Shown: in pieces, positions 1 to 64,000 of the stretch
Layout: the number at the start of each line of letters is the position of its first letter
Position numbering within the stretch: position 1 is the first letter of the stretch
Origin: Planctomycetota bacterium
GTDB lineage: Bacteria > Planctomycetota > Phycisphaerae > FEN-1346
Reading direction: 5' to 3'
NCBI GenBank assembly: GCA_030602705.1
Contig: JAUVZF010000011.1
Span: 1-64,000, forward strand
DNA length: 64,000 bases
Program-made: the position numbers and the translations under genes
Notes under the pieces: model-generated
Told to the model about the DNA's origin: nothing
Seen by the model: the letters and a program-made list of their open reading frames with translations, nothing else
Database searches by the model: none

Positions 1-193
1 CAGGCGCCGCAGCGGGCGCCTCGGTTGCAGCGGGAGGCGCCGCCGGCGGCGCTTCGGCAGGCGCCGCGGCAGGTGCGGCGGCAGGCGCCGTGGCTTCCTG
101 GGCGCCGGCCGGAGCGACCGCAAGCATCGAGACTGCGAGCAGGGTCGTGAGAACGGAAAGGTTGCGGCGAAGTCGGGCATCCCGCATGAGCAT
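1..193 (-). CDS. N-terminal part of an exported Ala/Pro-rich protein, truncated by window edge
   Basis: Reverse strand reads MLMRDARLRRNLSVLTTLLAVSMLAVAPAGAQEATAPAAAPAAAPAEAPPAAP...; signal peptide; AAGGAGGAG Shine-Dalgarno upstream. Confidence 0.6.
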   Translation of the reverse strand, partial: MLMRDARLRRNLSVLTTLLAVSMLAVAPAGAQEATAPAAAPAAAPAEAPPAAPPAATEAPAAAP

Positions 194-587
194 CTGGCAT
201 CTCCTCCTTCGTGCCAAGGCGAGTACTATTGGTGAGTCCCCCGGGCGCCGGCCCACCCGCGCCCGCGGCAAGACCCTTCCCCCTTGCCCGGCGCGCGGCA
301 CAGGGTCTCGCACCGCCTGGGGTGAATGCAGGGCGCGATTCTATAGACGCCCCCCAAAGGGTGTCAACAAAATTGTAACCCTCCTGCGCTGCGGCCGGAC
401 GGTGGTTTTCCCCCCTTTTGCCGCCGCCTCGTTTTTTTTTGGCAAAGCGCCCGGTCATGCCGGCACGGGAACCGAAAAAGGGCAAACCATCGGCCGGGCG
501 TGTGTCGATATAGCGTGCGCCGGCGCTCGTCTCGAACGGCTGTATGCGGGCGCTGCCGGGGTGCACAGATCGTAAAGGAGAGCACGG

Positions 588-764
588 ATGATCGTTCCGC
601 GGTTGTTCCGAGCCGCGCTTATTGTCCTGGCGCTGGCCGGTCTGGCGTTTATCTACGTGTTCTCAGCCACCTCGGCGCCGGGTCCGTAGCAGAGCGACCC
701 GGAGGTCAAGCGGTTCATGCTGCAGGAGTTCCGCCGCCTCGACCCCTACAAGGCGTCAGGCTGA
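588..764 (+). pseudogene. Small single-TM protein interrupted by one in-frame TAG
   Basis: AAAGGAG RBS then MIVPRLFRAALIVLALAGLAFIYVFSATSAPGP*QSDPEVKRFMLQEFRRLDPYKASG*, same frame on both sides of TAG at 687-689. Confidence 0.4.
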
Positions 765-792
765 ACAACGTGGCTGCGCTGCTCAAGCCGGC

Positions 793-2439
793 CTACGTCT
801 CTACCTGCCGCACCTCTTCCTTGATCCGCTGGATGTGACCGCGGCCGAGGGCCTTGACCTCGCACCCCAGTTCAAAGTACCGGCGGATGGCCTCGTCCGA
901 CAGGATACCGAAGCAATCGACGACGGCCAGGGTCCCGCCGGCCCACGCGACTACATCGTCCGGCGCCAGGTCCAGGTACGGGGCGTGCCGGACGGCCAGG
1001 ACGACGGCCTCGGCGCCTTTGGTGGCGGCCTTCAGGTCTTTCTCGATCCGCAGGTTCACCAGGTCTTCCTGGTTCCGGAAGAAGCGTGCCAGCGAGTGGC
1101 CCGGCGCCGGGTAGGTGTCCTGCTTCTCCAGTTCGTACCAGTGGTCCACGTACGGGTCGTGGACGTGCATCTCGGCGCCCATTTCGGTCAGTTTGCGTAC
1201 GACGAGTTCGGAGCCGGAGTAGCGTGTGTCGCCGACGTCCTCGCGGTAACTGGCGCCCAGGAGGAGGACGCGGGCGCCGGCGATGTATCGGCCCATGTTC
1301 CGCAGGGCGTCGCGCACCAGTTCGGCCGCATGCAGGGCCCGCGTATCGTTGATGTCGATGGCGGTGGGGGTGATCTTGAACACGCGGTCCTGGTCCTCGA
1401 ATCCCAGGACGTGCTTGTATGCCCAGTACCCCAGGCCGCCGTCCTTCGGCAGGCAGTACCCGCCGATGCCCGGGCCGGGAAAGATGATGTTCGAGTGGGT
1501 CGGGCGCACCTTGATCGCCTTGTACACCTTGATGAGGTCCACGCCGTTGCGTTCGGCGAAGAGGCTCCACTCATGGAGGAACGCGAGGATCGTGGCGCGG
1601 TATGAGTTCTCGACGATCTTGGTGGTTTCCGACTCGATGGGCCGGTCCATGACGGTCAGCGGGAACTCGTCGGTGTTGAGGACTTCGCCCAGGAACGTGA
1701 CGACCCTCTGGCGGGCCTCGGGGGTGCACCCCGAGCAGACGCGCCAGAAGTCGCGGATGCTCTTGACGTAGTCGCGGCCGGGCATCACGCGCTCGAAGGA
1801 GTGGGCCAGGACGGGTTCCGATTCGATACCCCGCGCCCGGAAGGCCTTGCGCATGATCGGCATCGCGACGAACTCGGTCGTCCCCGGCGCGACGGTCGTC
1901 TCAATCAGGACCAGGCAGTGCGGGGAGACCTTCTCGCCGATGACCCGCATGGTGGCCTCCAGCGCCGCCATGTCGGTCTCGCCGGAGCGCATGTTCCCCA
2001 GGTCGTGCTTGGTGTAATCGCACTGAACGTCCACGACGACGCAGTCTGCCAGACCCAGACAATCGTTGTTGAACGTGGCCGTGAGGGTCTTTTTTTCGAG
2101 GACGCAGCGGGCGATCATCGACGCGACCTCCGGGTCCTCGGCCTTGACGGGCGACTCGCCGCGGTTCAGCACCGGGATCTTCCAGTAACTGCGCACGCTT
2201 GGCCGCTGGCATCCGATGACGAACTTCGAAGGGCGCCCCGTCTTCTCATCCACGGTGTCGGCGATGATGGCCGCCATGACGGCGCCGACGAAACCGACGC
2301 CCATGACGACGACGATCTCCTTGTCTTCGGCCCGGGCGGCCTCGACGAGCCGTTCGAGACGCTCCATCTCGGGAGCGTACTCGTCCGGACCCGGAATGGC
2401 GAACGTCTCTCCATCGGGACTGACGGCATGGTCCGGCAT
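793..2439 (-). CDS. Nucleotide-sugar dehydrogenase (UDP-glucose/GDP-mannose dehydrogenase family)
   Basis: Rossmann-like VVMGVGFVGAVMA; GPGIGGYCLPKD catalytic motif; C-terminal LLLGASYREDVGDTRYS. Confidence 0.85.
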   Translation of the reverse strand: MPDHAVSPDGETFAIPGPDEYAPEMERLERLVEAARAEDKEIVVVMGVGFVGAVMAAIIADTVDEKTGRPSKFVIGCQRPSVRSYWKIPVLNRGESPVKAEDPEVASMIARCVLEKKTLTATFNNDCLGLADCVVVDVQCDYTKHDLGNMRSGETDMAALEATMRVIGEKVSPHCLVLIETTVAPGTTEFVAMPIMRKAFRARGIESEPVLAHSFERVMPGRDYVKSIRDFWRVCSGCTPEARQRVVTFLGEVLNTDEFPLTVMDRPIESETTKIVENSYRATILAFLHEWSLFAERNGVDLIKVYKAIKVRPTHSNIIFPGPGIGGYCLPKDGGLGYWAYKHVLGFEDQDRVFKITPTAIDINDTRALHAAELVRDALRNMGRYIAGARVLLLGASYREDVGDTRYSGSELVVRKLTEMGAEMHVHDPYVDHWYELEKQDTYPAPGHSLARFFRNQEDLVNLRIEKDLKAATKGAEAVVLAVRHAPYLDLAPDDVVAWAGGTLAVVDCFGILSDEAIRRYFELGCEVKALGRGHIQRIKEEVRQVET

Positions 2440-2567
2440 GGTCTGCCTCCTGGGATCGAAACTTTCCGGTCTCGCGGCACCCTCTGCGCCTCGTGCATTC
2501 TATCGGCCGCCGGCCACGCCCGCCATGAGTCAGGTTGCCAACGTTTGCCGCCCATTTCGACCGTGCC

Positions 2568-2595
2568 TTGACTTCCGTTTGCGTGGTTTTATGAT
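2568..2595 (+). promoter_or_regulatory. sigma70-like promoter upstream of HzsA-like gene
   Basis: TTGACT-N16-TATGAT, about 30 bp before ATG at 2626. Confidence 0.5.
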
Positions 2596-2625
2596 TGGCT
2601 TAGTGGGAAACGAGGGGAGTTCATC

Positions 2626-5091
2626 GTGCGCACACGACTGGCCGTTGCCGCTGTGACCGTCCTGGCGCTTGCGACCGGCGCCGCCGTCGGCGCCGAAAGA
2701 CAGGCGGCCCTTCTGGAAGAAGCCCTCGCCGGACCCATGGCAGGCGTACAGGACATCATCTTTGCCGCACGCCAACCCGGCAAGGACGGGCACTGGTACG
2801 CCAACTTCGGATACTACGCCGAAAGCGAGAAACTCCCCACCTACGGCGACGGGGGAAAACTCTATCGGCTCAACCTGAAGACGGGCAACCTGACCTGCCT
2901 CCTCGATGACCCCAGCGGCGCCGTCCGCGACCCGCAGGTCCACTACGATGGGAAGAAGATCCTCTTCTCGTACCGAAAAGGCGGCAGCCCGTACTACCAC
3001 CTCTACGAGGTGGGCGCCGATGGCTCGGGTCTGACGCAACTGACCGACGGCCCGTACGACGACATCGAGCCGACGTACCTGCCGGACGGCCGTCTCCTGT
3101 TCGTCTCCGGCCGGTGCAACCGCTGGGTCAACTGCTGGCTGACGAAGGTGGGCGTCCTCTATCGCTGCGACCCCGACGGTAAGAACATCCGCATGGTCTC
3201 CTCGAACAACGAGCACGACAACACCCCCTGGCCGCTGCCCGACGGCACCATCCTTTACACGCGGTGGGAATACGTGGACCGCAGCCAGGTCCATTACCAT
3301 CACCTGTGGATCGTCAACCCGGACGGCACCGGCCAGATGGCCTATTACGGCAACATGCACGGCGGCATCGTGATGATCGACTCGAAGCCGATTCCAGGGA
3401 CAGGGATGGTCGTCTCGATCTTCTCGCCCGGCCACGGCCGCCGCGAGCACGACGGCCCGGTGACGATCCTCGATCCTCGCGGCGGCCCGGACGCCCGTCC
3501 CCTGGCCCGGACGATCGGCCGGGGCTCGAACTTCCGCGACCCGTATCCGTTCTCGGAGGACTGTTTCCTCGTGGCGCGCGGGCACGAACTTCTCCTGATG
3601 AACGGTCGCGGCGCCACGACAACGCTCTTCACGCTGCCGGAGGCCGATCGCAAGGCGGGCCTCCAGTTGCACGAACCGCGTCCGCTTCGCGCGCGGCCGC
3701 GCGAGCCCGTCATCCCGCCGCGCATCGAGCCGAAAGAGCAGACCGGCCGCCTGATGCTCGTCGACGTAGGCCACGGCCGCAACATGGCCGGCGTCAAGCC
3801 CGGCGAGATCAGGCAACTGCTGATCCTCGAAACGCTGCCTAAGCCGATCAACTTCACGGGCGGCATGGAGCCCTTGAGTTACGGCGGCACGTTCACGCTG
3901 GAGCGAGTCCTGGGCACGGTGCCGGTCGAGCCGGACGGGTCGGCGTACTTTGAGGCGCCGGCGCTTCGGAGCCTGATCTTCGTGGCCCTCGACTCGGGCA
4001 ACCTGGCCGTCAAGCGGATGCAGTCGTTTGTCACCGTCCAACCGGGCGAGACGACCGGCTGTGTCGGCTGCCACGAGAACCGGACCGACCGGCCGGTGCA
4101 ACTCGCGCGCCGTGCGGCGTTTCGCCGGACGCCGAGCAAAATCCGGCCCGTCACCGGCGTGCCCGACGTGCTCGACTTCCCGCGCGACATCCAGCCGATC
4201 CTCGACCGGCACTGCGTGAAGTGCCACGGCTACGAGAAGACCAAGGCGGGCGGGCCGCGCTCGGGCGGCGTCATCCTGACCGGCGACCGCGGGCCGATGT
4301 TCTCGCACAGTTACTTCACCCTCTCGGCCCGGCGGCAGATGGCCGACGGACGCAACCTCCCCAAGAGCAACTACCCGCCGCGCGAATTCGGCAGCGCCGC
4401 CGCGCCACTGATGAAGAAGGTCCTCACGGGCCACAACGACGCCAAACTCTCGGACCGGGAAAAGACGGTCGTGCGACTCTGGATCGACACCGGTGCGCCG
4501 TACCCCGGCACGTACGCGGCGCTGGGAACCGGCATGATCGGCGGCTACGCGCGGAACCACCTCGACCGGTCCGATACGAAATGGCCGAGCATGCAGGCCC
4601 TGGCCGAGGTCGAGAAGCGCCGCTGCGGCTCCTGCCACACCAAGCGCCTCAGACTGCCCGCCTCGCCGTCCGACAACATGGGGATGCCGCCGTGGGCCAT
4701 CCGATACGGCGACCCGCGGCTGCGGTTCAGCCGGCACATCCTCTACAACCTGACGCGGCCGGAGAAGTCGCTGCTGCTGCTCGCGCCGCTGGCGAAGGGG
4801 GGCGGAGGCTTCGGCATCTGCAAGAAGGGGAAGGAGACCGCACGCGTTTTCGCCGACACGAGCGACGCCGACTATCAGAAACTTCTGGCCGCCGTCCGAG
4901 ACACCGCCAAGCGCCTGGGCGAGATCAAGCGGTTCGACATGGCGGGGTTTCAGCCCCGGCCGGCCTATCTGCGCGAGATGAAACGCTACGGCCTGCTCCC
5001 GAAAGACCAGGCCGACTGCGTGCCGGTCGATTACTATGCCCTCGAACAGGAATACTGGCGCTCGTTCTGGCATCAGCCGCCGACGCCGTAG
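2626..5091 (+). CDS. HzsA-related protein: signal peptide, PD40/WD40-like propeller, three CxxCH haem motifs
   Basis: MRTRLAVAAVTVLALATGAAVGA signal; YDDIEPTYLPDGRLLFVSGRC propeller repeats; CVGCH, CVKCH, CGSCH. Confidence 0.8.
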   Translation: MRTRLAVAAVTVLALATGAAVGAERQAALLEEALAGPMAGVQDIIFAARQPGKDGHWYANFGYYAESEKLPTYGDGGKLYRLNLKTGNLTCLLDDPSGAVRDPQVHYDGKKILFSYRKGGSPYYHLYEVGADGSGLTQLTDGPYDDIEPTYLPDGRLLFVSGRCNRWVNCWLTKVGVLYRCDPDGKNIRMVSSNNEHDNTPWPLPDGTILYTRWEYVDRSQVHYHHLWIVNPDGTGQMAYYGNMHGGIVMIDSKPIPGTGMVVSIFSPGHGRREHDGPVTILDPRGGPDARPLARTIGRGSNFRDPYPFSEDCFLVARGHELLLMNGRGATTTLFTLPEADRKAGLQLHEPRPLRARPREPVIPPRIEPKEQTGRLMLVDVGHGRNMAGVKPGEIRQLLILETLPKPINFTGGMEPLSYGGTFTLERVLGTVPVEPDGSAYFEAPALRSLIFVALDSGNLAVKRMQSFVTVQPGETTGCVGCHENRTDRPVQLARRAAFRRTPSKIRPVTGVPDVLDFPRDIQPILDRHCVKCHGYEKTKAGGPRSGGVILTGDRGPMFSHSYFTLSARRQMADGRNLPKSNYPPREFGSAAAPLMKKVLTGHNDAKLSDREKTVVRLWIDTGAPYPGTYAALGTGMIGGYARNHLDRSDTKWPSMQALAEVEKRRCGSCHTKRLRLPASPSDNMGMPPWAIRYGDPRLRFSRHILYNLTRPEKSLLLLAPLAKGGGGFGICKKGKETARVFADTSDADYQKLLAAVRDTAKRLGEIKRFDMAGFQPRPAYLREMKRYGLLPKDQADCVPVDYYALEQEYWRSFWHQPPTP

Positions 5092-5121
5092 GCGCGTTTA
5101 AGCAGTCCACGATGAATCTGG

Positions 5122-5233
5122 CGCGGCGGGTCTCCTGACCCGCCGCGAGAACGGCGTCGCTGAGCACACTTGCCACGCGGTGGGTCGGGAGACCCACTGA
5201 ACGTTGCGCGGTGGGCAGTCTTGCCCACCGCGC
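5122..5233. repeat. Three consecutive GC-rich stem-loops downstream of the HzsA-like gene
   Basis: CGCGGCGGGT/ACCCGCCGCG (5122-5147), GTGGGTC/GACCCAC (5180-5197), GCGCGGTGGGCA/TGCCCACCGCGC (5206-5233). Confidence 0.75.
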
Positions 5234-5465
5234 GGCCTTCAGGCTGTTCCGTCCACGCGGTTGTTGGGCTGCGCTCACCTATTCGTGGGTCCGGTCAGCG
5301 CCATCTCAATGGGCTGGGCCCTGAAGTGACTTCTTAGCCTACTTCATGGGCTGCCCCCAATTCCCACGTTTTATTTGGACAATCCTTTCTGTCTCCCTGG
5401 CTAACGTTGTAAATCAGCGGCGCGTTTACGCGTACGCTGAATTGGTTTGTTGTGCTTTGGGTCTT

Positions 5466-6584
5466 TCACTTCTTCGGGTTATTCTTCTCGTCGAAGTAGC
5501 CTGTCTTATCTTGTGTATTCTTCTTTCCGTCGATAGTGTCGATGGTCATTCTTCCGACAGTGATATAGCCACGCTTCCGAATATCCTCAGAAACTGTGAC
5601 CGACTCATGCGGGCGGTTTCTGCCTTCCTGCCAGAGCCTCGGACCTTTGCAGACAATATCAAGTTCCTTGAGTTCAAGTTCTATCTTCTGAGGAGATACT
5701 TTGACAACCAAGTAATTTACTTTCGGGTTGTACCCAAACAGTCCTCCATGAGCGATCTGCTGCACACCAGCTTTCTCCGTGCAGGTGATAGCGTGTACTT
5801 CGCCACACAGATATAGGTCAACGTGGTGTTCAGCCATGCTCTTCCAGAAAGGGGATTGGTCTCCTTTTTCAAGCATCAGGCCGCTGGAGGATCGTTTCCT
5901 GACCGGCCCAAGAATCGGCGTGTGCCCCATGACTATGAGATGATCGACATCGGGGTGGCCGGCGAAGGTGTCTTCCAGCCATTCCAACTGTTTCCCCGTT
6001 ACTTGTGCTACGATTTTGCCCTGCCGACCCCTTCCCTTCTCAAATACATCAACGGAAACAAACAAAGTGTTCTTGTGCAGGAAGTAGAATGCCGTTCCTT
6101 TCATGTGTTCTGGACCGTTGAGAGGCATCTTCATATAATTGCGAAAGGCCTTCTTGAAGGAAGGTACCAGTTTCGCCCGGTCTGCCGGCCAGGGATTGTC
6201 ACCAAGTTCATGATCCCCGATAGCAGTGTAGAATTTCAGTCCATGAGCATTCATCCTCTTGATCCAGTCCGGGTAGTAAATAGCCGCGTACTTTTCAATC
6301 TTCTCTTCGCTCCACCATCGACCCATCACCAGATCGCCCGCCACCAGGACGAAATCGGGATTCTCGGCCTTCACCGCTTTGAGCACATAATCAAGAGCGT
6401 CCTCCCAGCCGGGCTGAGGATAGGTGGTATCAACGTTCAGGAAATCCGGCATGCTGACAAAAGTCCAGGTTTCAGAGGTCTCTTGGATATCGGGTGTGGA
6501 GGCCGTAACACTCGAGCATGACGTGAGCAGGAAACATGAAGCTGCGATCGAAGAAACAATACAAACTCTGAATGCTCTGATCAT
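5466..6584 (-). CDS. Metallophosphoesterase, lipoprotein-like
   Basis: FLLTSCSS lipobox; DFVLVAGDLVMGRWW, AIGDHELG, VMGHTPI, CGEVHAI metallophosphatase motifs. Confidence 0.75.
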   Translation of the reverse strand: MIRAFRVCIVSSIAASCFLLTSCSSVTASTPDIQETSETWTFVSMPDFLNVDTTYPQPGWEDALDYVLKAVKAENPDFVLVAGDLVMGRWWSEEKIEKYAAIYYPDWIKRMNAHGLKFYTAIGDHELGDNPWPADRAKLVPSFKKAFRNYMKMPLNGPEHMKGTAFYFLHKNTLFVSVDVFEKGRGRQGKIVAQVTGKQLEWLEDTFAGHPDVDHLIVMGHTPILGPVRKRSSSGLMLEKGDQSPFWKSMAEHHVDLYLCGEVHAITCTEKAGVQQIAHGGLFGYNPKVNYLVVKVSPQKIELELKELDIVCKGPRLWQEGRNRPHESVTVSEDIRKRGYITVGRMTIDTIDGKKNTQDKTGYFDEKNNPKK

Positions 6585-6694
6585 TTGCTCTCCTTGATCT
6601 TCTGTATCTGGTTGGTGTCTCGTTTCGCCATGTCAAACGTCGCTTGCCACCGCGTTGCCCGTCGCGTCGTACAGGTAATGCATCCACTCGTCGA

Positions 6695-7843
6695 TCATTC
6701 CACCGTTACCCGTATCCTGTCCCAGCGGTTTGCAGGCCAGTCTATATGCGGTAATACAGAATCAAAAAAATACTTGTAGTAAACCCAGAAGGTTTTTCCG
6801 ACGATCTCATTATCATTTCCCATGCTTATTATAGATGGATAGTCATGCAAGCGATTGTCCTCATGAATGGTCTGCCAATTACTCCAGTTGATGCCATCCC
6901 CGGAAAAGGAAATCACAATCGCCGATTGTTTCCCCGGCCCCCCTTTGGGCCTGACTTTGCCGGTACGGGTCACCATGACGAATCTCTTCAGATAGCTGTT
7001 GTATGCTGCGTCTCCATGCAGGAAGCCCAAAGGCTCTATATTCAGAGGAGTGAACTTACCACCCATGCCCGACTCGTCCCACGCTCCATTGAAGTATTTG
7101 TTCCAAGGGGTCGTTCGCCGGTTTTCTGCGGCCGACAACACATCGGCCACCCTTGCCCTGGCCACCGCGACACCGTTGCTGAAAGTATCCCGACTTTCTC
7201 TCGTATCCGCATAGTAGAGAAAGAAATAGCCGTCTTTGATGACATAATTAGCAAGCCCCATATTCGCAAAAACATGATGGCCCTTCGGGTTCTTGCTATG
7301 CCACTGATTGAACCACGTTTCGTAGGTCAAATCCGGTTCAAGGATATATCCACACCACTTGAATGATTTCCCGCCATCTTTGGAGATCGCCAATCCGAAA
7401 CGGAAATAAACTCCGCCCCGCTTTTCCGGATGGTACTCCAGGTGGACAAAACCCAGAATATGGCCGTTCTCCGGATTCTGATAGACATTGGCAATCCAAC
7501 TGGCGTTTCCCCAGCGGTGATCGCTCGAAAACCCGAGTCTCGTGTCAGTATAAGGCTCTGGTAAGCCTTCGATGTCTCCGCCATTTACAACGACGTTATC
7601 AAAAGGGCTGCTTGGGGGGCCGATCGTGTGAACAAACTTAAAACGGTTCGTGAAAAACCACTTGCACTGACTGTCTTCCTTGTCGGCTATGCCATATATG
7701 CCGGCATCAATTCCCTGGATACCCGCTTTCTTCATCCGTTCGTGAGAAATAACGGTTGCCGGCTCACCAACAGTAAACTCCTGCTTTGATGCCGTACAAC
7801 CGGCAAACAGAACAAGAAGGTATGTGAATGATAGTGTTGACAT
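6695..7843 (-). CDS. Lipoprotein with sialidase/GH43-like beta-propeller features
   Basis: LVLFAGCTASK lipobox; FGLAISKDGGKSFKWCG Asp-box-like motif; start chosen at MSTLSF. Confidence 0.55.
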   Translation of the reverse strand: MSTLSFTYLLVLFAGCTASKQEFTVGEPATVISHERMKKAGIQGIDAGIYGIADKEDSQCKWFFTNRFKFVHTIGPPSSPFDNVVVNGGDIEGLPEPYTDTRLGFSSDHRWGNASWIANVYQNPENGHILGFVHLEYHPEKRGGVYFRFGLAISKDGGKSFKWCGYILEPDLTYETWFNQWHSKNPKGHHVFANMGLANYVIKDGYFFLYYADTRESRDTFSNGVAVARARVADVLSAAENRRTTPWNKYFNGAWDESGMGGKFTPLNIEPLGFLHGDAAYNSYLKRFVMVTRTGKVRPKGGPGKQSAIVISFSGDGINWSNWQTIHEDNRLHDYPSIISMGNDNEIVGKTFWVYYKYFFDSVLPHIDWPANRWDRIRVTVE

Positions 7844-7935
7844 GCATTGTTTCCTTTTGGACCACATCGTGTGGTCGGGACAGGTTATCCTATTGGGGGT
7901 TGATCTCATAATTCGCCGTGACGACAATATCATTA

Positions 7936-9462
7936 CTACTCCCACATTGATTTCATTTCCCAGATGTCCAGTGACTCCAACGTCGCCTCGCCACCTTCCG
8001 AGAAGATGTCGAGACCGAGCGCTTCGGGGGCGGGGAAAGTCCTTGCCGTCTGGGCGCTTCCGTTCACATAAACTTCGACGATGGATCTGTCTAAAAAGAT
8101 GTGCATCGTCACATCTTCCTCTGGTTTTAGATATGATTGCTGTCGACCCTTCTTGAGCGCTTGACCGTCCACGCCGAATGTGCGGGAGGCCGTGTCAAAG
8201 TAGACGCGTGTGAATTCCCTTCCATCCGGAGACACACGCAGCTTGATGCCGAAGCGCTTTGCACTGCCTGGCGCAAATGTTGCCTTCAGTTCAAGAGAGT
8301 CGCTCTTAATGTCCCTGAATAAATCCTTCCTCTTCCGATCAGAGAAACTGTAATGCTTGCCGCGCAGTGCCTGGATCTCCGGTATGGGGTCTTGCCAGAT
8401 CCGGTTCCCGGCAAGCCTGAGCACGCGAGGGATGGCGCTGGCGCCTTGCCAGGAGGGGACGGCCTTTGTAGGTGTCCTGGGGCCGGTGACCCACGCGTGG
8501 AGAATCCTGCGTTTTCCGCCGCCAGGGCCCTTGTCGTCGATCATGTTGGGATTGAAGGCGTAGTAGTTTCCCGCGTCGATGTAGCGGGGCTTGCTTTCAT
8601 CCGGGGTAAAGACCATAGTTTTCTTGTTGTAGGAGCCGATCCAATAGGGATTGCCGAGGCCAACCATCAGGACGTGCTTTCTGTCCAGTTTGATCAGGTA
8701 CGGAAGCTCCCAGAACTTGCCTAACCGGATTGCCGGAGCGATGTTTGTCTGCAACTCCCAATGGATCAGGTCGCTGGACTTCCACAGCCAGGCCGCCCCC
8801 TGGGCGGTTTTGCCCCCGGTCGAGCCGCCAATGAGCTGGCACCATGTATCGCCTTCTTTCCAAAGATACCCGTCCCAATGCACGGGTGAGTTAGCGTTGG
8901 GTCGCTGCCGGTTATCCATGACCATCTTCTTCTGAAAACTCAGGCCGCCGTCCATACTCCGAACCAACATGCCATACGTTTCGCCGTGACCACCCACGTT
9001 ACCGGTATAAAGCCCGCAGAGGTTCCCCTTGTTGTCTACAAACATGTTGCCGGAGTATACCCCGCGCCGGTCGTACTGCGTATCGGGCCAGATGGCCACG
9101 GGCCAGTCCACCCAGTGGACCAGGTCATCGCTAACAACGTGTCCCCAGCAGATATTATCAAAAGGTCTTCTCTTCGTTGGGAAGAAATCGGCATTGTAGA
9201 AAACGTGGTACTTGCCACGGTAGTAGATCGGATGAGGATCATTGAACCAACCGACCGGGCTCGTGAAGTGGTATACGGGGTAGTGCGGGTCGTTGGCCAC
9301 CATCCAGCGACGCAGTTGTCGGGCTGCCTTGGAGTAGTTTGTCGTGTCAGCGCTCTTGACGACAGATCTGTATGCGTCAACAGGTGTCACAACGGTCTCT
9401 TGGGCTGCAGAACTTGATACGGTGGTGATGCCAATCATAAATAGAATCAGATAGCGTTTCAT
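7936..9462 (-). CDS. Glycoside hydrolase family 32 (fructan/levan/sucrose-type), exported
   Basis: HFTSPVGWFNDPHPIYYRGKYHVFYN GH32 nucleophile motif; C-terminal LDRSIVEVYVNG. Confidence 0.85.
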   Translation of the reverse strand: MKRYLILFMIGITTVSSSAAQETVVTPVDAYRSVVKSADTTNYSKAARQLRRWMVANDPHYPVYHFTSPVGWFNDPHPIYYRGKYHVFYNADFFPTKRRPFDNICWGHVVSDDLVHWVDWPVAIWPDTQYDRRGVYSGNMFVDNKGNLCGLYTGNVGGHGETYGMLVRSMDGGLSFQKKMVMDNRQRPNANSPVHWDGYLWKEGDTWCQLIGGSTGGKTAQGAAWLWKSSDLIHWELQTNIAPAIRLGKFWELPYLIKLDRKHVLMVGLGNPYWIGSYNKKTMVFTPDESKPRYIDAGNYYAFNPNMIDDKGPGGGKRRILHAWVTGPRTPTKAVPSWQGASAIPRVLRLAGNRIWQDPIPEIQALRGKHYSFSDRKRKDLFRDIKSDSLELKATFAPGSAKRFGIKLRVSPDGREFTRVYFDTASRTFGVDGQALKKGRQQSYLKPEEDVTMHIFLDRSIVEVYVNGSAQTARTFPAPEALGLDIFSEGGEATLESLDIWEMKSMWE

Positions 9463-9516
9463 AGTCTTCCTATGGCGAACAGTGAGTATACAGACTGCAT
9501 AAGATCCCGTCACACC

Positions 9517-9650
9517 TCACAACGTGTCCGCCGGGCTCTTGACGCCATGCCCGCCACGGTTGAGCACGTGGGTGTAGACCATCGTAGTCTTCAGGTCCTT
9601 GTGGCCAGGCCACTCCTGCACGGTGCGGATGTCGTAGCCGCAGCCGGCGC
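9517..9650 (-). pseudogene. C-terminal relic of an IntI-like tyrosine recombinase
   Basis: [40 protein letters not shown] matches the IntI C-terminus pattern; the expected RHSFATH region is missing upstream. Confidence 0.7.
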
Positions 9651-9964
9651 TCGTCACGGTGTCGTTCAACGGCACGTCGCTCCCCCGGCGTGCCCCGCGT
9701 GGTGTCAGTCGCGGCGCTGCCAATCCGGGTAGGCGGCACGAGCCCGGCAGCATGGTCTTCGCGGTGGCGAAGGGGGCCATCCGCGCGGATGGCCAGCGTG
9801 TATACATTACCCGCAAGTGTCGGCCTCCGCAAGCGCGACATTCCAGGCCCTTCTGCCCCTTCTCCTTGGTCTGCGGCTTGCGACCCTCCGGCCGAAGAGC
9901 GAGAGGCAGCCGGGGTTGCCCGTCGGCACAACCATCAGATACAATACGCCCCGGGAGGTGACCT

Positions 9965-12232
9965 ATGCGCACTGTAGGGCTGGCCTGTAGCGTCGTTCTT
10001 GCAGCCGCGTCACCGATGGCCGCCGAGTGGACCGCCGGCGCACGCGGGATGCCCGAGCCGGTCCCGACCATCCGCCCCAAGCCACAGTGGGACCGCTTCC
10101 TCATCCTCGTCTGGCAGTACAAGACCAGCGCCCCGGACGACCTGACGCTGTACCGGGAGGCGGGGTTCCGCGGCTTTCACATCGACCGCGGCGCGGGCCG
10201 GGCCGACCGCGTCGCCTTCGCCCGCCGTGTCGGCTTCCCGTACTACAACGACCACGCGGCCGACAAGGGGTATTTGCACCTGACGCCCCGCACGGGCGTG
10301 GAGAAGGTCCAGCGGCAGCGCACCCTCATCCCCCGGCCCTGGAGCCTGGCCGAGCCGAAGACCCTCCGGGTCCTGGAGGAGCACCTGAAGCGCAACGTGA
10401 GCGTGACGCGTCGGGGGCCGGTCGTCGCGTACGCCTTCGACGATGAGATCAGCCTGGGCTGCTTCAACTCGCCGGCCGAGGTCGATGGGTCGCCGGCCTC
10501 CGTTGCGGCTTACCGCAGGTGGCTCAAGAAGACCTACGGCAGCATCGAGAAACTCAACGCCACGTGGGGCACGGCGTACCGGGACTTCGCCGAAGCGAAA
10601 CCCATCTCGTTCGAGGACGTCCGCCGCGCGCACACCAAACCCCCATTCGCCAAGTGGAACCTGGCGCGCTGGATGGACTGGCGCTCTTACATGGACACGC
10701 AGTTCGCCGACTGCCTGGCTCGCCTGACGCGCTTCACCAACCGGCTCGACCCGGCCACGCCGGCGGGCTTCGTGGGCGGCCAGCAGCCGTCCGTCTACGG
10801 CGGGTACGATTATAACAAGATATGCCGAGTCGTCCAGTTCATCGAGTCGTACGACATCGGCGGCACGAACGAGATTCTGCGGTCGCTCTGGCGTTGGCCC
10901 GAGCGGCGGCCGTACGTCCAGACGTGGTTCTCGAAGGGCGACGCACGGCTCGACGCCTGGTTCCTCTGGTACTACCTGGTGCACGGCAACCGCGGGGTCA
11001 TCGCCTGGCCCGACCGCGGCGGATCGTGGTTCCATTGGAAGGGCGGCGGCCTGGCGCCGTTCATCAAAGACAACATCGAGACCATCCGCGAAGTGCAGAG
11101 CGATGTCTCGCGGCCTATCCTCGACCCCGACGCCCGTTTCGACACCGACCCCATCGCCGTCTTCTACTCCCATCCGAGCATCCAGGCGTCGTGGGTGATG
11201 GACGTCGTCACGCATCGTGGCACGTGGCCGAACCGTTCCAGCAGCCTCGACAACACGTGCCAGACCCTCGGCCGCAACCGTGTCGCGTGGTTCAAGATAC
11301 TGGAGGACTGCGGGTACCAGTACAACGTGGTCACGGGCGACCAGGTGGCGGCGGGAGCGCTCGTCAAGGAAAAGTACCGCGTCCTCATTCTGAACCGTGC
11401 GATCTGCCTCTCGGATGCCGAGGCGGCCGCCATCCGGCGGTTCGTGGCGGCGGGCGGCACCGTCATCGCCGACCATCTGACGGGCATCCTCGATGAGCAC
11501 GGCGTCGGCCGGCCGCAGGGCGCGCTCGACGACCTGTTCGGCATCCGCCGCGATGAGTCCAAGGGATACCTCGACGGCAAGTCCATCACCGAGATCGACG
11601 GCGAGAAGTACAACAAGCCGCTGCTTCAGCGGTTGATGTACGCAGGGGCTCTTAGGCACGAGGGGATCGTCGTCTATGAACGGGGCACGCAGGCGGTGGC
11701 CGGCCGGCCTGCCGCCGAGGCCGCCGCGGGAGCGGCGGGTCATCGCCCCCTTGCGTCCGCCCCACACATCGACAGCGCCGACGTCATCATCGCCTGCACC
11801 ACCGGCCGCGGGCGGACCGTCTATCTGAACCTGACGCCCGTGGCGTACAACGACCTGGGCTCACGCCTCGGCGCCTTCGGCGATGCGTGGCGGAGAATCA
11901 TCGGCAGGCTCCTGGCCGAGGCGGGCCTCGTGCCTCGTGCCCGCGTCCTGGCAGGCGGGGTGCCCGTGCCGATGGCCGAAACGCTCTTCTGGCGCAAGGG
12001 CGACCGCGTGGTCATCGCCCTCGTCAAGAACCCGCCGCGAGAGGCCGCCGTCTCCCACGCCGGCCGCATCGAAGGCACCTTCGGCCGGGAAGGACCGGTG
12101 GAGATTGCGCTGTCGCGGCCGGTCACGGCCGTCCGCAACCTCCGCAACGGCGAGGAACTGCCCGACGGCCAGACGCTCAAGGCCGCCTGGAAACCGTGGG
12201 AAGCGCTGCTGTTTGAAGTGACCTGGCCGTAG
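9965..12232 (+). CDS. Exported GH42-like beta-galactosidase family protein
   Basis: Signal peptide; [15 protein letters not shown]...[28 protein letters not shown]42-like signature; C-terminal glutamine-amidotransferase-like region. Confidence 0.7.
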
Positions 12233-12421
12233 GCGTGAGACAGGGCGCGCCCCTCCGGCGCGCCCCGGTCGGTTCGACATGATGGACCGGCCCCGGCACC
12301 CCCCATGAGGCGCCGGAGCGGCCCGAGAAACCCTTCGGATTCCTGCGCACCGCGGCCGGAAAATGCGCGAAAAACTACGCTCCTCCGAACGAGCCGGGCG
12401 GCCGTCGTGATGCCACGCCCG

Positions 12422-13073
12422 TCATTTCGGCGCGGTGGGTTTGCGGAAGCGCAAGAAGACCTGGTGCTCCAGATACAGGAACTCGGCGTCGAGTTTCAAC
12501 CCCGCCTCGGCGCCGAGTTTCAGCAGGTCGTCCCGCGGGATGCGGCGGCCTTTGTCATAGGGCACTTTGGCGTCGAACGTCCAATCGATGAGGAAGAAGT
12601 ATCCGCCCGGCTTCAGCGCCCGGACGACGTCCTTGGCCAGCCCCGGCCGGTGCTGCTTTGGAACGTGGTGAAAGACGTTGACGAACAGGGCCGCGTCCAG
12701 GGATTCGTCCCGGAGTTTCGTGTCGGTGGCATCGCCTTTGACGACGACGATGTTCGCCAGGTGGTCTTTCGCGACGCGGTCCTCGATCGACTTGAGGGCC
12801 TTGGCGTCAACGTCCTCGGCGAAGACCTTTCCGCCGGCGCCCACGGCCTTGGCGAGGCGGAAAGTGAAGTATCCCCGGCCGCAGCCCACGTCTGCGATGA
12901 TCGAGCCGGGTTTCAGACCCAGGTCTGCCACGACGCGGGCGGGTTGCTGCCAATCGTCGCGTCTGAGTTTCTTCGCGGCGCCCGGGCACAGGGCGGCCGG
13001 CAGCACGGCCGCCAGGGTCAAGGCAGCGGCACACCACAGGATACGGCGATGCCGTCGTGCACGTGCATCCATG
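12422..13073 (-). CDS. Class I SAM-dependent methyltransferase with N-terminal signal/TM segment
   Basis: SIIADVGCGRGYFTFRLAKAVG motif I; LKPGGYFFLIDW; MDARARRHRRILWCAAALTLAAVLPAALC. Confidence 0.75.
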
Positions 13074-13249
13074 TCGGTTCCCTTTCTCCTCGTACCGGAC
13101 CTTGGTGCGGTTGTTCGCCGAGCGGTTAAACGCAATTGGGCCGCAGGCGGGCCGCAGAAACGCCCCGCCGTGGTCGTGGAAGGTTTGACGACGCTCGGTT
13201 GCGGCGATAGGGTATCCGCAGGTCCGGAAACCTCGACAGGGGAAGCCAG

Positions 13250-14446
13250 ATGAAAACTTTCGTGCCGCTTGTCCTTGTGGTGGCGCTGTTCGTCATGGCC
13301 CACGCCAAATCCAACCATCCGCACCAGAGCGAAGAGGCGGCGCGGAAACAACTGGCGGCCTTCGCCAAGACGTATCACGCTCGCCAGCAGTGGGAAGCCC
13401 GCGCCAAACGCAACCGCCAGGGCATCCTGAAAGGCGCGAACCTCGTGCCGCTGCCCGAACGCTGTCCCCTCAAACCCATCATCCGCGGCCGCCAGGAACG
13501 CAAGGGGTATGCCGTCGAGAACGTCGCCATCGAGAGCCTGTCCGGGTTCTTCTGCACGGGGAACCTGTACCGGCCGGCGAAGAAACTCAAATCGTACGCC
13601 GGCGTCCTGTGCCCACACGGTCACGCGCGCGACCGGCGAAAGGGCGTCAAGAACTCGCTGGCACGCGGCGGCCGGTTCCGGCCCGACCAGCAGGCCCGCT
13701 GCGCCGCGCTCGCACGCATGGGGGCCGTCGTCTTCTCGTACGATATGGTCGGGTGGGGAGAATCGACACAGGTCACCCACTCCGACCCCAACGTCCTGAC
13801 GCTGCAACTGTGGAACAGCATGCGGGTGCTCGATTTCCTCCTCTCGCTCGACGGCGTGGACGCCGAACGCATCGGATGCACGGGCTGCTCGGGCGGCGGG
13901 ACGCAGACGTTCATGCTAACGGCCGTCGACGACCGCGTGAAGGTCAGTGTGCCGGTCGTCATGGTCAGCGCGCACTTCTTCGGCGGGTGCCAGTGCGAGA
14001 GCGGCCTGCCGGTCCACAAAAGCGCGACCCACGAGACGAACAACTGCGAGATGGCCGCCATGGCTGCGCCGCGTCCGATGCTCGTCGTCTCGTGCGGCAA
14101 GGACTGGACCAAGAACATGCCCGGCGTCGAGTTCCCCTACATCTGGAACGTGTACCGCCTGTTCGGCAAACAGACGCTCGTCGAGAACGCCCACCTGCCG
14201 CACGAGGGTCACGGCTACGAGTACCCGAAGCGGCTGCCGATGTACCACTTCATGGCGCGGCACCTGAAACTGGACGTTGCGGCCGTTTCCCTACCCGGCG
14301 GCGGCGTGGACGAGTCGGACACCGTCATCGAAGACCGCGACTCGCTCTGCGTCTTCACCGACGCGCACCCCCGCCCGAAAGATGCCCTCCAAGGCGCCGA
14401 AGCCGTCGCCAAAGCGCTCGCGGAAGCGAAGAAGGCGGGGAAGTAG
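13250..14446 (+). CDS. Exported alpha/beta hydrolase (acetylxylan-esterase-like)
   Basis: Signal peptide; IGCTGCSGGGTQTFMLTAVD nucleophile elbow; HLPHEGHGYEY. Confidence 0.75.
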   Translation: MKTFVPLVLVVALFVMAHAKSNHPHQSEEAARKQLAAFAKTYHARQQWEARAKRNRQGILKGANLVPLPERCPLKPIIRGRQERKGYAVENVAIESLSGFFCTGNLYRPAKKLKSYAGVLCPHGHARDRRKGVKNSLARGGRFRPDQQARCAALARMGAVVFSYDMVGWGESTQVTHSDPNVLTLQLWNSMRVLDFLLSLDGVDAERIGCTGCSGGGTQTFMLTAVDDRVKVSVPVVMVSAHFFGGCQCESGLPVHKSATHETNNCEMAAMAAPRPMLVVSCGKDWTKNMPGVEFPYIWNVYRLFGKQTLVENAHLPHEGHGYEYPKRLPMYHFMARHLKLDVAAVSLPGGGVDESDTVIEDRDSLCVFTDAHPRPKDALQGAEAVAKALAEAKKAGK

Positions 14447-14462
14447 ATGTTCCGCACACCCG

Positions 14463-15431
14463 TCATGGAAGTCGAACGGGACGCTCGATATAGATCGCGC
14501 CATCTTCCGTTTCCATGAGCCGCGGCTCGCTGCTGCAGCTTGCTCTCGTGAAGATCAGGACGAGGACCACGCACACCGTGGCGGCGATGCCGGCTGTGAC
14601 CATGCTCCATCGCATGGCCCGTTTCAGCAGAACCGCCGACTTGGCCTGCCCCAGCCGCCGGCACGCGATGATAAGGATCACCATCGAGGCGACGTAAACG
14701 AACGGCGCGGTCAAGGTCGCCGAAAGGAACAGCAGAATAAACAGCCCCTTGGCCCACCGAAACAGATCTTCGCCAGGTTCGGACGTCTCGGCGGATTCTT
14801 CCGGGGGCTCATCTTCCTCCTGCTTCTCTTTCATCTTCCGGCGCTCTGCAAGAACGGCCCGGGCATTCTCGAGCCGCCCGTTCGGCACCAAGATGCGAAT
14901 GCCTCGTGGATGCATGGCGAACTGGAGGTGCCAGTACCATCCCGCGGTGGCGCCGCCTTCTACCCAGGCGGGGATGCCAGCGCCGCGGAGGACGCTGGCG
15001 ATAACTTCTGCGCGCTCCAGTCCGTAGGCTGTGGCCGCGATGGCCAGACCACCATCTTGATAGGCCTCGGGATCGGTCGGCAGGCCCAGTTGCTTGGCCC
15101 GCTCCTCAACGCGTCGGCTGTAATCCCCGTCGGCACGCCTTTGGCCAAAGACTCCCACGGCGCGGACACCAAGCCAAAGTCCGGCGGCCGAGACGGAGAG
15201 ACCGATTGCCCCGACGCCTACGCGCGCAAACGCCGCCCCCGGCGCCCCTACGGCCGCAACAAGAATCCAGATGCCCAAACCCATCAAGGTGGCCGCCACG
15301 ACGCCCAGCGCGATTCGATGCAGAATGCCGGGCCAAGAAGCGCCTGTGCGAAGGGGGGCCCCTGGAACGTACGGAGTACCAGTTGATCCAGGTTGTGCTT
15401 TGGAGGGCCCGTCATCGTGCGAGGCCATCAT
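14463..15431 (-). CDS. Membrane protein with DUF2007-like domain
   Basis: Several TM segments; LPTDPEAYQDGGLAIAATAYGLERAEVIASVLRGAGIPAWVEGG shared with next gene. Confidence 0.6.
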   Translation of the reverse strand: MMASHDDGPSKAQPGSTGTPYVPGAPLRTGASWPGILHRIALGVVAATLMGLGIWILVAAVGAPGAAFARVGVGAIGLSVSAAGLWLGVRAVGVFGQRRADGDYSRRVEERAKQLGLPTDPEAYQDGGLAIAATAYGLERAEVIASVLRGAGIPAWVEGGATAGWYWHLQFAMHPRGIRILVPNGRLENARAVLAERRKMKEKQEEDEPPEESAETSEPGEDLFRWAKGLFILLFLSATLTAPFVYVASMVILIIACRRLGQAKSAVLLKRAMRWSMVTAGIAATVCVVLVLIFTRASCSSEPRLMETEDGAIYIERPVRLP

Positions 15432-15799
15432 AGGCCCTCCGTTTCTTCCGGCTCTTGCTCCAGGCTGTCAGTAACCCCATCTTCTTCATGTTCCGCCAGG
15501 ATTGCCTTCGCATCGTCCAGGCGGCCTAGGGGCACAAACACACGAACGCCATCGGCGAAGTAGCCGGGCGCCCAGCCGTACAGGCGGGCTACGTTGGGCG
15601 AATCCACCCAGGCCGGCACGCCGGCCTGATTCAGGAAGGCGGCAAGGACGTCGGCCTCTACGGCATTGTACAACGTGGCGGCCACGGCCAGGCCGCCGTC
15701 CTGGTAGGCTTCGGGGTCGGTGGGAAGGCCGAGGGACCGAGCGCGGTCCTCAAGGTACTTATCGTGTTCCGCCTCGTCCGACATGGCCCGTCCCCCCAT
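15428..15799 (-). CDS. Small DUF2007-like protein, paralogue of the neighbour
   Basis: LGLPTDPEAYQDGGLAVAATLYNAVEADVLAAFLNQAGVPAWVDS; ATGA overlap with next gene. Confidence 0.65.
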   Translation of the reverse strand: MGGRAMSDEAEHDKYLEDRARSLGLPTDPEAYQDGGLAVAATLYNAVEADVLAAFLNQAGVPAWVDSPNVARLYGWAPGYFADGVRVFVPLGRLDDAKAILAEHEEDGVTDSLEQEPEETEGL

Positions 15800-15990
15800 G
15801 TGTGAAGGGCTGTGCTGGCACCATCATACCCGGATACGTCCGGCGGGGCCACCGTATTCGCATAAGAGAGGCCCCCAGCCCGGCTGCGCCCGGCGCGCAG
15901 GCGGCCACGGCGGTCAGACACGCCACGCTCACCAAGAGCAGTCGGTTGATCTTGGGCATCGCAGATCCTTTCTTCACGCGCGCGACGAAC

Positions 15991-16545
15991 TTACTTGCCC
16001 CTATCCAGCCGGAGCGACTTGGCGGATTCCATGAGCGATTCGACCTGGGCCTTGTCGGTGCCCCAGATGAAGACATGGACGACGAGCCGCCGGATGCTCA
16101 AACGCCAGACGGTCGGAACCTTGAAGAAACCATCCACGTAGGTCTCGGCGTGGTACACGGTGCGGCCTTTCTCGTCTTGCCACGTGCCGCCGTACCAGGT
16201 GACGTCGCGGCCGGCGATGCGGCCGGGCTGCGTGATGGCCTTGGTTTTGATGTCCCGCGGATGGTGGCCCACGTAAACGCCCATGGTGGCCGCGTGGGGC
16301 GGTGCCGCGTCGGGCGAGCGCCGGAAAAGGTGGACGAGGTAATCCTCTTCCGCACGCAGGCCCTTCTCATAGCCTTCCGGCACGTTGATTGCCAGCCCCG
16401 GCGCACCCCATCCCCAGGCGGGGAGGCGTTGCAGGCGGCCGGGCCAGGCCGCGTCCGCCGGCGCACCGCCCTCGCGCAGGCGCCCGCCGCACCCTGCGGC
16501 CACGAGTGTCGCGAGTGCGGCCACGATGGGCAGGCAATGTCGCAT
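15991..16545 (-). CDS. Hypothetical lipoprotein
   Basis: MRHCLPIVAALATLVAAGCGG lipobox; continuous ORF. Confidence 0.55.
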   Translation of the reverse strand: MRHCLPIVAALATLVAAGCGGRLREGGAPADAAWPGRLQRLPAWGWGAPGLAINVPEGYEKGLRAEEDYLVHLFRRSPDAAPPHAATMGVYVGHHPRDIKTKAITQPGRIAGRDVTWYGGTWQDEKGRTVYHAETYVDGFFKVPTVWRLSIRRLVVHVFIWGTDKAQVESLMESAKSLRLDRGK

Positions 16546-16704
16546 GGATAGGGCCGTCCTCCGCCGCTCCTCACGCCGTCCCGTCCCGCGCCGCATCCGG
16601 CGCCGGGCCCGTTGCTCCCACCCCTTATATAGGGGGAGCGGACAAGGGCCAACGAAAAAGGGACGCGCCGAAGCACGTCCGTTGGTAAACTGATCGCAGT
16701 GTGT

Positions 16705-17859
16705 TCAGTTTGCGGCGCCGCTTGATCCGCCGACCGCACTGCCAAGCGGCGCGACGGCCGCGCCGCGGTCGGACTCGTGGTGCCTGAGCCAGTTGCGCCA
16801 CGCCTGGGAGTTGAACTCGAAGTCCTGGCCGGTGATCTTCTTGAGGGCCTCGCGCACGACCGGCTGGCGGACGAACTCGATGACCGTCCGGTGGATGATG
16901 ACCCGGGAGTTGTAGGCCGAGATCATCACGCCGGAAGGGATAGCCCCGATGGTTGGCTTCCAGCCGACGGCCCCCGCCGCCACCACCGGCTCGACGTCGG
17001 CGACGTAGGGCAGGATGGTTCCGAAGAACATCTGCGTGCCGGCGCCCGGGGCTTCGTACGTTCGCAGGCGCGGCTCGGCGGTCTTGAGTTTGCTGATGAG
17101 CGCCGGCGCGGCCCGCCACTCGTGCATTTCGCCGAGGGCGTAAGCGGAGCGCTTCAGCACTTTCTCCGACCCGTTCAGGGCGTTCAGAAGTTGCCGCAGG
17201 CCGCGCTCGCCGACACGTACTTCGAGCGCCACGACGGCGGCCTTGTACACGTCCACCGCTTCGTCGGCGAGGACGAACTTGACGAGCCGCCTGGCGGCGT
17301 CCTCGCCGGGGATCTGGCCGAGCGTCTCGCACGCGAGTTTCCGCATCCGGACGCTGCCCGAACCGAGGATGCGCGCGATGGGTTCGGCGGCGGCCGGGTC
17401 GCGGATCGTGAGGATCTTCTCGACGCCTTCCTTCCAGGCGCCGGGACCCATGGAACCGAGATACGTGATCGAGATGTCCTGAATCTCCCGCGAGAGGGCC
17501 AGGCGGCGCTGCTCGAAGGCCGGGTCCTTCGGCGCGGCCGGCGTCGCGCCGGGGGCGGGGAGGCTCGGGGCGTCCTGGGCCCGGACCCATTTCATGTTAC
17601 GCCGGACGTAGCCGAGGGCCTTGCGGGCCTCCTTGTTGTCGGCGTCGCGGAGGAGGGCTTCCTGCCAGTGCGTCTTCGCCCTTTCCGCCAGACCGACGCC
17701 GTCGCACCAGGTGGCCAGTTTGACGTGGGCGGCCGGCGTAGAGTCCATCGTCAGGAGGCGGTCGGTGTACTCGCGCGCCAGTTGCGCCGAGTAGTCAATC
17801 GCCCGCGCTGCGCTCGCCAAGGACAGCGCAAGCGCCACGGGCAGAAGCGAGCGGATCAT
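16705..17859 (-). CDS. Exported HEAT-repeat-like protein
   Basis: Signal peptide; alternating helical repeats such as EPIARILGSGSVRMRKLACETLGQIPGEDAARRLVKFV. Confidence 0.6.
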   Translation of the reverse strand: MIRSLLPVALALSLASAARAIDYSAQLAREYTDRLLTMDSTPAAHVKLATWCDGVGLAERAKTHWQEALLRDADNKEARKALGYVRRNMKWVRAQDAPSLPAPGATPAAPKDPAFEQRRLALSREIQDISITYLGSMGPGAWKEGVEKILTIRDPAAAEPIARILGSGSVRMRKLACETLGQIPGEDAARRLVKFVLADEAVDVYKAAVVALEVRVGERGLRQLLNALNGSEKVLKRSAYALGEMHEWRAAPALISKLKTAEPRLRTYEAPGAGTQMFFGTILPYVADVEPVVAAGAVGWKPTIGAIPSGVMISAYNSRVIIHRTVIEFVRQPVVREALKKITGQDFEFNSQAWRNWLRHHESDRGAAVAPLGSAVGGSSGAAN

Positions 17860-17958
17860 GGGCGACTCCTTACGGTAAGTCGCTTCGCGGCACACACGCT
17901 ATTATACGGGCACAGGTGGAACCTGGTCAGCCAAAAACCGCGGCGCCCGGACCGGGCG

Positions 17959-18897
17959 TCAATACCCCAGTTCGGCGAGTTTTTCGACCAGGCCCTTGAC
18001 GTGGGCGACGCTGGAGTCGAAGGCGGCTCGCTCGTCGGCGTTCAGGTCGAACTCCAGGACATCCATCACGCCGCCCGCCCCCAGCCGCGCGGGCACGCCC
18101 ACGAAGTACCCGCCCACGCCGTACTCGGCGTCGCAGTACGCAGCGCAGGGCAGGACCCGCCGCTCGTCCCGGAGGATCGACTGGGCCATCGTGACGGCCG
18201 CCGCCGCCGGCGCATAGAACGCGCTGCCGGTCTTCAGGAGGCTTACGATCTCCGCCCCGCCACCGCGCGTCCGCTCGACGATGGCGCCGATCTGCTCGGC
18301 AGAGAGCCGGGCCGCAAGCGGCACGCCGCCGATACTGGAGTGCCGCACCAGCGGCACCATCGTGTCGCCGTGGCCGCCCAGGACGTAGGCCCGGACGTCT
18401 TTGGGGCTGACGCCGGCCGCCTCGGCGATGAAGGTCCGCATCCGGGCCGAGTCGAGGACGCCCGCCATGCCGACGACACGCTCGGCGGGGAGTTTCGAGA
18501 CGCGGTGGGCGAGCGAGGTCATCGCATCAACCGGGTTCGAGACGATCAGCAAAACGACCTCGGGGCTGGCGGCCACGAGACTGCCGATGATGCCGGAGAC
18601 GACCCGGGCGTTCTTCACGAGCAGGTCGTCGCGGCTCATGCCGGGCTTGCGTGCAAGGCCCGCCGTCACGATCGCCAGGTCGCTCCCCGCCGTGGCCTCG
18701 TAATCGGTCGTGCCGGTGATGCCGTGGGCGAAACCGACGATGGGAGCCGCCTGCCGAAGGTCGAGGGCCTTGCCGGCCGCCAGGCCGTCCACGATGTCCA
18801 CGAGGACGATGTCGCCCAGGTCTCGCGCCGCGGCCCACAGGGCGCACGATGCGCCGACGTTCCCCGCGCCGACGATTGTGATCTTCGGATGGGCCAT
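17959..18897 (-). CDS. mdh: Malate dehydrogenase (LDH/MDH family)
   Basis: ITIVGAGNVGASCA; TAGLARKPGMSRDDLL; VSNPVDAMT; VLGGHGDTMVPL. Confidence 0.9.
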   Translation of the reverse strand: MAHPKITIVGAGNVGASCALWAAARDLGDIVLVDIVDGLAAGKALDLRQAAPIVGFAHGITGTTDYEATAGSDLAIVTAGLARKPGMSRDDLLVKNARVVSGIIGSLVAASPEVVLLIVSNPVDAMTSLAHRVSKLPAERVVGMAGVLDSARMRTFIAEAAGVSPKDVRAYVLGGHGDTMVPLVRHSSIGGVPLAARLSAEQIGAIVERTRGGGAEIVSLLKTGSAFYAPAAAAVTMAQSILRDERRVLPCAAYCDAEYGVGGYFVGVPARLGAGGVMDVLEFDLNADERAAFDSSVAHVKGLVEKLAELGY

Positions 18898-19050
18898 CTG
18901 GCGGCTCCTTGCGCTCATGACGGTTGACGGGCGGGATTATAGGGCCGGCCGCGCCAGGGTCAAGCACCCACGCGTAAGGGGTCAGGAGCCCGAACAATCC
19001 TTCGACTGCGCTCAGGACAGGCTCCAGGCACCTGCCTCCCTCGCGCGGCA

Positions 19051-20175
19051 CTACTTGGTGTAGAGTTTTTCTTTCACCGTTGCCTTGCGGCGGGGGTGAG
19101 GGTGTCGGTCCGAAAGGCCGTGGGTTTCGATGGTGCGGCGGATGCTGGCGTACTGGACGGCCCAGGACCGGCGAGTGTAACCGCCGCCGAGGGTCATGAC
19201 GACGGGGATCCGGCGGCGGACGCATTCGTCGATGACGAGCGCGTCGCGCTGGACGATCCCCTCCTGGGTCATCATCAGGCCGGCCAGCGGATCGCCCTTG
19301 AGCGTGTCGCACCCTGCCTGGAGGAAAACGATGTCCGGCCGCGAGCGCTGGATAACATTCGGCAGGTTCTTGCGGAGGATCGCCAGGAACGTCGCGTCGT
19401 CCGTTCCGGCATCAAGTTCGATGTCCAGGTCACTCTCGGACTTCGGAATCGGATAGATGTTTCTTTGGTGCATCGAGAAGGTGAAGACCGATTCCTCGCC
19501 CGCGAAACACTCCGCCGTGCCGTTGCCCTGGTGGACGTCGAGGTCCACGACCAGCGCCCGTCCGATTCGCCCCTCGTCCTGAAGCGTGCGGATGGCAATG
19601 GCGATGTCGTTGTAGACGCAGAACCCTTCGCCGGAATCGGGCTTGGCGTGATGGAAGCCGCCCGCCAGGTTGATGGCAACGCCGTACTTCATCGCCAACC
19701 GCGCGGCCAGGATCGTGCCGCCCGTTGCGTACCGGTGCGGCCGCAGGACACCGGAATCGACTACCGAGGCCGGCAGGGAGGCGAGGATCGGTGCCTCCAG
19801 ATATCGCGCGACGGCCCTCGCCGACTTCAGGCTCGCGAGATAGGACTCCGTATGCACGCGGCCGATCTGTGTGGGGGTGGCCTCCGGCGGGACAAAGACC
19901 GTCTCGGGCCGCACGAGCCCGTCGGTGTTGAGTTTCAGGTAGATCTTGGCGTACTTGCGAGTGTCAAACGGATGGAACCACTGAACGCCCGGCAGGTCGA
20001 TCTGGTAACGCTCAGAGAAGATGACGGCCAACCGACCGCCAAGGGCTTGTCCCTGGCGGGGCTGCTTGGCAGCCTTGAACGACCTCGGCGCCACGCAGGT
20101 GGTCAGAAGGTAGGCAACACCGATCAGGGCTGCTGCGACGGCAATGACCAGTCCGTATCTTCGGTTTGCGGACAT
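19051..20175 (-). CDS. Histone deacetylase-superfamily protein with N-terminal membrane anchor
   Basis: GGFHHAKPDSGEGFCVYNDIAIAIR; VVDLDVHQGNGT; QAGCDTLKGDPL; N-terminal hydrophobic segment. Confidence 0.85.
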   Translation of the reverse strand: MSANRRYGLVIAVAAALIGVAYLLTTCVAPRSFKAAKQPRQGQALGGRLAVIFSERYQIDLPGVQWFHPFDTRKYAKIYLKLNTDGLVRPETVFVPPEATPTQIGRVHTESYLASLKSARAVARYLEAPILASLPASVVDSGVLRPHRYATGGTILAARLAMKYGVAINLAGGFHHAKPDSGEGFCVYNDIAIAIRTLQDEGRIGRALVVDLDVHQGNGTAECFAGEESVFTFSMHQRNIYPIPKSESDLDIELDAGTDDATFLAILRKNLPNVIQRSRPDIVFLQAGCDTLKGDPLAGLMMTQEGIVQRDALVIDECVRRRIPVVMTLGGGYTRRSWAVQYASIRRTIETHGLSDRHPHPRRKATVKEKLYTK

Positions 20176-20404
20176 GAGTGACCCCGCCAGTGTGAATACT
20201 TCCCTTCCCCGCCATGTAAGGCTGATGGAGCGTAAATCGCCGGGGCAGATTGACAGCCATGATTATAGACCTGGTTGAGCGACCGTCAAGCCGCCGCTGC
20301 GTGTGTTACGGAACCGCGCAGAAACCGGTTGTCCGGCCGCGGCGGCGCGGTACACTCGGGCGCCGCTGTGGCCGCAGCGGCCCGAAGAGGCGGGGGACAC
20401 GCAA

Positions 20405-21544
20405 GTGGCCGGATGTCCGCGATGTAACGTCAGACTCATCAAGCGGAAGACGCCGAACGGGGTCGTTTACGGCTGCCCGAATTGCGGCGGCAAGCATGTT
20501 GCCCTGACCGTGCTGCGGAAGGTGGGCGCTACTCGCGATTTCCTGAACCGCGTGTGGCTGAAGGCGCGAGAGCGGCGGGCTCCGCGCATGCTCCGATGCC
20601 CTCACTGCGGCCGCAGGATGGCGCGGATCGTTGCCGAGCACGCCGGCCACGAGTTGAGCCTCGACCTGTGTACCTTGTGTCGGGCGATCTGGTTCGACTC
20701 CGCCGAACTGGAGTCGGTTCCGAAGATTCCCCCCCCGCCGCCCGCCGAGGCGCCCCTCTCGCCCAAGGCGCGCGAGCAACTCGCCATCATGAAGATCACG
20801 GTCGATGAGGAGATCCGCCGCGAACAGGAGGCCGCATCCGGTTACGCGCCCCCCGAATGGTGGCACTGGATTCCAGGGATATTCGGCATGCCGATTGAGG
20901 TCGATGCCCCACAGAGGACGTCGCGACCGTACGCAACATGGAGCATTGCCGTCCTGACGGCCATCGTGTTTGCCACAACGGCATGGAATCTTAAACCCGC
21001 CGTCGAGCAATGGGGTTTCGTGCCGGCGCTGGCGTTCCGGTACGGCGGCCTGACACTGTTGGCATCGTTCTTTCTGCATGCCGGCATCTTCCATCTGGCG
21101 TCAAATCTCTACTTCTTCCTCATCTTCGGCGACAACGTGGAGGACCACCTCGGCAAGTTCTACTTTGTCCTGTTGCTTTTCGGCTCGCACCTGGCCGGGA
21201 CCATGCTGCACGCCGCGTACGATCCGCGTGGCCTGATACCTGTGATCGGCGCCAGCGCCGGCATCTGCGGCGTTCTGGGGTACTACGCCGTGACGTACCC
21301 TTGGGCGCGGCTGGGGTTCCTGTTCTGGATATTTGTTTACTACATTCGCTGGTTCCAGGTGCCGGCGCTCGTGTTAATCGGACTTTACCTGTTCCTCCAG
21401 ATTCTCGGGGCGTTGACGCAGACATCCGGCGCGGGTGATGTTTCCTATCTTGCACACCTCGGCGGTCTGATCGTCGGCATCGTCGTCGCGATGGTTGTCC
21501 GCTTTGTCCGCGCCCGCGAAACCGCCAGAGCGCTAAGCGGGTAA
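20405..21544 (+). CDS. Rhomboid-family intramembrane protease with N-terminal zinc-ribbon pair
   Basis: CPRC...CPNC, CPHC...CTLC; FLHAGIFHLASNLYF; GASAGICGVLGYY; AHLGGLIVG; GTG start. Confidence 0.85.
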   Translation: MAGCPRCNVRLIKRKTPNGVVYGCPNCGGKHVALTVLRKVGATRDFLNRVWLKARERRAPRMLRCPHCGRRMARIVAEHAGHELSLDLCTLCRAIWFDSAELESVPKIPPPPPAEAPLSPKAREQLAIMKITVDEEIRREQEAASGYAPPEWWHWIPGIFGMPIEVDAPQRTSRPYATWSIAVLTAIVFATTAWNLKPAVEQWGFVPALAFRYGGLTLLASFFLHAGIFHLASNLYFFLIFGDNVEDHLGKFYFVLLLFGSHLAGTMLHAAYDPRGLIPVIGASAGICGVLGYYAVTYPWARLGFLFWIFVYYIRWFQVPALVLIGLYLFLQILGALTQTSGAGDVSYLAHLGGLIVGIVVAMVVRFVRARETARALSG

Positions 21545-21560
21545 GGCGGCGCTTCCCATT

Positions 21561-21738
21561 GGGTGCGGCAAGTTTTTATGGCGAGCGCAGGCGGTTGTAG
21601 CGCCCGTACGGTCCATACGGACCCGTACCGGGGGCGGCCGTTGGCAGCGCCGGCCAGGATGCGCCGGGGATAAACCCCGGCGCTACGGCCAAGCCGCAGG
21701 AAATCGTCCCATGCCGGAACCGGAAATTGTTGCCACAC
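21561..21738. repeat. Dispersed ~170 bp palindrome-containing repeat, copy A
   Basis: Near-identical to 36208-36366: GCAAGTTTTT..GGTTGTAGCGCC...GCGCCGGGGATAAACCCCGGCGCTACGGCCAAGCCGCAGGAAATCGTCCCATGCC. Confidence 0.85.
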
Positions 21739-21774
21739 ACCCTCCCATTCGCGCCGCCCGCCGCCGCAAAGCAC

Positions 21775-21802
21775 TTGCATAGGCACGGGGCGCGAGTATA
21801 AT
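21775..21802 (+). promoter_or_regulatory. sigma70-like promoter for rpmE
   Basis: TTGCAT-N16-TATAAT. Confidence 0.55.
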
Positions 21803-21853
21803 ATCCCTCTTTCCGTTCCGCAGAACGCTTGTCTTGTTGGGAGAGGTAAGATA

Positions 21854-22564
21854 ATGAAAAAGGACATTCATCCGGAATACGCCGAGTTGAAGGTCACGTG
21901 CGGGTGCGGCCACACGTTTACGACAGGTTCGACGGCGGGCAACCTGACGGTCGAAGTCTGTTCGAACTGTCACCCGTTCTTCACGGGTCAGCAGCGGTTC
22001 GTGGACACGGCCGGCCGCGTCGAAAAGTTCCAGAAAAAGTACGCCTGGAGCGCCGAGGCGGCCGCCACCAAGGCCGAAGAGGACGCCAAGAAGGCAGCCG
22101 CACGGCCGAAGCGAAGACGCCAACCAACGACCGAACTGCACACCACCGCCAAGCCCAAGACCACCGGCAGGCCGGGCGAAGGCCCGGGAGCGGCGGCAGG
22201 TGGCCGCGGCGGACGCCCCGGCGGCGGACGGCCCGGTGGCGGCCAGAGACGCGGCGGAGGCAGAGGACGCGGCGGGCCCCAAGCCGAAACGCCCGTCAGC
22301 ACCGAACGCCGCAAGGTCGAGAAGCCCAAAGACGAGCAGGGCCAGGCTGAGGACGCCAAGCCTGAAGAAACAAAAGCCGAAGAGACAAAAGCCGAAGAGA
22401 CCAAGACCGAGGCCACCAGGGCTCAACAGACCGCACCCGAAGCCACCAAGACCGACGAGACCAAGGCCGAACAGACCGCACCCGAAACCACCAAGACCGA
22501 CGAGACCAAGGCAGACGAGGCCAAACCGGCCGACGCCGAAAAGGGCGAGGGCGGCGAAGGCTGA
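21854..22564 (+). CDS. rpmE: Ribosomal protein L31 (zinc-binding form) with ~165 aa low-complexity RGG/acidic extension
   Basis: [26 protein letters not shown]...[24 protein letters not shown] then [26 protein letters not shown] and [11 protein letters not shown] repeats. Confidence 0.9.
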
Positions 22565-22652
22565 ACCGCTCTCCGCCGTATCGTGAACAAACCATCCGCC
22601 CACCACCTCATGCGAGGCCGTCGGCCTTCGCGCGACCGTCCCCACAACCCGC

Positions 22653-23312
22653 TCACCACCCGCGGTAGTAACCGCTGCCGAAACGCCGGCGACCCCACGG
22701 GCCGTACCGCGGGTCGTAATGGTAGTAAGCCGGGTGGTAGTCCGGGTAGTAGTAGTTGACCTGGTCGATCTTGATGAACTTCGTCGTAACCTCCTGCGTC
22801 TTGTCGCCGTAGCGGTACGGCCACGCCAGACGCAGCGAGCCGATGTCCTGGAGCCGTGCATCGGCCGGCAGGTCCAGCACCAGTTCGTAGACGGCGCTGG
22901 CGCCGGCGGCGATGGTGATCGTACCGGTGCGATTGCGGCCGGCGTAGGCCTCGGCCCCCTCCACCACACGCCCCTCATCATCGAGCAGTTTGACGGCGGC
23001 CGGGTCGAGCGTGAACGCCGCTTGGCCCCCGTTCTCGATCTCCAGCCGCACGTGCAGCGTATCGTACGCCACGCCGCGCTCGTTCTCTTGGCTTCTGCCC
23101 CGCGCGGCGACGTGGACTTTGACCTCGCGCGTGCCGGGCGGCAGGTCGTAGGTCCGTTTGGCCACCCAACTCGCACCGGCTGCCTGGTACTCGCCCGCCG
23201 GACGGAAATACGTGTACCGGGCCGACGAACAGCCGGTCGCCGCGAGCGCCGCCGCAAGCATCACCAGCAGCCCCGCCGCACGCCGCCGCCGGTCGCGAGG
23301 TGCGCCGTCCAT
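22653..23312 (-). CDS. Hypothetical lipoprotein
   Basis: LLVMLAAALAATGCSSARYTYF lipobox; Tyr-rich C-terminus. Confidence 0.55.
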   Translation of the reverse strand: MDGAPRDRRRRAAGLLVMLAAALAATGCSSARYTYFRPAGEYQAAGASWVAKRTYDLPPGTREVKVHVAARGRSQENERGVAYDTLHVRLEIENGGQAAFTLDPAAVKLLDDEGRVVEGAEAYAGRNRTGTITIAAGASAVYELVLDLPADARLQDIGSLRLAWPYRYGDKTQEVTTKFIKIDQVNYYYPDYHPAYYHYDPRYGPWGRRRFGSGYYRGW

Positions 23313-23444
23313 GGGCGTCTCCTTCTTGAGCCTCACCTCTGTTATCCGGGATGACCTGCCAGTGCGGCCACGGGCCTTGCCGGCCGGCGCGATGCCGCGC
23401 GAGATGGCCTCTCAAGTACTGCCACTCGATCCGGCCGATGACCG

Positions 23445-24275
23445 TTACGGGGTGTGACAACTCCTGATGATGAAGCCGCCCGACTTCTCGTCACGTTCCA
23501 ATCCGAGGATTCCCTGCCCTTCCGCCTCCTCGAGCATCTGGCCGAACGATCGGAAGCCGTAGTAGGATTCGTTGAAATCGGGTTTGCGGCGCTTCAGGGT
23601 TTGCTTGATCATGGAACCCCAGATCTTCTCTCCTTCTCCGCGTTCCTCCACCAGGGCCTCGTAGGTTTGGACGATCAGGTCCCACGCCTCCCGCTTCTTG
23701 TCCACAACGGGTTGGGCGGGTTGGGCGGCCTTGGCGGCCTGGGCCCGTGCCGGCTTGCTGCCGGCCACTTTGCCGCGAGCCTTCCCGCGGGGCGGCTGAG
23801 GGCGTACGAGGTCATCGTAGTAGATGAACTCATCGCAGTTCGCGATCAGCAGGTCCGACGTCGACTTCTTGACACCCACCCCAATGACGATCTTGTCGTT
23901 CTCACGGAGTTTGCTGACGAGCGGCGAGAAATCGGAGTCGCCGCTGATGATCACGAAGGTGTCCACGTGCTCCTTCGTATAACAGAGGTCGAGCGCGTCC
24001 ACCACCATGCGAATGTCGGCGGAGTTCTTGCCTGACTGGCGCACGTGCGGGATCTCGATCAACTCAAACGACGCCTCGTGCATCACGGCCCTGAACTGCT
24101 TGTAGCGGGCCCAGTCGCAGTAGGCCTTCTTCACCACGATGCTCCCTTTCAAGAGGAGCCGCTCCATCACCTTGTTGATGTTGAATTGGGCGTAGTTGGC
24201 GTCGCGAACGCCCAGAGCGATGTTCTCGAAGTCGCAGAAGAGCGCCATGTTCTTCGTCTCAGCCACGTGTGTCAT
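23445..24275 (-). CDS. NYN-domain (LabA/DUF88-like) protein with C-terminal LOTUS/OST-HTH-like domain
   Basis: ALFCDFENIALGV; DIRMVVDALDLCY; FVIISGDSDFSPLVSKLRE; C-terminal WGSMIKQTLKRRKPDFNESYYGFRSFGQMLEEAEGQGIL. Confidence 0.85.
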   Translation of the reverse strand: MTHVAETKNMALFCDFENIALGVRDANYAQFNINKVMERLLLKGSIVVKKAYCDWARYKQFRAVMHEASFELIEIPHVRQSGKNSADIRMVVDALDLCYTKEHVDTFVIISGDSDFSPLVSKLRENDKIVIGVGVKKSTSDLLIANCDEFIYYDDLVRPQPPRGKARGKVAGSKPARAQAAKAAQPAQPVVDKKREAWDLIVQTYEALVEERGEGEKIWGSMIKQTLKRRKPDFNESYYGFRSFGQMLEEAEGQGILGLERDEKSGGFIIRSCHTP

Positions 24276-24458
24276 GGGTATAATACCTCCAGCCGGCACC
24301 TCTCGTACTCGACGTTCCCCAGATACCACCGGCCTCCGACCACCGCAGGCCGGCCCACGTCATTATAGCCCGTGCGTGGGGCTGTGGCAGGTGAAAAGCC
24401 GCCCGGCGAGCAACGCGACGGTGGCACTCAACTCGCGAGCAGGCTCGGCTCCAAATGC

Positions 24459-24486
24459 TTGACACGCTCGCCGCGCCTCCTAGAAT
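24459..24486 (+). promoter_or_regulatory. sigma70-like promoter for rnfEAB
   Basis: TTGACA-N16-TAGAAT. Confidence 0.55.
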
Positions 24487-24521
24487 GACACGCGAAGAGG
24501 GCCGGAGGCAGGGCGACGCGC

Positions 24522-25310
24522 TTGAGTCTCCTCAAGGAATTCACCGACAAACCCTTCAAGCACAACCCCGTGTTCGTGCTCGTCCTGGGGCTGTGCCCGA
24601 CGCTGGCCGTCACGACGAGCCTGAAGAACGGCGTGGCGATGGCGGCGGCTACCACGGCCGTCCTCGTCTGCGCCAACATCCTCATCAGCCTCATCCGGCG
24701 TTTCGTTCCGAACCAGATCCGCATCGCGTGTTACATCGTGGTCATCGCAGGGTTCGTGACGATGGTCGAGATCGCGATGAAGGCCATCGCCCCGGAAGCC
24801 ATCAACAAGGCCCTCGGCATCTTCATCCCGCTCATCGTCGTCAACTGCATCATCCTGGGCCGGGCCGAGGCTTTCGCGTCGAAGCACGGACCGCTGGCCA
24901 GCCTCATGGACGGGCTGGGCATCGGCGTCGGATTCCTCCTGGCGCTGGTGGCCATCGCGCTGGTGCGCGAGGTCCTCGGCGCCGGAACCCTGTGGGGCTA
25001 CCGGCTGACGCCCGTGACGGTCGGCCCCACGACGGTTATCCCGCAGTACGTGCCGATAACGGTGCTGGGGATGGCGCCGGGGGCATTCATCGTCATCGGC
25101 CTGCTGTTCGGCCTGTTCTCTTTGGTCGGTAACCGCCGCCGCGACGCCGCCCGTCTCGTCGCCGTCCCCGCCGTGCCGCAGGTGGCCGGGGATTTCCCGA
25201 AACCGAAAAAGAAACCCGCCGACAAGGCCGAAGGCGGGGAAGCCCCGTCCGAGCCGCGACCGTCCGAGCCGCAACCGTCCGAGCCGCGACCGCCTGAGCC
25301 GCGACCGTAA
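24522..25310 (+). CDS. rnfE: Rnf electron transport complex subunit E
   Basis: FTDKPFKHNPVFVLVLGLCPTLAVTTSLKNGVAM; LIVVNCIILGRAEAFASK; TTG start. Confidence 0.9.
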   Translation: MSLLKEFTDKPFKHNPVFVLVLGLCPTLAVTTSLKNGVAMAAATTAVLVCANILISLIRRFVPNQIRIACYIVVIAGFVTMVEIAMKAIAPEAINKALGIFIPLIVVNCIILGRAEAFASKHGPLASLMDGLGIGVGFLLALVAIALVREVLGAGTLWGYRLTPVTVGPTTVIPQYVPITVLGMAPGAFIVIGLLFGLFSLVGNRRRDAARLVAVPAVPQVAGDFPKPKKKPADKAEGGEAPSEPRPSEPQPSEPRPPEPRP

Positions 25311-25387
25311 GGGAGCGGGCAGTTCGGCGCCACCGAATGCGCCACCCTCGCGGTCGCGGCCCGGCGAGATAGTAAAGGCAACAGGTC

Positions 25388-26053
25388 ATGGAAGTCGGCT
25401 ACCTGGAACTGGCCGTCGGGTCGATCCTGATCTCGAACGTCGTCCTGGCGAAGTTCCTGGGCCTGTGCCCGTTCTTCGGCGTCTCTCGCCGCACCAGCGA
25501 CGCCGTCGGCATGGGCCTGGCCGTCATCTTCGTCATGAGCATAGCGTCGGCGGCCACGGCCCTGATTTATCGGCACCTGCTCCTGCCGACGAACCTCGAA
25601 CACACGAACCTGCTGGGCGTGCTGGGGCTTCCGGTGCCCGAGGGCGGCTACGTCCTGATCCTCAAGACCATCTCCTTCATCCTGGTCATCGCCGGCCTGG
25701 TGCAGTTCGTCGAGATGGTCCTGAAGAAAAGCGCCCCCGCGCTGTACCGCGCCCTGGGCATCTACCTGCCGCTCATCACGACCAACTGTGCGGTCATGGG
25801 CATGGCGCTGCTGAACACCGAAGCCTGGCGCGACCCGGCCAACGGCCTGCCGGTCCACCTGGCGACGGTCAACGGGTTCTGCGGCGGGGTGGGGTTCCTG
25901 CTGGCGATGCTCCTGATGAGCGGCATACGCCAGCGCCTGGCCGAGAGGCGCGTACCGAAGGCCCTACAGGGTCTGCCGATTGCGTTCATCTCGGCTGGCC
26001 TGATGGCCCTGGCCTTCATGGGCTTCACGAAACTGTTCGGCATCGCCGTATAA
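25388..26053 (+). CDS. rnfA: Rnf electron transport complex subunit A
   Basis: SILISNVVLAKFLGLCPFFGVS; ITTNCAVMGMALLN. Confidence 0.9.
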   Translation: MEVGYLELAVGSILISNVVLAKFLGLCPFFGVSRRTSDAVGMGLAVIFVMSIASAATALIYRHLLLPTNLEHTNLLGVLGLPVPEGGYVLILKTISFILVIAGLVQFVEMVLKKSAPALYRALGIYLPLITTNCAVMGMALLNTEAWRDPANGLPVHLATVNGFCGGVGFLLAMLLMSGIRQRLAERRVPKALQGLPIAFISAGLMALAFMGFTKLFGIAV

Positions 26054-26270
26054 AACTAGGCGGTCTTGCGTACGTAAGTCTTTTGCTGTGGCGAGAACGG
26101 CACCCGCTCGCTTACGCTCGCGGCTATTTTACACTCGCGCCCGACCAGCCACGTGAGAAAACTAGCCGCGCACGTAAGTAAGCGGCGCAAGCCCCTGGGC
26201 TACCAGCCCAATCAGCCAGATCGCCGGGGCACGCCCCGGCCTACATCTTGGCATCGCCGTATAAAACTAG
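26039..26270. repeat. 21 bp direct repeats flanking a palindrome-rich insertion between rnfA and rnfB
   Basis: GGCATCGCCGTATAAAACTAG at 26039-26059 and 26250-26270. Confidence 0.85.
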
Positions 26271-26295
26271 CCGCGACCGTGAGGGAGCGGGAGCC

Positions 26296-27180
26296 ATGTC
26301 GGACATCGTCATAACCTACCTGAGCGCAGCGGCGGTCGTGCTGGCAGCGCTGGCAGGCGCCTTCGGCATCCTGCTGGCGGTGGCCGACCGTTTTCTGCGG
26401 GTGCAGGCGGACCCGCGCCAGGAGAAGATCGAGGAGGCCCTGCCGGGCGCCAACTGCGGCTCCTGCGGGTTCCCCGGCTGCGCGGCCTACGCCGAGGCCC
26501 TGGCCAAGGGCGAGGCGGCCGCCAGCCTGTGTACACCCGGCGGGCCGGCGACCGCCAAATGCATCGCCGACATCATGGGCCTGGAGGTCACCGGCTTTGT
26601 TCCCAAGGTAGCCGTCGTCCGATGCCAGGGCGCCTGCGGGGTTACCGGCACCCGCTTCCAATACGTCGGCGAACTTGACTGCCGCGCCGCAGCCGCCACA
26701 CAATACGGCCAGGCGGCCTGTCCGTACGGGTGCCTGGGGCTGGGCACGTGCGTCAGGTCGTGCCCGTTCGACGCCATGATCCTCGACGCCGAGACCGGCC
26801 TGCCGCGAGTCCTCGAAGAGCGGTGCATGGCGTGCGGCACGTGCGCGGCGGTTTGCCCCAGGAATATCATTGAGATTCTGCCCAAAGAGCAGTATGTTCA
26901 CGTCCTGTGCTGCAACCAGGACCCCGCCAGGCGCGTGCGGCAGACGTGTAAGGTTGGCTGCATCGCCTGCAAGGCGTGTGAGAAGGCATGCCCCGTCGAG
27001 GGCAAGGCCATACATGTCGAGGGGAACCTGGCGGTCATCGACCCCGAGAAGTGCACGGGGTGCGGCGAGTGTGCCCGGGCGTGCCCGGTCAGCGCGATCG
27101 GCGACTTCCGGACGCTCCGCCGCGAAGCGCAAAAGCGGAAAGGCGAAAAACAGGAATCGGCCGGGCAGAAGGTCGCTTGA
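26296..27180 (+). CDS. rnfB: Rnf electron transport complex subunit B (polyferredoxin)
   Basis: ALPGANCGSCGFPGCAAYAEAL; multiple CxxCxxC(x)nCP clusters. Confidence 0.92.
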   Translation: MSDIVITYLSAAAVVLAALAGAFGILLAVADRFLRVQADPRQEKIEEALPGANCGSCGFPGCAAYAEALAKGEAAASLCTPGGPATAKCIADIMGLEVTGFVPKVAVVRCQGACGVTGTRFQYVGELDCRAAAATQYGQAACPYGCLGLGTCVRSCPFDAMILDAETGLPRVLEERCMACGTCAAVCPRNIIEILPKEQYVHVLCCNQDPARRVRQTCKVGCIACKACEKACPVEGKAIHVEGNLAVIDPEKCTGCGECARACPVSAIGDFRTLRREAQKRKGEKQESAGQKVA

Positions 27181-27236
27181 ATCAACCTCCCTGCACGAGC
27201 CGCCTGAGGCACGGTAACACGTTACGGAGCAATAGG

Positions 27237-27980
27237 ATGATGCGAACGAGCGCTATGGTGTACGGTGTGGCGACGGTTCTAATTGCCCTTCTGGCCCCCC
27301 TGGCGGCAGCGCAGGAAGCCGACCCCGCCAAGGCCGCCGCCAGGGCCGTCGAGCAAAGCGACCCCGACAAGGTCGACCCGAACCTCATCAAGGGCGAGAC
27401 GTGGACATTCGACTTCCGGTTCGATCACCCCCAGCCCCTGGTCGTCACGACGCCCGGCGGCGAGAAGGAGGTCTACTGGTACCTCGTCTACACCGTCACG
27501 AACCGCGCCGAGAAGGAAAAGACGTACATCCCCACGTTCACGCTCTTCAGCGACACGGCGGCGGTCCGACGGGCCGGCATCTTTCCGACCGTCTTCGAGG
27601 CCATCAAGAAGAACCGAAAGATCCGGTTTCTCGAAAACGCCGTCCGGATGCACGGCAAGGTCCTGCCCGGCGACGACAACGCGCGGACGGGCGTGGCCAT
27701 CTTCGCACCGCTCGACCGCAGCACCGACCGCTTCACGGTCTTCTGCGAGGGCCTCTCGGGCCAGTACGTCGAACGGTGTCCGAAATGCGCCAGCCCAAAG
27801 ACCCAGCGGAGCAAGGCAGACCCCCACCTGAAGTGCCTTGCGTGCGGCAGCACGCAGGTCGGCGAGAAGGTCATCCGCCTCCGCAAGACGCTCGCCATCA
27901 CCTACAAGTTGCCCGGCGACAAGTGGTGGCTGAACCTGGACCAGGTGATCTTCGTCTCCAAGAAGTGGACCTGGCGCTAA
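27237..27980 (+). CDS. Exported hypothetical protein with zinc-ribbon motif
   Basis: Signal peptide; CPKC...CLAC. Confidence 0.6.
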   Translation: MMRTSAMVYGVATVLIALLAPLAAAQEADPAKAAARAVEQSDPDKVDPNLIKGETWTFDFRFDHPQPLVVTTPGGEKEVYWYLVYTVTNRAEKEKTYIPTFTLFSDTAAVRRAGIFPTVFEAIKKNRKIRFLENAVRMHGKVLPGDDNARTGVAIFAPLDRSTDRFTVFCEGLSGQYVERCPKCASPKTQRSKADPHLKCLACGSTQVGEKVIRLRKTLAITYKLPGDKWWLNLDQVIFVSKKWTWR

Positions 27981-28122
27981 CCACCCCGCAAACCTGACCT
28001 CCGACACGTCCCACGGCTCGACGTATCCGGGCGATATCATCTGTGTGGCGAGAAAGGCTTAGAACGCGCCGACTCTCTGTCAGCCGGTCGCACCGTTGTA
28101 CAGGACCCCTGTGGGCCTCCCG

Positions 28123-28359
28123 CTACACGTCGTCCTCTGGCCCCTCCTGTGCGTCGTCTTCGGCTCGGAGACGCTGGTATCGGGCATGCAGGATGGCCCT
28201 GGTGCGCTGGAGGTCGCGGCGAATCGGGTGTTTCTCTCGCTCGGCCTGCGTCTGCACATCCTGGAGAACCCGCAGCATCTGCATCAGAACCGCCATCTCG
28301 ACCTGCCGACACCACGATGCCGGGTCGAAATCCCCTGGTGGTTGCGTCTCCCTGGCCAT
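28123..28359 (-). CDS. Small hypothetical protein
   Basis: ORF MARETQPPGDFDPASWCRQVEMAVLMQMLRVLQDVQ; no family recognised. Confidence 0.3.
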   Translation of the reverse strand: MARETQPPGDFDPASWCRQVEMAVLMQMLRVLQDVQTQAEREKHPIRRDLQRTRAILHARYQRLRAEDDAQEGPEDDV

Positions 28360-28525
28360 GGCCGACCCCTTTGGCTGATAACTCCACCTCCCAACGCTGA
28401 AATGCCCTCCCCCTGCCTCAGCACGCACGGGCCCGCAGGTCACGGAATCGAGCCTGCCAATACTGGGAAGGCCGTTTTTCTGCCGGTCTGGTGATAAAAT
28501 TCTTCTCCCCGATGAACAAAGCGCT

Positions 28526-28553
28526 TGACGCCGGGCAATTCTGTGTTATACTC
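28526..28553 (+). promoter_or_regulatory. sigma70-like promoter followed by inverted repeat GCGTG-TGAAG-CACGC
   Basis: TTGACG-N16-TATACT; inverted repeat at 28558-28572. Confidence 0.45.
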
Positions 28554-28940
28554 TGAGCGTGTGAAGCACGCAGGCTTCATACGGTAGCACGTGTCGGATG
28601 TTTCGGGAGACGGAATGCCATATAGAGGACCTTCGGGCACAGCCGCTCCTACATTTCGTGGCAAGAGCCGCTTGATCTGCTTCGTGGAGGCTGAGAGAAG
28701 GGCAGAGTGCTTTTGTGGAGTCCTCATTCCCGTTGCGTCGGTAGGGCATTGCAAAGGCCACAGGGGGGCCGGAAAGGCCCAAAAGGGCCTGGTGGGGGTC
28801 AAAATGGAGCCGTCCAAGCGCGAGCAGCACCCGGTGAGGCGACAAGAGGCGGCACGTTGTCCACGCATCCGTCGTCCCCCCTCCCCAGGTAGATCCCTCT
28901 CCCCTGCAACACGGCAGAATCGCGGCGAAGCCTGATACTA

Positions 28941-28957
28941 TAGCACATTAAGTGCTA
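28941..28957. promoter_or_regulatory. Candidate operator for adjacent S24 repressor
   Basis: TAGCAC-ATTAA-GTGCTA perfect 6+6 inverted repeat ~70 bp before the ATG at 29027. Confidence 0.6.
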
Positions 28958-29026
28958 GTTGTCAAGACGATCCTAAAAAAATATTTTTCGGGGACCGCTG
29001 GACGGCCTACTCGGCAGGACCGGACC

Positions 29027-29950
29027 ATGGCGGAAGAAACGTATAACCTTGTAGCCCGACTCCGGGCTGTGGTGGCCGTCTTGGGTAGGCAGGTCAAGGC
29101 CGCCCGGCGAATCGGCATATCACAAGCCGCTCTCTCAAACTACGTCCGAGGGGCTACGGTCCCGCCGCGCGACGTCCTCGAACGCTTGGCGAAAGCGGCA
29201 AACGTCCGTCTGGAATGGCTTCTGGAGGGTCGAGGCCCCTTCTTCGAGGGGGAGGAGGTCGCCGCAGGCAGCCTCGATGGGGCGGACCTGAGTTCTGGCA
29301 GGCTCGTGGACCTCCTGCACGAGCACCTGAAGAAGCATCCCGACGCAGCCGGACTCGTTCTCGCCGAACTGCGGCGAGCGGGTGCAGGTCGGGCGCAGGA
29401 CGCTGCCAAGCGTGCGGCTGCTTCGCAGGACACGGAAGCCCCCGAGGACGGTGACCCCCCGGCCAGGCGGCTACGGCACCCCCACGGCGGCGAGGTCGTG
29501 CCCGCCAGCGACTACGAGAACCTGCTGCCCGACCTCAAGGACCAGTACGTCCCGATCCTCGGCCCGGTCGCGGCCGGTTTGGCATTCCAGTGGAACGAAA
29601 AGGGTTTTCCGCCGAAGACGGCCGATCGGTACGTCCGCGTCAAAGGCGAGGCGCCCGGCGGCTTTGCGATGCAGGTCGACGGGAAGTCTATGGAGCCGGA
29701 ACTTCCCAACGGCTCCATCGCCCTGTTCGGTGGCCGCATCCAACCTGACGACACGGAGCCCCACAGTCGACCTGCCTTGGCCGTCTACGAGGACGACGGC
29801 GGGAAAATCCGCTATGCCGTCCGAATGATCTCGGTCAGCAAGGACACCGTCCGGATGAGCCCGTTGAACGCCGGATCCTACCGCGACCTGGAGATTCCGC
29901 GGCAGCAACTGCACGCCCTTTACACCGTCATCGGTCCCATCACGCCGTAG
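29027..29950 (+). CDS. XRE-HTH/S24-peptidase repressor (LexA/CI-like)
   Basis: IGISQAALSNYVRGATVPP HTH; FAMQVDGKSMEPELPNGSIALF S24 motif. Confidence 0.85.
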   Translation: MAEETYNLVARLRAVVAVLGRQVKAARRIGISQAALSNYVRGATVPPRDVLERLAKAANVRLEWLLEGRGPFFEGEEVAAGSLDGADLSSGRLVDLLHEHLKKHPDAAGLVLAELRRAGAGRAQDAAKRAAASQDTEAPEDGDPPARRLRHPHGGEVVPASDYENLLPDLKDQYVPILGPVAAGLAFQWNEKGFPPKTADRYVRVKGEAPGGFAMQVDGKSMEPELPNGSIALFGGRIQPDDTEPHSRPALAVYEDDGGKIRYAVRMISVSKDTVRMSPLNAGSYRDLEIPRQQLHALYTVIGPITP

Positions 29951-29975
29951 GCTGCCTTGGCGGCAGACCTACCGT

Positions 29976-32090
29976 TTACTCATCCGCCCCCGGCACAATC
30001 ACACGGCACGGCGGCAGCGCACGGAGGAACGCACGGCCGTAGGATTTGCTCAGGACACGCGAGTCCAGGACGACGACCATGCCGCGGTCGTCGGCCGTCC
30101 GGATGAGCCGCCCGAACCCTTGTTTGAACTTGAGCACGGCCTCCGGCAACTGGTACTCGGCGAACGGGCTGCCACCCGCCGCGCGGATGGCCTCGATCCG
30201 GGCCTGCACCAGCGGCCGGTCCGGCACGGCGAACGGCAGCCGCGTGATGATCACGTTCGAGAGGCTCGCCCCCGGCACGTCCACGCCCTGCCAGAAGGTG
30301 TCGGCGCCGAACAGGACCGAGTGCGTGTCGCGCCGAAACGCCTCCAGCATCTTGCCGCGCGGAAGGCCCTCCCCCTGCACGAGCAGCGTCCAGCGCCGCT
30401 GCTCCAGATGCGGCCGCAGCACCTCGGCCGCCCGACGCAGCATCTCGTGCGACGTGAACAGGACGAACGCCCGCCCTTCCGAGAGGTCCACGTACCGGCA
30501 GATCGCCTCGACCGCCGCGTCGAAATACTCCGGAGAGGTCGGCCCCGGCATGTCGGCCGCCAGATACAGCCGCACCTGCAACTCGTAGTTGAACGGCGAC
30601 CCCACGCGCAGCGTGTCGGCTTCGGCGAGGCCCAGCCGCTCGCGGATGTAGGCGAACTCGTCGTTCGGCGCGACGGCCAGCGTCGCGCTCGTCAGGACGG
30701 CCGACGGCACCTCCTGCCACAGGAGAACGTCGAGCATCGGACCCACGTGGATCGGCGAAGCACGCAGGTAGATACGCGCACGGCGGCGGTCGCGCCGCGC
30801 GGGGGGTGGCTTCGTGCCGGGCAGAAGATGCCCCGCTGCTGCCGCAGCGGGCTCGGGGGAGGGCTCGGGGGAGGGCTCGGCATCACCGGGCGAGACGTCG
30901 GGCGAACGCGCACGACGGCCGCCCGACACCTCGATCCAGTACACGGCGTTCGGCCCGTCGTCGTCTCCGTACGATTGGGTGATGAAGGCATCGACGGCGT
31001 CGGCCAGGTCGCGTGCCCGCTCGGCGACCGAGGTCAGTTCGTCCTGGTCCTCTCCGTCACGGGCGCTTCGTGCCAAGTCCCGAAGTTCTCCCGCCAGGCT
31101 CCGAAGGGCGGGCGAGAGGGGATTGGCGACCACGTTCGGTTCCGTGATGCGCCCCGTTGCGCCGGCGTCGGACTCGAACCACGCTCGCAAGGCATCGAAG
31201 AACGCCTCGGCGGCCGCAGCGGCGCTTTCACAGGTCCGCCTGGCCTTATCCGTGCCCGCCGGCAGCGTGGCCAACAGGCCCTTGCGGCGTTTCGGCTGCC
31301 ACACGCTCCCCAGCAGAAATCCCACTTGCCCGCTCGTGACGGCGATGCCCAGTTGGTCGCATGCAACCGTCTCGATGTTATGGGCCTCGTCGAAGACGAG
31401 GCGGTCGAACTTCGGCAGGATGCCCGCTCCGCCGCTCGTGCGGATGGCCAGGTTAGAGAAGAACAGCGCGTGGTTGACGACCAGGACCTGCGCCCGATGG
31501 ACCTTGCGGCGGGCACGCTGGTAGAAGCATCGGCGCTGGTGCTCGCACCGGCGGCCGCGGCAGTTGCCGTGTTCGGCGCAGACGCGGTCCCACACGCGCC
31601 AGTCGGGCGCGGGAGAGAGGTCCGACAGGCTGCCGTCCTCGGTCGTCATCGCCCATTCGGCGATGCGCTCGAGTTCACGCCGCAGCGACCGGCCCTCGAA
31701 AAGGTTGGCCGCACGGTTGCACGCGCGGGCGAGGCGCCGCAGGCACACGTAGTTCGACCGGCCCTTGACCAGGACGGCGACGAAGTCCTCGTCGGTGGCC
31801 TTCTTCAGAAACGGCAGGTCCTTCTCGATGAGTTGTTCCTGGAGGCTGATCGTATAGGTCGAGACGACGACTCGCCGCTGCTCGCGGACCGCCTCGCGGA
31901 TGGCCGGCACGAGGTACGCGAACGACTTGCCGACGCCCGTGCCGGCCTCGACGACCAGGTGACGGTTGCCCCGGAACACGGCATCGACGGCCGCCGCCAT
32001 CTCGAGTTGCTGCGGACGGTGCTCGTAACCCGGCAGGTGTTTCGCCACCAGGCCGTCGGGAGCGAGGATCGATTCGACGAATTCCGACAA
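29976..32090 (-). CDS. DinG/XPD-family ATP-dependent helicase
   Basis: [19 protein letters not shown] Walker [15 protein letters not shown] box; Fe-S-type cysteines; [16 protein letters not shown]. Confidence 0.9.
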
Positions 32091-32407
32091 CGTGACCTCG
32101 ATAAACGGTGCAAGAAACGCGTGGGGCCCGCCCCGTAGCTAACCTGCTATGCGGTCCAAAGGTTCGGCGGCGGGCGATTGTAGCGCCGCAAGGGACGCCA
32201 ATCAAGATGCCAACGGCGGCTGACCGTCGGTGCGGCCCGCTCGCTTTTAACCGCGACCCGTCCGCGAGGGCGGCCGTGGCCGACCCGTCCGCCCATACGG
32301 GGCGTATGCCGAGGGCGGCCGCCGGCCACGGCACGAGCTGTACCCGTGCCAGGGTGGCCGACCCGAAGGGGAGCGCGTCGAACCCGCGCGCCACGACGCC
32401 CAGGTCG

Positions 32408-32887
32408 TCATACGCCGCCGGCAGGTCGTTGCATTCGTCTTGTGATGTCATCACGGACGTCGCTTTCAATCGGGGCGAGCGGACCGGTGTCGAGTTTCCA
32501 GTCCTCGTAACCCCCGAGGATGAGCGCCAGGTAGTCCGGATGCGGGAGGGCAAGCGTGTGGCCGGGGTTCATCTGGTAGGTCATGGCGTCGAAGGCCATC
32601 CGTTCCGACAGGACCCGCGCGTGGATGCGCCGGTACAGGACGGGGCAGTCCTCAAACTGGTCGAGGGCCGCCAGGTCCTTCAGGTTCACCTCGTACAGCG
32701 CCCCCTGGACGCGGTCCCCCTGGGACGGCACGATGTCTGCCCACGAGCGGAAGACGAGGCGGTAGTCGGGCAGCGTCGCCCGCACGAGCGGCACGGCGTC
32801 GGGGCACCACAGCACCATGTGGGCGCGGCTGAGGTTTGCCCCGTACGCGAAGTAGAGCGTATCGCCGCCCAGAAGTGTCGCCTGCAT
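32408..32887 (-). CDS. Gamma-glutamylcyclotransferase-like (AIG2-like) protein
   Basis: LYFAYGANLSRAHM; VQGALYEVNLKDLAALDQFED. Confidence 0.8.
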   Translation of the reverse strand: MQATLLGGDTLYFAYGANLSRAHMVLWCPDAVPLVRATLPDYRLVFRSWADIVPSQGDRVQGALYEVNLKDLAALDQFEDCPVLYRRIHARVLSERMAFDAMTYQMNPGHTLALPHPDYLALILGGYEDWKLDTGPLAPIESDVRDDITRRMQRPAGGV

Positions 32888-33051
32888 GGCCCGTTCAACG
32901 TACCGCGCCGGCCGCGCCTGTCAAGCGAAAGGCGGGGATGCGCTTCGCGCCGGCCGCCGCTCGCAGTGAGCATCTCAACAAGACTTCGGACGCCGGCGGT
33001 CCCTGGTCGGTGCAGGAAACGCCCGGGTGAACTCTGTCTGGGGCCAGATGC

Positions 33052-33753
33052 TCAGGACTCCTCGCGGAACCGGCCGCGAGAGAGGGTCTGGAGCACGTCG
33101 GGGTTGCGGAAGGTGATGACCTTGCCGTCCACGGCGAGGACGTCGGCTTCGGCAAGGCGGGCGAAGGCGCGGCTGAGGGTTTCGGGGGCCGTGCCGAGCA
33201 GCCGCGCAAGTTCCCCCTTCGGAAGGTCCAGCCGCACGTTCGCCCCCTTCTCGAGCGCGACGCCCTTGCGCCGCGCCAGGTCCGTCAGGTACCGTGCCAG
33301 GCGGCCGGCGGCGTCGGTCAGGGCCACCTGCTGAACCAGCGTCGTCAGTTGCCGGCACAGGCGGGCGAGCGAGGCGATCATTCCGAACGCCAGGGCCGGG
33401 TTCTCGCCCAGGCCCTCCAGGAACCGGTCGCGCGGAAAGAACGCCAAGCGGCTCTCCATGAGCGTCTCGGCGAACGCCGGAAACGTCTCGCCCGCGAACA
33501 TGGCAGCCTCGGCAAACGCCTGGCCCGGCCCGAAGACGTGCAGAATCTGCTGCCGCCCGTCCGTCGACAGTTTGTACACCTTCACCTGCCCTTCGAGGAC
33601 AACGTAGAACCCGTCGGTCGGTTCGCCCTCGCGGAAGAGCGTCTGCCCGGCGGGCACGCGGCGCGCCAGGGCCAACTGTGCGATCGATTCCCGCGCCGCG
33701 TCGTCGAGACCCGAAAAGAGCGACACGTGTTTCAGCGAGTCGGCGATGCCCAT
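33052..33753 (-). CDS. Crp/Fnr-family transcriptional regulator
   Basis: Cyclic-nucleotide-binding fold LFREGEPTDGFYVVLEGQVKVYK; HTH GELARLLGTAPETLSRAFARL. Confidence 0.88.
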   Translation of the reverse strand: MGIADSLKHVSLFSGLDDAARESIAQLALARRVPAGQTLFREGEPTDGFYVVLEGQVKVYKLSTDGRQQILHVFGPGQAFAEAAMFAGETFPAFAETLMESRLAFFPRDRFLEGLGENPALAFGMIASLARLCRQLTTLVQQVALTDAAGRLARYLTDLARRKGVALEKGANVRLDLPKGELARLLGTAPETLSRAFARLAEADVLAVDGKVITFRNPDVLQTLSRGRFREES

Positions 33754-33812
33754 GCGTTTCCTCGCAGGCGCGGAACGCGGAGACCCGCCGCGCGGAACGT
33801 GGCGTTGTAGGT

Positions 33813-34697
33813 CTAACCGCCCGCGCCGCGCGGCCCGGCGGCAGGTTCCTTCGTCGACTGCGGCAGCGCCATCAGACGCCGGACGGCGCCGGCGAACCAG
33901 CCGCTCTCCCAGTGGTGTCGGCGCTCGGTGGCGTTATCGTAAACGTGCGGGATGCCGAGGGCGAGCATCTTCCGGTGCATCGCTTCCGTCTGGCTGCGGA
34001 AGTTGCCGTATCCCATCAGCACGAGTCGGGCCGGGCCCCGCTTGAGCCTGTCGGCCCGCCGCTCGACGAGGGCGGTGATACGATAGTGCTCGAAGTTCTC
34101 CTGCGTCCCGAAGTTGGCCGCCATGCCGTATTTCCTCGGCGCCTGTTCCATCATCGGCGCGTCCCAGGCCGCCGCCCGGCCGAAGACGTCCGGGTGGCGA
34201 AGCAGCAGGCTGAAGGCGCCCCATCCGGACTTGCTGAACCCGATGAGCAGCCGCCCCTGGGGCCGCTTCAGCACCGGGTGACGCCCCTCGATGAGCGGCA
34301 GGACGACCTTCAGCAGGTAACTCTCGTGGCGGACGGTCGGGTCCGTCGGATGGTCGGCGTACCACGGTGTCGAGTCCAGCGCCGGCGCCACGCAAATCAG
34401 GCCGCAGGAGTTGTGCACGTTCGTGCGTCTGGCTTCGCGGATGCCGCTGCCCCACCGGCCGCCGGTGCCGCGCTCCACCGGCAGGATGGTGAGTACCGGG
34501 TACCGCTTGCCCGTCTCCAGAGGCTCCGGCAGGAGCACCTCGACGGCGTTGGGGCCCTTCAGGTACTCGCTCGTGACGGTGTAGGTGAGGATGCCGTCGC
34601 GCGCCGTCGGCCCCTCGACCTTTGTCTGCGCCAAGGCAAGACCGCTCGGCCACGCCAACGCCAGTGCCACCGCAATGACTTCCGGGACGAACCGCAT
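33813..34697 (-). CDS. Exported alpha/beta hydrolase (esterase-like)
   Basis: RLLIGFSKSGWGAFSLLLRHPDVFGRAAAWDAP nucleophile elbow; signal peptide. Confidence 0.7.
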   Translation of the reverse strand: MRFVPEVIAVALALAWPSGLALAQTKVEGPTARDGILTYTVTSEYLKGPNAVEVLLPEPLETGKRYPVLTILPVERGTGGRWGSGIREARRTNVHNSCGLICVAPALDSTPWYADHPTDPTVRHESYLLKVVLPLIEGRHPVLKRPQGRLLIGFSKSGWGAFSLLLRHPDVFGRAAAWDAPMMEQAPRKYGMAANFGTQENFEHYRITALVERRADRLKRGPARLVLMGYGNFRSQTEAMHRKMLALGIPHVYDNATERRHHWESGWFAGAVRRLMALPQSTKEPAAGPRGAGG

Positions 34698-34701
34698 GGC
34701 A

Positions 34702-34861
34702 ACATTCTACAAAAGGAGCACGGCCGGGCAAGACCGGCCGTGGCACAGGCGCCCCGAGCCCGCCGCGCCCGGTACGGGGCGACATTCTACAAAAGGAGCA
34801 CGGCCGGGCAAGACCGGCCGTGGCACAAGCGCCCCGAGCCCGCCGTGCCCGGTACGTACGG
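34702..34861. repeat. 80 bp tandem duplication with internal hairpin
   Basis: ACATTCTACAAAAGGAGCACGGCCGGGCAAGACCGGCCGTGGCACA... at 34702-34781 and 34782-34861. Confidence 0.9.
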
Positions 34862-34920
34862 GTGGGGAAGCGGCGGGGCACGTTCCCCGGCGTGGCCCTT
34901 CCGCTGCGCGAAGAAGCCGC

Positions 34921-35838
34921 TCAGTTTGCCCGCGGATGGGCCGACTCGTAGATCTCTTTCAGACGGCCGGCGGTGACGTGCGTGTAGATCTGCGTCGACG
35001 AGAGGCTGCGGTGTCCGAGCAGTTCCTGGACGGCCCGCAGGTCGGCCCCCCGCTCCAGCATGTGCGTGGCGAACGAATGCCGCAGCGTGTGCGGGCTGGC
35101 GCCCGGGTCCAGCCCCGCCATGGCCAGGTACTTGGCGAGTTTCCGCCGGACGCTGCGGACGTTGAGACGCCCGCCGTGACGGTTGAGGAAGACGGCCTGC
35201 TCGTCGCGAACGTCGGCTTGCGAGCGGGCCTCCAGGTACCGGTTCAGCGCCCGGACGGCGTACGATCCGAGCGGCGCGAGGCGTTCCCTTCGGCCCTTGC
35301 CGCGCACACGCACGACGTCGGCGATCGGGTCGACGTCATCCAGGTCGATGCCCACCAGTTCGCTGACCCGCATGCCGGTGGAGTAGAGGACCTCAAGCAT
35401 GGCCGCATCGCGCAGCGACAGGATGTCCTTGCCGTTCGGTGCGGCCAGCAGGCGCTCGACCTCGGCGGGGTCGAGGAACTTCGGCAGCCGCTTGTCCTGC
35501 CGCGGCGTGCGGATAACCTTGACCGGGTTCCGCCGGACCTCCCCCTCGCGGGCGAGGAACTTGTAGAAGGATCGCAGCGTGGCGATCTTGCGTGCGATGG
35601 TGGCGCGGCTGTAATCGGCCCGCCTCAACTCGGCCAGAAAGCCGCGCAGGTTAATCGGGCGTGTGCGGCGAATGCAATGGCACACCGCCTCGTCGTCGAG
35701 CGCCTCAGACGCCTCGGCGCCGGCGATGAACCGGACGAACTGGGCCAGGTCGGCGGTGTACGAGCGGATGGTGTGGTCGGAGAAGTTTCGCTCGTGCTGA
35801 AGATAGGCGAGAAACTTCCGCGTCAGGGCATTGGCCAT
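34921..35838 (-). CDS. Tyrosine recombinase XerC/XerD family
   Basis: LEVLYSTGMRVSELVGIDLDDVD; HTLRHSFATHMLERGADLRAVQELLGHRSLSSTQIYTHV. Confidence 0.92.
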   Translation of the reverse strand: MANALTRKFLAYLQHERNFSDHTIRSYTADLAQFVRFIAGAEASEALDDEAVCHCIRRTRPINLRGFLAELRRADYSRATIARKIATLRSFYKFLAREGEVRRNPVKVIRTPRQDKRLPKFLDPAEVERLLAAPNGKDILSLRDAAMLEVLYSTGMRVSELVGIDLDDVDPIADVVRVRGKGRRERLAPLGSYAVRALNRYLEARSQADVRDEQAVFLNRHGGRLNVRSVRRKLAKYLAMAGLDPGASPHTLRHSFATHMLERGADLRAVQELLGHRSLSSTQIYTHVTAGRLKEIYESAHPRAN

Positions 35839-35852
35839 GGGTGCGTTCGGTT

Positions 35853-36074
35853 TCAGGGCTCCGGAGTTTCGCCCGCGGCGCGGCCGAACTGCCGCTGCGT
35901 GATCTGCCGCGACAGCACGGCGGCGTCGAACCAGTCGAAATCCAACTCCTCGTTCTCGGCCCACTGCATCAGCCGGCCGATCATCTCCTCTTCCTTCCCC
36001 ACGTCGCACCGAACCAGGTAGCGGTCGGCGCCCTTCACCAGCGAGAACTGGTACCCCTTGGTTGTTGTAATCAA
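35853..36074 (-). CDS. Small hypothetical protein
   Basis: MITTTKGYQFSLVKGADRYLVRCDVGKEEEMIGRLMQWAENEELDFDWFDAAVLSRQI; immediately upstream of xer. Confidence 0.5.
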   Translation of the reverse strand: MITTTKGYQFSLVKGADRYLVRCDVGKEEEMIGRLMQWAENEELDFDWFDAAVLSRQITQRQFGRAAGETPEP

Positions 36075-36207
36075 GACACCGCACCCCTCCGGGGAAAGGA
36101 CGCCGCGCTGCTTGCCGCAGTCCCGCCATGGGCATTATCGGCACGGGGGCGGGATGGCTTTATGGGAATCCGGCCCGCCGGCCCCCACGACGCACCCCCG
36201 TTGTCGG

Positions 36208-36366
36208 GGGTGTGGCAAGTTTTTCTGGCGAGCGCAGACGGTTGTAGCGCCGGGCTTTATGCCCGGCGGCCGTTGGCAGCGGCGCCGGCCAGGATGCGCC
36301 GGGGATAAACCCCGGCGCTACGGCCAAGCCGCAGGAAATCGTCCCATGCCAGAAATCGTTGCCACC
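36208..36366. repeat. Dispersed palindrome-containing repeat, copy B
   Basis: Direct match to 21561-21738. Confidence 0.85.
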
Positions 36367-36458
36367 CCCGTTGTCGCCGCCCTCGACTTTGCCGTTGACA
36401 GCGGCCTCGACGCCCACCTACACTCGCCGCACGTCACTGGTCAGTGGAGGGCAGACAC

Positions 36459-37652
<1,194 letters not shown>

Positions 37653-37722
37653 CACGCTTCGCGCCACACGCGAATGACCGGGTTAGCCGCCCGTACGGGC
37701 GCGTGCCTTTGCAGGGGCTGCG

Positions 37723-38736
37723 ATGATACCATTCATCAAGAAACTCGCCCGCGGCGAGGACCTCTCGCTCGATGAGTCGCGCGACGCCATCGCCCGCATC
37801 ATGGAGGGCCGGGCCACGCCCGCACAGATAGCCGCCTTCCTGACGGCGCTCTCCATCAAAGGGCCCACCCCCGACGAGATCGCCGGCGCCGCCATCGTCA
37901 TGCGCGAAAAGGCCACGCCCATCGACGTCGGCGACCTGCCCGTAATCGACACCTGCGGCACCGGCGGCACGGGCAAGAAACCGTTCAACATCTCGACGGC
38001 CTCAGCCATCGTGGCGGCGGGAGCAGGGGCATACGTCGCAAAGCACGGCAACCGCGGGGCAACCTCAAAGTGCGGGTCGAGCGACGTCCTGGAGGCCCTG
38101 GGCGTGAACATTGCGGCCGCCCCGGCCGTCGTGGCGCGGTGCATCCGCGAGGCGCACATCGGCTTTCTCTTCGCACCCGCCCTGCACGGGGCCATGAAGT
38201 ACGCCGTCGCGGTGCGCAAGGAGATCGGCATCCGCACGATCTTCAACGTTCTCGGACCCCTGACGAACCCCGCCGGCGCACGCCGACAGGTCATGGGCGT
38301 CTTTGCGGCCGATCTGGTCGAGCCGATTGCCGACGTCATGGTCCGCCTCGGCGTCGAGCACGCCCTGGTGGTCCACTCGATGGACGGCCTCGATGAGATA
38401 TCGCTCTCGGCACCCACACGGGTCTGCGAGGTCAAAGACGGCGCCGTCGCCTGCTACGATATTTCACCGGAGACCCTCGGCCTGCCGAGTGCGCACCTGG
38501 AGGAGATCCGGGCCGAAACGGTCCGGGAGTACGCCGATGCGCTGCGCTCCGTTCTCGCCGGCGACACCGGGCCGCGACGCGACGCCGTCCTGGCCAACGC
38601 CGCCGCCGCACTCTACGTGGCCGGCGTGGCGCCCAGCATTCAAGACGGCATCGAACCGGCCGCCAATGCCATCGACTCCGGCGCAGCCGCCGACGCCCTC
38701 CAATCGCTCATTCAACTCTCCCACGAAACCGCCTGA
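37723..38736 (+). CDS. trpD: Anthranilate phosphoribosyltransferase
   Basis: DTCGTGGTGKKPFNISTASAIVAAGAGAYVAKHGNRGATSKCGSSDVLEALG; FNVLGPLTNPA. Confidence 0.93.
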   Translation: MIPFIKKLARGEDLSLDESRDAIARIMEGRATPAQIAAFLTALSIKGPTPDEIAGAAIVMREKATPIDVGDLPVIDTCGTGGTGKKPFNISTASAIVAAGAGAYVAKHGNRGATSKCGSSDVLEALGVNIAAAPAVVARCIREAHIGFLFAPALHGAMKYAVAVRKEIGIRTIFNVLGPLTNPAGARRQVMGVFAADLVEPIADVMVRLGVEHALVVHSMDGLDEISLSAPTRVCEVKDGAVACYDISPETLGLPSAHLEEIRAETVREYADALRSVLAGDTGPRRDAVLANAAAALYVAGVAPSIQDGIEPAANAIDSGAAADALQSLIQLSHETA

Positions 38737-38775
38737 CCTTCACCGCCACCACGCAGGCCTGTCCGGCGTAGCCTT
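38681..38775. repeat. trpD 3' end, original copy of duplicated segment
   Basis: About 93% identical by eye to 46055-46149. Confidence 0.85.
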
Positions 38776-39078
38776 GTCCATACGGACCCGTACGGGGGCG
38801 AGGTCGGGCCGCGGCGCCGCCGCGGCTTTCACCTCCGTGCGGCGGGCTGGACCCGTACCGGGCACGAACCGTACATTATCGGTTTGCTGTGACACAATCG
38901 CTGTGGCGTGGCATGTTCCGGGAAACGTGCTTGACACAACGGCAGCGAGGGTGGCATGTTGCACCCTAAGATTAAGTTTGGATGTTCCACGCCGGGCGCG
39001 CCCGCCCGGCTTGCAGAGCATCCGAGGCCTCCAAAGGGCCTGAACGGTTACGGTCATTCGATAGGCGGGAGACCTCGT

Positions 39079-42000
39079 ATGCGGATGGGCTTTCGTCAGA
39101 CCGGCATGTTCCTGGCAGTGTGGGGTTGTTTGTTTGCCGTCCTGCCTGCGGCGGGGGCCTCTTCCCCTGCTCGCGGGCCCGTCGCATGCTGGACGTTCGA
39201 CGAGGGTGTGCCAGCTTCCTTGAGCGTCCGGGGCGCAGGCGCCGCACGCTTCGTAACAGCCGCCGAGGTGCCGGGCGTCGTGGGCCGGGCCCTCGCGATG
39301 GGGGTGCGGGTCGGCGATGCCCATTACCTGACCGCGCCGATCTCCGCGGACATCAGACTCGGTCCGAACTACACGATTGAGGCGTGGATCCAGGCGACGA
39401 AAGTCGCCGTCTGGAACCGGCTGGTGCTGCACTGGGCCAACCGGCCGGACTACGCCTACCACCTCGCTCTCCACAATGGCCAGGTGAGCCTCTACCACGG
39501 CCAAGCCGATGGAAGGCTCGCGTTCGTCGAGGGGGGACGGGTTCAGGCGGGCCGGTGGCACCATGTGGCAGGCGTCGCCCGAAGCAGCGACGGCGAGCCC
39601 GGCCGGAGCACGCTGACGGTCTATCTCGACGGCCAACCTGTTGGATCCGTCGCCTTCGACGGCACGATCCGCACGCTTGCCACGGAGGGCCTCGGCGTGG
39701 GCGATTCGGCGGGCGCAGCATCTCCGGCCTGCCGCTTCCGCGGGTACTTGGACGACGTGGCGATCTGGAACCGCGCCTTGTCGGCTGAAGAGATCCGCGC
39801 GCACTACGCCCGGCGCAGCGACATCCTCCGCACGCTCCAGGCGGAGCAGCGGAAGGAAGAGATCGCACGCCCCGCCGCGATCGCCCGGCGACTCGCGGAG
39901 TTGGGCGCCAGAGAGATCGTCTTCGCCGAGCGCGAGCCCGGCCGCGACCCGTCAGGACACTACTACGCGAACTTCGGCTACTCGTGCATCGACCCGGACT
40001 ACTGGCTTCACGGCGCCGACGGCGGACGGCTCTGCAAACTCGATGTCCGCACGGGGCAGGTGACCGTGCTGCTGGCCGATCCCGGCGGCGGGGTGCGAGA
40101 CCCACGGGTCCACTACAACGGCAAGAAGATCCTCTTCTCGTACCGCAAGGCCGGCAGCCACTTCTACCACCTCTACGAGATCCACGTTGATGGAACGCGC
40201 CTGCGCCAGATCACCAGCGGCCCTTGGGACGACGTCGAGCCGGCGTATCTGCCCGACGGAGACATCATTTTCTGTTCCACTCGCTGCAAGCGATACATCG
40301 GCTGCTGGCTGGCCCCCACCGCGGTGCTGTACCGCTGCGGCCCCGATGGGAAGAACATCCGGGCGCTCTCTTCGGGGGGCTTCACAGAGAGCACGCCCGC
40401 CATTCTGCCGGACGGGCGCGTACTGTACACCCGCTGGGAATACGTGAATCGCGATCCGGTGAGTTTCCACCACCTTTGGACGATGAACCCCGACGGCACC
40501 GGCCAGATGGTCTACTTCGGCAACATGCGCCCCGGCGGGGTCTTCATTGACGCCGGCCCCATCGCCGGTACCGACAGCGTGGTCTTCATCCACTCCCCCG
40601 GCCACGGCAGGAACGAGCACGCCGGACACGTCGCCACGGTCACCGCAGGTCACGGGCCCGACGCCCCGTGGGCGATGAAGCGCATTTCCCGGACCGGCGA
40701 TTTCCGCGATCCGTACGCGCTTTCAGACGGCATGTTTCTCGCCGCCCGGGGGAAGTCAATCGTTCTCCTGGACGCCCGGGGCCGGACCGAACTCCTCCAC
40801 ACGGCTGCGCCGATGGTGCACGAACCGAGGCCGATCATTTCCAGGTCGCGCGAGAGGGTGCTGCCGTCCCGGACAGATCCGGCCAAAGAAACCGCAACGC
40901 TGCTCCTCGCGGACGTGTATCAGGGGCGAAACCTGGTCGGCCTCCGGCGCGGCGCCATCAAGAAACTGCTCGTCCTGGAACAGTTGCCCAAGCCGGCAAA
41001 CTACCACGGCGGCGGCTCGCAGCCGATCGGCCACGGCGTGACGTCCACGCTGAAACGGATCCTCGGTACCGTGCCCGTGGAACCGGACGGCTCGGCCTGC
41101 TTCGAGGCCCCGCCCATGCGGAGCGTGTACTTCGCTGCCTTGGATGAGAACGACCTGTCCGTCAAGCAGATGCGCTCCTTCTTGACGCTCCAGCCGGGGG
41201 AGACGGTCGGCTGCGTGGGCTGCCATGAGCCGCGGACGAAAACTCCTGCCGGCCCCGCGCGCGGGCCGCTGCAGGCCCTGCGACGCACGCCCAGCCGCAT
41301 CCAACCGATCAACGACGTTCCCGACGTCATGGACTTCCCACGCGACGTGCAGCCTGTACTCGACCGGCACTGCGCCCGTTGCCACAACCACGAGAAGCGC
41401 AAGGGCGGTGTGATCCTGACGGGCGACCGGGGCCCGGTCTACTCCCACTCCTACTACACGCTGTTGCTGCACTGGCAGGTGAAGGACACCGCCGGCAATC
41501 CGGCACATGGCAGCGGACGACAGCGCGGCAACGACAGGCCCTATGCGGCGTACAGTTCCGCCTCGCCGCTGATGAAGAAGATCGACGGCAGTCACCACGA
41601 GGTCCGGCTGACCCCGCGAGAGCGGGTGACGATCCGTCTATGGATCGACTCCGGCGCGGCGTACGCCGGGACCTACGCGGCCTACGGCTCAGGCCAGGTC
41701 GGCGGGTGCTGGGGCAACAACCGCCCCGTACGGGTCATGGCCGACGGCTGGCCGTCTACGCCGCCGGCTCGGGAGGCCATCCAGCAGCGGTGCATGTCGT
41801 GTCACGGGAAGTGGCTGCCGAAACACGTCACCGACCGGGTTCCCCTGAACCCCTGGGGAGACATGCTGGCGTGGACGCGGCCCTTGAGCCGCTTCTCGCG
41901 GCACCGCGTCTTCAACCTCAGCCGGCCGAAGAGGTCCCTGATCCTCCTGGCGCCCCTGTCGCGCCAGGCCGGCGGCTACGCCCGGGGCAAGCCGCAGCAG

Positions 42001-42387
42001 CGCCGGATCAAAGAAGACAGGGGTCGCCCCCCCAAGCCGGTCGTGCATCCGCTCATCTTCCACGATACCGCGGATCCGGACTACCGCAAGATCCTCGCCC
42101 ATATCCAGGCCGCGAAGGCAAAACTCGACCAGATCAAGCGCTTCGACATGCCGGGCTTCCGCCCCCCGCCGGAGTACGTCCGCGAGATGCAACGCTACGG
42201 CGTCCTCCCGGCGGCGTTCGACCTGGCGAACGACCCGATCGACGTCTACACGACCGATCGGGCGTACTGGCGCTCGTTGTGGCACAGGCCAATCCAAGCC
42301 GGACATCCATCTATGAGCAAGTCTCTGTCAACTCGGAAGCGGGCCGGCTCCGCCATGGCAGCCTTGGCTGCGGCGGCTGGATTCTGA
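39079..42387 (+). CDS. LamG-like domain + HzsA-related PD40 protein with three CxxCH motifs
   Basis: GPVACWTFDEG...NYTIEAWIQATKVAVWNRLVLHW LamG; propeller; CVGCH, CARCH, CMSCH. Confidence 0.8.
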   Translation: MRMGFRQTGMFLAVWGCLFAVLPAAGASSPARGPVACWTFDEGVPASLSVRGAGAARFVTAAEVPGVVGRALAMGVRVGDAHYLTAPISADIRLGPNYTIEAWIQATKVAVWNRLVLHWANRPDYAYHLALHNGQVSLYHGQADGRLAFVEGGRVQAGRWHHVAGVARSSDGEPGRSTLTVYLDGQPVGSVAFDGTIRTLATEGLGVGDSAGAASPACRFRGYLDDVAIWNRALSAEEIRAHYARRSDILRTLQAEQRKEEIARPAAIARRLAELGAREIVFAEREPGRDPSGHYYANFGYSCIDPDYWLHGADGGRLCKLDVRTGQVTVLLADPGGGVRDPRVHYNGKKILFSYRKAGSHFYHLYEIHVDGTRLRQITSGPWDDVEPAYLPDGDIIFCSTRCKRYIGCWLAPTAVLYRCGPDGKNIRALSSGGFTESTPAILPDGRVLYTRWEYVNRDPVSFHHLWTMNPDGTGQMVYFGNMRPGGVFIDAGPIAGTDSVVFIHSPGHGRNEHAGHVATVTAGHGPDAPWAMKRISRTGDFRDPYALSDGMFLAARGKSIVLLDARGRTELLHTAAPMVHEPRPIISRSRERVLPSRTDPAKETATLLLADVYQGRNLVGLRRGAIKKLLVLEQLPKPANYHGGGSQPIGHGVTSTLKRILGTVPVEPDGSACFEAPPMRSVYFAALDENDLSVKQMRSFLTLQPGETVGCVGCHEPRTKTPAGPARGPLQALRRTPSRIQPINDVPDVMDFPRDVQPVLDRHCARCHNHEKRKGGVILTGDRGPVYSHSYYTLLLHWQVKDTAGNPAHGSGRQRGNDRPYAAYSSASPLMKKIDGSHHEVRLTPRERVTIRLWIDSGAAYAGTYAAYGSGQVGGCWGNNRPVRVMADGWPSTPPAREAIQQRCMSCHGKWLPKHVTDRVPLNPWGDMLAWTRPLSRFSRHRVFNLSRPKRSLILLAPLSRQAGGYARGKPQQRRIKEDRGRPPKPVVHPLIFHDTADPDYRKILAHIQAAKAKLDQIKRFDMPGFRPPPEYVREMQRYGVLPAAFDLANDPIDVYTTDRAYWRSLWHRPIQAGHPSMSKSLSTRKRAGSAMAALAAAAGF

Positions 42388-42584
42388 AGCGGATTTCTTC
42401 CGGCCATCCATTCGGTGTCGTCGCTTGGGGCGCACCCGATTACGATGGAAGGGCTTGACGCCGCGCGAGGGGGCGGCAGAATACAGGAACGATAGGCTTT
42501 GCCCGGCGTCGCGTGACGCCGGGGACGCTAAACACCTGCGCACGATGAACGCCTTACGAGACTCTTTGGGGATAGGAGCCGGTT

Positions 42585-43622
42585 ATGAAGAAGTACTTAC
42601 TTTCAGTTTTAGCGGCAACGTTGTGTTCCGGTCCGGTTCTGGCGAACACGATGACTGATGTCCTTGTCGGGACACGGGGGGGCAACGTGCTTCCGTACAA
42701 ACTGTCTCTTCCTGATGACTATAAGAATAATAAAAATAAATACCCGGTGCTGGTCTACTTGCACGGCGCCGCCGAAAATGGCACCGATCTGAAAGCCGTG
42801 CGGATTCCCGGGGGCAAGGACGGCACCTATGAACAATGGTACGAGCGATTTATTTTTATCGCCCCCCAATGTCCCCCTGGCAAGAATTGGGACGCGCAGA
42901 ATTGCGCTTATGTAAAGGCCATAATCGATTATGCGAAGACTCACCTGCGAATAGATGGTGACAGGGTTTGCATTACAGGTATGAGCATGGGGGGGTATGG
43001 AACCTATGCTATGGTTGGTCATTATCCCTACTTTGCAGTTGCCAATCCCATTGTCGGGGCTGGAACCTGGATCAACGCGCCGGCGATTAGGCACATTCCG
43101 TTCTGGAGTTTCGCGACCGCTATAGACCCTCTTGTGCCGATTGCGGATTGCCGGGCAACGGTTGATAAGCTGCGGGCGGCGGGCGCCTATGCGAGATTCA
43201 CCGTGTTTGCGAATCTGCCTCACCGCTTGCCCAGCCATCGGTGTTGGAAAGACACGTTTATCTTCGACTGGATGTTTGCCCAGAAACGCGGTACCCCGCA
43301 TAACTATCACCTTGCAGTCGTCGATGGCACCTTGCAGTCGCCGTCCAACAGCAGCGGCGATGGGTTCTACGAACCGAAGACCGTGCATAAAATTACAGCC
43401 CGCGCGCCGGATACGGCGAAAAAGGAAGTGTTTACAGGATGGACCAGCAGCGCAGGCATGGGACGCTTTTGGGTCAGGCCTGATTATCCCACACACAAAT
43501 CGACTACATATCCGGCCAGGAGTAAAGGGAGATTCGCCAAGGCAAAGGCCCTGACCACTACCTTCACGATGCCCGCTAATGATGTTATCGTCACGGCGAA
43601 TTATGAGATCAACGGCAACTAG
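42585..43622 (+). CDS. Exported carboxylesterase/prolyl-oligopeptidase-like hydrolase
   Basis: Signal peptide; YPVLVYLHGAAENG; VCITGMSMGGYGTYAM. Confidence 0.78.
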   Translation: MKKYLLSVLAATLCSGPVLANTMTDVLVGTRGGNVLPYKLSLPDDYKNNKNKYPVLVYLHGAAENGTDLKAVRIPGGKDGTYEQWYERFIFIAPQCPPGKNWDAQNCAYVKAIIDYAKTHLRIDGDRVCITGMSMGGYGTYAMVGHYPYFAVANPIVGAGTWINAPAIRHIPFWSFATAIDPLVPIADCRATVDKLRAAGAYARFTVFANLPHRLPSHRCWKDTFIFDWMFAQKRGTPHNYHLAVVDGTLQSPSNSSGDGFYEPKTVHKITARAPDTAKKEVFTGWTSSAGMGRFWVRPDYPTHKSTTYPARSKGRFAKAKALTTTFTMPANDVIVTANYEINGN

Positions 43623-43838
43623 AAAGCCCCGGTCGCCGGTGCCGCGGTCGATGGGATGCGGATCTGGAGGGACAAAAACGGCAAGACGCTGAAGGCGAAG
43701 TACGTTGCCACGCGCGGCTACAGTGTGGTGCTCGAAGATGCAGGTGGGCGTCAGGTGAAAGTCAGACTCTCCACGCTCTCTGCAGAAGATCGGGCCTTTA
43801 TCGGCAATCTGCCAAAGACTGCGGCAAGCAACAAATAA
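43623..43838 (+). pseudogene. SHD1-like domain in frame with the upstream esterase after a single TAG
   Basis: MRIWRDKNGKTLKAKYVATRGYSVVLEDAGGRQVKVRLSTLSAEDRAFI; same frame as 42585 ORF. Confidence 0.55.
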
Positions 43839-43880
43839 GGGGTTGACGTGGCGTCGCCAGCGCAACCTGCTGAGCATAAA

Positions 43881-44210
43881 TGAGCCTGTTGCACAAAGGC
43901 GTTGCGCCGGATCCACCCGCCGCGTGGCCGAATTCCGACGCACCCGGCGGCAACGCAGCGCCTGGCGCGGAGACGGCAAACGAACCACGGGGCCTTTCGC
44001 CGTGCGCCAGCGAGGGGGGCGGCGGTCTGCGCCACGCACCGCCTGCTGAAGTTGCAGGGCAGCGGCAAGGCGAATTGGAACTGAGCGACGGAAGGGGTTG
44101 ACACCCCCCGGAAAACGTTAATCTCTTCTCCAACACGGTGCCCCGGCCGACTTGAAGCCGAACTCAAGGGGAGTTGGCGGTCGGTCAGGGGGGTTCATGC
44201 AACAGGCTCA
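43881..44210. mobile_element. 330 bp element bounded by 13 bp perfect inverted repeats (MITE/IS-remnant candidate)
   Basis: TGAGCCTGTTGCA (43881-43893) and TGCAACAGGCTCA (44198-44210). Confidence 0.55.
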
Positions 44211-44233
44211 ACGGTAACAGAAAGGAACATTCA

Positions 44234-45685
44234 ATGATGAAGCGTCTCATTCTCACCCTGGCTATCGGCTTTGCCCTACAGGCAACCACGTCTTACGCGC
44301 AGTTCGATCCGCACCCCGAAGGGATCGACTACACGGAGAACTTTCGTGGACAGTTTCATTTCAGTCCCAAAACGGAGTGGATGAATGATATTAATGCGCT
44401 CATGTACCACGACGGCAAATACCACATGATCTATCAATGGGGTAAACGAATCCGACATGGCGGTTACGCTACGAGTAAAGATCTCCTGCGCTGGAAAGAC
44501 GAGGGAGCTGCGCTCATCCCCCAGGACTCGTTCTTGCCTAAGGAAGCGGTCCGGAACGTGAGCGGGTCCCAGGTCTATTCGGGCAGCGGAGTCGTCGTGT
44601 CCGGCGAAGTCGCGGAGAAGATCACCGGTTCGCCGAAGGAAGCGATGGTCGCGATCTATACGGGCACCAAGTGCGGCACATGCCTCGCCTGGAGTAACGA
44701 CGGCGGAGAATCGTGGCACGATTACAAAGCAAACCCGGTCGCCAACCCGACAGGAGGGGCTAACCCGCGCGATCCTTGCGTTTTCATGTACGAGCCGACC
44801 AGGACCTGGATCCTGGCCATCTTCGAGGGAGGCACCACGTTCTACGGATCGAAAGACCTGATCGAATGGGAGCGATTGAGCAACATTCGATTCGGTCACG
44901 AATGTCCCGATGTCTATGAACTTCCACTCGACGGCGATAAGAATAAGATGAAGTGGGTTCTGCAAGACGCGAACGGTTCCTACCTCGTGGGGCGGTTCGA
45001 CGGCACGACGTTTACCCCCGAGCAAGATAAACTCGTCATGGACTGTGGCCCGGACTTCTACGGCGCGCAAACGTTCTTCCGCCCGAACCTGCCGACCAAG
45101 GAACTGATCCAGATCGCCTGGAACGATCACTGGAATGGCGGCGTCGGAGAAAAGCCCTGGGAAAGAAACGCGACGTTTCCGGTCGAACTGGGGCTCGTCA
45201 CGTACGATGGCAAGATGCGAATCACCCGCACGCCCATTCCGGCGATAAAAACAATCTACAAGGGGACGAAGACGTGGCGCGATAAGGCGATCACGGACGC
45301 CGCGGGCGGCAAGAATATTTTCAAAGGAACAGAATCAAAAACGTTTGACTTAACCGCCGTATTCGACCTTGCCGGCACGACTGCCAAAGCGATCGAGTTC
45401 AAAATTGCCAACAAGGTAATCACTTACGACATCGCAAACCAAACGCTGATGGGCAAAAGCCTCAAGCCGGACGAGAAAGGTCGCTTGACGATCCGTATGC
45501 TCGTTGACCGGGGCCAACTCGAAGTCTTCTCCGCGGGGGGAGTGTTTTCCTATTCTCAACAATTCGCATTCTCGCCGGATGATGCCAGCCTGAATCTCTG
45601 CACCAAGGGCGGCGAGGTGCGGCTTGTGTCGCTACAGTTGAACGAGGTCGCCCGTACCTGGGCCCGAAGTGTTTCGCAACGATGA
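44234..45685 (+). CDS. Glycoside hydrolase family 32, exported
   Basis: FHFSPKTEWMNDINALMYHDGKYHMIYQWG; NPRDPCVF (RDP motif); HECPDVYELPL (EC motif). Confidence 0.88.
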   Translation: MMKRLILTLAIGFALQATTSYAQFDPHPEGIDYTENFRGQFHFSPKTEWMNDINALMYHDGKYHMIYQWGKRIRHGGYATSKDLLRWKDEGAALIPQDSFLPKEAVRNVSGSQVYSGSGVVVSGEVAEKITGSPKEAMVAIYTGTKCGTCLAWSNDGGESWHDYKANPVANPTGGANPRDPCVFMYEPTRTWILAIFEGGTTFYGSKDLIEWERLSNIRFGHECPDVYELPLDGDKNKMKWVLQDANGSYLVGRFDGTTFTPEQDKLVMDCGPDFYGAQTFFRPNLPTKELIQIAWNDHWNGGVGEKPWERNATFPVELGLVTYDGKMRITRTPIPAIKTIYKGTKTWRDKAITDAAGGKNIFKGTESKTFDLTAVFDLAGTTAKAIEFKIANKVITYDIANQTLMGKSLKPDEKGRLTIRMLVDRGQLEVFSAGGVFSYSQQFAFSPDDASLNLCTKGGEVRLVSLQLNEVARTWARSVSQR

Positions 45686-46054
45686 GAAACGATCATGATC
45701 GGGCACGAACAGATGCTCGAACTCAAACGATGGAACACCCCGACGATGGCTTCGACTGGAAACTTTCCAAAAAGCATCCTTTAGTTCTCGAGTTCAAGAT
45801 TCTCTGGGAAGATGGCGAGGTTCAGCGCTTCCGCAGGCTTGAGATGCAGAAACTCTACTTCGAAGACGGCAAGCCCAAGGCGCTGTTCCTGGCCGCATTG
45901 CCTGTCGGTACACGTGATTCTTTCGGAATCGCCATTGCCCTGCGGCCACAGGAGTCTCCCCCGGCGGCGAAATCGCGAGAGGAATCGGGGACCCGCCGCC
46001 CGCCGGCCGGCGGACTACGCAGGCCCATGAAGTAGTCCAAGAAGTCACTTCGCA

Positions 46055-46149
46055 GCGCAGCCGCAGGCGCCCTCCAATCCCTCATCCAACTCTCCCACGA
46101 AACCGCCTGACCTGCACCACCACCACGCAGGCCTGTCCGGCGTAGCCCT
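46055..46149. repeat. Duplicated trpD 3'-end fragment
   Basis: GCGCAGCCGCAGGCGCCCTCCAATCCCTCATCCAACTCTCCCACGAAACCGCCTGACC...CCACCACGCAGGCCTGTCCGGCGTAGCC. Confidence 0.85.
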
Positions 46150-46264
46150 CAACGGAAATAGGACGTGATTTTGCGGGCGGGAGAGGGTATTACTATCCGG
46201 AGTCTGGGCCCGGAGTGGGCCGTAGGGTCATAGAACTCGACCGAACGGTAGGGGGAGAGACGCC

Positions 46265-48961
46265 ATGGCCGAGCAGATCAAGGATTTGGACAACCTGAAA
46301 CCCATCGACCACGCGGTGTCCGCCAAGCCGCATACCGCCGTTTACAAGATGCACCGCTATTTCGCGCGGCGGCCGTGGAGCGTTTTTCGGGCGCTCGTCG
46401 AGCATTACTCGAACCCCGGCAGCATAATCCTGGACCCTTTCTGCGGCGGGGGCGTTACCGTTGTCGAGGGGCTGCGACTGCGGCGCAAGGTCATTGCAGT
46501 TGACATCAACCCCTTGGCAACTTTCGTCACGCGCATGGAGGTACTTGAGGCAGAACCGGACGATATACAAGAGGATTTCGAGCGTCTGGGGGCCAGATGC
46601 CGAAACGAGATCGAGGCCTTGTACAAAACACGATGTGAACACTGTCAGCGCCAAGTGACGGCTGAGTGGTTCGAGTGGTCGAATGTCTATGGGTGTCCGT
46701 TCTGCGATAGCGTCAATGTCATCTCCGACTGCGAGAAGCGGCAACCGGGACAATACAAGTGCGTCAAGTGCGAAAAGTGGTTCAAACCCCTGGATGCGAA
46801 ACAGCACTCGCCCATCCTGCTAAACGTATTCGTAAAATGCCCGTCCTGCAAGACCCGCGAGGTCCGGCCTGTTACCGATTGCGACGTTAAGCTTGCTCAG
46901 TCGCTGGCTTCCGTGTTCAAGGCCAAGAGACGGAACCTGGGTGCCCTGATACCCACCGAGCAGATACCAGACGGGAACATGCCACGCGAAAACGCACTAT
47001 CGCGAAGAGGGATACGCTATTTCGCCGACTTTTTCACGAAGCGCAACCTGCTAAGCAACGCGATACTTAGAAAGGCGCTTCGCGCCGCTAACAGCCCCTT
47101 CCTTTGGTTAGCATTTAGCGCGTCTCTGAAGCATACCAACAAACTCGTTCAAAGAGTTAAGGGCTTCGCGGGCGGACAGCCAGAATGGTCACGACACGCT
47201 TTCTGGCCTCCTGAGGTATTTGGCGAGATAAACGTCTGGCGAGCGTTCTCAAAGTCCGTGGCTGCGGTCAAGCGCGGCAAAGCCGAGAGCTATGCCGAGA
47301 TTGGATCTTACGCGGTCGAGGCGTCGAGGTTCGATGATCTCTGTCGAAACGCCACTTTCTACGTCCTGACCCAGTCTGCACACAAACTCCCACTTCCGGA
47401 CAACTCCGTCGATGTTGTGATCACAGATCCGCCCTACGGGGACAACGTTCAGTATATTGAAATGTCGAACTTTTGGCTTGCGTGGCTGCAGGACCACCTC
47501 GGTGTTCCGGTGATCGAGGGCTGCAAGGAAGAGGCGATTGAGACGCGAAGAAGAGGCTTCCCAGGCGCGAAGTCCCACAGGCATTACCGAAACATGCTGC
47601 TCAAGGTGTTTGAAGAATGCTACCGTGTGCTCAAGCCAGGTCGCTGGATGGTGATGACCTTTCACAACAAGAAATTCAGGGTATGGAATGCCCTGCACTT
47701 GGCTGCGCACGACGCTGGCTTTAGGCTGCCCGAACATGACGGGGTGATTTACCAGCCGCCGATTAAGCTGTACGAGTCAATCTCGCACACCAAGTACTCA
47801 GGGGCCATGGTCGGGGACTTCGTGCTATCCTTTGAGAAGGTGGAAGAGCCACCAACGTTGCGCGAGATTGAAAGGGCCGAGATTGGAAGGCACGTTGAAC
47901 GTCTTGCCGCCGAGGCCGTGCTGCACCACCGTGGCGCTTCGCTCTCGACTATCTACATGAAACTGATCCCATGGCTGCTCAACAATAATCTCCTGAACAA
48001 GATCACCGAGAAGGAACTGGCGCCGTATCTCCAGGCCAACTTCGAGGAACGGGAAGGCGTATGGTATCTGAAGGACGAGCCCGACCGCGCCCTGCGGCAA
48101 GACCTGGAACGCTACAGCAAGCAGCACTACAAGGCGTCCTATGACAAACTGGATTTCGTGCCCATCCAGGCCCGTATCGAGTATCTCATTCGGCGTCTTC
48201 TCTACGGCCGTGGATATGCCACACAGGACGACGTGCTGAACCAGATCTACACGAACCTGATCAACTCCAACATGGCGGAGGTCCGCGAGATCCAGCGGGT
48301 CCTTGAGAGCCTTGCGGACCTGGTTCCCTTGGCCGAAGCCGTGGCCGGGCGCGTTGCGAAGAGCAAACGCGGGCGGAAGGTCTGGAAACTCAAGGAGGAC
48401 ATCGAGCGCGAACGTCTTTGGCGCGAAATGGGGGCCGACGTGGAATACCGTCTGGCCAGCAGCGAGGAGTCGGACCACGACCTGGCCATCGCGCGCCTTG
48501 TTGAGATTGCCGGTCTGCGGAAACTCAAGGCGCACATCGGCAGGACGGAGCAGACCAAGTACACCGAGTTCCGCAGGATGAGCAGCCCCCTGCCGAAGCG
48601 GATCCAAGGCTTGCCGAAGGCGGCGCGGCGGATCATTGAGCAGATCGACGTCCTCTGGCACAATGGCGGACGCGGGGTCGTTGCGGCGTTCGAGGTGGAG
48701 CGCACCAGCACCATCACAAGCGGCATCGATCGGTTCCGCAATCTGCTGGCCGTTGTGCGCGAATCCGAGATGCAACTCTACATTGTTGTTCCCAAGGCCC
48801 GCGGCGACGAGGTCCGACGCAAGATAGGCTCGCCCGCCAATCGCAAAGCGGGCTTGCACCGGCGAATCGGCTATGTTTACCTCCAAGACCTACAGATCCG
48901 CAGCCGCGACCCGTCGGTCGTCAAGTTCGAGAAGATCACCCATTATGTGGGGGATAAGTAG
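46265..48961 (+). CDS. Site-specific DNA methyltransferase with internal zinc ribbons and possible nuclease-like C-terminal domain
   Basis: HRYFARRPWSVFRALVEHYSNPGSIILDPFCGGGVTVVEGLRLRRKVIAVDINP (motif I); VITDPPYGDNVQYIEMS (motif IV); CEHC/CPFC/CVKC/CPSC; C-terminal IDVLWHNGGRGVVAAFEVERTSTITSGIDRFRNLL. Confidence 0.85.
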   Translation: MAEQIKDLDNLKPIDHAVSAKPHTAVYKMHRYFARRPWSVFRALVEHYSNPGSIILDPFCGGGVTVVEGLRLRRKVIAVDINPLATFVTRMEVLEAEPDDIQEDFERLGARCRNEIEALYKTRCEHCQRQVTAEWFEWSNVYGCPFCDSVNVISDCEKRQPGQYKCVKCEKWFKPLDAKQHSPILLNVFVKCPSCKTREVRPVTDCDVKLAQSLASVFKAKRRNLGALIPTEQIPDGNMPRENALSRRGIRYFADFFTKRNLLSNAILRKALRAANSPFLWLAFSASLKHTNKLVQRVKGFAGGQPEWSRHAFWPPEVFGEINVWRAFSKSVAAVKRGKAESYAEIGSYAVEASRFDDLCRNATFYVLTQSAHKLPLPDNSVDVVITDPPYGDNVQYIEMSNFWLAWLQDHLGVPVIEGCKEEAIETRRRGFPGAKSHRHYRNMLLKVFEECYRVLKPGRWMVMTFHNKKFRVWNALHLAAHDAGFRLPEHDGVIYQPPIKLYESISHTKYSGAMVGDFVLSFEKVEEPPTLREIERAEIGRHVERLAAEAVLHHRGASLSTIYMKLIPWLLNNNLLNKITEKELAPYLQANFEEREGVWYLKDEPDRALRQDLERYSKQHYKASYDKLDFVPIQARIEYLIRRLLYGRGYATQDDVLNQIYTNLINSNMAEVREIQRVLESLADLVPLAEAVAGRVAKSKRGRKVWKLKEDIERERLWREMGADVEYRLASSEESDHDLAIARLVEIAGLRKLKAHIGRTEQTKYTEFRRMSSPLPKRIQGLPKAARRIIEQIDVLWHNGGRGVVAAFEVERTSTITSGIDRFRNLLAVVRESEMQLYIVVPKARGDEVRRKIGSPANRKAGLHRRIGYVYLQDLQIRSRDPSVVKFEKITHYVGDK

Positions 48962-48963
48962 CA

Positions 48964-51429
48964 ATGGACGTCTCACCTGATCAACTCGACGAGCGCAGGG
49001 AGTTGCTCCAGCGCTGTCTCGCCATGAGCCCTATTCAGGCTCAATCCTACGCTCAGCGGCTGAGCGACGAGGAGTTCCTCGAGGCGATCAACGGCACCGC
49101 GCGCAGCCTGCTCGGCGTGAACATGAAGCGCCCGGTGGATTTCCCGGACTACTACTTCGGCGAGTTCTACACCATCCAGAACGCACAGGTTATCGCAGGG
49201 AACGTGTGGGAGCAGTTGGAACTCGACATTTTGCAGTGCCTGACGATGGAGCAGGAGGCACGGGAGGTCCTAGAGTTCCTGCTGAATCAACCGGGTTTCC
49301 AGGCCGACTTCACCGGCATCAAGGCGCGGTTTCGGCGGTGGCGGAACACGTTGGACAGCCTGTTGGGATTCAAACTCATCCGCAAATTGCCCGCCAGGGC
49401 GAAGGACGTAACAACCTATGCCCTGTATGATGAGATGGCGCCTCTGCTGAGGCGCGTTCTCGCCTCGCCTGCCAGTCAGGACCTGCCCGTCATCAACTCC
49501 GAAGCCGCCCAAGCCGAGTTAGCACATGTCCAGCACATGGAAAAGGAGTTCGAGGCATACCTGCGCGACCTGCTGGACAGTCGGCTCGAAGAGACCATCG
49601 AGTTCGGGCGGGACCACATGAGCATGGGGGCGGTGACTCACTACTTCGAGGAGCTGTTTGGCCCCATGCTCTACTTCGACATCTTACTGGCCCTCGCACA
49701 GCAATATGGGATGACGGCCACCGACATCATCAACCCCGAAGGCAGCCGCGCAGGAAACACAGGTTTTCACTTGGCGCTGTTCGGGGCGCCCGGGACCGGC
49801 AAGACGTTTGCCGTCAAGGACCTTATCATGGGTGAGGAGGACAAGAATGTTTTGGCCCATGGGCTGCCGGGCCTGAACAGGTATTGCGGGGGCATGACGG
49901 CGGCCAACTTCATCCGGATCGGCGAGGCTTATCAGGGAAAGCGGTTTAACTTTGTGGTCACCGAGTTCAACGACTGGTTCCGCTACAAAGGAATGGTCGA
50001 GCCGCTGAAGTTGGCCCTCGAACAGGGCAGAATTCGATACGAGACCAAGATAGAGAGCATCGGCCCATACCAGTTCAGTTGCTACTTCTCCACGAACTAC
50101 AACACGAAGATAAGCAAAGAAGCAGGGTATCGGGTTACGGTAAGCGACCCCAATTTCAACGCCATCGAGGACCGCATGCTGGTCCGTATGCACCGCATGA
50201 CGAAGCAGCGCCTGCGGGAACTGTCGCGGAACCAGCGCGAACTTGCGATGGGCCGCATGCGAATGCGGCTTGCCGATCAGATACGCGACCACCTAACCCT
50301 TGTGTACGCCATCCAGACGGAGCACCCACTCGTCGAAGACCGCTTCCCTAAGAAGGTCGTTGTGCTTCGGGACGCCTTCTTCCAGGAACTGGAGAAAGCG
50401 CAGGAACTCGTCCTTGCGCAGATCAGGACCGAACTGCAATTCAGTGTGCGCGTGCGCCAGAATGCGATCAAACTGGCCAGCGCGCTGACGCTCTTTTCGT
50501 ATTTCGCTCAGGAGGGAGATAGGCTCGAGATAGGTTCCGACGCCACGAGTTTGGCGATCAAGTTCTTCGTGGAAGAGGTGGCGGTCCGACAGAAGGTGGC
50601 TGTTGATGTCGAGAGCATCCTGTACAACCTTGGCCTTAGCGACATGAACCGGGTTACTGCGGCTACTCTGGGTGCGCGACAACAAACAGTTGGGCAGTCG
50701 GACACGGACGCGGCAACCGCGCTTGACATGCTCCGCAGTCACGTTGAGCACGAACTGCGTCTGCTCGAATCCCGTTACGCCCCTGACCTGGGTTGGGACG
50801 AGCAACTGAAGGACCTCGTTGAAACGCTGGGGCCGCAATGGCAGGGTCTCGACTCAGACGTGCAGAGGTTCCTGAGCACGGGCGAGGTCCTCCTGAAGGA
50901 ACTGGAGCGGCTCGCGGATTCCCAGGCAGATTATGCCGCCGTGGTTATCGAATACTGCAAGGCCTTGGAGAGCCAGTTGCTCAGTTCAATCTTCCTGCCG
51001 TTCAAGAAGTTTCTTCGCGATGGCGGCAAGTTGACCGATCCCAAAACCTACGCTTGCGACTTCGGGGCCCTGCCTTCTTCGCCTTCCGACCGGCGAAGTG
51101 TGGAGCGTACGGTCGGGACCCTCAGGGCCTACCTCGTTGATGACAAGCCTCTAACAATGGGGGCCATGTGGCATGCGCTGCTGAAGGCTCAGCAGACCCC
51201 AAGCCATGCCCCCGTGCTCGCCCTCCTTGTCGAACACATCGAGCAGCGCCAAAGAGGAACCTCGCTGCTGGACGGCTCGTTCATCCGAGATTGGGGCGAT
51301 TTTATTGAGACCTTTCGCAACAGCGCGGCGCATAGCAAGGCGATGACGCTTGACCAGGCCAAGCAGAGCAGGGAGATGTTGTTCGGACATCCGGACTCGC
51401 TCTTCCGCACGCTCCTGGCGATCTGTTAG
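48964..51429 (+). CDS. AAA+ ATPase with C-terminal HEPN-like Rx4H motif
   Basis: LFGAPGTGKTFAVKDL Walker A; VVTEFNDWF Walker-B-like position; C-terminal FIETFRNSAAHSKAMTLDQAKQSREMLFG. Confidence 0.75.
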   Translation: MDVSPDQLDERRELLQRCLAMSPIQAQSYAQRLSDEEFLEAINGTARSLLGVNMKRPVDFPDYYFGEFYTIQNAQVIAGNVWEQLELDILQCLTMEQEAREVLEFLLNQPGFQADFTGIKARFRRWRNTLDSLLGFKLIRKLPARAKDVTTYALYDEMAPLLRRVLASPASQDLPVINSEAAQAELAHVQHMEKEFEAYLRDLLDSRLEETIEFGRDHMSMGAVTHYFEELFGPMLYFDILLALAQQYGMTATDIINPEGSRAGNTGFHLALFGAPGTGKTFAVKDLIMGEEDKNVLAHGLPGLNRYCGGMTAANFIRIGEAYQGKRFNFVVTEFNDWFRYKGMVEPLKLALEQGRIRYETKIESIGPYQFSCYFSTNYNTKISKEAGYRVTVSDPNFNAIEDRMLVRMHRMTKQRLRELSRNQRELAMGRMRMRLADQIRDHLTLVYAIQTEHPLVEDRFPKKVVVLRDAFFQELEKAQELVLAQIRTELQFSVRVRQNAIKLASALTLFSYFAQEGDRLEIGSDATSLAIKFFVEEVAVRQKVAVDVESILYNLGLSDMNRVTAATLGARQQTVGQSDTDAATALDMLRSHVEHELRLLESRYAPDLGWDEQLKDLVETLGPQWQGLDSDVQRFLSTGEVLLKELERLADSQADYAAVVIEYCKALESQLLSSIFLPFKKFLRDGGKLTDPKTYACDFGALPSSPSDRRSVERTVGTLRAYLVDDKPLTMGAMWHALLKAQQTPSHAPVLALLVEHIEQRQRGTSLLDGSFIRDWGDFIETFRNSAAHSKAMTLDQAKQSREMLFGHPDSLFRTLLAIC

Positions 51430-51525
51430 GCAGACTGCGCTCGTCACCGGTCGCTGTCCGCGAGCCTTTAGTCATTCGGCATTGGCCCTGCGAGTCAGCG
51501 TTCCAGGCCGTTGTCATCCAGCCGA

Positions 51526-51940
51526 TTGTTAGAACTCTAACAAAATCCTGGCCCTCCCTCCATTTTGTTAGAACTCTAACAACTTTTCGGGCCTCTGCGG
51601 CCGCTGGTCCGGCCTGCCATTTTGGCATAGGTGACTTACATCAATTTTGCCCCCTCAAAAACCCCTCAAAAACGGAACAAAAACGGACACATAAATCGCA
51701 AAAACGGATCAAAAACCAGCGCGTTTTGCCTTACCTATCTTAACATTTGGGCCCAAATCGCCCCTCACGGGCCAGAATCAACGATTGGAACCAAAAAAAA
51801 ACGCGCATTTGCCCGTTTCGGCAAGGTGAAAATTGACGTAAGTCTTATGCAGGTGGCGGCATATTCCGGCAACGGCGAGACCCGTTCGGCTGCGCTCAGG
51901 GCGGAATCTCGGCTACGATCCGGGTGACAGGCGGCCGGCC
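51526..51940 (+). repeat. Repeat element copy A: two TTGTTAGA-AC-TCTAACAA palindromes plus ~212 bp TIR-bounded unit
   Basis: Inverted match to 63427-63857. Confidence 0.85.
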
Positions 51941-52128
51941 GCAAGGCAGCAATGAGAAGTTGACGTCGCGGCATCCATCCCCGGCCGATTTGTATTGCCG
52001 TGCGTGCGCCCGCGCCGCCCCGGTGCAGCCGCCGCTGCCGCGACTTGCCGCTGGACAAGGCGGGCCGATTCTGGCAGATTACCTCGGACGCAACCGGCCG
52101 CACGCCAACTCGGAAAGGCACACAGACG

Positions 52129-53823
52129 ATGCGCACCGACGATTCGACCCGGCCCACGGATTTTATCCGCGAGATGGTGGCCGCAGACGTGGCCGCCGGC
52201 AAATGGGACGGCCGGGTGGTCACCCGTTTCCCGCCCGAGCCGAACGGGTACCTGCACATCGGGCACGCCAAGGCCATCGGCATCAATTTCGGCATCGCCG
52301 AGGAGTTCGGCGGGGTGTGCAACCTGCGGTTCGACGACACAAATCCCACCAAAGAGGAGGAAGAGTACGTTGAGGCCATCCAGGAGGACATCCGCTGGCT
52401 CGGATACGAGTGGGACAAACTGTGCTACGCGTCCGACTGCTTCGAGCAGATGTACCAGTATGCGGTCCAACTCATCAAAGACGGCAAGGCGTACGTGGAC
52501 GACCTCTCGGCGGAGGAGATTCGCCTGCATCGCGGCACGCTCACGGACCCCGGCCGCGAGAGCCCGTACCGCGGCCGCAGCGCGGAAGAGAACCTCGACC
52601 TCTTTGAGCGGATGCGAAAGGGCGAGTTTCCCGACGGCTCGCGCGTGCTGCGGGCCAAGATCGACATGGCCTCGCCCAACCTGAACCTGCGCGACCCGGT
52701 CATGTACCGCATCCTGCACGCCGCCCACCACCGCACGGGCGGCGAGTGGTGCATCTACCCGACGTACGACTGGGCGCACGGCCTGGAAGATTCGATTGAG
52801 GGCATCACGCACTCGCTGTGTTCGCTGGAGTTCGAGAACCACCGGCCGCTGTACGACTGGTACCTCGACCAACTGGGCGTCCACCATCCGCAGCAGATCG
52901 AGTTTGCGCGGCTGGAACTGACCCACACCATAATGAGCAAACGGCGCCTCGCGGAACTCGTGGCGGGCGGGTACGTGAGCGGCTGGGCCGATCCGCGGAT
53001 GCCGACGCTGTGCGGCCTGCGGCGTCGCGGGTACACGGCGGAGGCGATACGCAACTTCCTCGGCCGCGCGGGCGTGGCCAAGTTCACGAGCACCGTGGAC
53101 ATTGCGCTGCTGGAGCACTGCCTGCGCGCGGACCTGAACAAGCGCTCGCCCCGCGTCATGGGGGTCCTCAGGCCGCTGAGGGTCGTTATCGACAACTACC
53201 CCGACGGCCGCACGGACGAACTCGACGCCGTCAACAACCCGGAAGACCCGGCCGCCGGCACGCGAAAAGTGCCGTTCTCGAAGGTCCTCTGGATCGAGCG
53301 CGAGGACTTTATGGAGGACCCCCCGAAAAAGTTCTACCGCCTCGCCCCCGGCCGCGAGGTGCGACTGCGGTACGCCTACTTCGTTACCTGCGCCGACGTC
53401 GTGAAGGATGCGGCCGGCGAGGTCACCGAACTTCACTGCACGTACGACCCGGCCACGCGCGGCGGCGATGCGCCCGACGGCCGCAAGGTCAAGGCCACGC
53501 TCCACTGGGTCAGCGCCTCGCACGCCCTGGAGGCCGAGGTGCGGCTGTACGACCACCTCTTTGCGAAAGCGAATCCCGGCGACGTGGCGGAAGGCGGCGA
53601 CTGGAAAGCGGGCATCAACCCCGACTCGCTCCAGGTGCTCGCCGGCTGCAAGGTCGAACCGAGCCTCGCGGGCGCCGAACCCGGCTACCGCTGCCAGTTC
53701 GAGCGGCAAGGGTACTTCTGCGTGGACCACGATTCGTCGCCCGGCCACCTTGTCTTCAACCGCACCGTGACGCTCAAAGACACATGGGCGAAGATCCGGA
53801 AGAAGCAGCAGGAGCATCGGTAG
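52129..53823 (+). CDS. glnS: Glutaminyl-tRNA synthetase
   Basis: [30 protein letters not shown] motif; [15 protein letters not shown]-type; [23 protein letters not shown]. Confidence 0.93.
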
Positions 53824-54056
53824 CCGCCGGCCGCACGGAACAAGGCTCTCCAGTTCATGCCGCCTCCGGCCCCACGAAATACATGGTGGGTGCAGAGCAG
53901 CCACCGTAGGCGGGTCGGATGGCGCCGGGGATAAACCCCGGCGCTACCGCCGTGGGCGGGGGGGGGTGCGCCGCGGCGATAACCGTTTGACTCCCCCGTC
54001 GCGGCTACGGTATCATGCCTCGCGTCCACGATCTCCGGACCCGGAAAGGAACTGTC

Positions 54057-55238
54057 ATGGCCACGAAGCAATCGAAACCGTCCCTGAAACCCCGCCGCCG
54101 CGACAAGTTCGCCTTCGGCATCTGGTGTGTGATGAACCAGGGGGCCGATCCCTTCGGCGTGGCGACGCGGCCGCAAATCACGGGGCTGGAGGCCGTCAAG
54201 GGTCTGGGCAAGCGCGGCGTGTACGGGTTCGAGTATCACGACAACGACCTGTGGCCGCTCAAGGCGAGCGCGGCGAAGCAGCGGGCGGTCGTCAAGGACG
54301 TCAAACGCATCATGCGCACCACGGGCATCCGGTGCACCGCCGCCACGACCAACCTGTTCACCCATCCGGCGTTCAAAGACGGGGCGTTCACGAGCCACGA
54401 CCCCAAGGTGCGGGCCTACGCCGTCCAGAAGGCGATGGTGAACATCGACGTGGCGGCCGAACTCGGCGCAAGGGTCTACATCTTTTGGGGCGGCCGCGAG
54501 GGCGCCGACGTCGACATCGCCAAGGACCCCGTCGAGGCGCTGAAGCGGTTCCGCGACTGCATCAACTTTCTCTCGGAATACGTCCTGGAGCAGAAGCACA
54601 GAATGGTCTTCTCGATCGAGCCGAAGCCCAACGAGCCGCGCTCCGACACGTACCTGCCGACGGCAGGCCATGCCCTGGCGATGATCGCCACGCTCGACCA
54701 TCCGGAGATGGTGGGCGTGAACCCCGAGACGGCCCACATCAAGATGGCGGGGCTCAACCCGCTGCACGAGTTCGCCCAGTGCCTGGAGGCGGGCAAACTC
54801 GTCGATATCCACCTCAACGGCCAGAAGCCGCTGCGGTACGACCAGGACATGAGTTTCGGGTGCGACAACCCCAAGGAGGCGCTCCTGGTCGTCAAACTTC
54901 TCAAGGACTACGCCTACGCCGGCACGAAAACGTTCGACGCCCATCCGTATCGGACGGAGGCCGACCCCTGGGACTTCGTCGAGCGGTGCATGCGGGCCTA
55001 CAAGGCGTACGAGATCAAGGCCGAGCAGGCCGACGCCGACGCCACGCTGTGCCGGATGCTCGAGCAACTCGAAAGGACGGGCGGCGCGAGTTGGGCCAGA
55101 CTCCTCGGCGCCTACTCGGCCGCCGGCGCCGAGAAACTCCGCAAAGCCAAATTCAATCCAGACAAACTGGCCAAACGCAAACTCCTCTACGAACAGATCG
55201 ACCAGCGCCTGACGGAGATCCTGCTGGGCCTGGTCTAG
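54057..55238 (+). CDS. xylA: Xylose isomerase
   Basis: FGIWCVMNQGADPFGVATRP; VYIFWGGREGADVD; IEPKPNEPRSDTYLPTAGHALA; GVNPETAHIKMAGLN. Confidence 0.93.
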   Translation: MATKQSKPSLKPRRRDKFAFGIWCVMNQGADPFGVATRPQITGLEAVKGLGKRGVYGFEYHDNDLWPLKASAAKQRAVVKDVKRIMRTTGIRCTAATTNLFTHPAFKDGAFTSHDPKVRAYAVQKAMVNIDVAAELGARVYIFWGGREGADVDIAKDPVEALKRFRDCINFLSEYVLEQKHRMVFSIEPKPNEPRSDTYLPTAGHALAMIATLDHPEMVGVNPETAHIKMAGLNPLHEFAQCLEAGKLVDIHLNGQKPLRYDQDMSFGCDNPKEALLVVKLLKDYAYAGTKTFDAHPYRTEADPWDFVERCMRAYKAYEIKAEQADADATLCRMLEQLERTGGASWARLLGAYSAAGAEKLRKAKFNPDKLAKRKLLYEQIDQRLTEILLGLV

Positions 55239-55346
55239 ACGTTCGCCGCAGCCATCGAGTGCGGGTGTCCGGGGGGGGGTAGTCTCGTTGCCAAAGCGGC
55301 TCCTTGCCCTCTTTGCCGACGGCGCTGCGCGGTTGGGGATGATGCC

Positions 55347-58082
55347 GTGAATGACGAGCGGAAAACCAAGGCCCAACTGGCCGAGGAACTGGCGGACCTC
55401 CGCCTCCAGGTTGCCGACCTGAAACAGCGCGAGGCCCGCGCTGCGGAGGCCGAGGAGGCGCCTCACGAGAGCGGGCGGTTCCTCCAGGCGATCCTCGACG
55501 GCATTGAGGACGGCATCACCGTCCGCGACCGCGACTTCACGATCCTGCAGGTCAACCGCTGGATTGAGCAGATGTTCGCCCACGAGATGCCCCTGGTCGG
55601 CAAGAAATGTTACCGGGCGTTCGAGCAGCGGGAGGAGGCCTGCCCCTGGTGTCCGGCCATCAAGGCGATGGAGACCGGCAACGTCTTCAGCCAGGTCGTG
55701 TCCGTCCCCGTGGCCGGTGGCATGACCCGGTGGTTTGAACTGACGGCCTTCCCCTTCAGGGACGCCCAGGGAGACATCGTCGGCGCCATCGAGCACGTCA
55801 AGGACATCACCGACCGCAGAGCCGCCGAGGAGGCGCTGCGGAAAGCCTCCGAGGAGAAATCCCTTATCCTCAGCAGTGTGTCCGAAGAGGTGGTCTACCA
55901 CGACCGTGACATGGGCATCGTCTGGACCAACCGCGCGGCCGGCGAGTCGTCCGGCCTGACGCCGGAGCAACTCGTCGGCCGCATGTGCTACGAGGTCTGG
56001 CACGGACGCAACCAGGTGTGCGACGGGTGTCCGGTACAAAAGGCGATGGATACCGGCTCGCCCGCAGAAACCGAAACCACCACGCCCGACGGCAGGGTGT
56101 GGCACGTCCACGGGTATCCGGTTTTTGGGGACGGCGGGAAGGTCATCGGCACCGTCGAGGTCGTCCGCGGCATCACCGCACACAAGGCCGCCGAGGAGGC
56201 GCTGCGAAAAGCCGCCGAGGAGAAATCCCTTATCCTCAGCAGTGTGTCCGAACAGGTGATCTATCACGACCGTGACATGGTCATCGTCTGGGCCAACCGC
56301 GCGGCCGGCGAGGCGGCCGGCCTGACGCCGGAGCAACTCGTCGGCCGCATGTGCTACGAGGTCTGGCACGGACGCAACCAGGTGTGCGACGGGTGTCCGG
56401 CACAAAAGGCGATGGATACCGGCGCGCCCGCGGAAACCGAAATCACCACGCCCGACGGCAGGGCGTGGCACGTCCACGGGTATCCGGTTTTTGGGAACGG
56501 CGGGAAGGTCATCGGTGCTGTCGAAGTCGTCCGCGACATCAGCGAACGCAAGGCTGCCGAAGAGGCGCTCCGCCGGTCCGAAGAGGACTACCGCCTCCTG
56601 TTCGAGCAGAGCGTGGACGGCATCGTGGTCGTGGCCGACACCAGGATCGTCCGGGCCAACCAGGCGTGCGCCGACATTCACGGATGGTCCGTCGAGGAAC
56701 TGATCGGGATGACCAGTACCGACCTGCTCCATCCGGACGAACGGGCCGCGGCCGCCGAACGCATCCGCGGAGTCATCGACCGCACGTTGGATCGGTCGAA
56801 CGCCCGACAGTACCACGCGCTTCGGGCCGACGGCTCCATCGCCCTGGTCGAGTACCGGTCCCGCCGCATCCTCTGGAAGGGCCGGCCGGCGGTCCAGGCC
56901 ATCGTCCGCGACATCACCGAGCAAGTCCGCCTGGAGGAGGAACTCCGCCAGGCGCTCAAGATGGAGGCCGTCGGCCAACTGGCGGGCGGCATAGCGCACG
57001 ATTTCAACAACCTGATGACCGGCATCCTCTGTCACGCCAACCTGTTGAAGTCGGAGAGCCCCTCGCCGGAGGACATCCGGGAGGCGGCCGACCTGATCGA
57101 GGGCGCGGCCCGGCGTGCGGCGGAACTGACCAGTCAACTCCTCGGGTTCGCACGCCGCGGCAAACAGCGGGACGTCCCGGTGGACCTGAACGCCACCACC
57201 CGGACGAGCGTGCGGCTGCTCGGCCGGTCCCTGGACCCGCGCATTCGCGTCAGGATGCCGTTCCGTGATGAGCACGCCTTTGTCCGGGGGGACCCGGTTC
57301 AGATGGAACAGGTTGTTCTGAACCTGGCCATGAACGCACGCGACGCCATGCCCGAGGGTGGCGAGATGACCCTCACCATCCACACCCTCGACGTGGGCGC
57401 CGAGGACTGCAAGAGCCGCCCCGGCGCCGAGCCCGGACGCTACGTCGCGCTTAGCGTCGCGGACACCGGCTGCGGCATACCGGAAGCGATGCGCAGCCGC
57501 GTCTTCGAGCCCTTCTTCACCACGAAGCCTCACGGCAAAGGGACGGGCATGGGGCTGGCCATGGTCTATGGCATCGTCAAGGACCACGGCGGCTGGGTTG
57601 AGGTGGACAGCGAGCCGGGGCGTGGTACGACGTTTCGGGTCTTTCTGCCGGCGGCGGAGGCGCCGGCCGACGCCGGGGCGACACCGGCCGACGCCGACCT
57701 GCGTGCCCCGCCCGACGCCGGCCGCATCCTCGTGGTCGATGACGAGGAACTGGTCCGAAACGTCGTGGCCCGTATGTTGTCGGCTCTGGGCTATGAGGTT
57801 GCCACCGCCGCAAACGCCCGCGAGGCCGTCGAGTACTACAAGCGGTTCGGCCGCGACGTGAGCGTGGTCATTATCGATATGGCCATGCCCGAGATGGACG
57901 GCCGCCGGTGTTTCGCGGCCCTCAGAGGGTTGGATCCGGATGTCAAGGCGCTCCTGGCCACCGGCTGTGGAAACGAAGACCGGGTGCAGGATGCGCTGGA
58001 CGAAGGAATGGCCGGCCTCGTCCGGAAGCCTTTCCAGACGAAGCAGTTGGCGAAGGCCGTCAAACAGGCCCTGACGCAGTAG
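55347..58082 (+). CDS. Multi-PAS hybrid histidine kinase with C-terminal receiver domain
   Basis: Repeated PAS blocks; [16 protein letters not shown]-box; [40 protein letters not shown] start. Confidence 0.9.
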
Positions 58083-58184
58083 CGCGTCGCGCGGCGACCG
58101 GGATGCCGGTCCCGTGCCGTGACGGTCCCGGTTGCCTGACCGCCCGGCGGTTTCGGCGCGGACGGGAAGCGTCGCGCCAGATGA

Positions 58185-58213
58185 TTGACACGGCCTGGAC
58201 CACCTCCTATATT
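58185..58213 (+). promoter_or_regulatory. sigma70-like promoter for pckG
   Basis: TTGACA-N17-TATATT. Confidence 0.65.
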
Positions 58214-58337
58214 CTCTCCGCTCACGCGGCGCCACGCACGTTCGACGCCGGGGCTCCCTTGAGTGATGCGAGGCGCTGTGGGTGCGATTCCGCCGGCGGT
58301 GCCCCGACGGCGTGCAATGGGGAGCAGCAACAGGCCG

Positions 58338-60209
58338 ATGGATGCCAGGTACACCAACGTGCTAAGGGACAAGATGGACGAGGCGAGTTTGGCGTGCCTC
58401 GAGGCCCTCCAGGACGAGCGGGTCCACGCCTTCGTGGCCGATGCGGTCCGCCTGTGCCGGCCAGATTCGGTGAAAGTGTGCTCCGACTCCGCCGAAGACC
58501 GGGCCTATGTCCGCCGCCGGGCCATCGAAACCGGCGAGGAAACGCCCCTGGCCATCGACGGCCACACCGTCCATTTCGACGGGTTCCACGACCAGGCTCG
58601 CGACAAAGCAGCGACGAAGTACCTCCTGCCGGAGGGCGTCGGCCTTGGGGCGGAACTCAACAGCACCGAGCGCGAGGCCGGCCTGAAGGAGGTCCGTTCC
58701 TTTCTCGACGGCGCCATGGACGGCAAGCAGATGTACGTCCGGTTCTTCTGCCTCGGACCGGCCGATTCGCGTTTCAGCATCTCGTGCGTCCAGTGCACCG
58801 ACTCGGCCTACGTCGCCCACAGCGAAGACCTGCTGTACCGTCCGGGGTACGAGCACCTGAAGGGCCTCGGCCCGGACGGGGAGTTTTTCCGCTTTCTCCA
58901 CTCGGCCGGCCGGCTCGACGAGCAGAACACCAGCGCCGACATCGACAAACGCCGCATCTACATCGACATCCTCGAAAACATGGTCTACAGCGTCAACACA
59001 CAGTACGGCGGCAACACGATCGGCCTGAAGAAACTCGCTCTGCGGTTGGCGATCCGAAAGGCCGACCGGGAGGGGTGGCTGGCAGAGCACATGTTCCTGA
59101 TGGGCGTACGCGGACCGGGCAAGCGCATCACGTACTTCACCGGCGCGTTTCCGAGCATGTGCGGCAAGACCTCGACGGCCATGCTGCCGGGCGAACTCAT
59201 CGTCGGCGACGACATCGCATACCTGCGCGCCGTCGATGGTGAGATGCGCGCCGTCAACGTCGAGAGCGGCATCTTCGGAATCATCGAGAACGTCAACGCC
59301 CACGACGATCCCGTCATCCACGATTGCCTGACGCGGCGCGGCGAGATCATCTTCTCGAACATCCTCGTCTCCGGCGACCGCCCGTACTGGCTCGGCATGG
59401 GCGCCAAGATCCCGGGCGCCGGCACCAACTACAGCGGCGAGTGGCACGAGGGGGTGACCGACTCTGGCGGCAACGAGATTACCCCGTCGCACCACAACGC
59501 CCGCTACACGGTCGCCCTTGGGGCGCTCGGGAACTGCGACCCGCGGCTCGACGACCCCGACGGCGTGCCCGTCGCCGGCATCATGTACGGCGGCCGTGAC
59601 TCCGACACCAGCGTGCCCGTCAAGGAGGCGTTCGACTGGGCGCACGGCGTCATCACGATGGGCGCGGCGATCGAGAGCGAGACGACCGCCGCCACCCTCG
59701 GCTCAGCCGGCGAGCGCAAGTTCAACATGATGAGCAACCAGGACTTCCTGGCCATCCCCTTCGGCAAGTACATCCAGAACCACCTCGACTTCGCCGGGAA
59801 GGTCGAGCGGCCGCCGCTCATCTTCGCCACCAACTACTGGCTGAAGGGCGCCGACGGCCAGTGGCTGAACGGCAAACTCGACAAGCATGTCTGGCTCAAG
59901 TGGATGGAGCGGCGCGTGCACGGCCAGACCGATGCCATCGAAGGGCCGACCGGCCTCCTGCCGAAATACGAGGACCTCAAGGCGCTGTTTAGAGAGATCC
60001 TCGGCAAGGATTACTCGCGCCACGACTACCTGGAGCAGTTCTCGATCCGGGTCCGGAAGAACCTCGATAAACTCGACCGTCTCCGGGACCATTTCGGCGC
60101 CATGGCCGACCTGCCGCCGCTCGTCGCCGAAACCCTCGCCGCCCAGCGCCGCCGCCTCGAAGCCCTCCAGGCCGCCAAAGGCGATCTCGTCTCGCCGCTC
60201 GATCTCTAA
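58338..60209 (+). CDS. pckG: Phosphoenolpyruvate carboxykinase (GTP-type)
   Basis: FTGAFPSMCGKTSTAMLPGELIVGDDIAYLR; ESGIFGIIENVNAHDDP. Confidence 0.9.
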   Translation: MDARYTNVLRDKMDEASLACLEALQDERVHAFVADAVRLCRPDSVKVCSDSAEDRAYVRRRAIETGEETPLAIDGHTVHFDGFHDQARDKAATKYLLPEGVGLGAELNSTEREAGLKEVRSFLDGAMDGKQMYVRFFCLGPADSRFSISCVQCTDSAYVAHSEDLLYRPGYEHLKGLGPDGEFFRFLHSAGRLDEQNTSADIDKRRIYIDILENMVYSVNTQYGGNTIGLKKLALRLAIRKADREGWLAEHMFLMGVRGPGKRITYFTGAFPSMCGKTSTAMLPGELIVGDDIAYLRAVDGEMRAVNVESGIFGIIENVNAHDDPVIHDCLTRRGEIIFSNILVSGDRPYWLGMGAKIPGAGTNYSGEWHEGVTDSGGNEITPSHHNARYTVALGALGNCDPRLDDPDGVPVAGIMYGGRDSDTSVPVKEAFDWAHGVITMGAAIESETTAATLGSAGERKFNMMSNQDFLAIPFGKYIQNHLDFAGKVERPPLIFATNYWLKGADGQWLNGKLDKHVWLKWMERRVHGQTDAIEGPTGLLPKYEDLKALFREILGKDYSRHDYLEQFSIRVRKNLDKLDRLRDHFGAMADLPPLVAETLAAQRRRLEALQAAKGDLVSPLDL

Positions 60210-60467
60210 GGCGTGGGGCGCATCGCTTTTAACGCAGAGGTCGCAGCCGGCCACGGCACGGGCCGTACCCGTGCCAGGGAGAGGGCAGAGACCGCAGAGA
60301 ACGGCCAAACAGACAGAGTGACGGAACAGCACGCGCGGCCCGTACGGGCCGTGTTGCTTTGTGGTCCGTGTGACACGGGCCCCCGCGCGCCGGGACCCGG
60401 CCGTGCTCTTCTTCCCTCGCCATGAGCCGCTTGACGCGCGAGACGGGCCGGTCTACCATGACCCGCC

Positions 60468-61436
60468 ATGTCGCGTAAGAGGTCCATCCTGCTTGCGGCG
60501 GTTGTGGCGCTGCTGGCCGTTGCTGTCTTCGTGGTTTGGCGTTACGACCTTCTGTCCAGTTGGGCCGACGAGCCTGCTCCGCTGATCGCCCCGGAACGGG
60601 CACCGCTCGCCGAGGGGCAGATCGACATCCGCGTCATGAGTTTCAACATCCTCGACGCAACCAAGCGCCTGCGCATCACCCGCTGGGACCAGCGCAAGGC
60701 CCTGGCGGTGGAGGTCATCAACGCGTTCGATCCCGACCTCTTGGGCACGCAGGAAGCGCAGCTGTTCCAGGCCGAGTACCTCGACCAGCATCTTCCCGGC
60801 CATCATCTCGTCGGCGTCGGCCGTCGCGACGGCAGAGATGAGGGCCAGTTCGTCGCCATCTTCTTCAAGCGCGACCGCTTCGAGAAACTCGCCGAAGGCC
60901 ACTTCTGGCTGAGCGAGACGCCCGACGTTCCCGGCAGCAAAGACTGGTTGAGCCCCGTGCCGCGCGTCGTCTCGTGGGTCAAACTGCGCTCGCGGTCACG
61001 ACCGGCACCGGCATTCTTCTACTTCAACACGCACGTTGACCCGGTCTCGGTGTGGGCGCGAAACGAATCGGCCGTGCTGTTGCGCAAGCGCGTTGCCGCG
61101 ATCGCCGGCCATGCGCCGGTCGTCGTCACAGGAGATTTCAACTCGAATGAGGGGGCCAAGTGCTACCGGCTGATGCTGGACGATTCAGGCGGCCTCGGCC
61201 TGGGGCTGATCGACAGTTACCGGCGCGTTCATCCGGTGGAGCAGGGCAACGAGGGCACGTGGCACGGTCCGGGCGGCATCCGTCCCGACCGCCGCATCGA
61301 CTGGATCCTGCACACACCGCACTTTACGCCCCTCGCCGCCGGCATCGACCGCACGCAGAAGGACGGCCAATACCCTTCCGACCACTTCCCCGTCACGGCT
61401 GTGTTGCGGCTGAGCGGATCGCCTGAGGATCGCTGA
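60468..61436 (+). CDS. Endonuclease/exonuclease/phosphatase-family protein with N-terminal membrane anchor
   Basis: VMSFNILDATKRL; LLGTQEAQLFQ; VVVTGDFNSNEGAKCYRL; YPSDHFPVTAVL. Confidence 0.88.
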   Translation: MSRKRSILLAAVVALLAVAVFVVWRYDLLSSWADEPAPLIAPERAPLAEGQIDIRVMSFNILDATKRLRITRWDQRKALAVEVINAFDPDLLGTQEAQLFQAEYLDQHLPGHHLVGVGRRDGRDEGQFVAIFFKRDRFEKLAEGHFWLSETPDVPGSKDWLSPVPRVVSWVKLRSRSRPAPAFFYFNTHVDPVSVWARNESAVLLRKRVAAIAGHAPVVVTGDFNSNEGAKCYRLMLDDSGGLGLGLIDSYRRVHPVEQGNEGTWHGPGGIRPDRRIDWILHTPHFTPLAAGIDRTQKDGQYPSDHFPVTAVLRLSGSPEDR

Positions 61437-61480
61437 CTTCTGTGACCGCCAAATCCCGAAGGCTTCGCCACGCGGTGCGC

Positions 61481-61509
61481 TTGACACACACCGACGTCGA
61501 AGGTATAGT
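61481..61509 (+). promoter_or_regulatory. sigma70-like promoter for FHA-GAF kinase
   Basis: TTGACA-N17-TATAGT. Confidence 0.65.
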
Positions 61510-61680
61510 TAGCATAAGACACGTCGTTTGAGGGCAGCCTCCCGGATCGTGCCGGGCGGGGGGACGGTAGAAGTTGGTTTTTTTCGCAAGCCGGACGCCC
61601 GGTCATCCGTATATCTTTGTGAACGACCATTCGCCGACGGGCACGATAAAGCACTTCGCGGTTTCGTTGATGGGAACGAT

Positions 61681-63420
61681 ATGCCCACACTGACGATCAT
61701 CCAGGGCCCCGACCACGGGAAGACGTTCGACGCCGAAGGGCTCTCCTCCACCATCGGGCGCGACCCGACGTGCGACGTCCCGCTCCGCGATCCGGGCGTC
61801 AGCCGGCGCCACGCCCGGTTCGAGTGGCAGGATAACCGGTGCATCCTGAAAGACCTCGGCTCCGCCAACGGCACGTTCGTCAACGGCATCCGGATCAGGG
61901 ACGCCGAGGTCCAGACGGGCGACCAAGTCCGCGTGGGCAACACCATCCTGACGGTGAACCAGCCGCCCGGACCGGGCGCGCTGTTCGATCACCGCGGGCT
62001 GCCCATCCAGGTCGATACGGAAGGCCGTGTCGACAGTTCGATCATCACGACGGCCCGGGCCAGCGGCGAGCCCCACACGGCGTTCGTCGGCGGCGAGGAC
62101 ATGGCCGACATGCGCACCAGCATCGTCGGCCTGCGTGCCCTCTACCACATCGCCGAGATGCTGGCCCAGGACTACGACATCGACCGCCTGCTGTCGGGCA
62201 TCATGGACATGATCTTCGACGTCGTCGATGCCGACCGGGGCTTCATCCTGCTCAAGGAAAAAGGCTCCGGGCCGATGGTCCCCAAAGCGATCCGCTACCG
62301 CGAGGAACTCCTGGAACAGATCCGGCGCGAACAGGCCGGAAGCCAGGAAGTGGCCGCAGACACGCAACTGGGCGAGCCGGCCGATGAGACCGAAGAGAAA
62401 GCCGAGCGGACCGCACCCATCTGCGTCTCAAGGACCATCATCAACTACGTCATGCAGCGCGGCGAGGGCGTCCTGACGACAAACGCCATGCAGGACCAGC
62501 GATTCGAAGAAGGCGAAAGCGTCCAGGACTTCGGCATCCGCAGCGCCATCTGCGTCCCCGTCAAGAGCCGCGACGAGATCCTCGGCATCATCCACGTCGA
62601 TACCCACGTCAGCCAGGGTCAGTTCTCGCCCGAAGACCTGAAGTTGATGACCGCCATCGGATGCCAGACGGCCCTGGCCGTCGAGAACGCTTACCTGATG
62701 GCCGGCCAAGTCCAGCAGGAACGTCTGGCGGCCGTCGGGCAGGCCATCGCCAGCCTCTCGCACTACATCAGGAACATCCTCCAGGGCATCCAGGGCGGGT
62801 CGCACGCCGTTGAGAGCGGCTTGGACCGTGGGGAACTGGAATCGGTCGGCAAAGGCTGGGAGGTCGTCGGCCGCAACCTGCACCGCATCAACGCCCTGGT
62901 GCTCGACATGCTCTCCTACAGCCGCCAGGCCGCGCCGAACCTCCAGCAAATGTCGGTCAACGCGGTCGTCCGCGAAGTGGCCGAACTCGCCCAGACGGCC
63001 GCCAAGGAAAAGGAAATCACACTCACGACGAAACTCGACACCACGCTGCCGGAGATCCCGATCGACCCCGACGGCCTGCACCACGCCTGCCTCAACCTCC
63101 TGTCGAACGCCATCGAGGCCGCGCCGCCCCTGAAGGGCAAAGTCGAAGTGGCGACACGCCTCTCGCCCCACGCCAGCGAGGTCTGGATCACCGTGGCCGA
63201 CAACGGGCCCGGCATCCCCCACGGCGAGCAGCAGCACATCTTCAACGCCTTCTACTCCACCAAGGGCTACAAAGGCACGGGCCTCGGGCTGGCGGCTGCC
63301 CAGCGGATCGTCGAGGACCACGGTGGATTCATCTCGCTGAACTCCGAGCCGGGCGAAGGTTCGGCCTTCGTCATCCATTTGCCCAGAAACTCGACCAACA
63401 GAGCGCCTGAGCCCGATTAG
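61681..63420 (+). CDS. FHA-GAF sensor histidine kinase
   Basis: IGRDPTCDVPLRDPGVSRRHARFEW...LGSANGTFVNG FHA; GAF-like ISAICVPVKSRDEILGIIHVDT; GTGLGLAAAQRIVEDHGG HATPase. Confidence 0.9.
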   Translation: MPTLTIIQGPDHGKTFDAEGLSSTIGRDPTCDVPLRDPGVSRRHARFEWQDNRCILKDLGSANGTFVNGIRIRDAEVQTGDQVRVGNTILTVNQPPGPGALFDHRGLPIQVDTEGRVDSSIITTARASGEPHTAFVGGEDMADMRTSIVGLRALYHIAEMLAQDYDIDRLLSGIMDMIFDVVDADRGFILLKEKGSGPMVPKAIRYREELLEQIRREQAGSQEVAADTQLGEPADETEEKAERTAPICVSRTIINYVMQRGEGVLTTNAMQDQRFEEGESVQDFGIRSAICVPVKSRDEILGIIHVDTHVSQGQFSPEDLKLMTAIGCQTALAVENAYLMAGQVQQERLAAVGQAIASLSHYIRNILQGIQGGSHAVESGLDRGELESVGKGWEVVGRNLHRINALVLDMLSYSRQAAPNLQQMSVNAVVREVAELAQTAAKEKEITLTTKLDTTLPEIPIDPDGLHHACLNLLSNAIEAAPPLKGKVEVATRLSPHASEVWITVADNGPGIPHGEQQHIFNAFYSTKGYKGTGLGLAAAQRIVEDHGGFISLNSEPGEGSAFVIHLPRNSTNRAPEPD

Positions 63421-63426
63421 TGCGGC

Positions 63427-63857
63427 CGGCCGTCGGTCACACTGATCGCAGCCGAGATTCCGCCCTGAGCGCAGCCGAACGGGTCTCGCCGCTGCCGGGA
63501 TATGCCGCCTGCTCTATAACACTTACGTCAATTTTCACCTTGCCGAAACGGGCAAATGCGCGCTTTTTTTGCCTCGGAGCCCCGTTTCTAGGCCGTGAGG
63601 GGCGATTTGGGCCAAAATGTTAAGATAGGTAAGGCAAAACGCGCTGGTTTTTGTTCCGTTTTTGCGATTTTTGTGTCCGTTTTTGTCCGTTTTTGTTCCG
63701 TTTTGTTCCGTTTTTGAGGGGTTTTTGAGGGGGCAAAATTGATGTAAGTCACCTATGCCAAAATGGCAGGCCGGACGGGAGGGCCGCAGGGACCGAAAAG
63801 TTGTTAGAGTTCTAACAAAACTGAGGGAGGGCGAGGATTTTGTTAGAGTTCTAACAA
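63427..63857 (-). repeat. Repeat element copy B (inverted relative to copy A)
   Basis: Palindromes TTGTTAGAGTTCTAACAA at 63801-63818 and 63840-63857; TIR-bounded unit 63520-63750. Confidence 0.85.
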
Positions 63858-63864
63858 AAAGGCA

Positions 63865-63928
63865 GGGAATGGGGAATGGGGCATGGGGAATAGGCAATTG
63901 CGGATTTCGGATTGCGGATTGCGGATTG
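63865..63928. repeat. Heptanucleotide tandem repeats (GGGGAAT-type then GCGGATT-type)
   Basis: GGGAATGGGGAATGGGGCATGGGGAAT and GCGGATTTCGGATTGCGGATTGCGGATTG. Confidence 0.8.
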
Positions 63929-64000
63929 AAAAGCAACGAATAACAAGCCGGCGTGCTACAGCCCTTTTAGCCGCGACCCGGCCTGTCCGGCGTAGCCTTG

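Follow-up and report, generated by a model that had tools for sequence, protein, structure and literature searches.

The window analysed here, a stretch of 64,000 nucleotides from a planctomycete-type MAG of 3.88 Mb, carries two large adjacent genes, ORF1 and ORF2, whose reading frames are both open and intact (Table 1). An earlier sequence-only reading had delimited the same two frames (stop at 48961, start at 48964) and considered them probably translationally coupled. This predicted coupling is supported by comparison of the junction, which is +2 nt in the window, -4 nt (an ATGA overlap) in the related locus L004 and 0 nt in the related locus L005, with purine-rich Shine-Dalgarno-like stretches preceding the start. 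The motifs named by that reading (DPFCGGG, DPPYG and cysteine-rich ribbons in ORF1, GAPGTGKT and RNSAAH in ORF2) are all present. A GH32 gene lies upstream of the pair, and a repeat and a GlnRS gene lie downstream; an esterase and a xylose isomerase-like protein are encoded nearby. The ORFs listed for the flanks of the pair in the window include neither an integrase nor a transposase, and no further defence genes were recognised there.

Table 1. Features of the ORF1-ORF2 locus, in window coordinates; functional assignments are predictions.
Feature	Position	Strand	Description
ORF1	46265..48961	+	898 aa; DNA methyltransferase fused to C-terminal restriction-endonuclease-like domain
Motif I DPFCGGG	46433..46453	+	SAM site; ORF1 residues 57-63
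Insert between motifs I and IV	46550..47329	+	Probable target-recognition region with zinc ribbon; ORF1 residues ~96-355
Motif IV DPPYG	47426..47440	+	ORF1 residues 388-392
Mosaic middle region	47870..48574	+	ORF1 residues 536-770; L005 groups with window against sister L004
C-terminal nuclease-like domain	48470..48958	+	ORF1 residues ~736-898; PADLOC REase_II PDLC03534 family
Candidate catalytic stretch D795...E810-V-E812	48647..48700	+	Within nuclease-like domain of ORF1
ORF2	48964..51429	+	821 aa; P-loop (AAA+-like) ATPase with N-terminal helical region and C-terminal HEPN-like domain
Walker A GAPGTGKT	49783..49806	+	ORF2 residues 274-281; invariant in four homologues
Putative Walker B TEFND	49960..49974	+	ORF2 residues 333-337; invariant in four homologues; by position only
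Putative sensor 1 FSTNYN	50086..50103	+	ORF2 residues 375-380; McrB NxxD absent (N-Y-N-T)
All-helical HEPN-like domain	50827..51426	+	ORF2 residues ~622-821
RNSAAH (Rx4H) motif	51316..51333	+	ORF2 residues 785-790; RNGAAH in L004, RNPAAH in L003

Among 393 genomes of the phylum, two including the host possess ORF2, a third match (locus L003) being to the C-terminal domain alone; among 398 genomes of the class, the host alone possesses it, with one weak partial match besides. Outside the Planctomycetota, ORF2 was looked for in phage and plasmid collections and in one pattern-based scan of genome contigs: it is absent from the annotated phage and plasmid records searched, and the three loci found by the scan (L004, L005 and L006) are all from Planctomycetota. 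L006 is the copy of genome G146 and is truncated upstream, where its contig ends. The co-occurrence on which the candidate two-gene system had been staked holds in both relatives where both genes are readable: in L004 and L005 a methyltransferase-nuclease gene directly precedes ORF2, with the fusion kept and the order as in the window. ORF1 of the window is 58% and 62% identical to its counterparts in L004 and L005, respectively, and ORF2 is 73% and 79% identical. Between L004 and L005, dN/dS is about 0.09 for ORF2 and about 0.13 for ORF1; both genes are under purifying selection.

The contigs of the two relatives, G750 (L004 and L118) and G751 (L005 and L117), break inside ORF1, near or within the target-recognition insert, where strain-level variation possibly broke the assembly. 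L117 is likely to be the L005 locus and L118 the L004 locus, an assignment that is unproven because of these breaks. By neighbours that were named by eye rather than by profile in L004, L117 and L118, the upstream side differs between genomes (GH32 in the window, pilus-assembly-like genes in L117, a small membrane-type protein and ABC transporter genes in L118), as does the downstream side in the two genomes where it is readable (the repeat and GlnRS in the window, a HEAT-repeat-like protein in L004). No conserved third gene was seen upstream in three genomes or downstream in two. Since the neighbours differ, the conserved unit seems to be just ORF1 and ORF2.

The methyltransferase with SAM-binding motif I and motif IV by which a restriction-modification system is recognised is found in ORF1 (Pfam N6_N4_Mtase, 3.6e-19). 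In PADLOC, ORF1 matches PglXI of BREX type 3 (1.3e-57) and type II methyltransferases (3e-41), and in NCBIfam it matches the anti-phage DUF1156 family (1.8e-20) over part of the protein and under the model's own cut-off. Motif I is followed by a cysteine-rich insert and then by DPPYG. This alpha order, in which the target-recognition insert is internal, is also the layout of BrxXI/PglXI (PMC12839542). Pairwise identities of 25-28% link ORF1 to methyltransferases of three settings: BREX type 3 loci, a PglZ/BrxA locus on an archaeal plasmid, and operons of two methyltransferases with an AAA_5 ATPase. Homology identifies ORF1 as a predicted PglXI/type II-like DNA methyltransferase, whose mark is most likely N6-methyladenine, given the DPPY of motif IV. 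The insert contains CxxC pairs at Cys 124/127, 144/147, 166/169 and 192/195, the first and last of which are kept in the N-terminal piece at L117; the two middle pairs are not. Identity between ORF1 and that piece is 87% over residues 1-95 versus 33% over residues 96-230.

Divergence is also uneven along the gene between L004 and L005. At the DNA level, the two are 84-93% identical throughout ORF2, but in ORF1 identity falls to 52-66% at codons ~541-780 and to 58% at codons ~301-360. Within residues 536-770, L005 is grouped with the window by 45 informative sites and with L004 by 12, against 19 and 119, respectively, in the rest of ORF1 (Fisher p=3e-18, for a block whose boundaries were picked after inspection of the profile). 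Comparison of the alleles supports two putative specificity regions, the motif I-IV insert and residues ~536-770, and the mosaicism is as would be expected from specificity switching of restriction-modification enzymes.

The sequence-only reading had recognised the methyltransferase of ORF1 correctly and overlooked the restriction-endonuclease-like domain at its C-terminus. Residues ~736-898 match plasmid proteins of ~420 aa, many of them annotated as type II restriction endonucleases, as well as proteins of related genomes in which the domain is part of EVE-like or other fusions. REase_II of PADLOC (PDLC03534) matches ORF1 weakly in the window (1.3e-3), somewhat better in L005 (2.5e-4) and L004 (1.9e-4), and at about 2e-18 in the stand-alone relatives P0008 and L121; searches of Pfam, NCBIfam and PDB profiles gave no match for this domain. 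In an alignment of ten members, invariant positions comprise H, ID, FE(V/L)E, I-x-SG and R, and the candidate catalytic residues D795, E810 and E812 are unchanged across these diverse homologues. The motif reads ExE, the lysine of the usual ExK being replaced by glutamate, a variant that also occurs in BamHI. We infer that the domain is a PD-(D/E)XK-type nuclease of the ExE variant, an assignment drawn from motif and PADLOC similarity because the Pfam and PDB profile searches were empty. With such a domain fused to the methyltransferase, neither HEPN nor any other separate effector would be necessary for restriction.

The stand-alone relatives of ~420 aa often adjoin copper-resistance genes. 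Seven plasmid loci lie in copper regions (L099, L100, L101, L103, L104, L123 and L125) and three others are less clear (L122, L102 and L124); the genes around the stand-alone relatives encode a copper P-type ATPase, cupredoxin, multicopper oxidase, DUF305 protein, CopY and copper-binding protein, and the relatives in copper regions span Bacillota, Bacteroidota, Cyanobacteriota, Actinomycetota and Deinococcota. These neighbours may point to another role for the nuclease-like domain. The stand-alone relatives may have been misannotated as type II restriction endonucleases, or a nuclease may be connected with copper stress in a way not yet explained.

ORF2 is by homology a conserved predicted P-loop ATPase encoded directly after the methyltransferase. 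The stretches EDRMLVRM, TEFND and FSTNYN (its first residue F in all four) are invariant in four homologues. Beyond Walker A, however, no family could be assigned: there was no significant similarity to MoxR, bpMoxR, GvpN, ClpB or NtrC-type proteins, or to the AAA_5 protein of the two-methyltransferase operon. When the AAA core was aligned by hhalign with the MoxR, bpMoxR, GvpN, ClpB and NtrC sets, Walker A and little more was recovered (best GvpN, probability 67, 54 columns). A MoxR/RavA-like reading of the ORF2 motifs was dropped, and no such resemblance is claimed, because in shuffle tests of the AAA core against the AAA sets no z exceeded 1.8 outside Walker A. In PADLOC, ORF2 gave no match except mad8 (0.025), on Walker A. 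The AAA family of ORF2 is undescribed in the profile libraries searched (PADLOC, NCBIfam and Pfam).

The C-terminus of ORF2 appears HEPN-like at the level of motif only. The RNSAAH motif pointed out by the sequence-only reading fits the Rx4-6H pattern of HEPN domains, lies within a predicted helical region and is kept among homologues in its variant forms; the domain has no Pfam match. A distant copy also forms the C-terminal end of a TPR protein in L003 (E 4.2e-7). This part is the least conserved stretch of ORF2 (57%, versus 86% for the AAA core), and in L006 ORF2 stops after about 565 codons, before reaching it, so that either the HEPN-like part is dispensable or the L006 copy has decayed. 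AlphaFold models, which the sequence-only reading had suggested, were made for both proteins from alignments of 3-4 homologues and were poor (mean pLDDT 39 and 38). That of ORF2 is helical at residues 661-780 (pLDDT about 56-85) and falls below 50 around RNSAAH, and Foldseek with this poor model returned nothing meaningful and no fold match.

The sequence-only reading had also placed the pair in a mobile island between a duplicated trpD fragment and a repeat element. Both flanks are real: the 3' end of trpD (38681-38773) is duplicated just upstream of the pair at 46055-46147 (93 bp, 93.5% identical), and a dispersed repeat of ~420 bp occurs at 51526-51943 and, inverted and 87% identical, at 63421-63857. 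The repeat begins with twin palindromes TTGTTAGA-NN-TCTAACAA, 39-40 nt apart, of which the host genome contains 70 exact sites (about 35 elements); none was found in 13 other genomes searched, including the other carriers of ORF1 and ORF2. The repeat may represent a MITE-like element or have a regulatory function. Because some 35 copies are dispersed in the genome, it is no specific marker of this locus, and the two sequences were rejected as island borders. The G+C content of 42.4-52.0 kb is 57.5%, versus 65.4% elsewhere in the window, and GC3 is also lower, which would fit a longer stretch having come from a foreign source; the zone begins at about 42.4 kb and takes in unrelated metabolic genes. 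The trpD copy, the repeat and the low G+C content favour an island, but the metabolic genes within the zone, the dispersal of the repeat and the lack of an integrase or transposase among the listed neighbours leave the claim weak. Elsewhere in the window, a 427-bp direct duplication (55777-56203 and 56143-56569, 91% identical) within a histidine kinase gene has produced repeated PAS-like segments.

Judged by its sequence, the pair would work most like a restriction-modification system, and the favoured reading, to which we assign a probability of about 0.6, is that it is a compact restriction-modification-like defence unit composed of a methyltransferase-nuclease and an AAA+ partner. In the proposed mechanism, the alpha-order zinc-ribbon methyltransferase of ORF1 would mark a specific site in host DNA, likely with N6-methyladenine, a step strongly supported by homology. 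The motif I-IV insert and the module at ~536-770, which vary or recombine between relatives according to the comparison of alleles, would determine its specificity. The D...ExE nuclease-like C-terminus of ORF1, as its REase_II domain suggests, would cut DNA that lacks the mark. Much like McrB in relation to McrC, co-translated ORF2 may form an ATP-dependent ring or switch and so license or spread cleavage, and its HEPN-like C-terminus might, more speculatively, be a regulatory, dimerising or back-up RNase module.

BrxXI/PglXI of BREX type 3 resembles ORF1 in motif order and in the zinc-finger target-recognition insert between motifs I and IV, and ORF1 is 25% identical over 665 columns to a Roseomonas protein (pairwise 1e-43). 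BREX type 3 differs in possessing BrxF, a BrxC-like protein (annotated DUF6079), a helicase and PglZ, none of which is encoded beside the window pair, and PglXI ends in HTH-like domains whereas ORF1 ends in a nuclease-like domain. Neither PglZ nor BrxC is found among the window neighbours or downstream in L004, and BREX was ruled out for the pair without them alongside. The BREX-related type 1 (DUF499/Hma) system likewise combines an adenine methyltransferase with an ATPase, sometimes fused to HEPN, and includes a PD-(D/E)XK nuclease. Its nuclease, however, is on an SF2 helicase and its HEPN is N-terminal on the BrxC-like ATPase, whereas the window pair has no helicase, its nuclease-like domain is on the methyltransferase and its HEPN-like part is C-terminal. 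With no helicase adjacent and no PADLOC match of ORF2 to HmaC/DUF499, its ATPase being dissimilar, this system too was ruled out.

A looser BREX-like or DUF499-like exclusion mechanism is unlikely. The methyltransferase would mark self, ORF2, as principal sensor and effector, would block phage replication or kill the cell through its HEPN-like RNase, and the nuclease-like domain would be an inactive DNA-binding module. The invariance of D795, E810 and E812 in ten diverse homologues argues against inactivity even though ExE stands in place of ExK, and the HEPN-like part, poorly conserved and missing from L006, makes a doubtful effector even though HEPN domains are frequent on the DUF499 ATPases of BREX-related systems (PMC12839542). 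ORF1 does belong with PglXI and DUF1156 enzymes, but no PglZ, BrxC, DUF499 or helicase gene lies beside the pair in the window or in the readable part of L004.

LlaJI, which restricts unmethylated DNA and for this requires both a McrB-like and a PD-(D/E)XK subunit (PMC1459862), combines a methyltransferase with an AAA+ NTPase and a nuclease as the window pair may do, and related methyltransferases occur in L027 and L032. These systems differ in having a separate McrC-like DUF2357 nuclease, two methyltransferases and the McrB signature NxxD (PMC11090510), none of which was seen in the window pair; the putative sensor 1 of ORF2 reads NYNT, and neither in the window nor in L004 is a DUF2357 or McrC-like gene adjacent to the pair. 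McrBC/LlaJI as such was ruled out on the missing NxxD and DUF2357. A diverged form, with ORF2 as the McrB-like NTPase and McrC replaced by the nuclease domain fused to the methyltransferase, is less likely than the exclusion mechanism. LlaJI is its precedent as a McrBC-like enzyme in a restriction-modification system that cuts unmethylated DNA (PMC1459862), and some operons combine related methyltransferases with AAA_5 ATPases, in L029 also with DUF2357-PDDEXK_7 proteins; yet ORF2 shares only Walker A with the AAA_5 protein of the two-methyltransferase operon and lacks NxxD, and the pair has no DUF2357 or McrC gene beside it.

Single-chain restriction-modification enzymes of types IIG and IIC resemble ORF1 in combining methyltransferase and nuclease in one polypeptide. 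Such enzymes usually carry the nuclease N-terminally and need no separate ATPase, whereas the nuclease-like domain of ORF1 is C-terminal and an ATPase gene comes next in all three readable loci. DISARM and MADS were rejected, their full gene sets being absent and the matches weak, at the level of the methyltransferase or of Walker A only. Least probable is a non-defence role, in which a methyltransferase acting on DNA or RNA and a chaperone-type ATPase would make up an epigenetic or metabolic module that became fixed in a few planctomycetes. Such a role would accord with the lack of recognised defence genes around the window pair and with the recurrence of stand-alone relatives of the ORF1 C-terminal domain in metal-resistance regions, but not with the very patchy distribution of ORF2 (2 of 393 genomes of the phylum), the unrelated neighbours between genomes, the mosaic specificity region of ORF1, or the BREX and restriction-modification loci in which its closest methyltransferase relatives are found.

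The parallels drawn by the sequence-only reading with BREX, DISARM and McrBC went too far: they hold for the methyltransferase or as a loose analogy, whereas ORF2 could be aligned with McrB-like or MoxR proteins in Walker A only. Its view that the pair matches no recognised system stands: no named system in PADLOC, NCBIfam or Pfam matches the pair, and none with its architecture was found in the literature searched, which excluded subscription journals and preprints, so that an earlier description is possible.

Within the favoured reading of a restriction-modification-like unit, it may tentatively be suggested, at less than even odds, that the pair represents a class of two-gene ATP-dependent restriction-modification systems in which one polypeptide both marks and cuts, specificity modules are swapped between alleles, and a separate AAA+-HEPN protein, of a clade not previously tied to restriction, licenses cleavage. 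If this is right, a machine that takes several genes in BREX-like or LlaJI-like systems would have been reduced to two, with marker and cutter in one chain, and a single ATPase would control both, offering a tractable test of how AAA+ proteins gate restriction. The natural mosaic alleles of ORF1 would provide ready-made specificity swaps.
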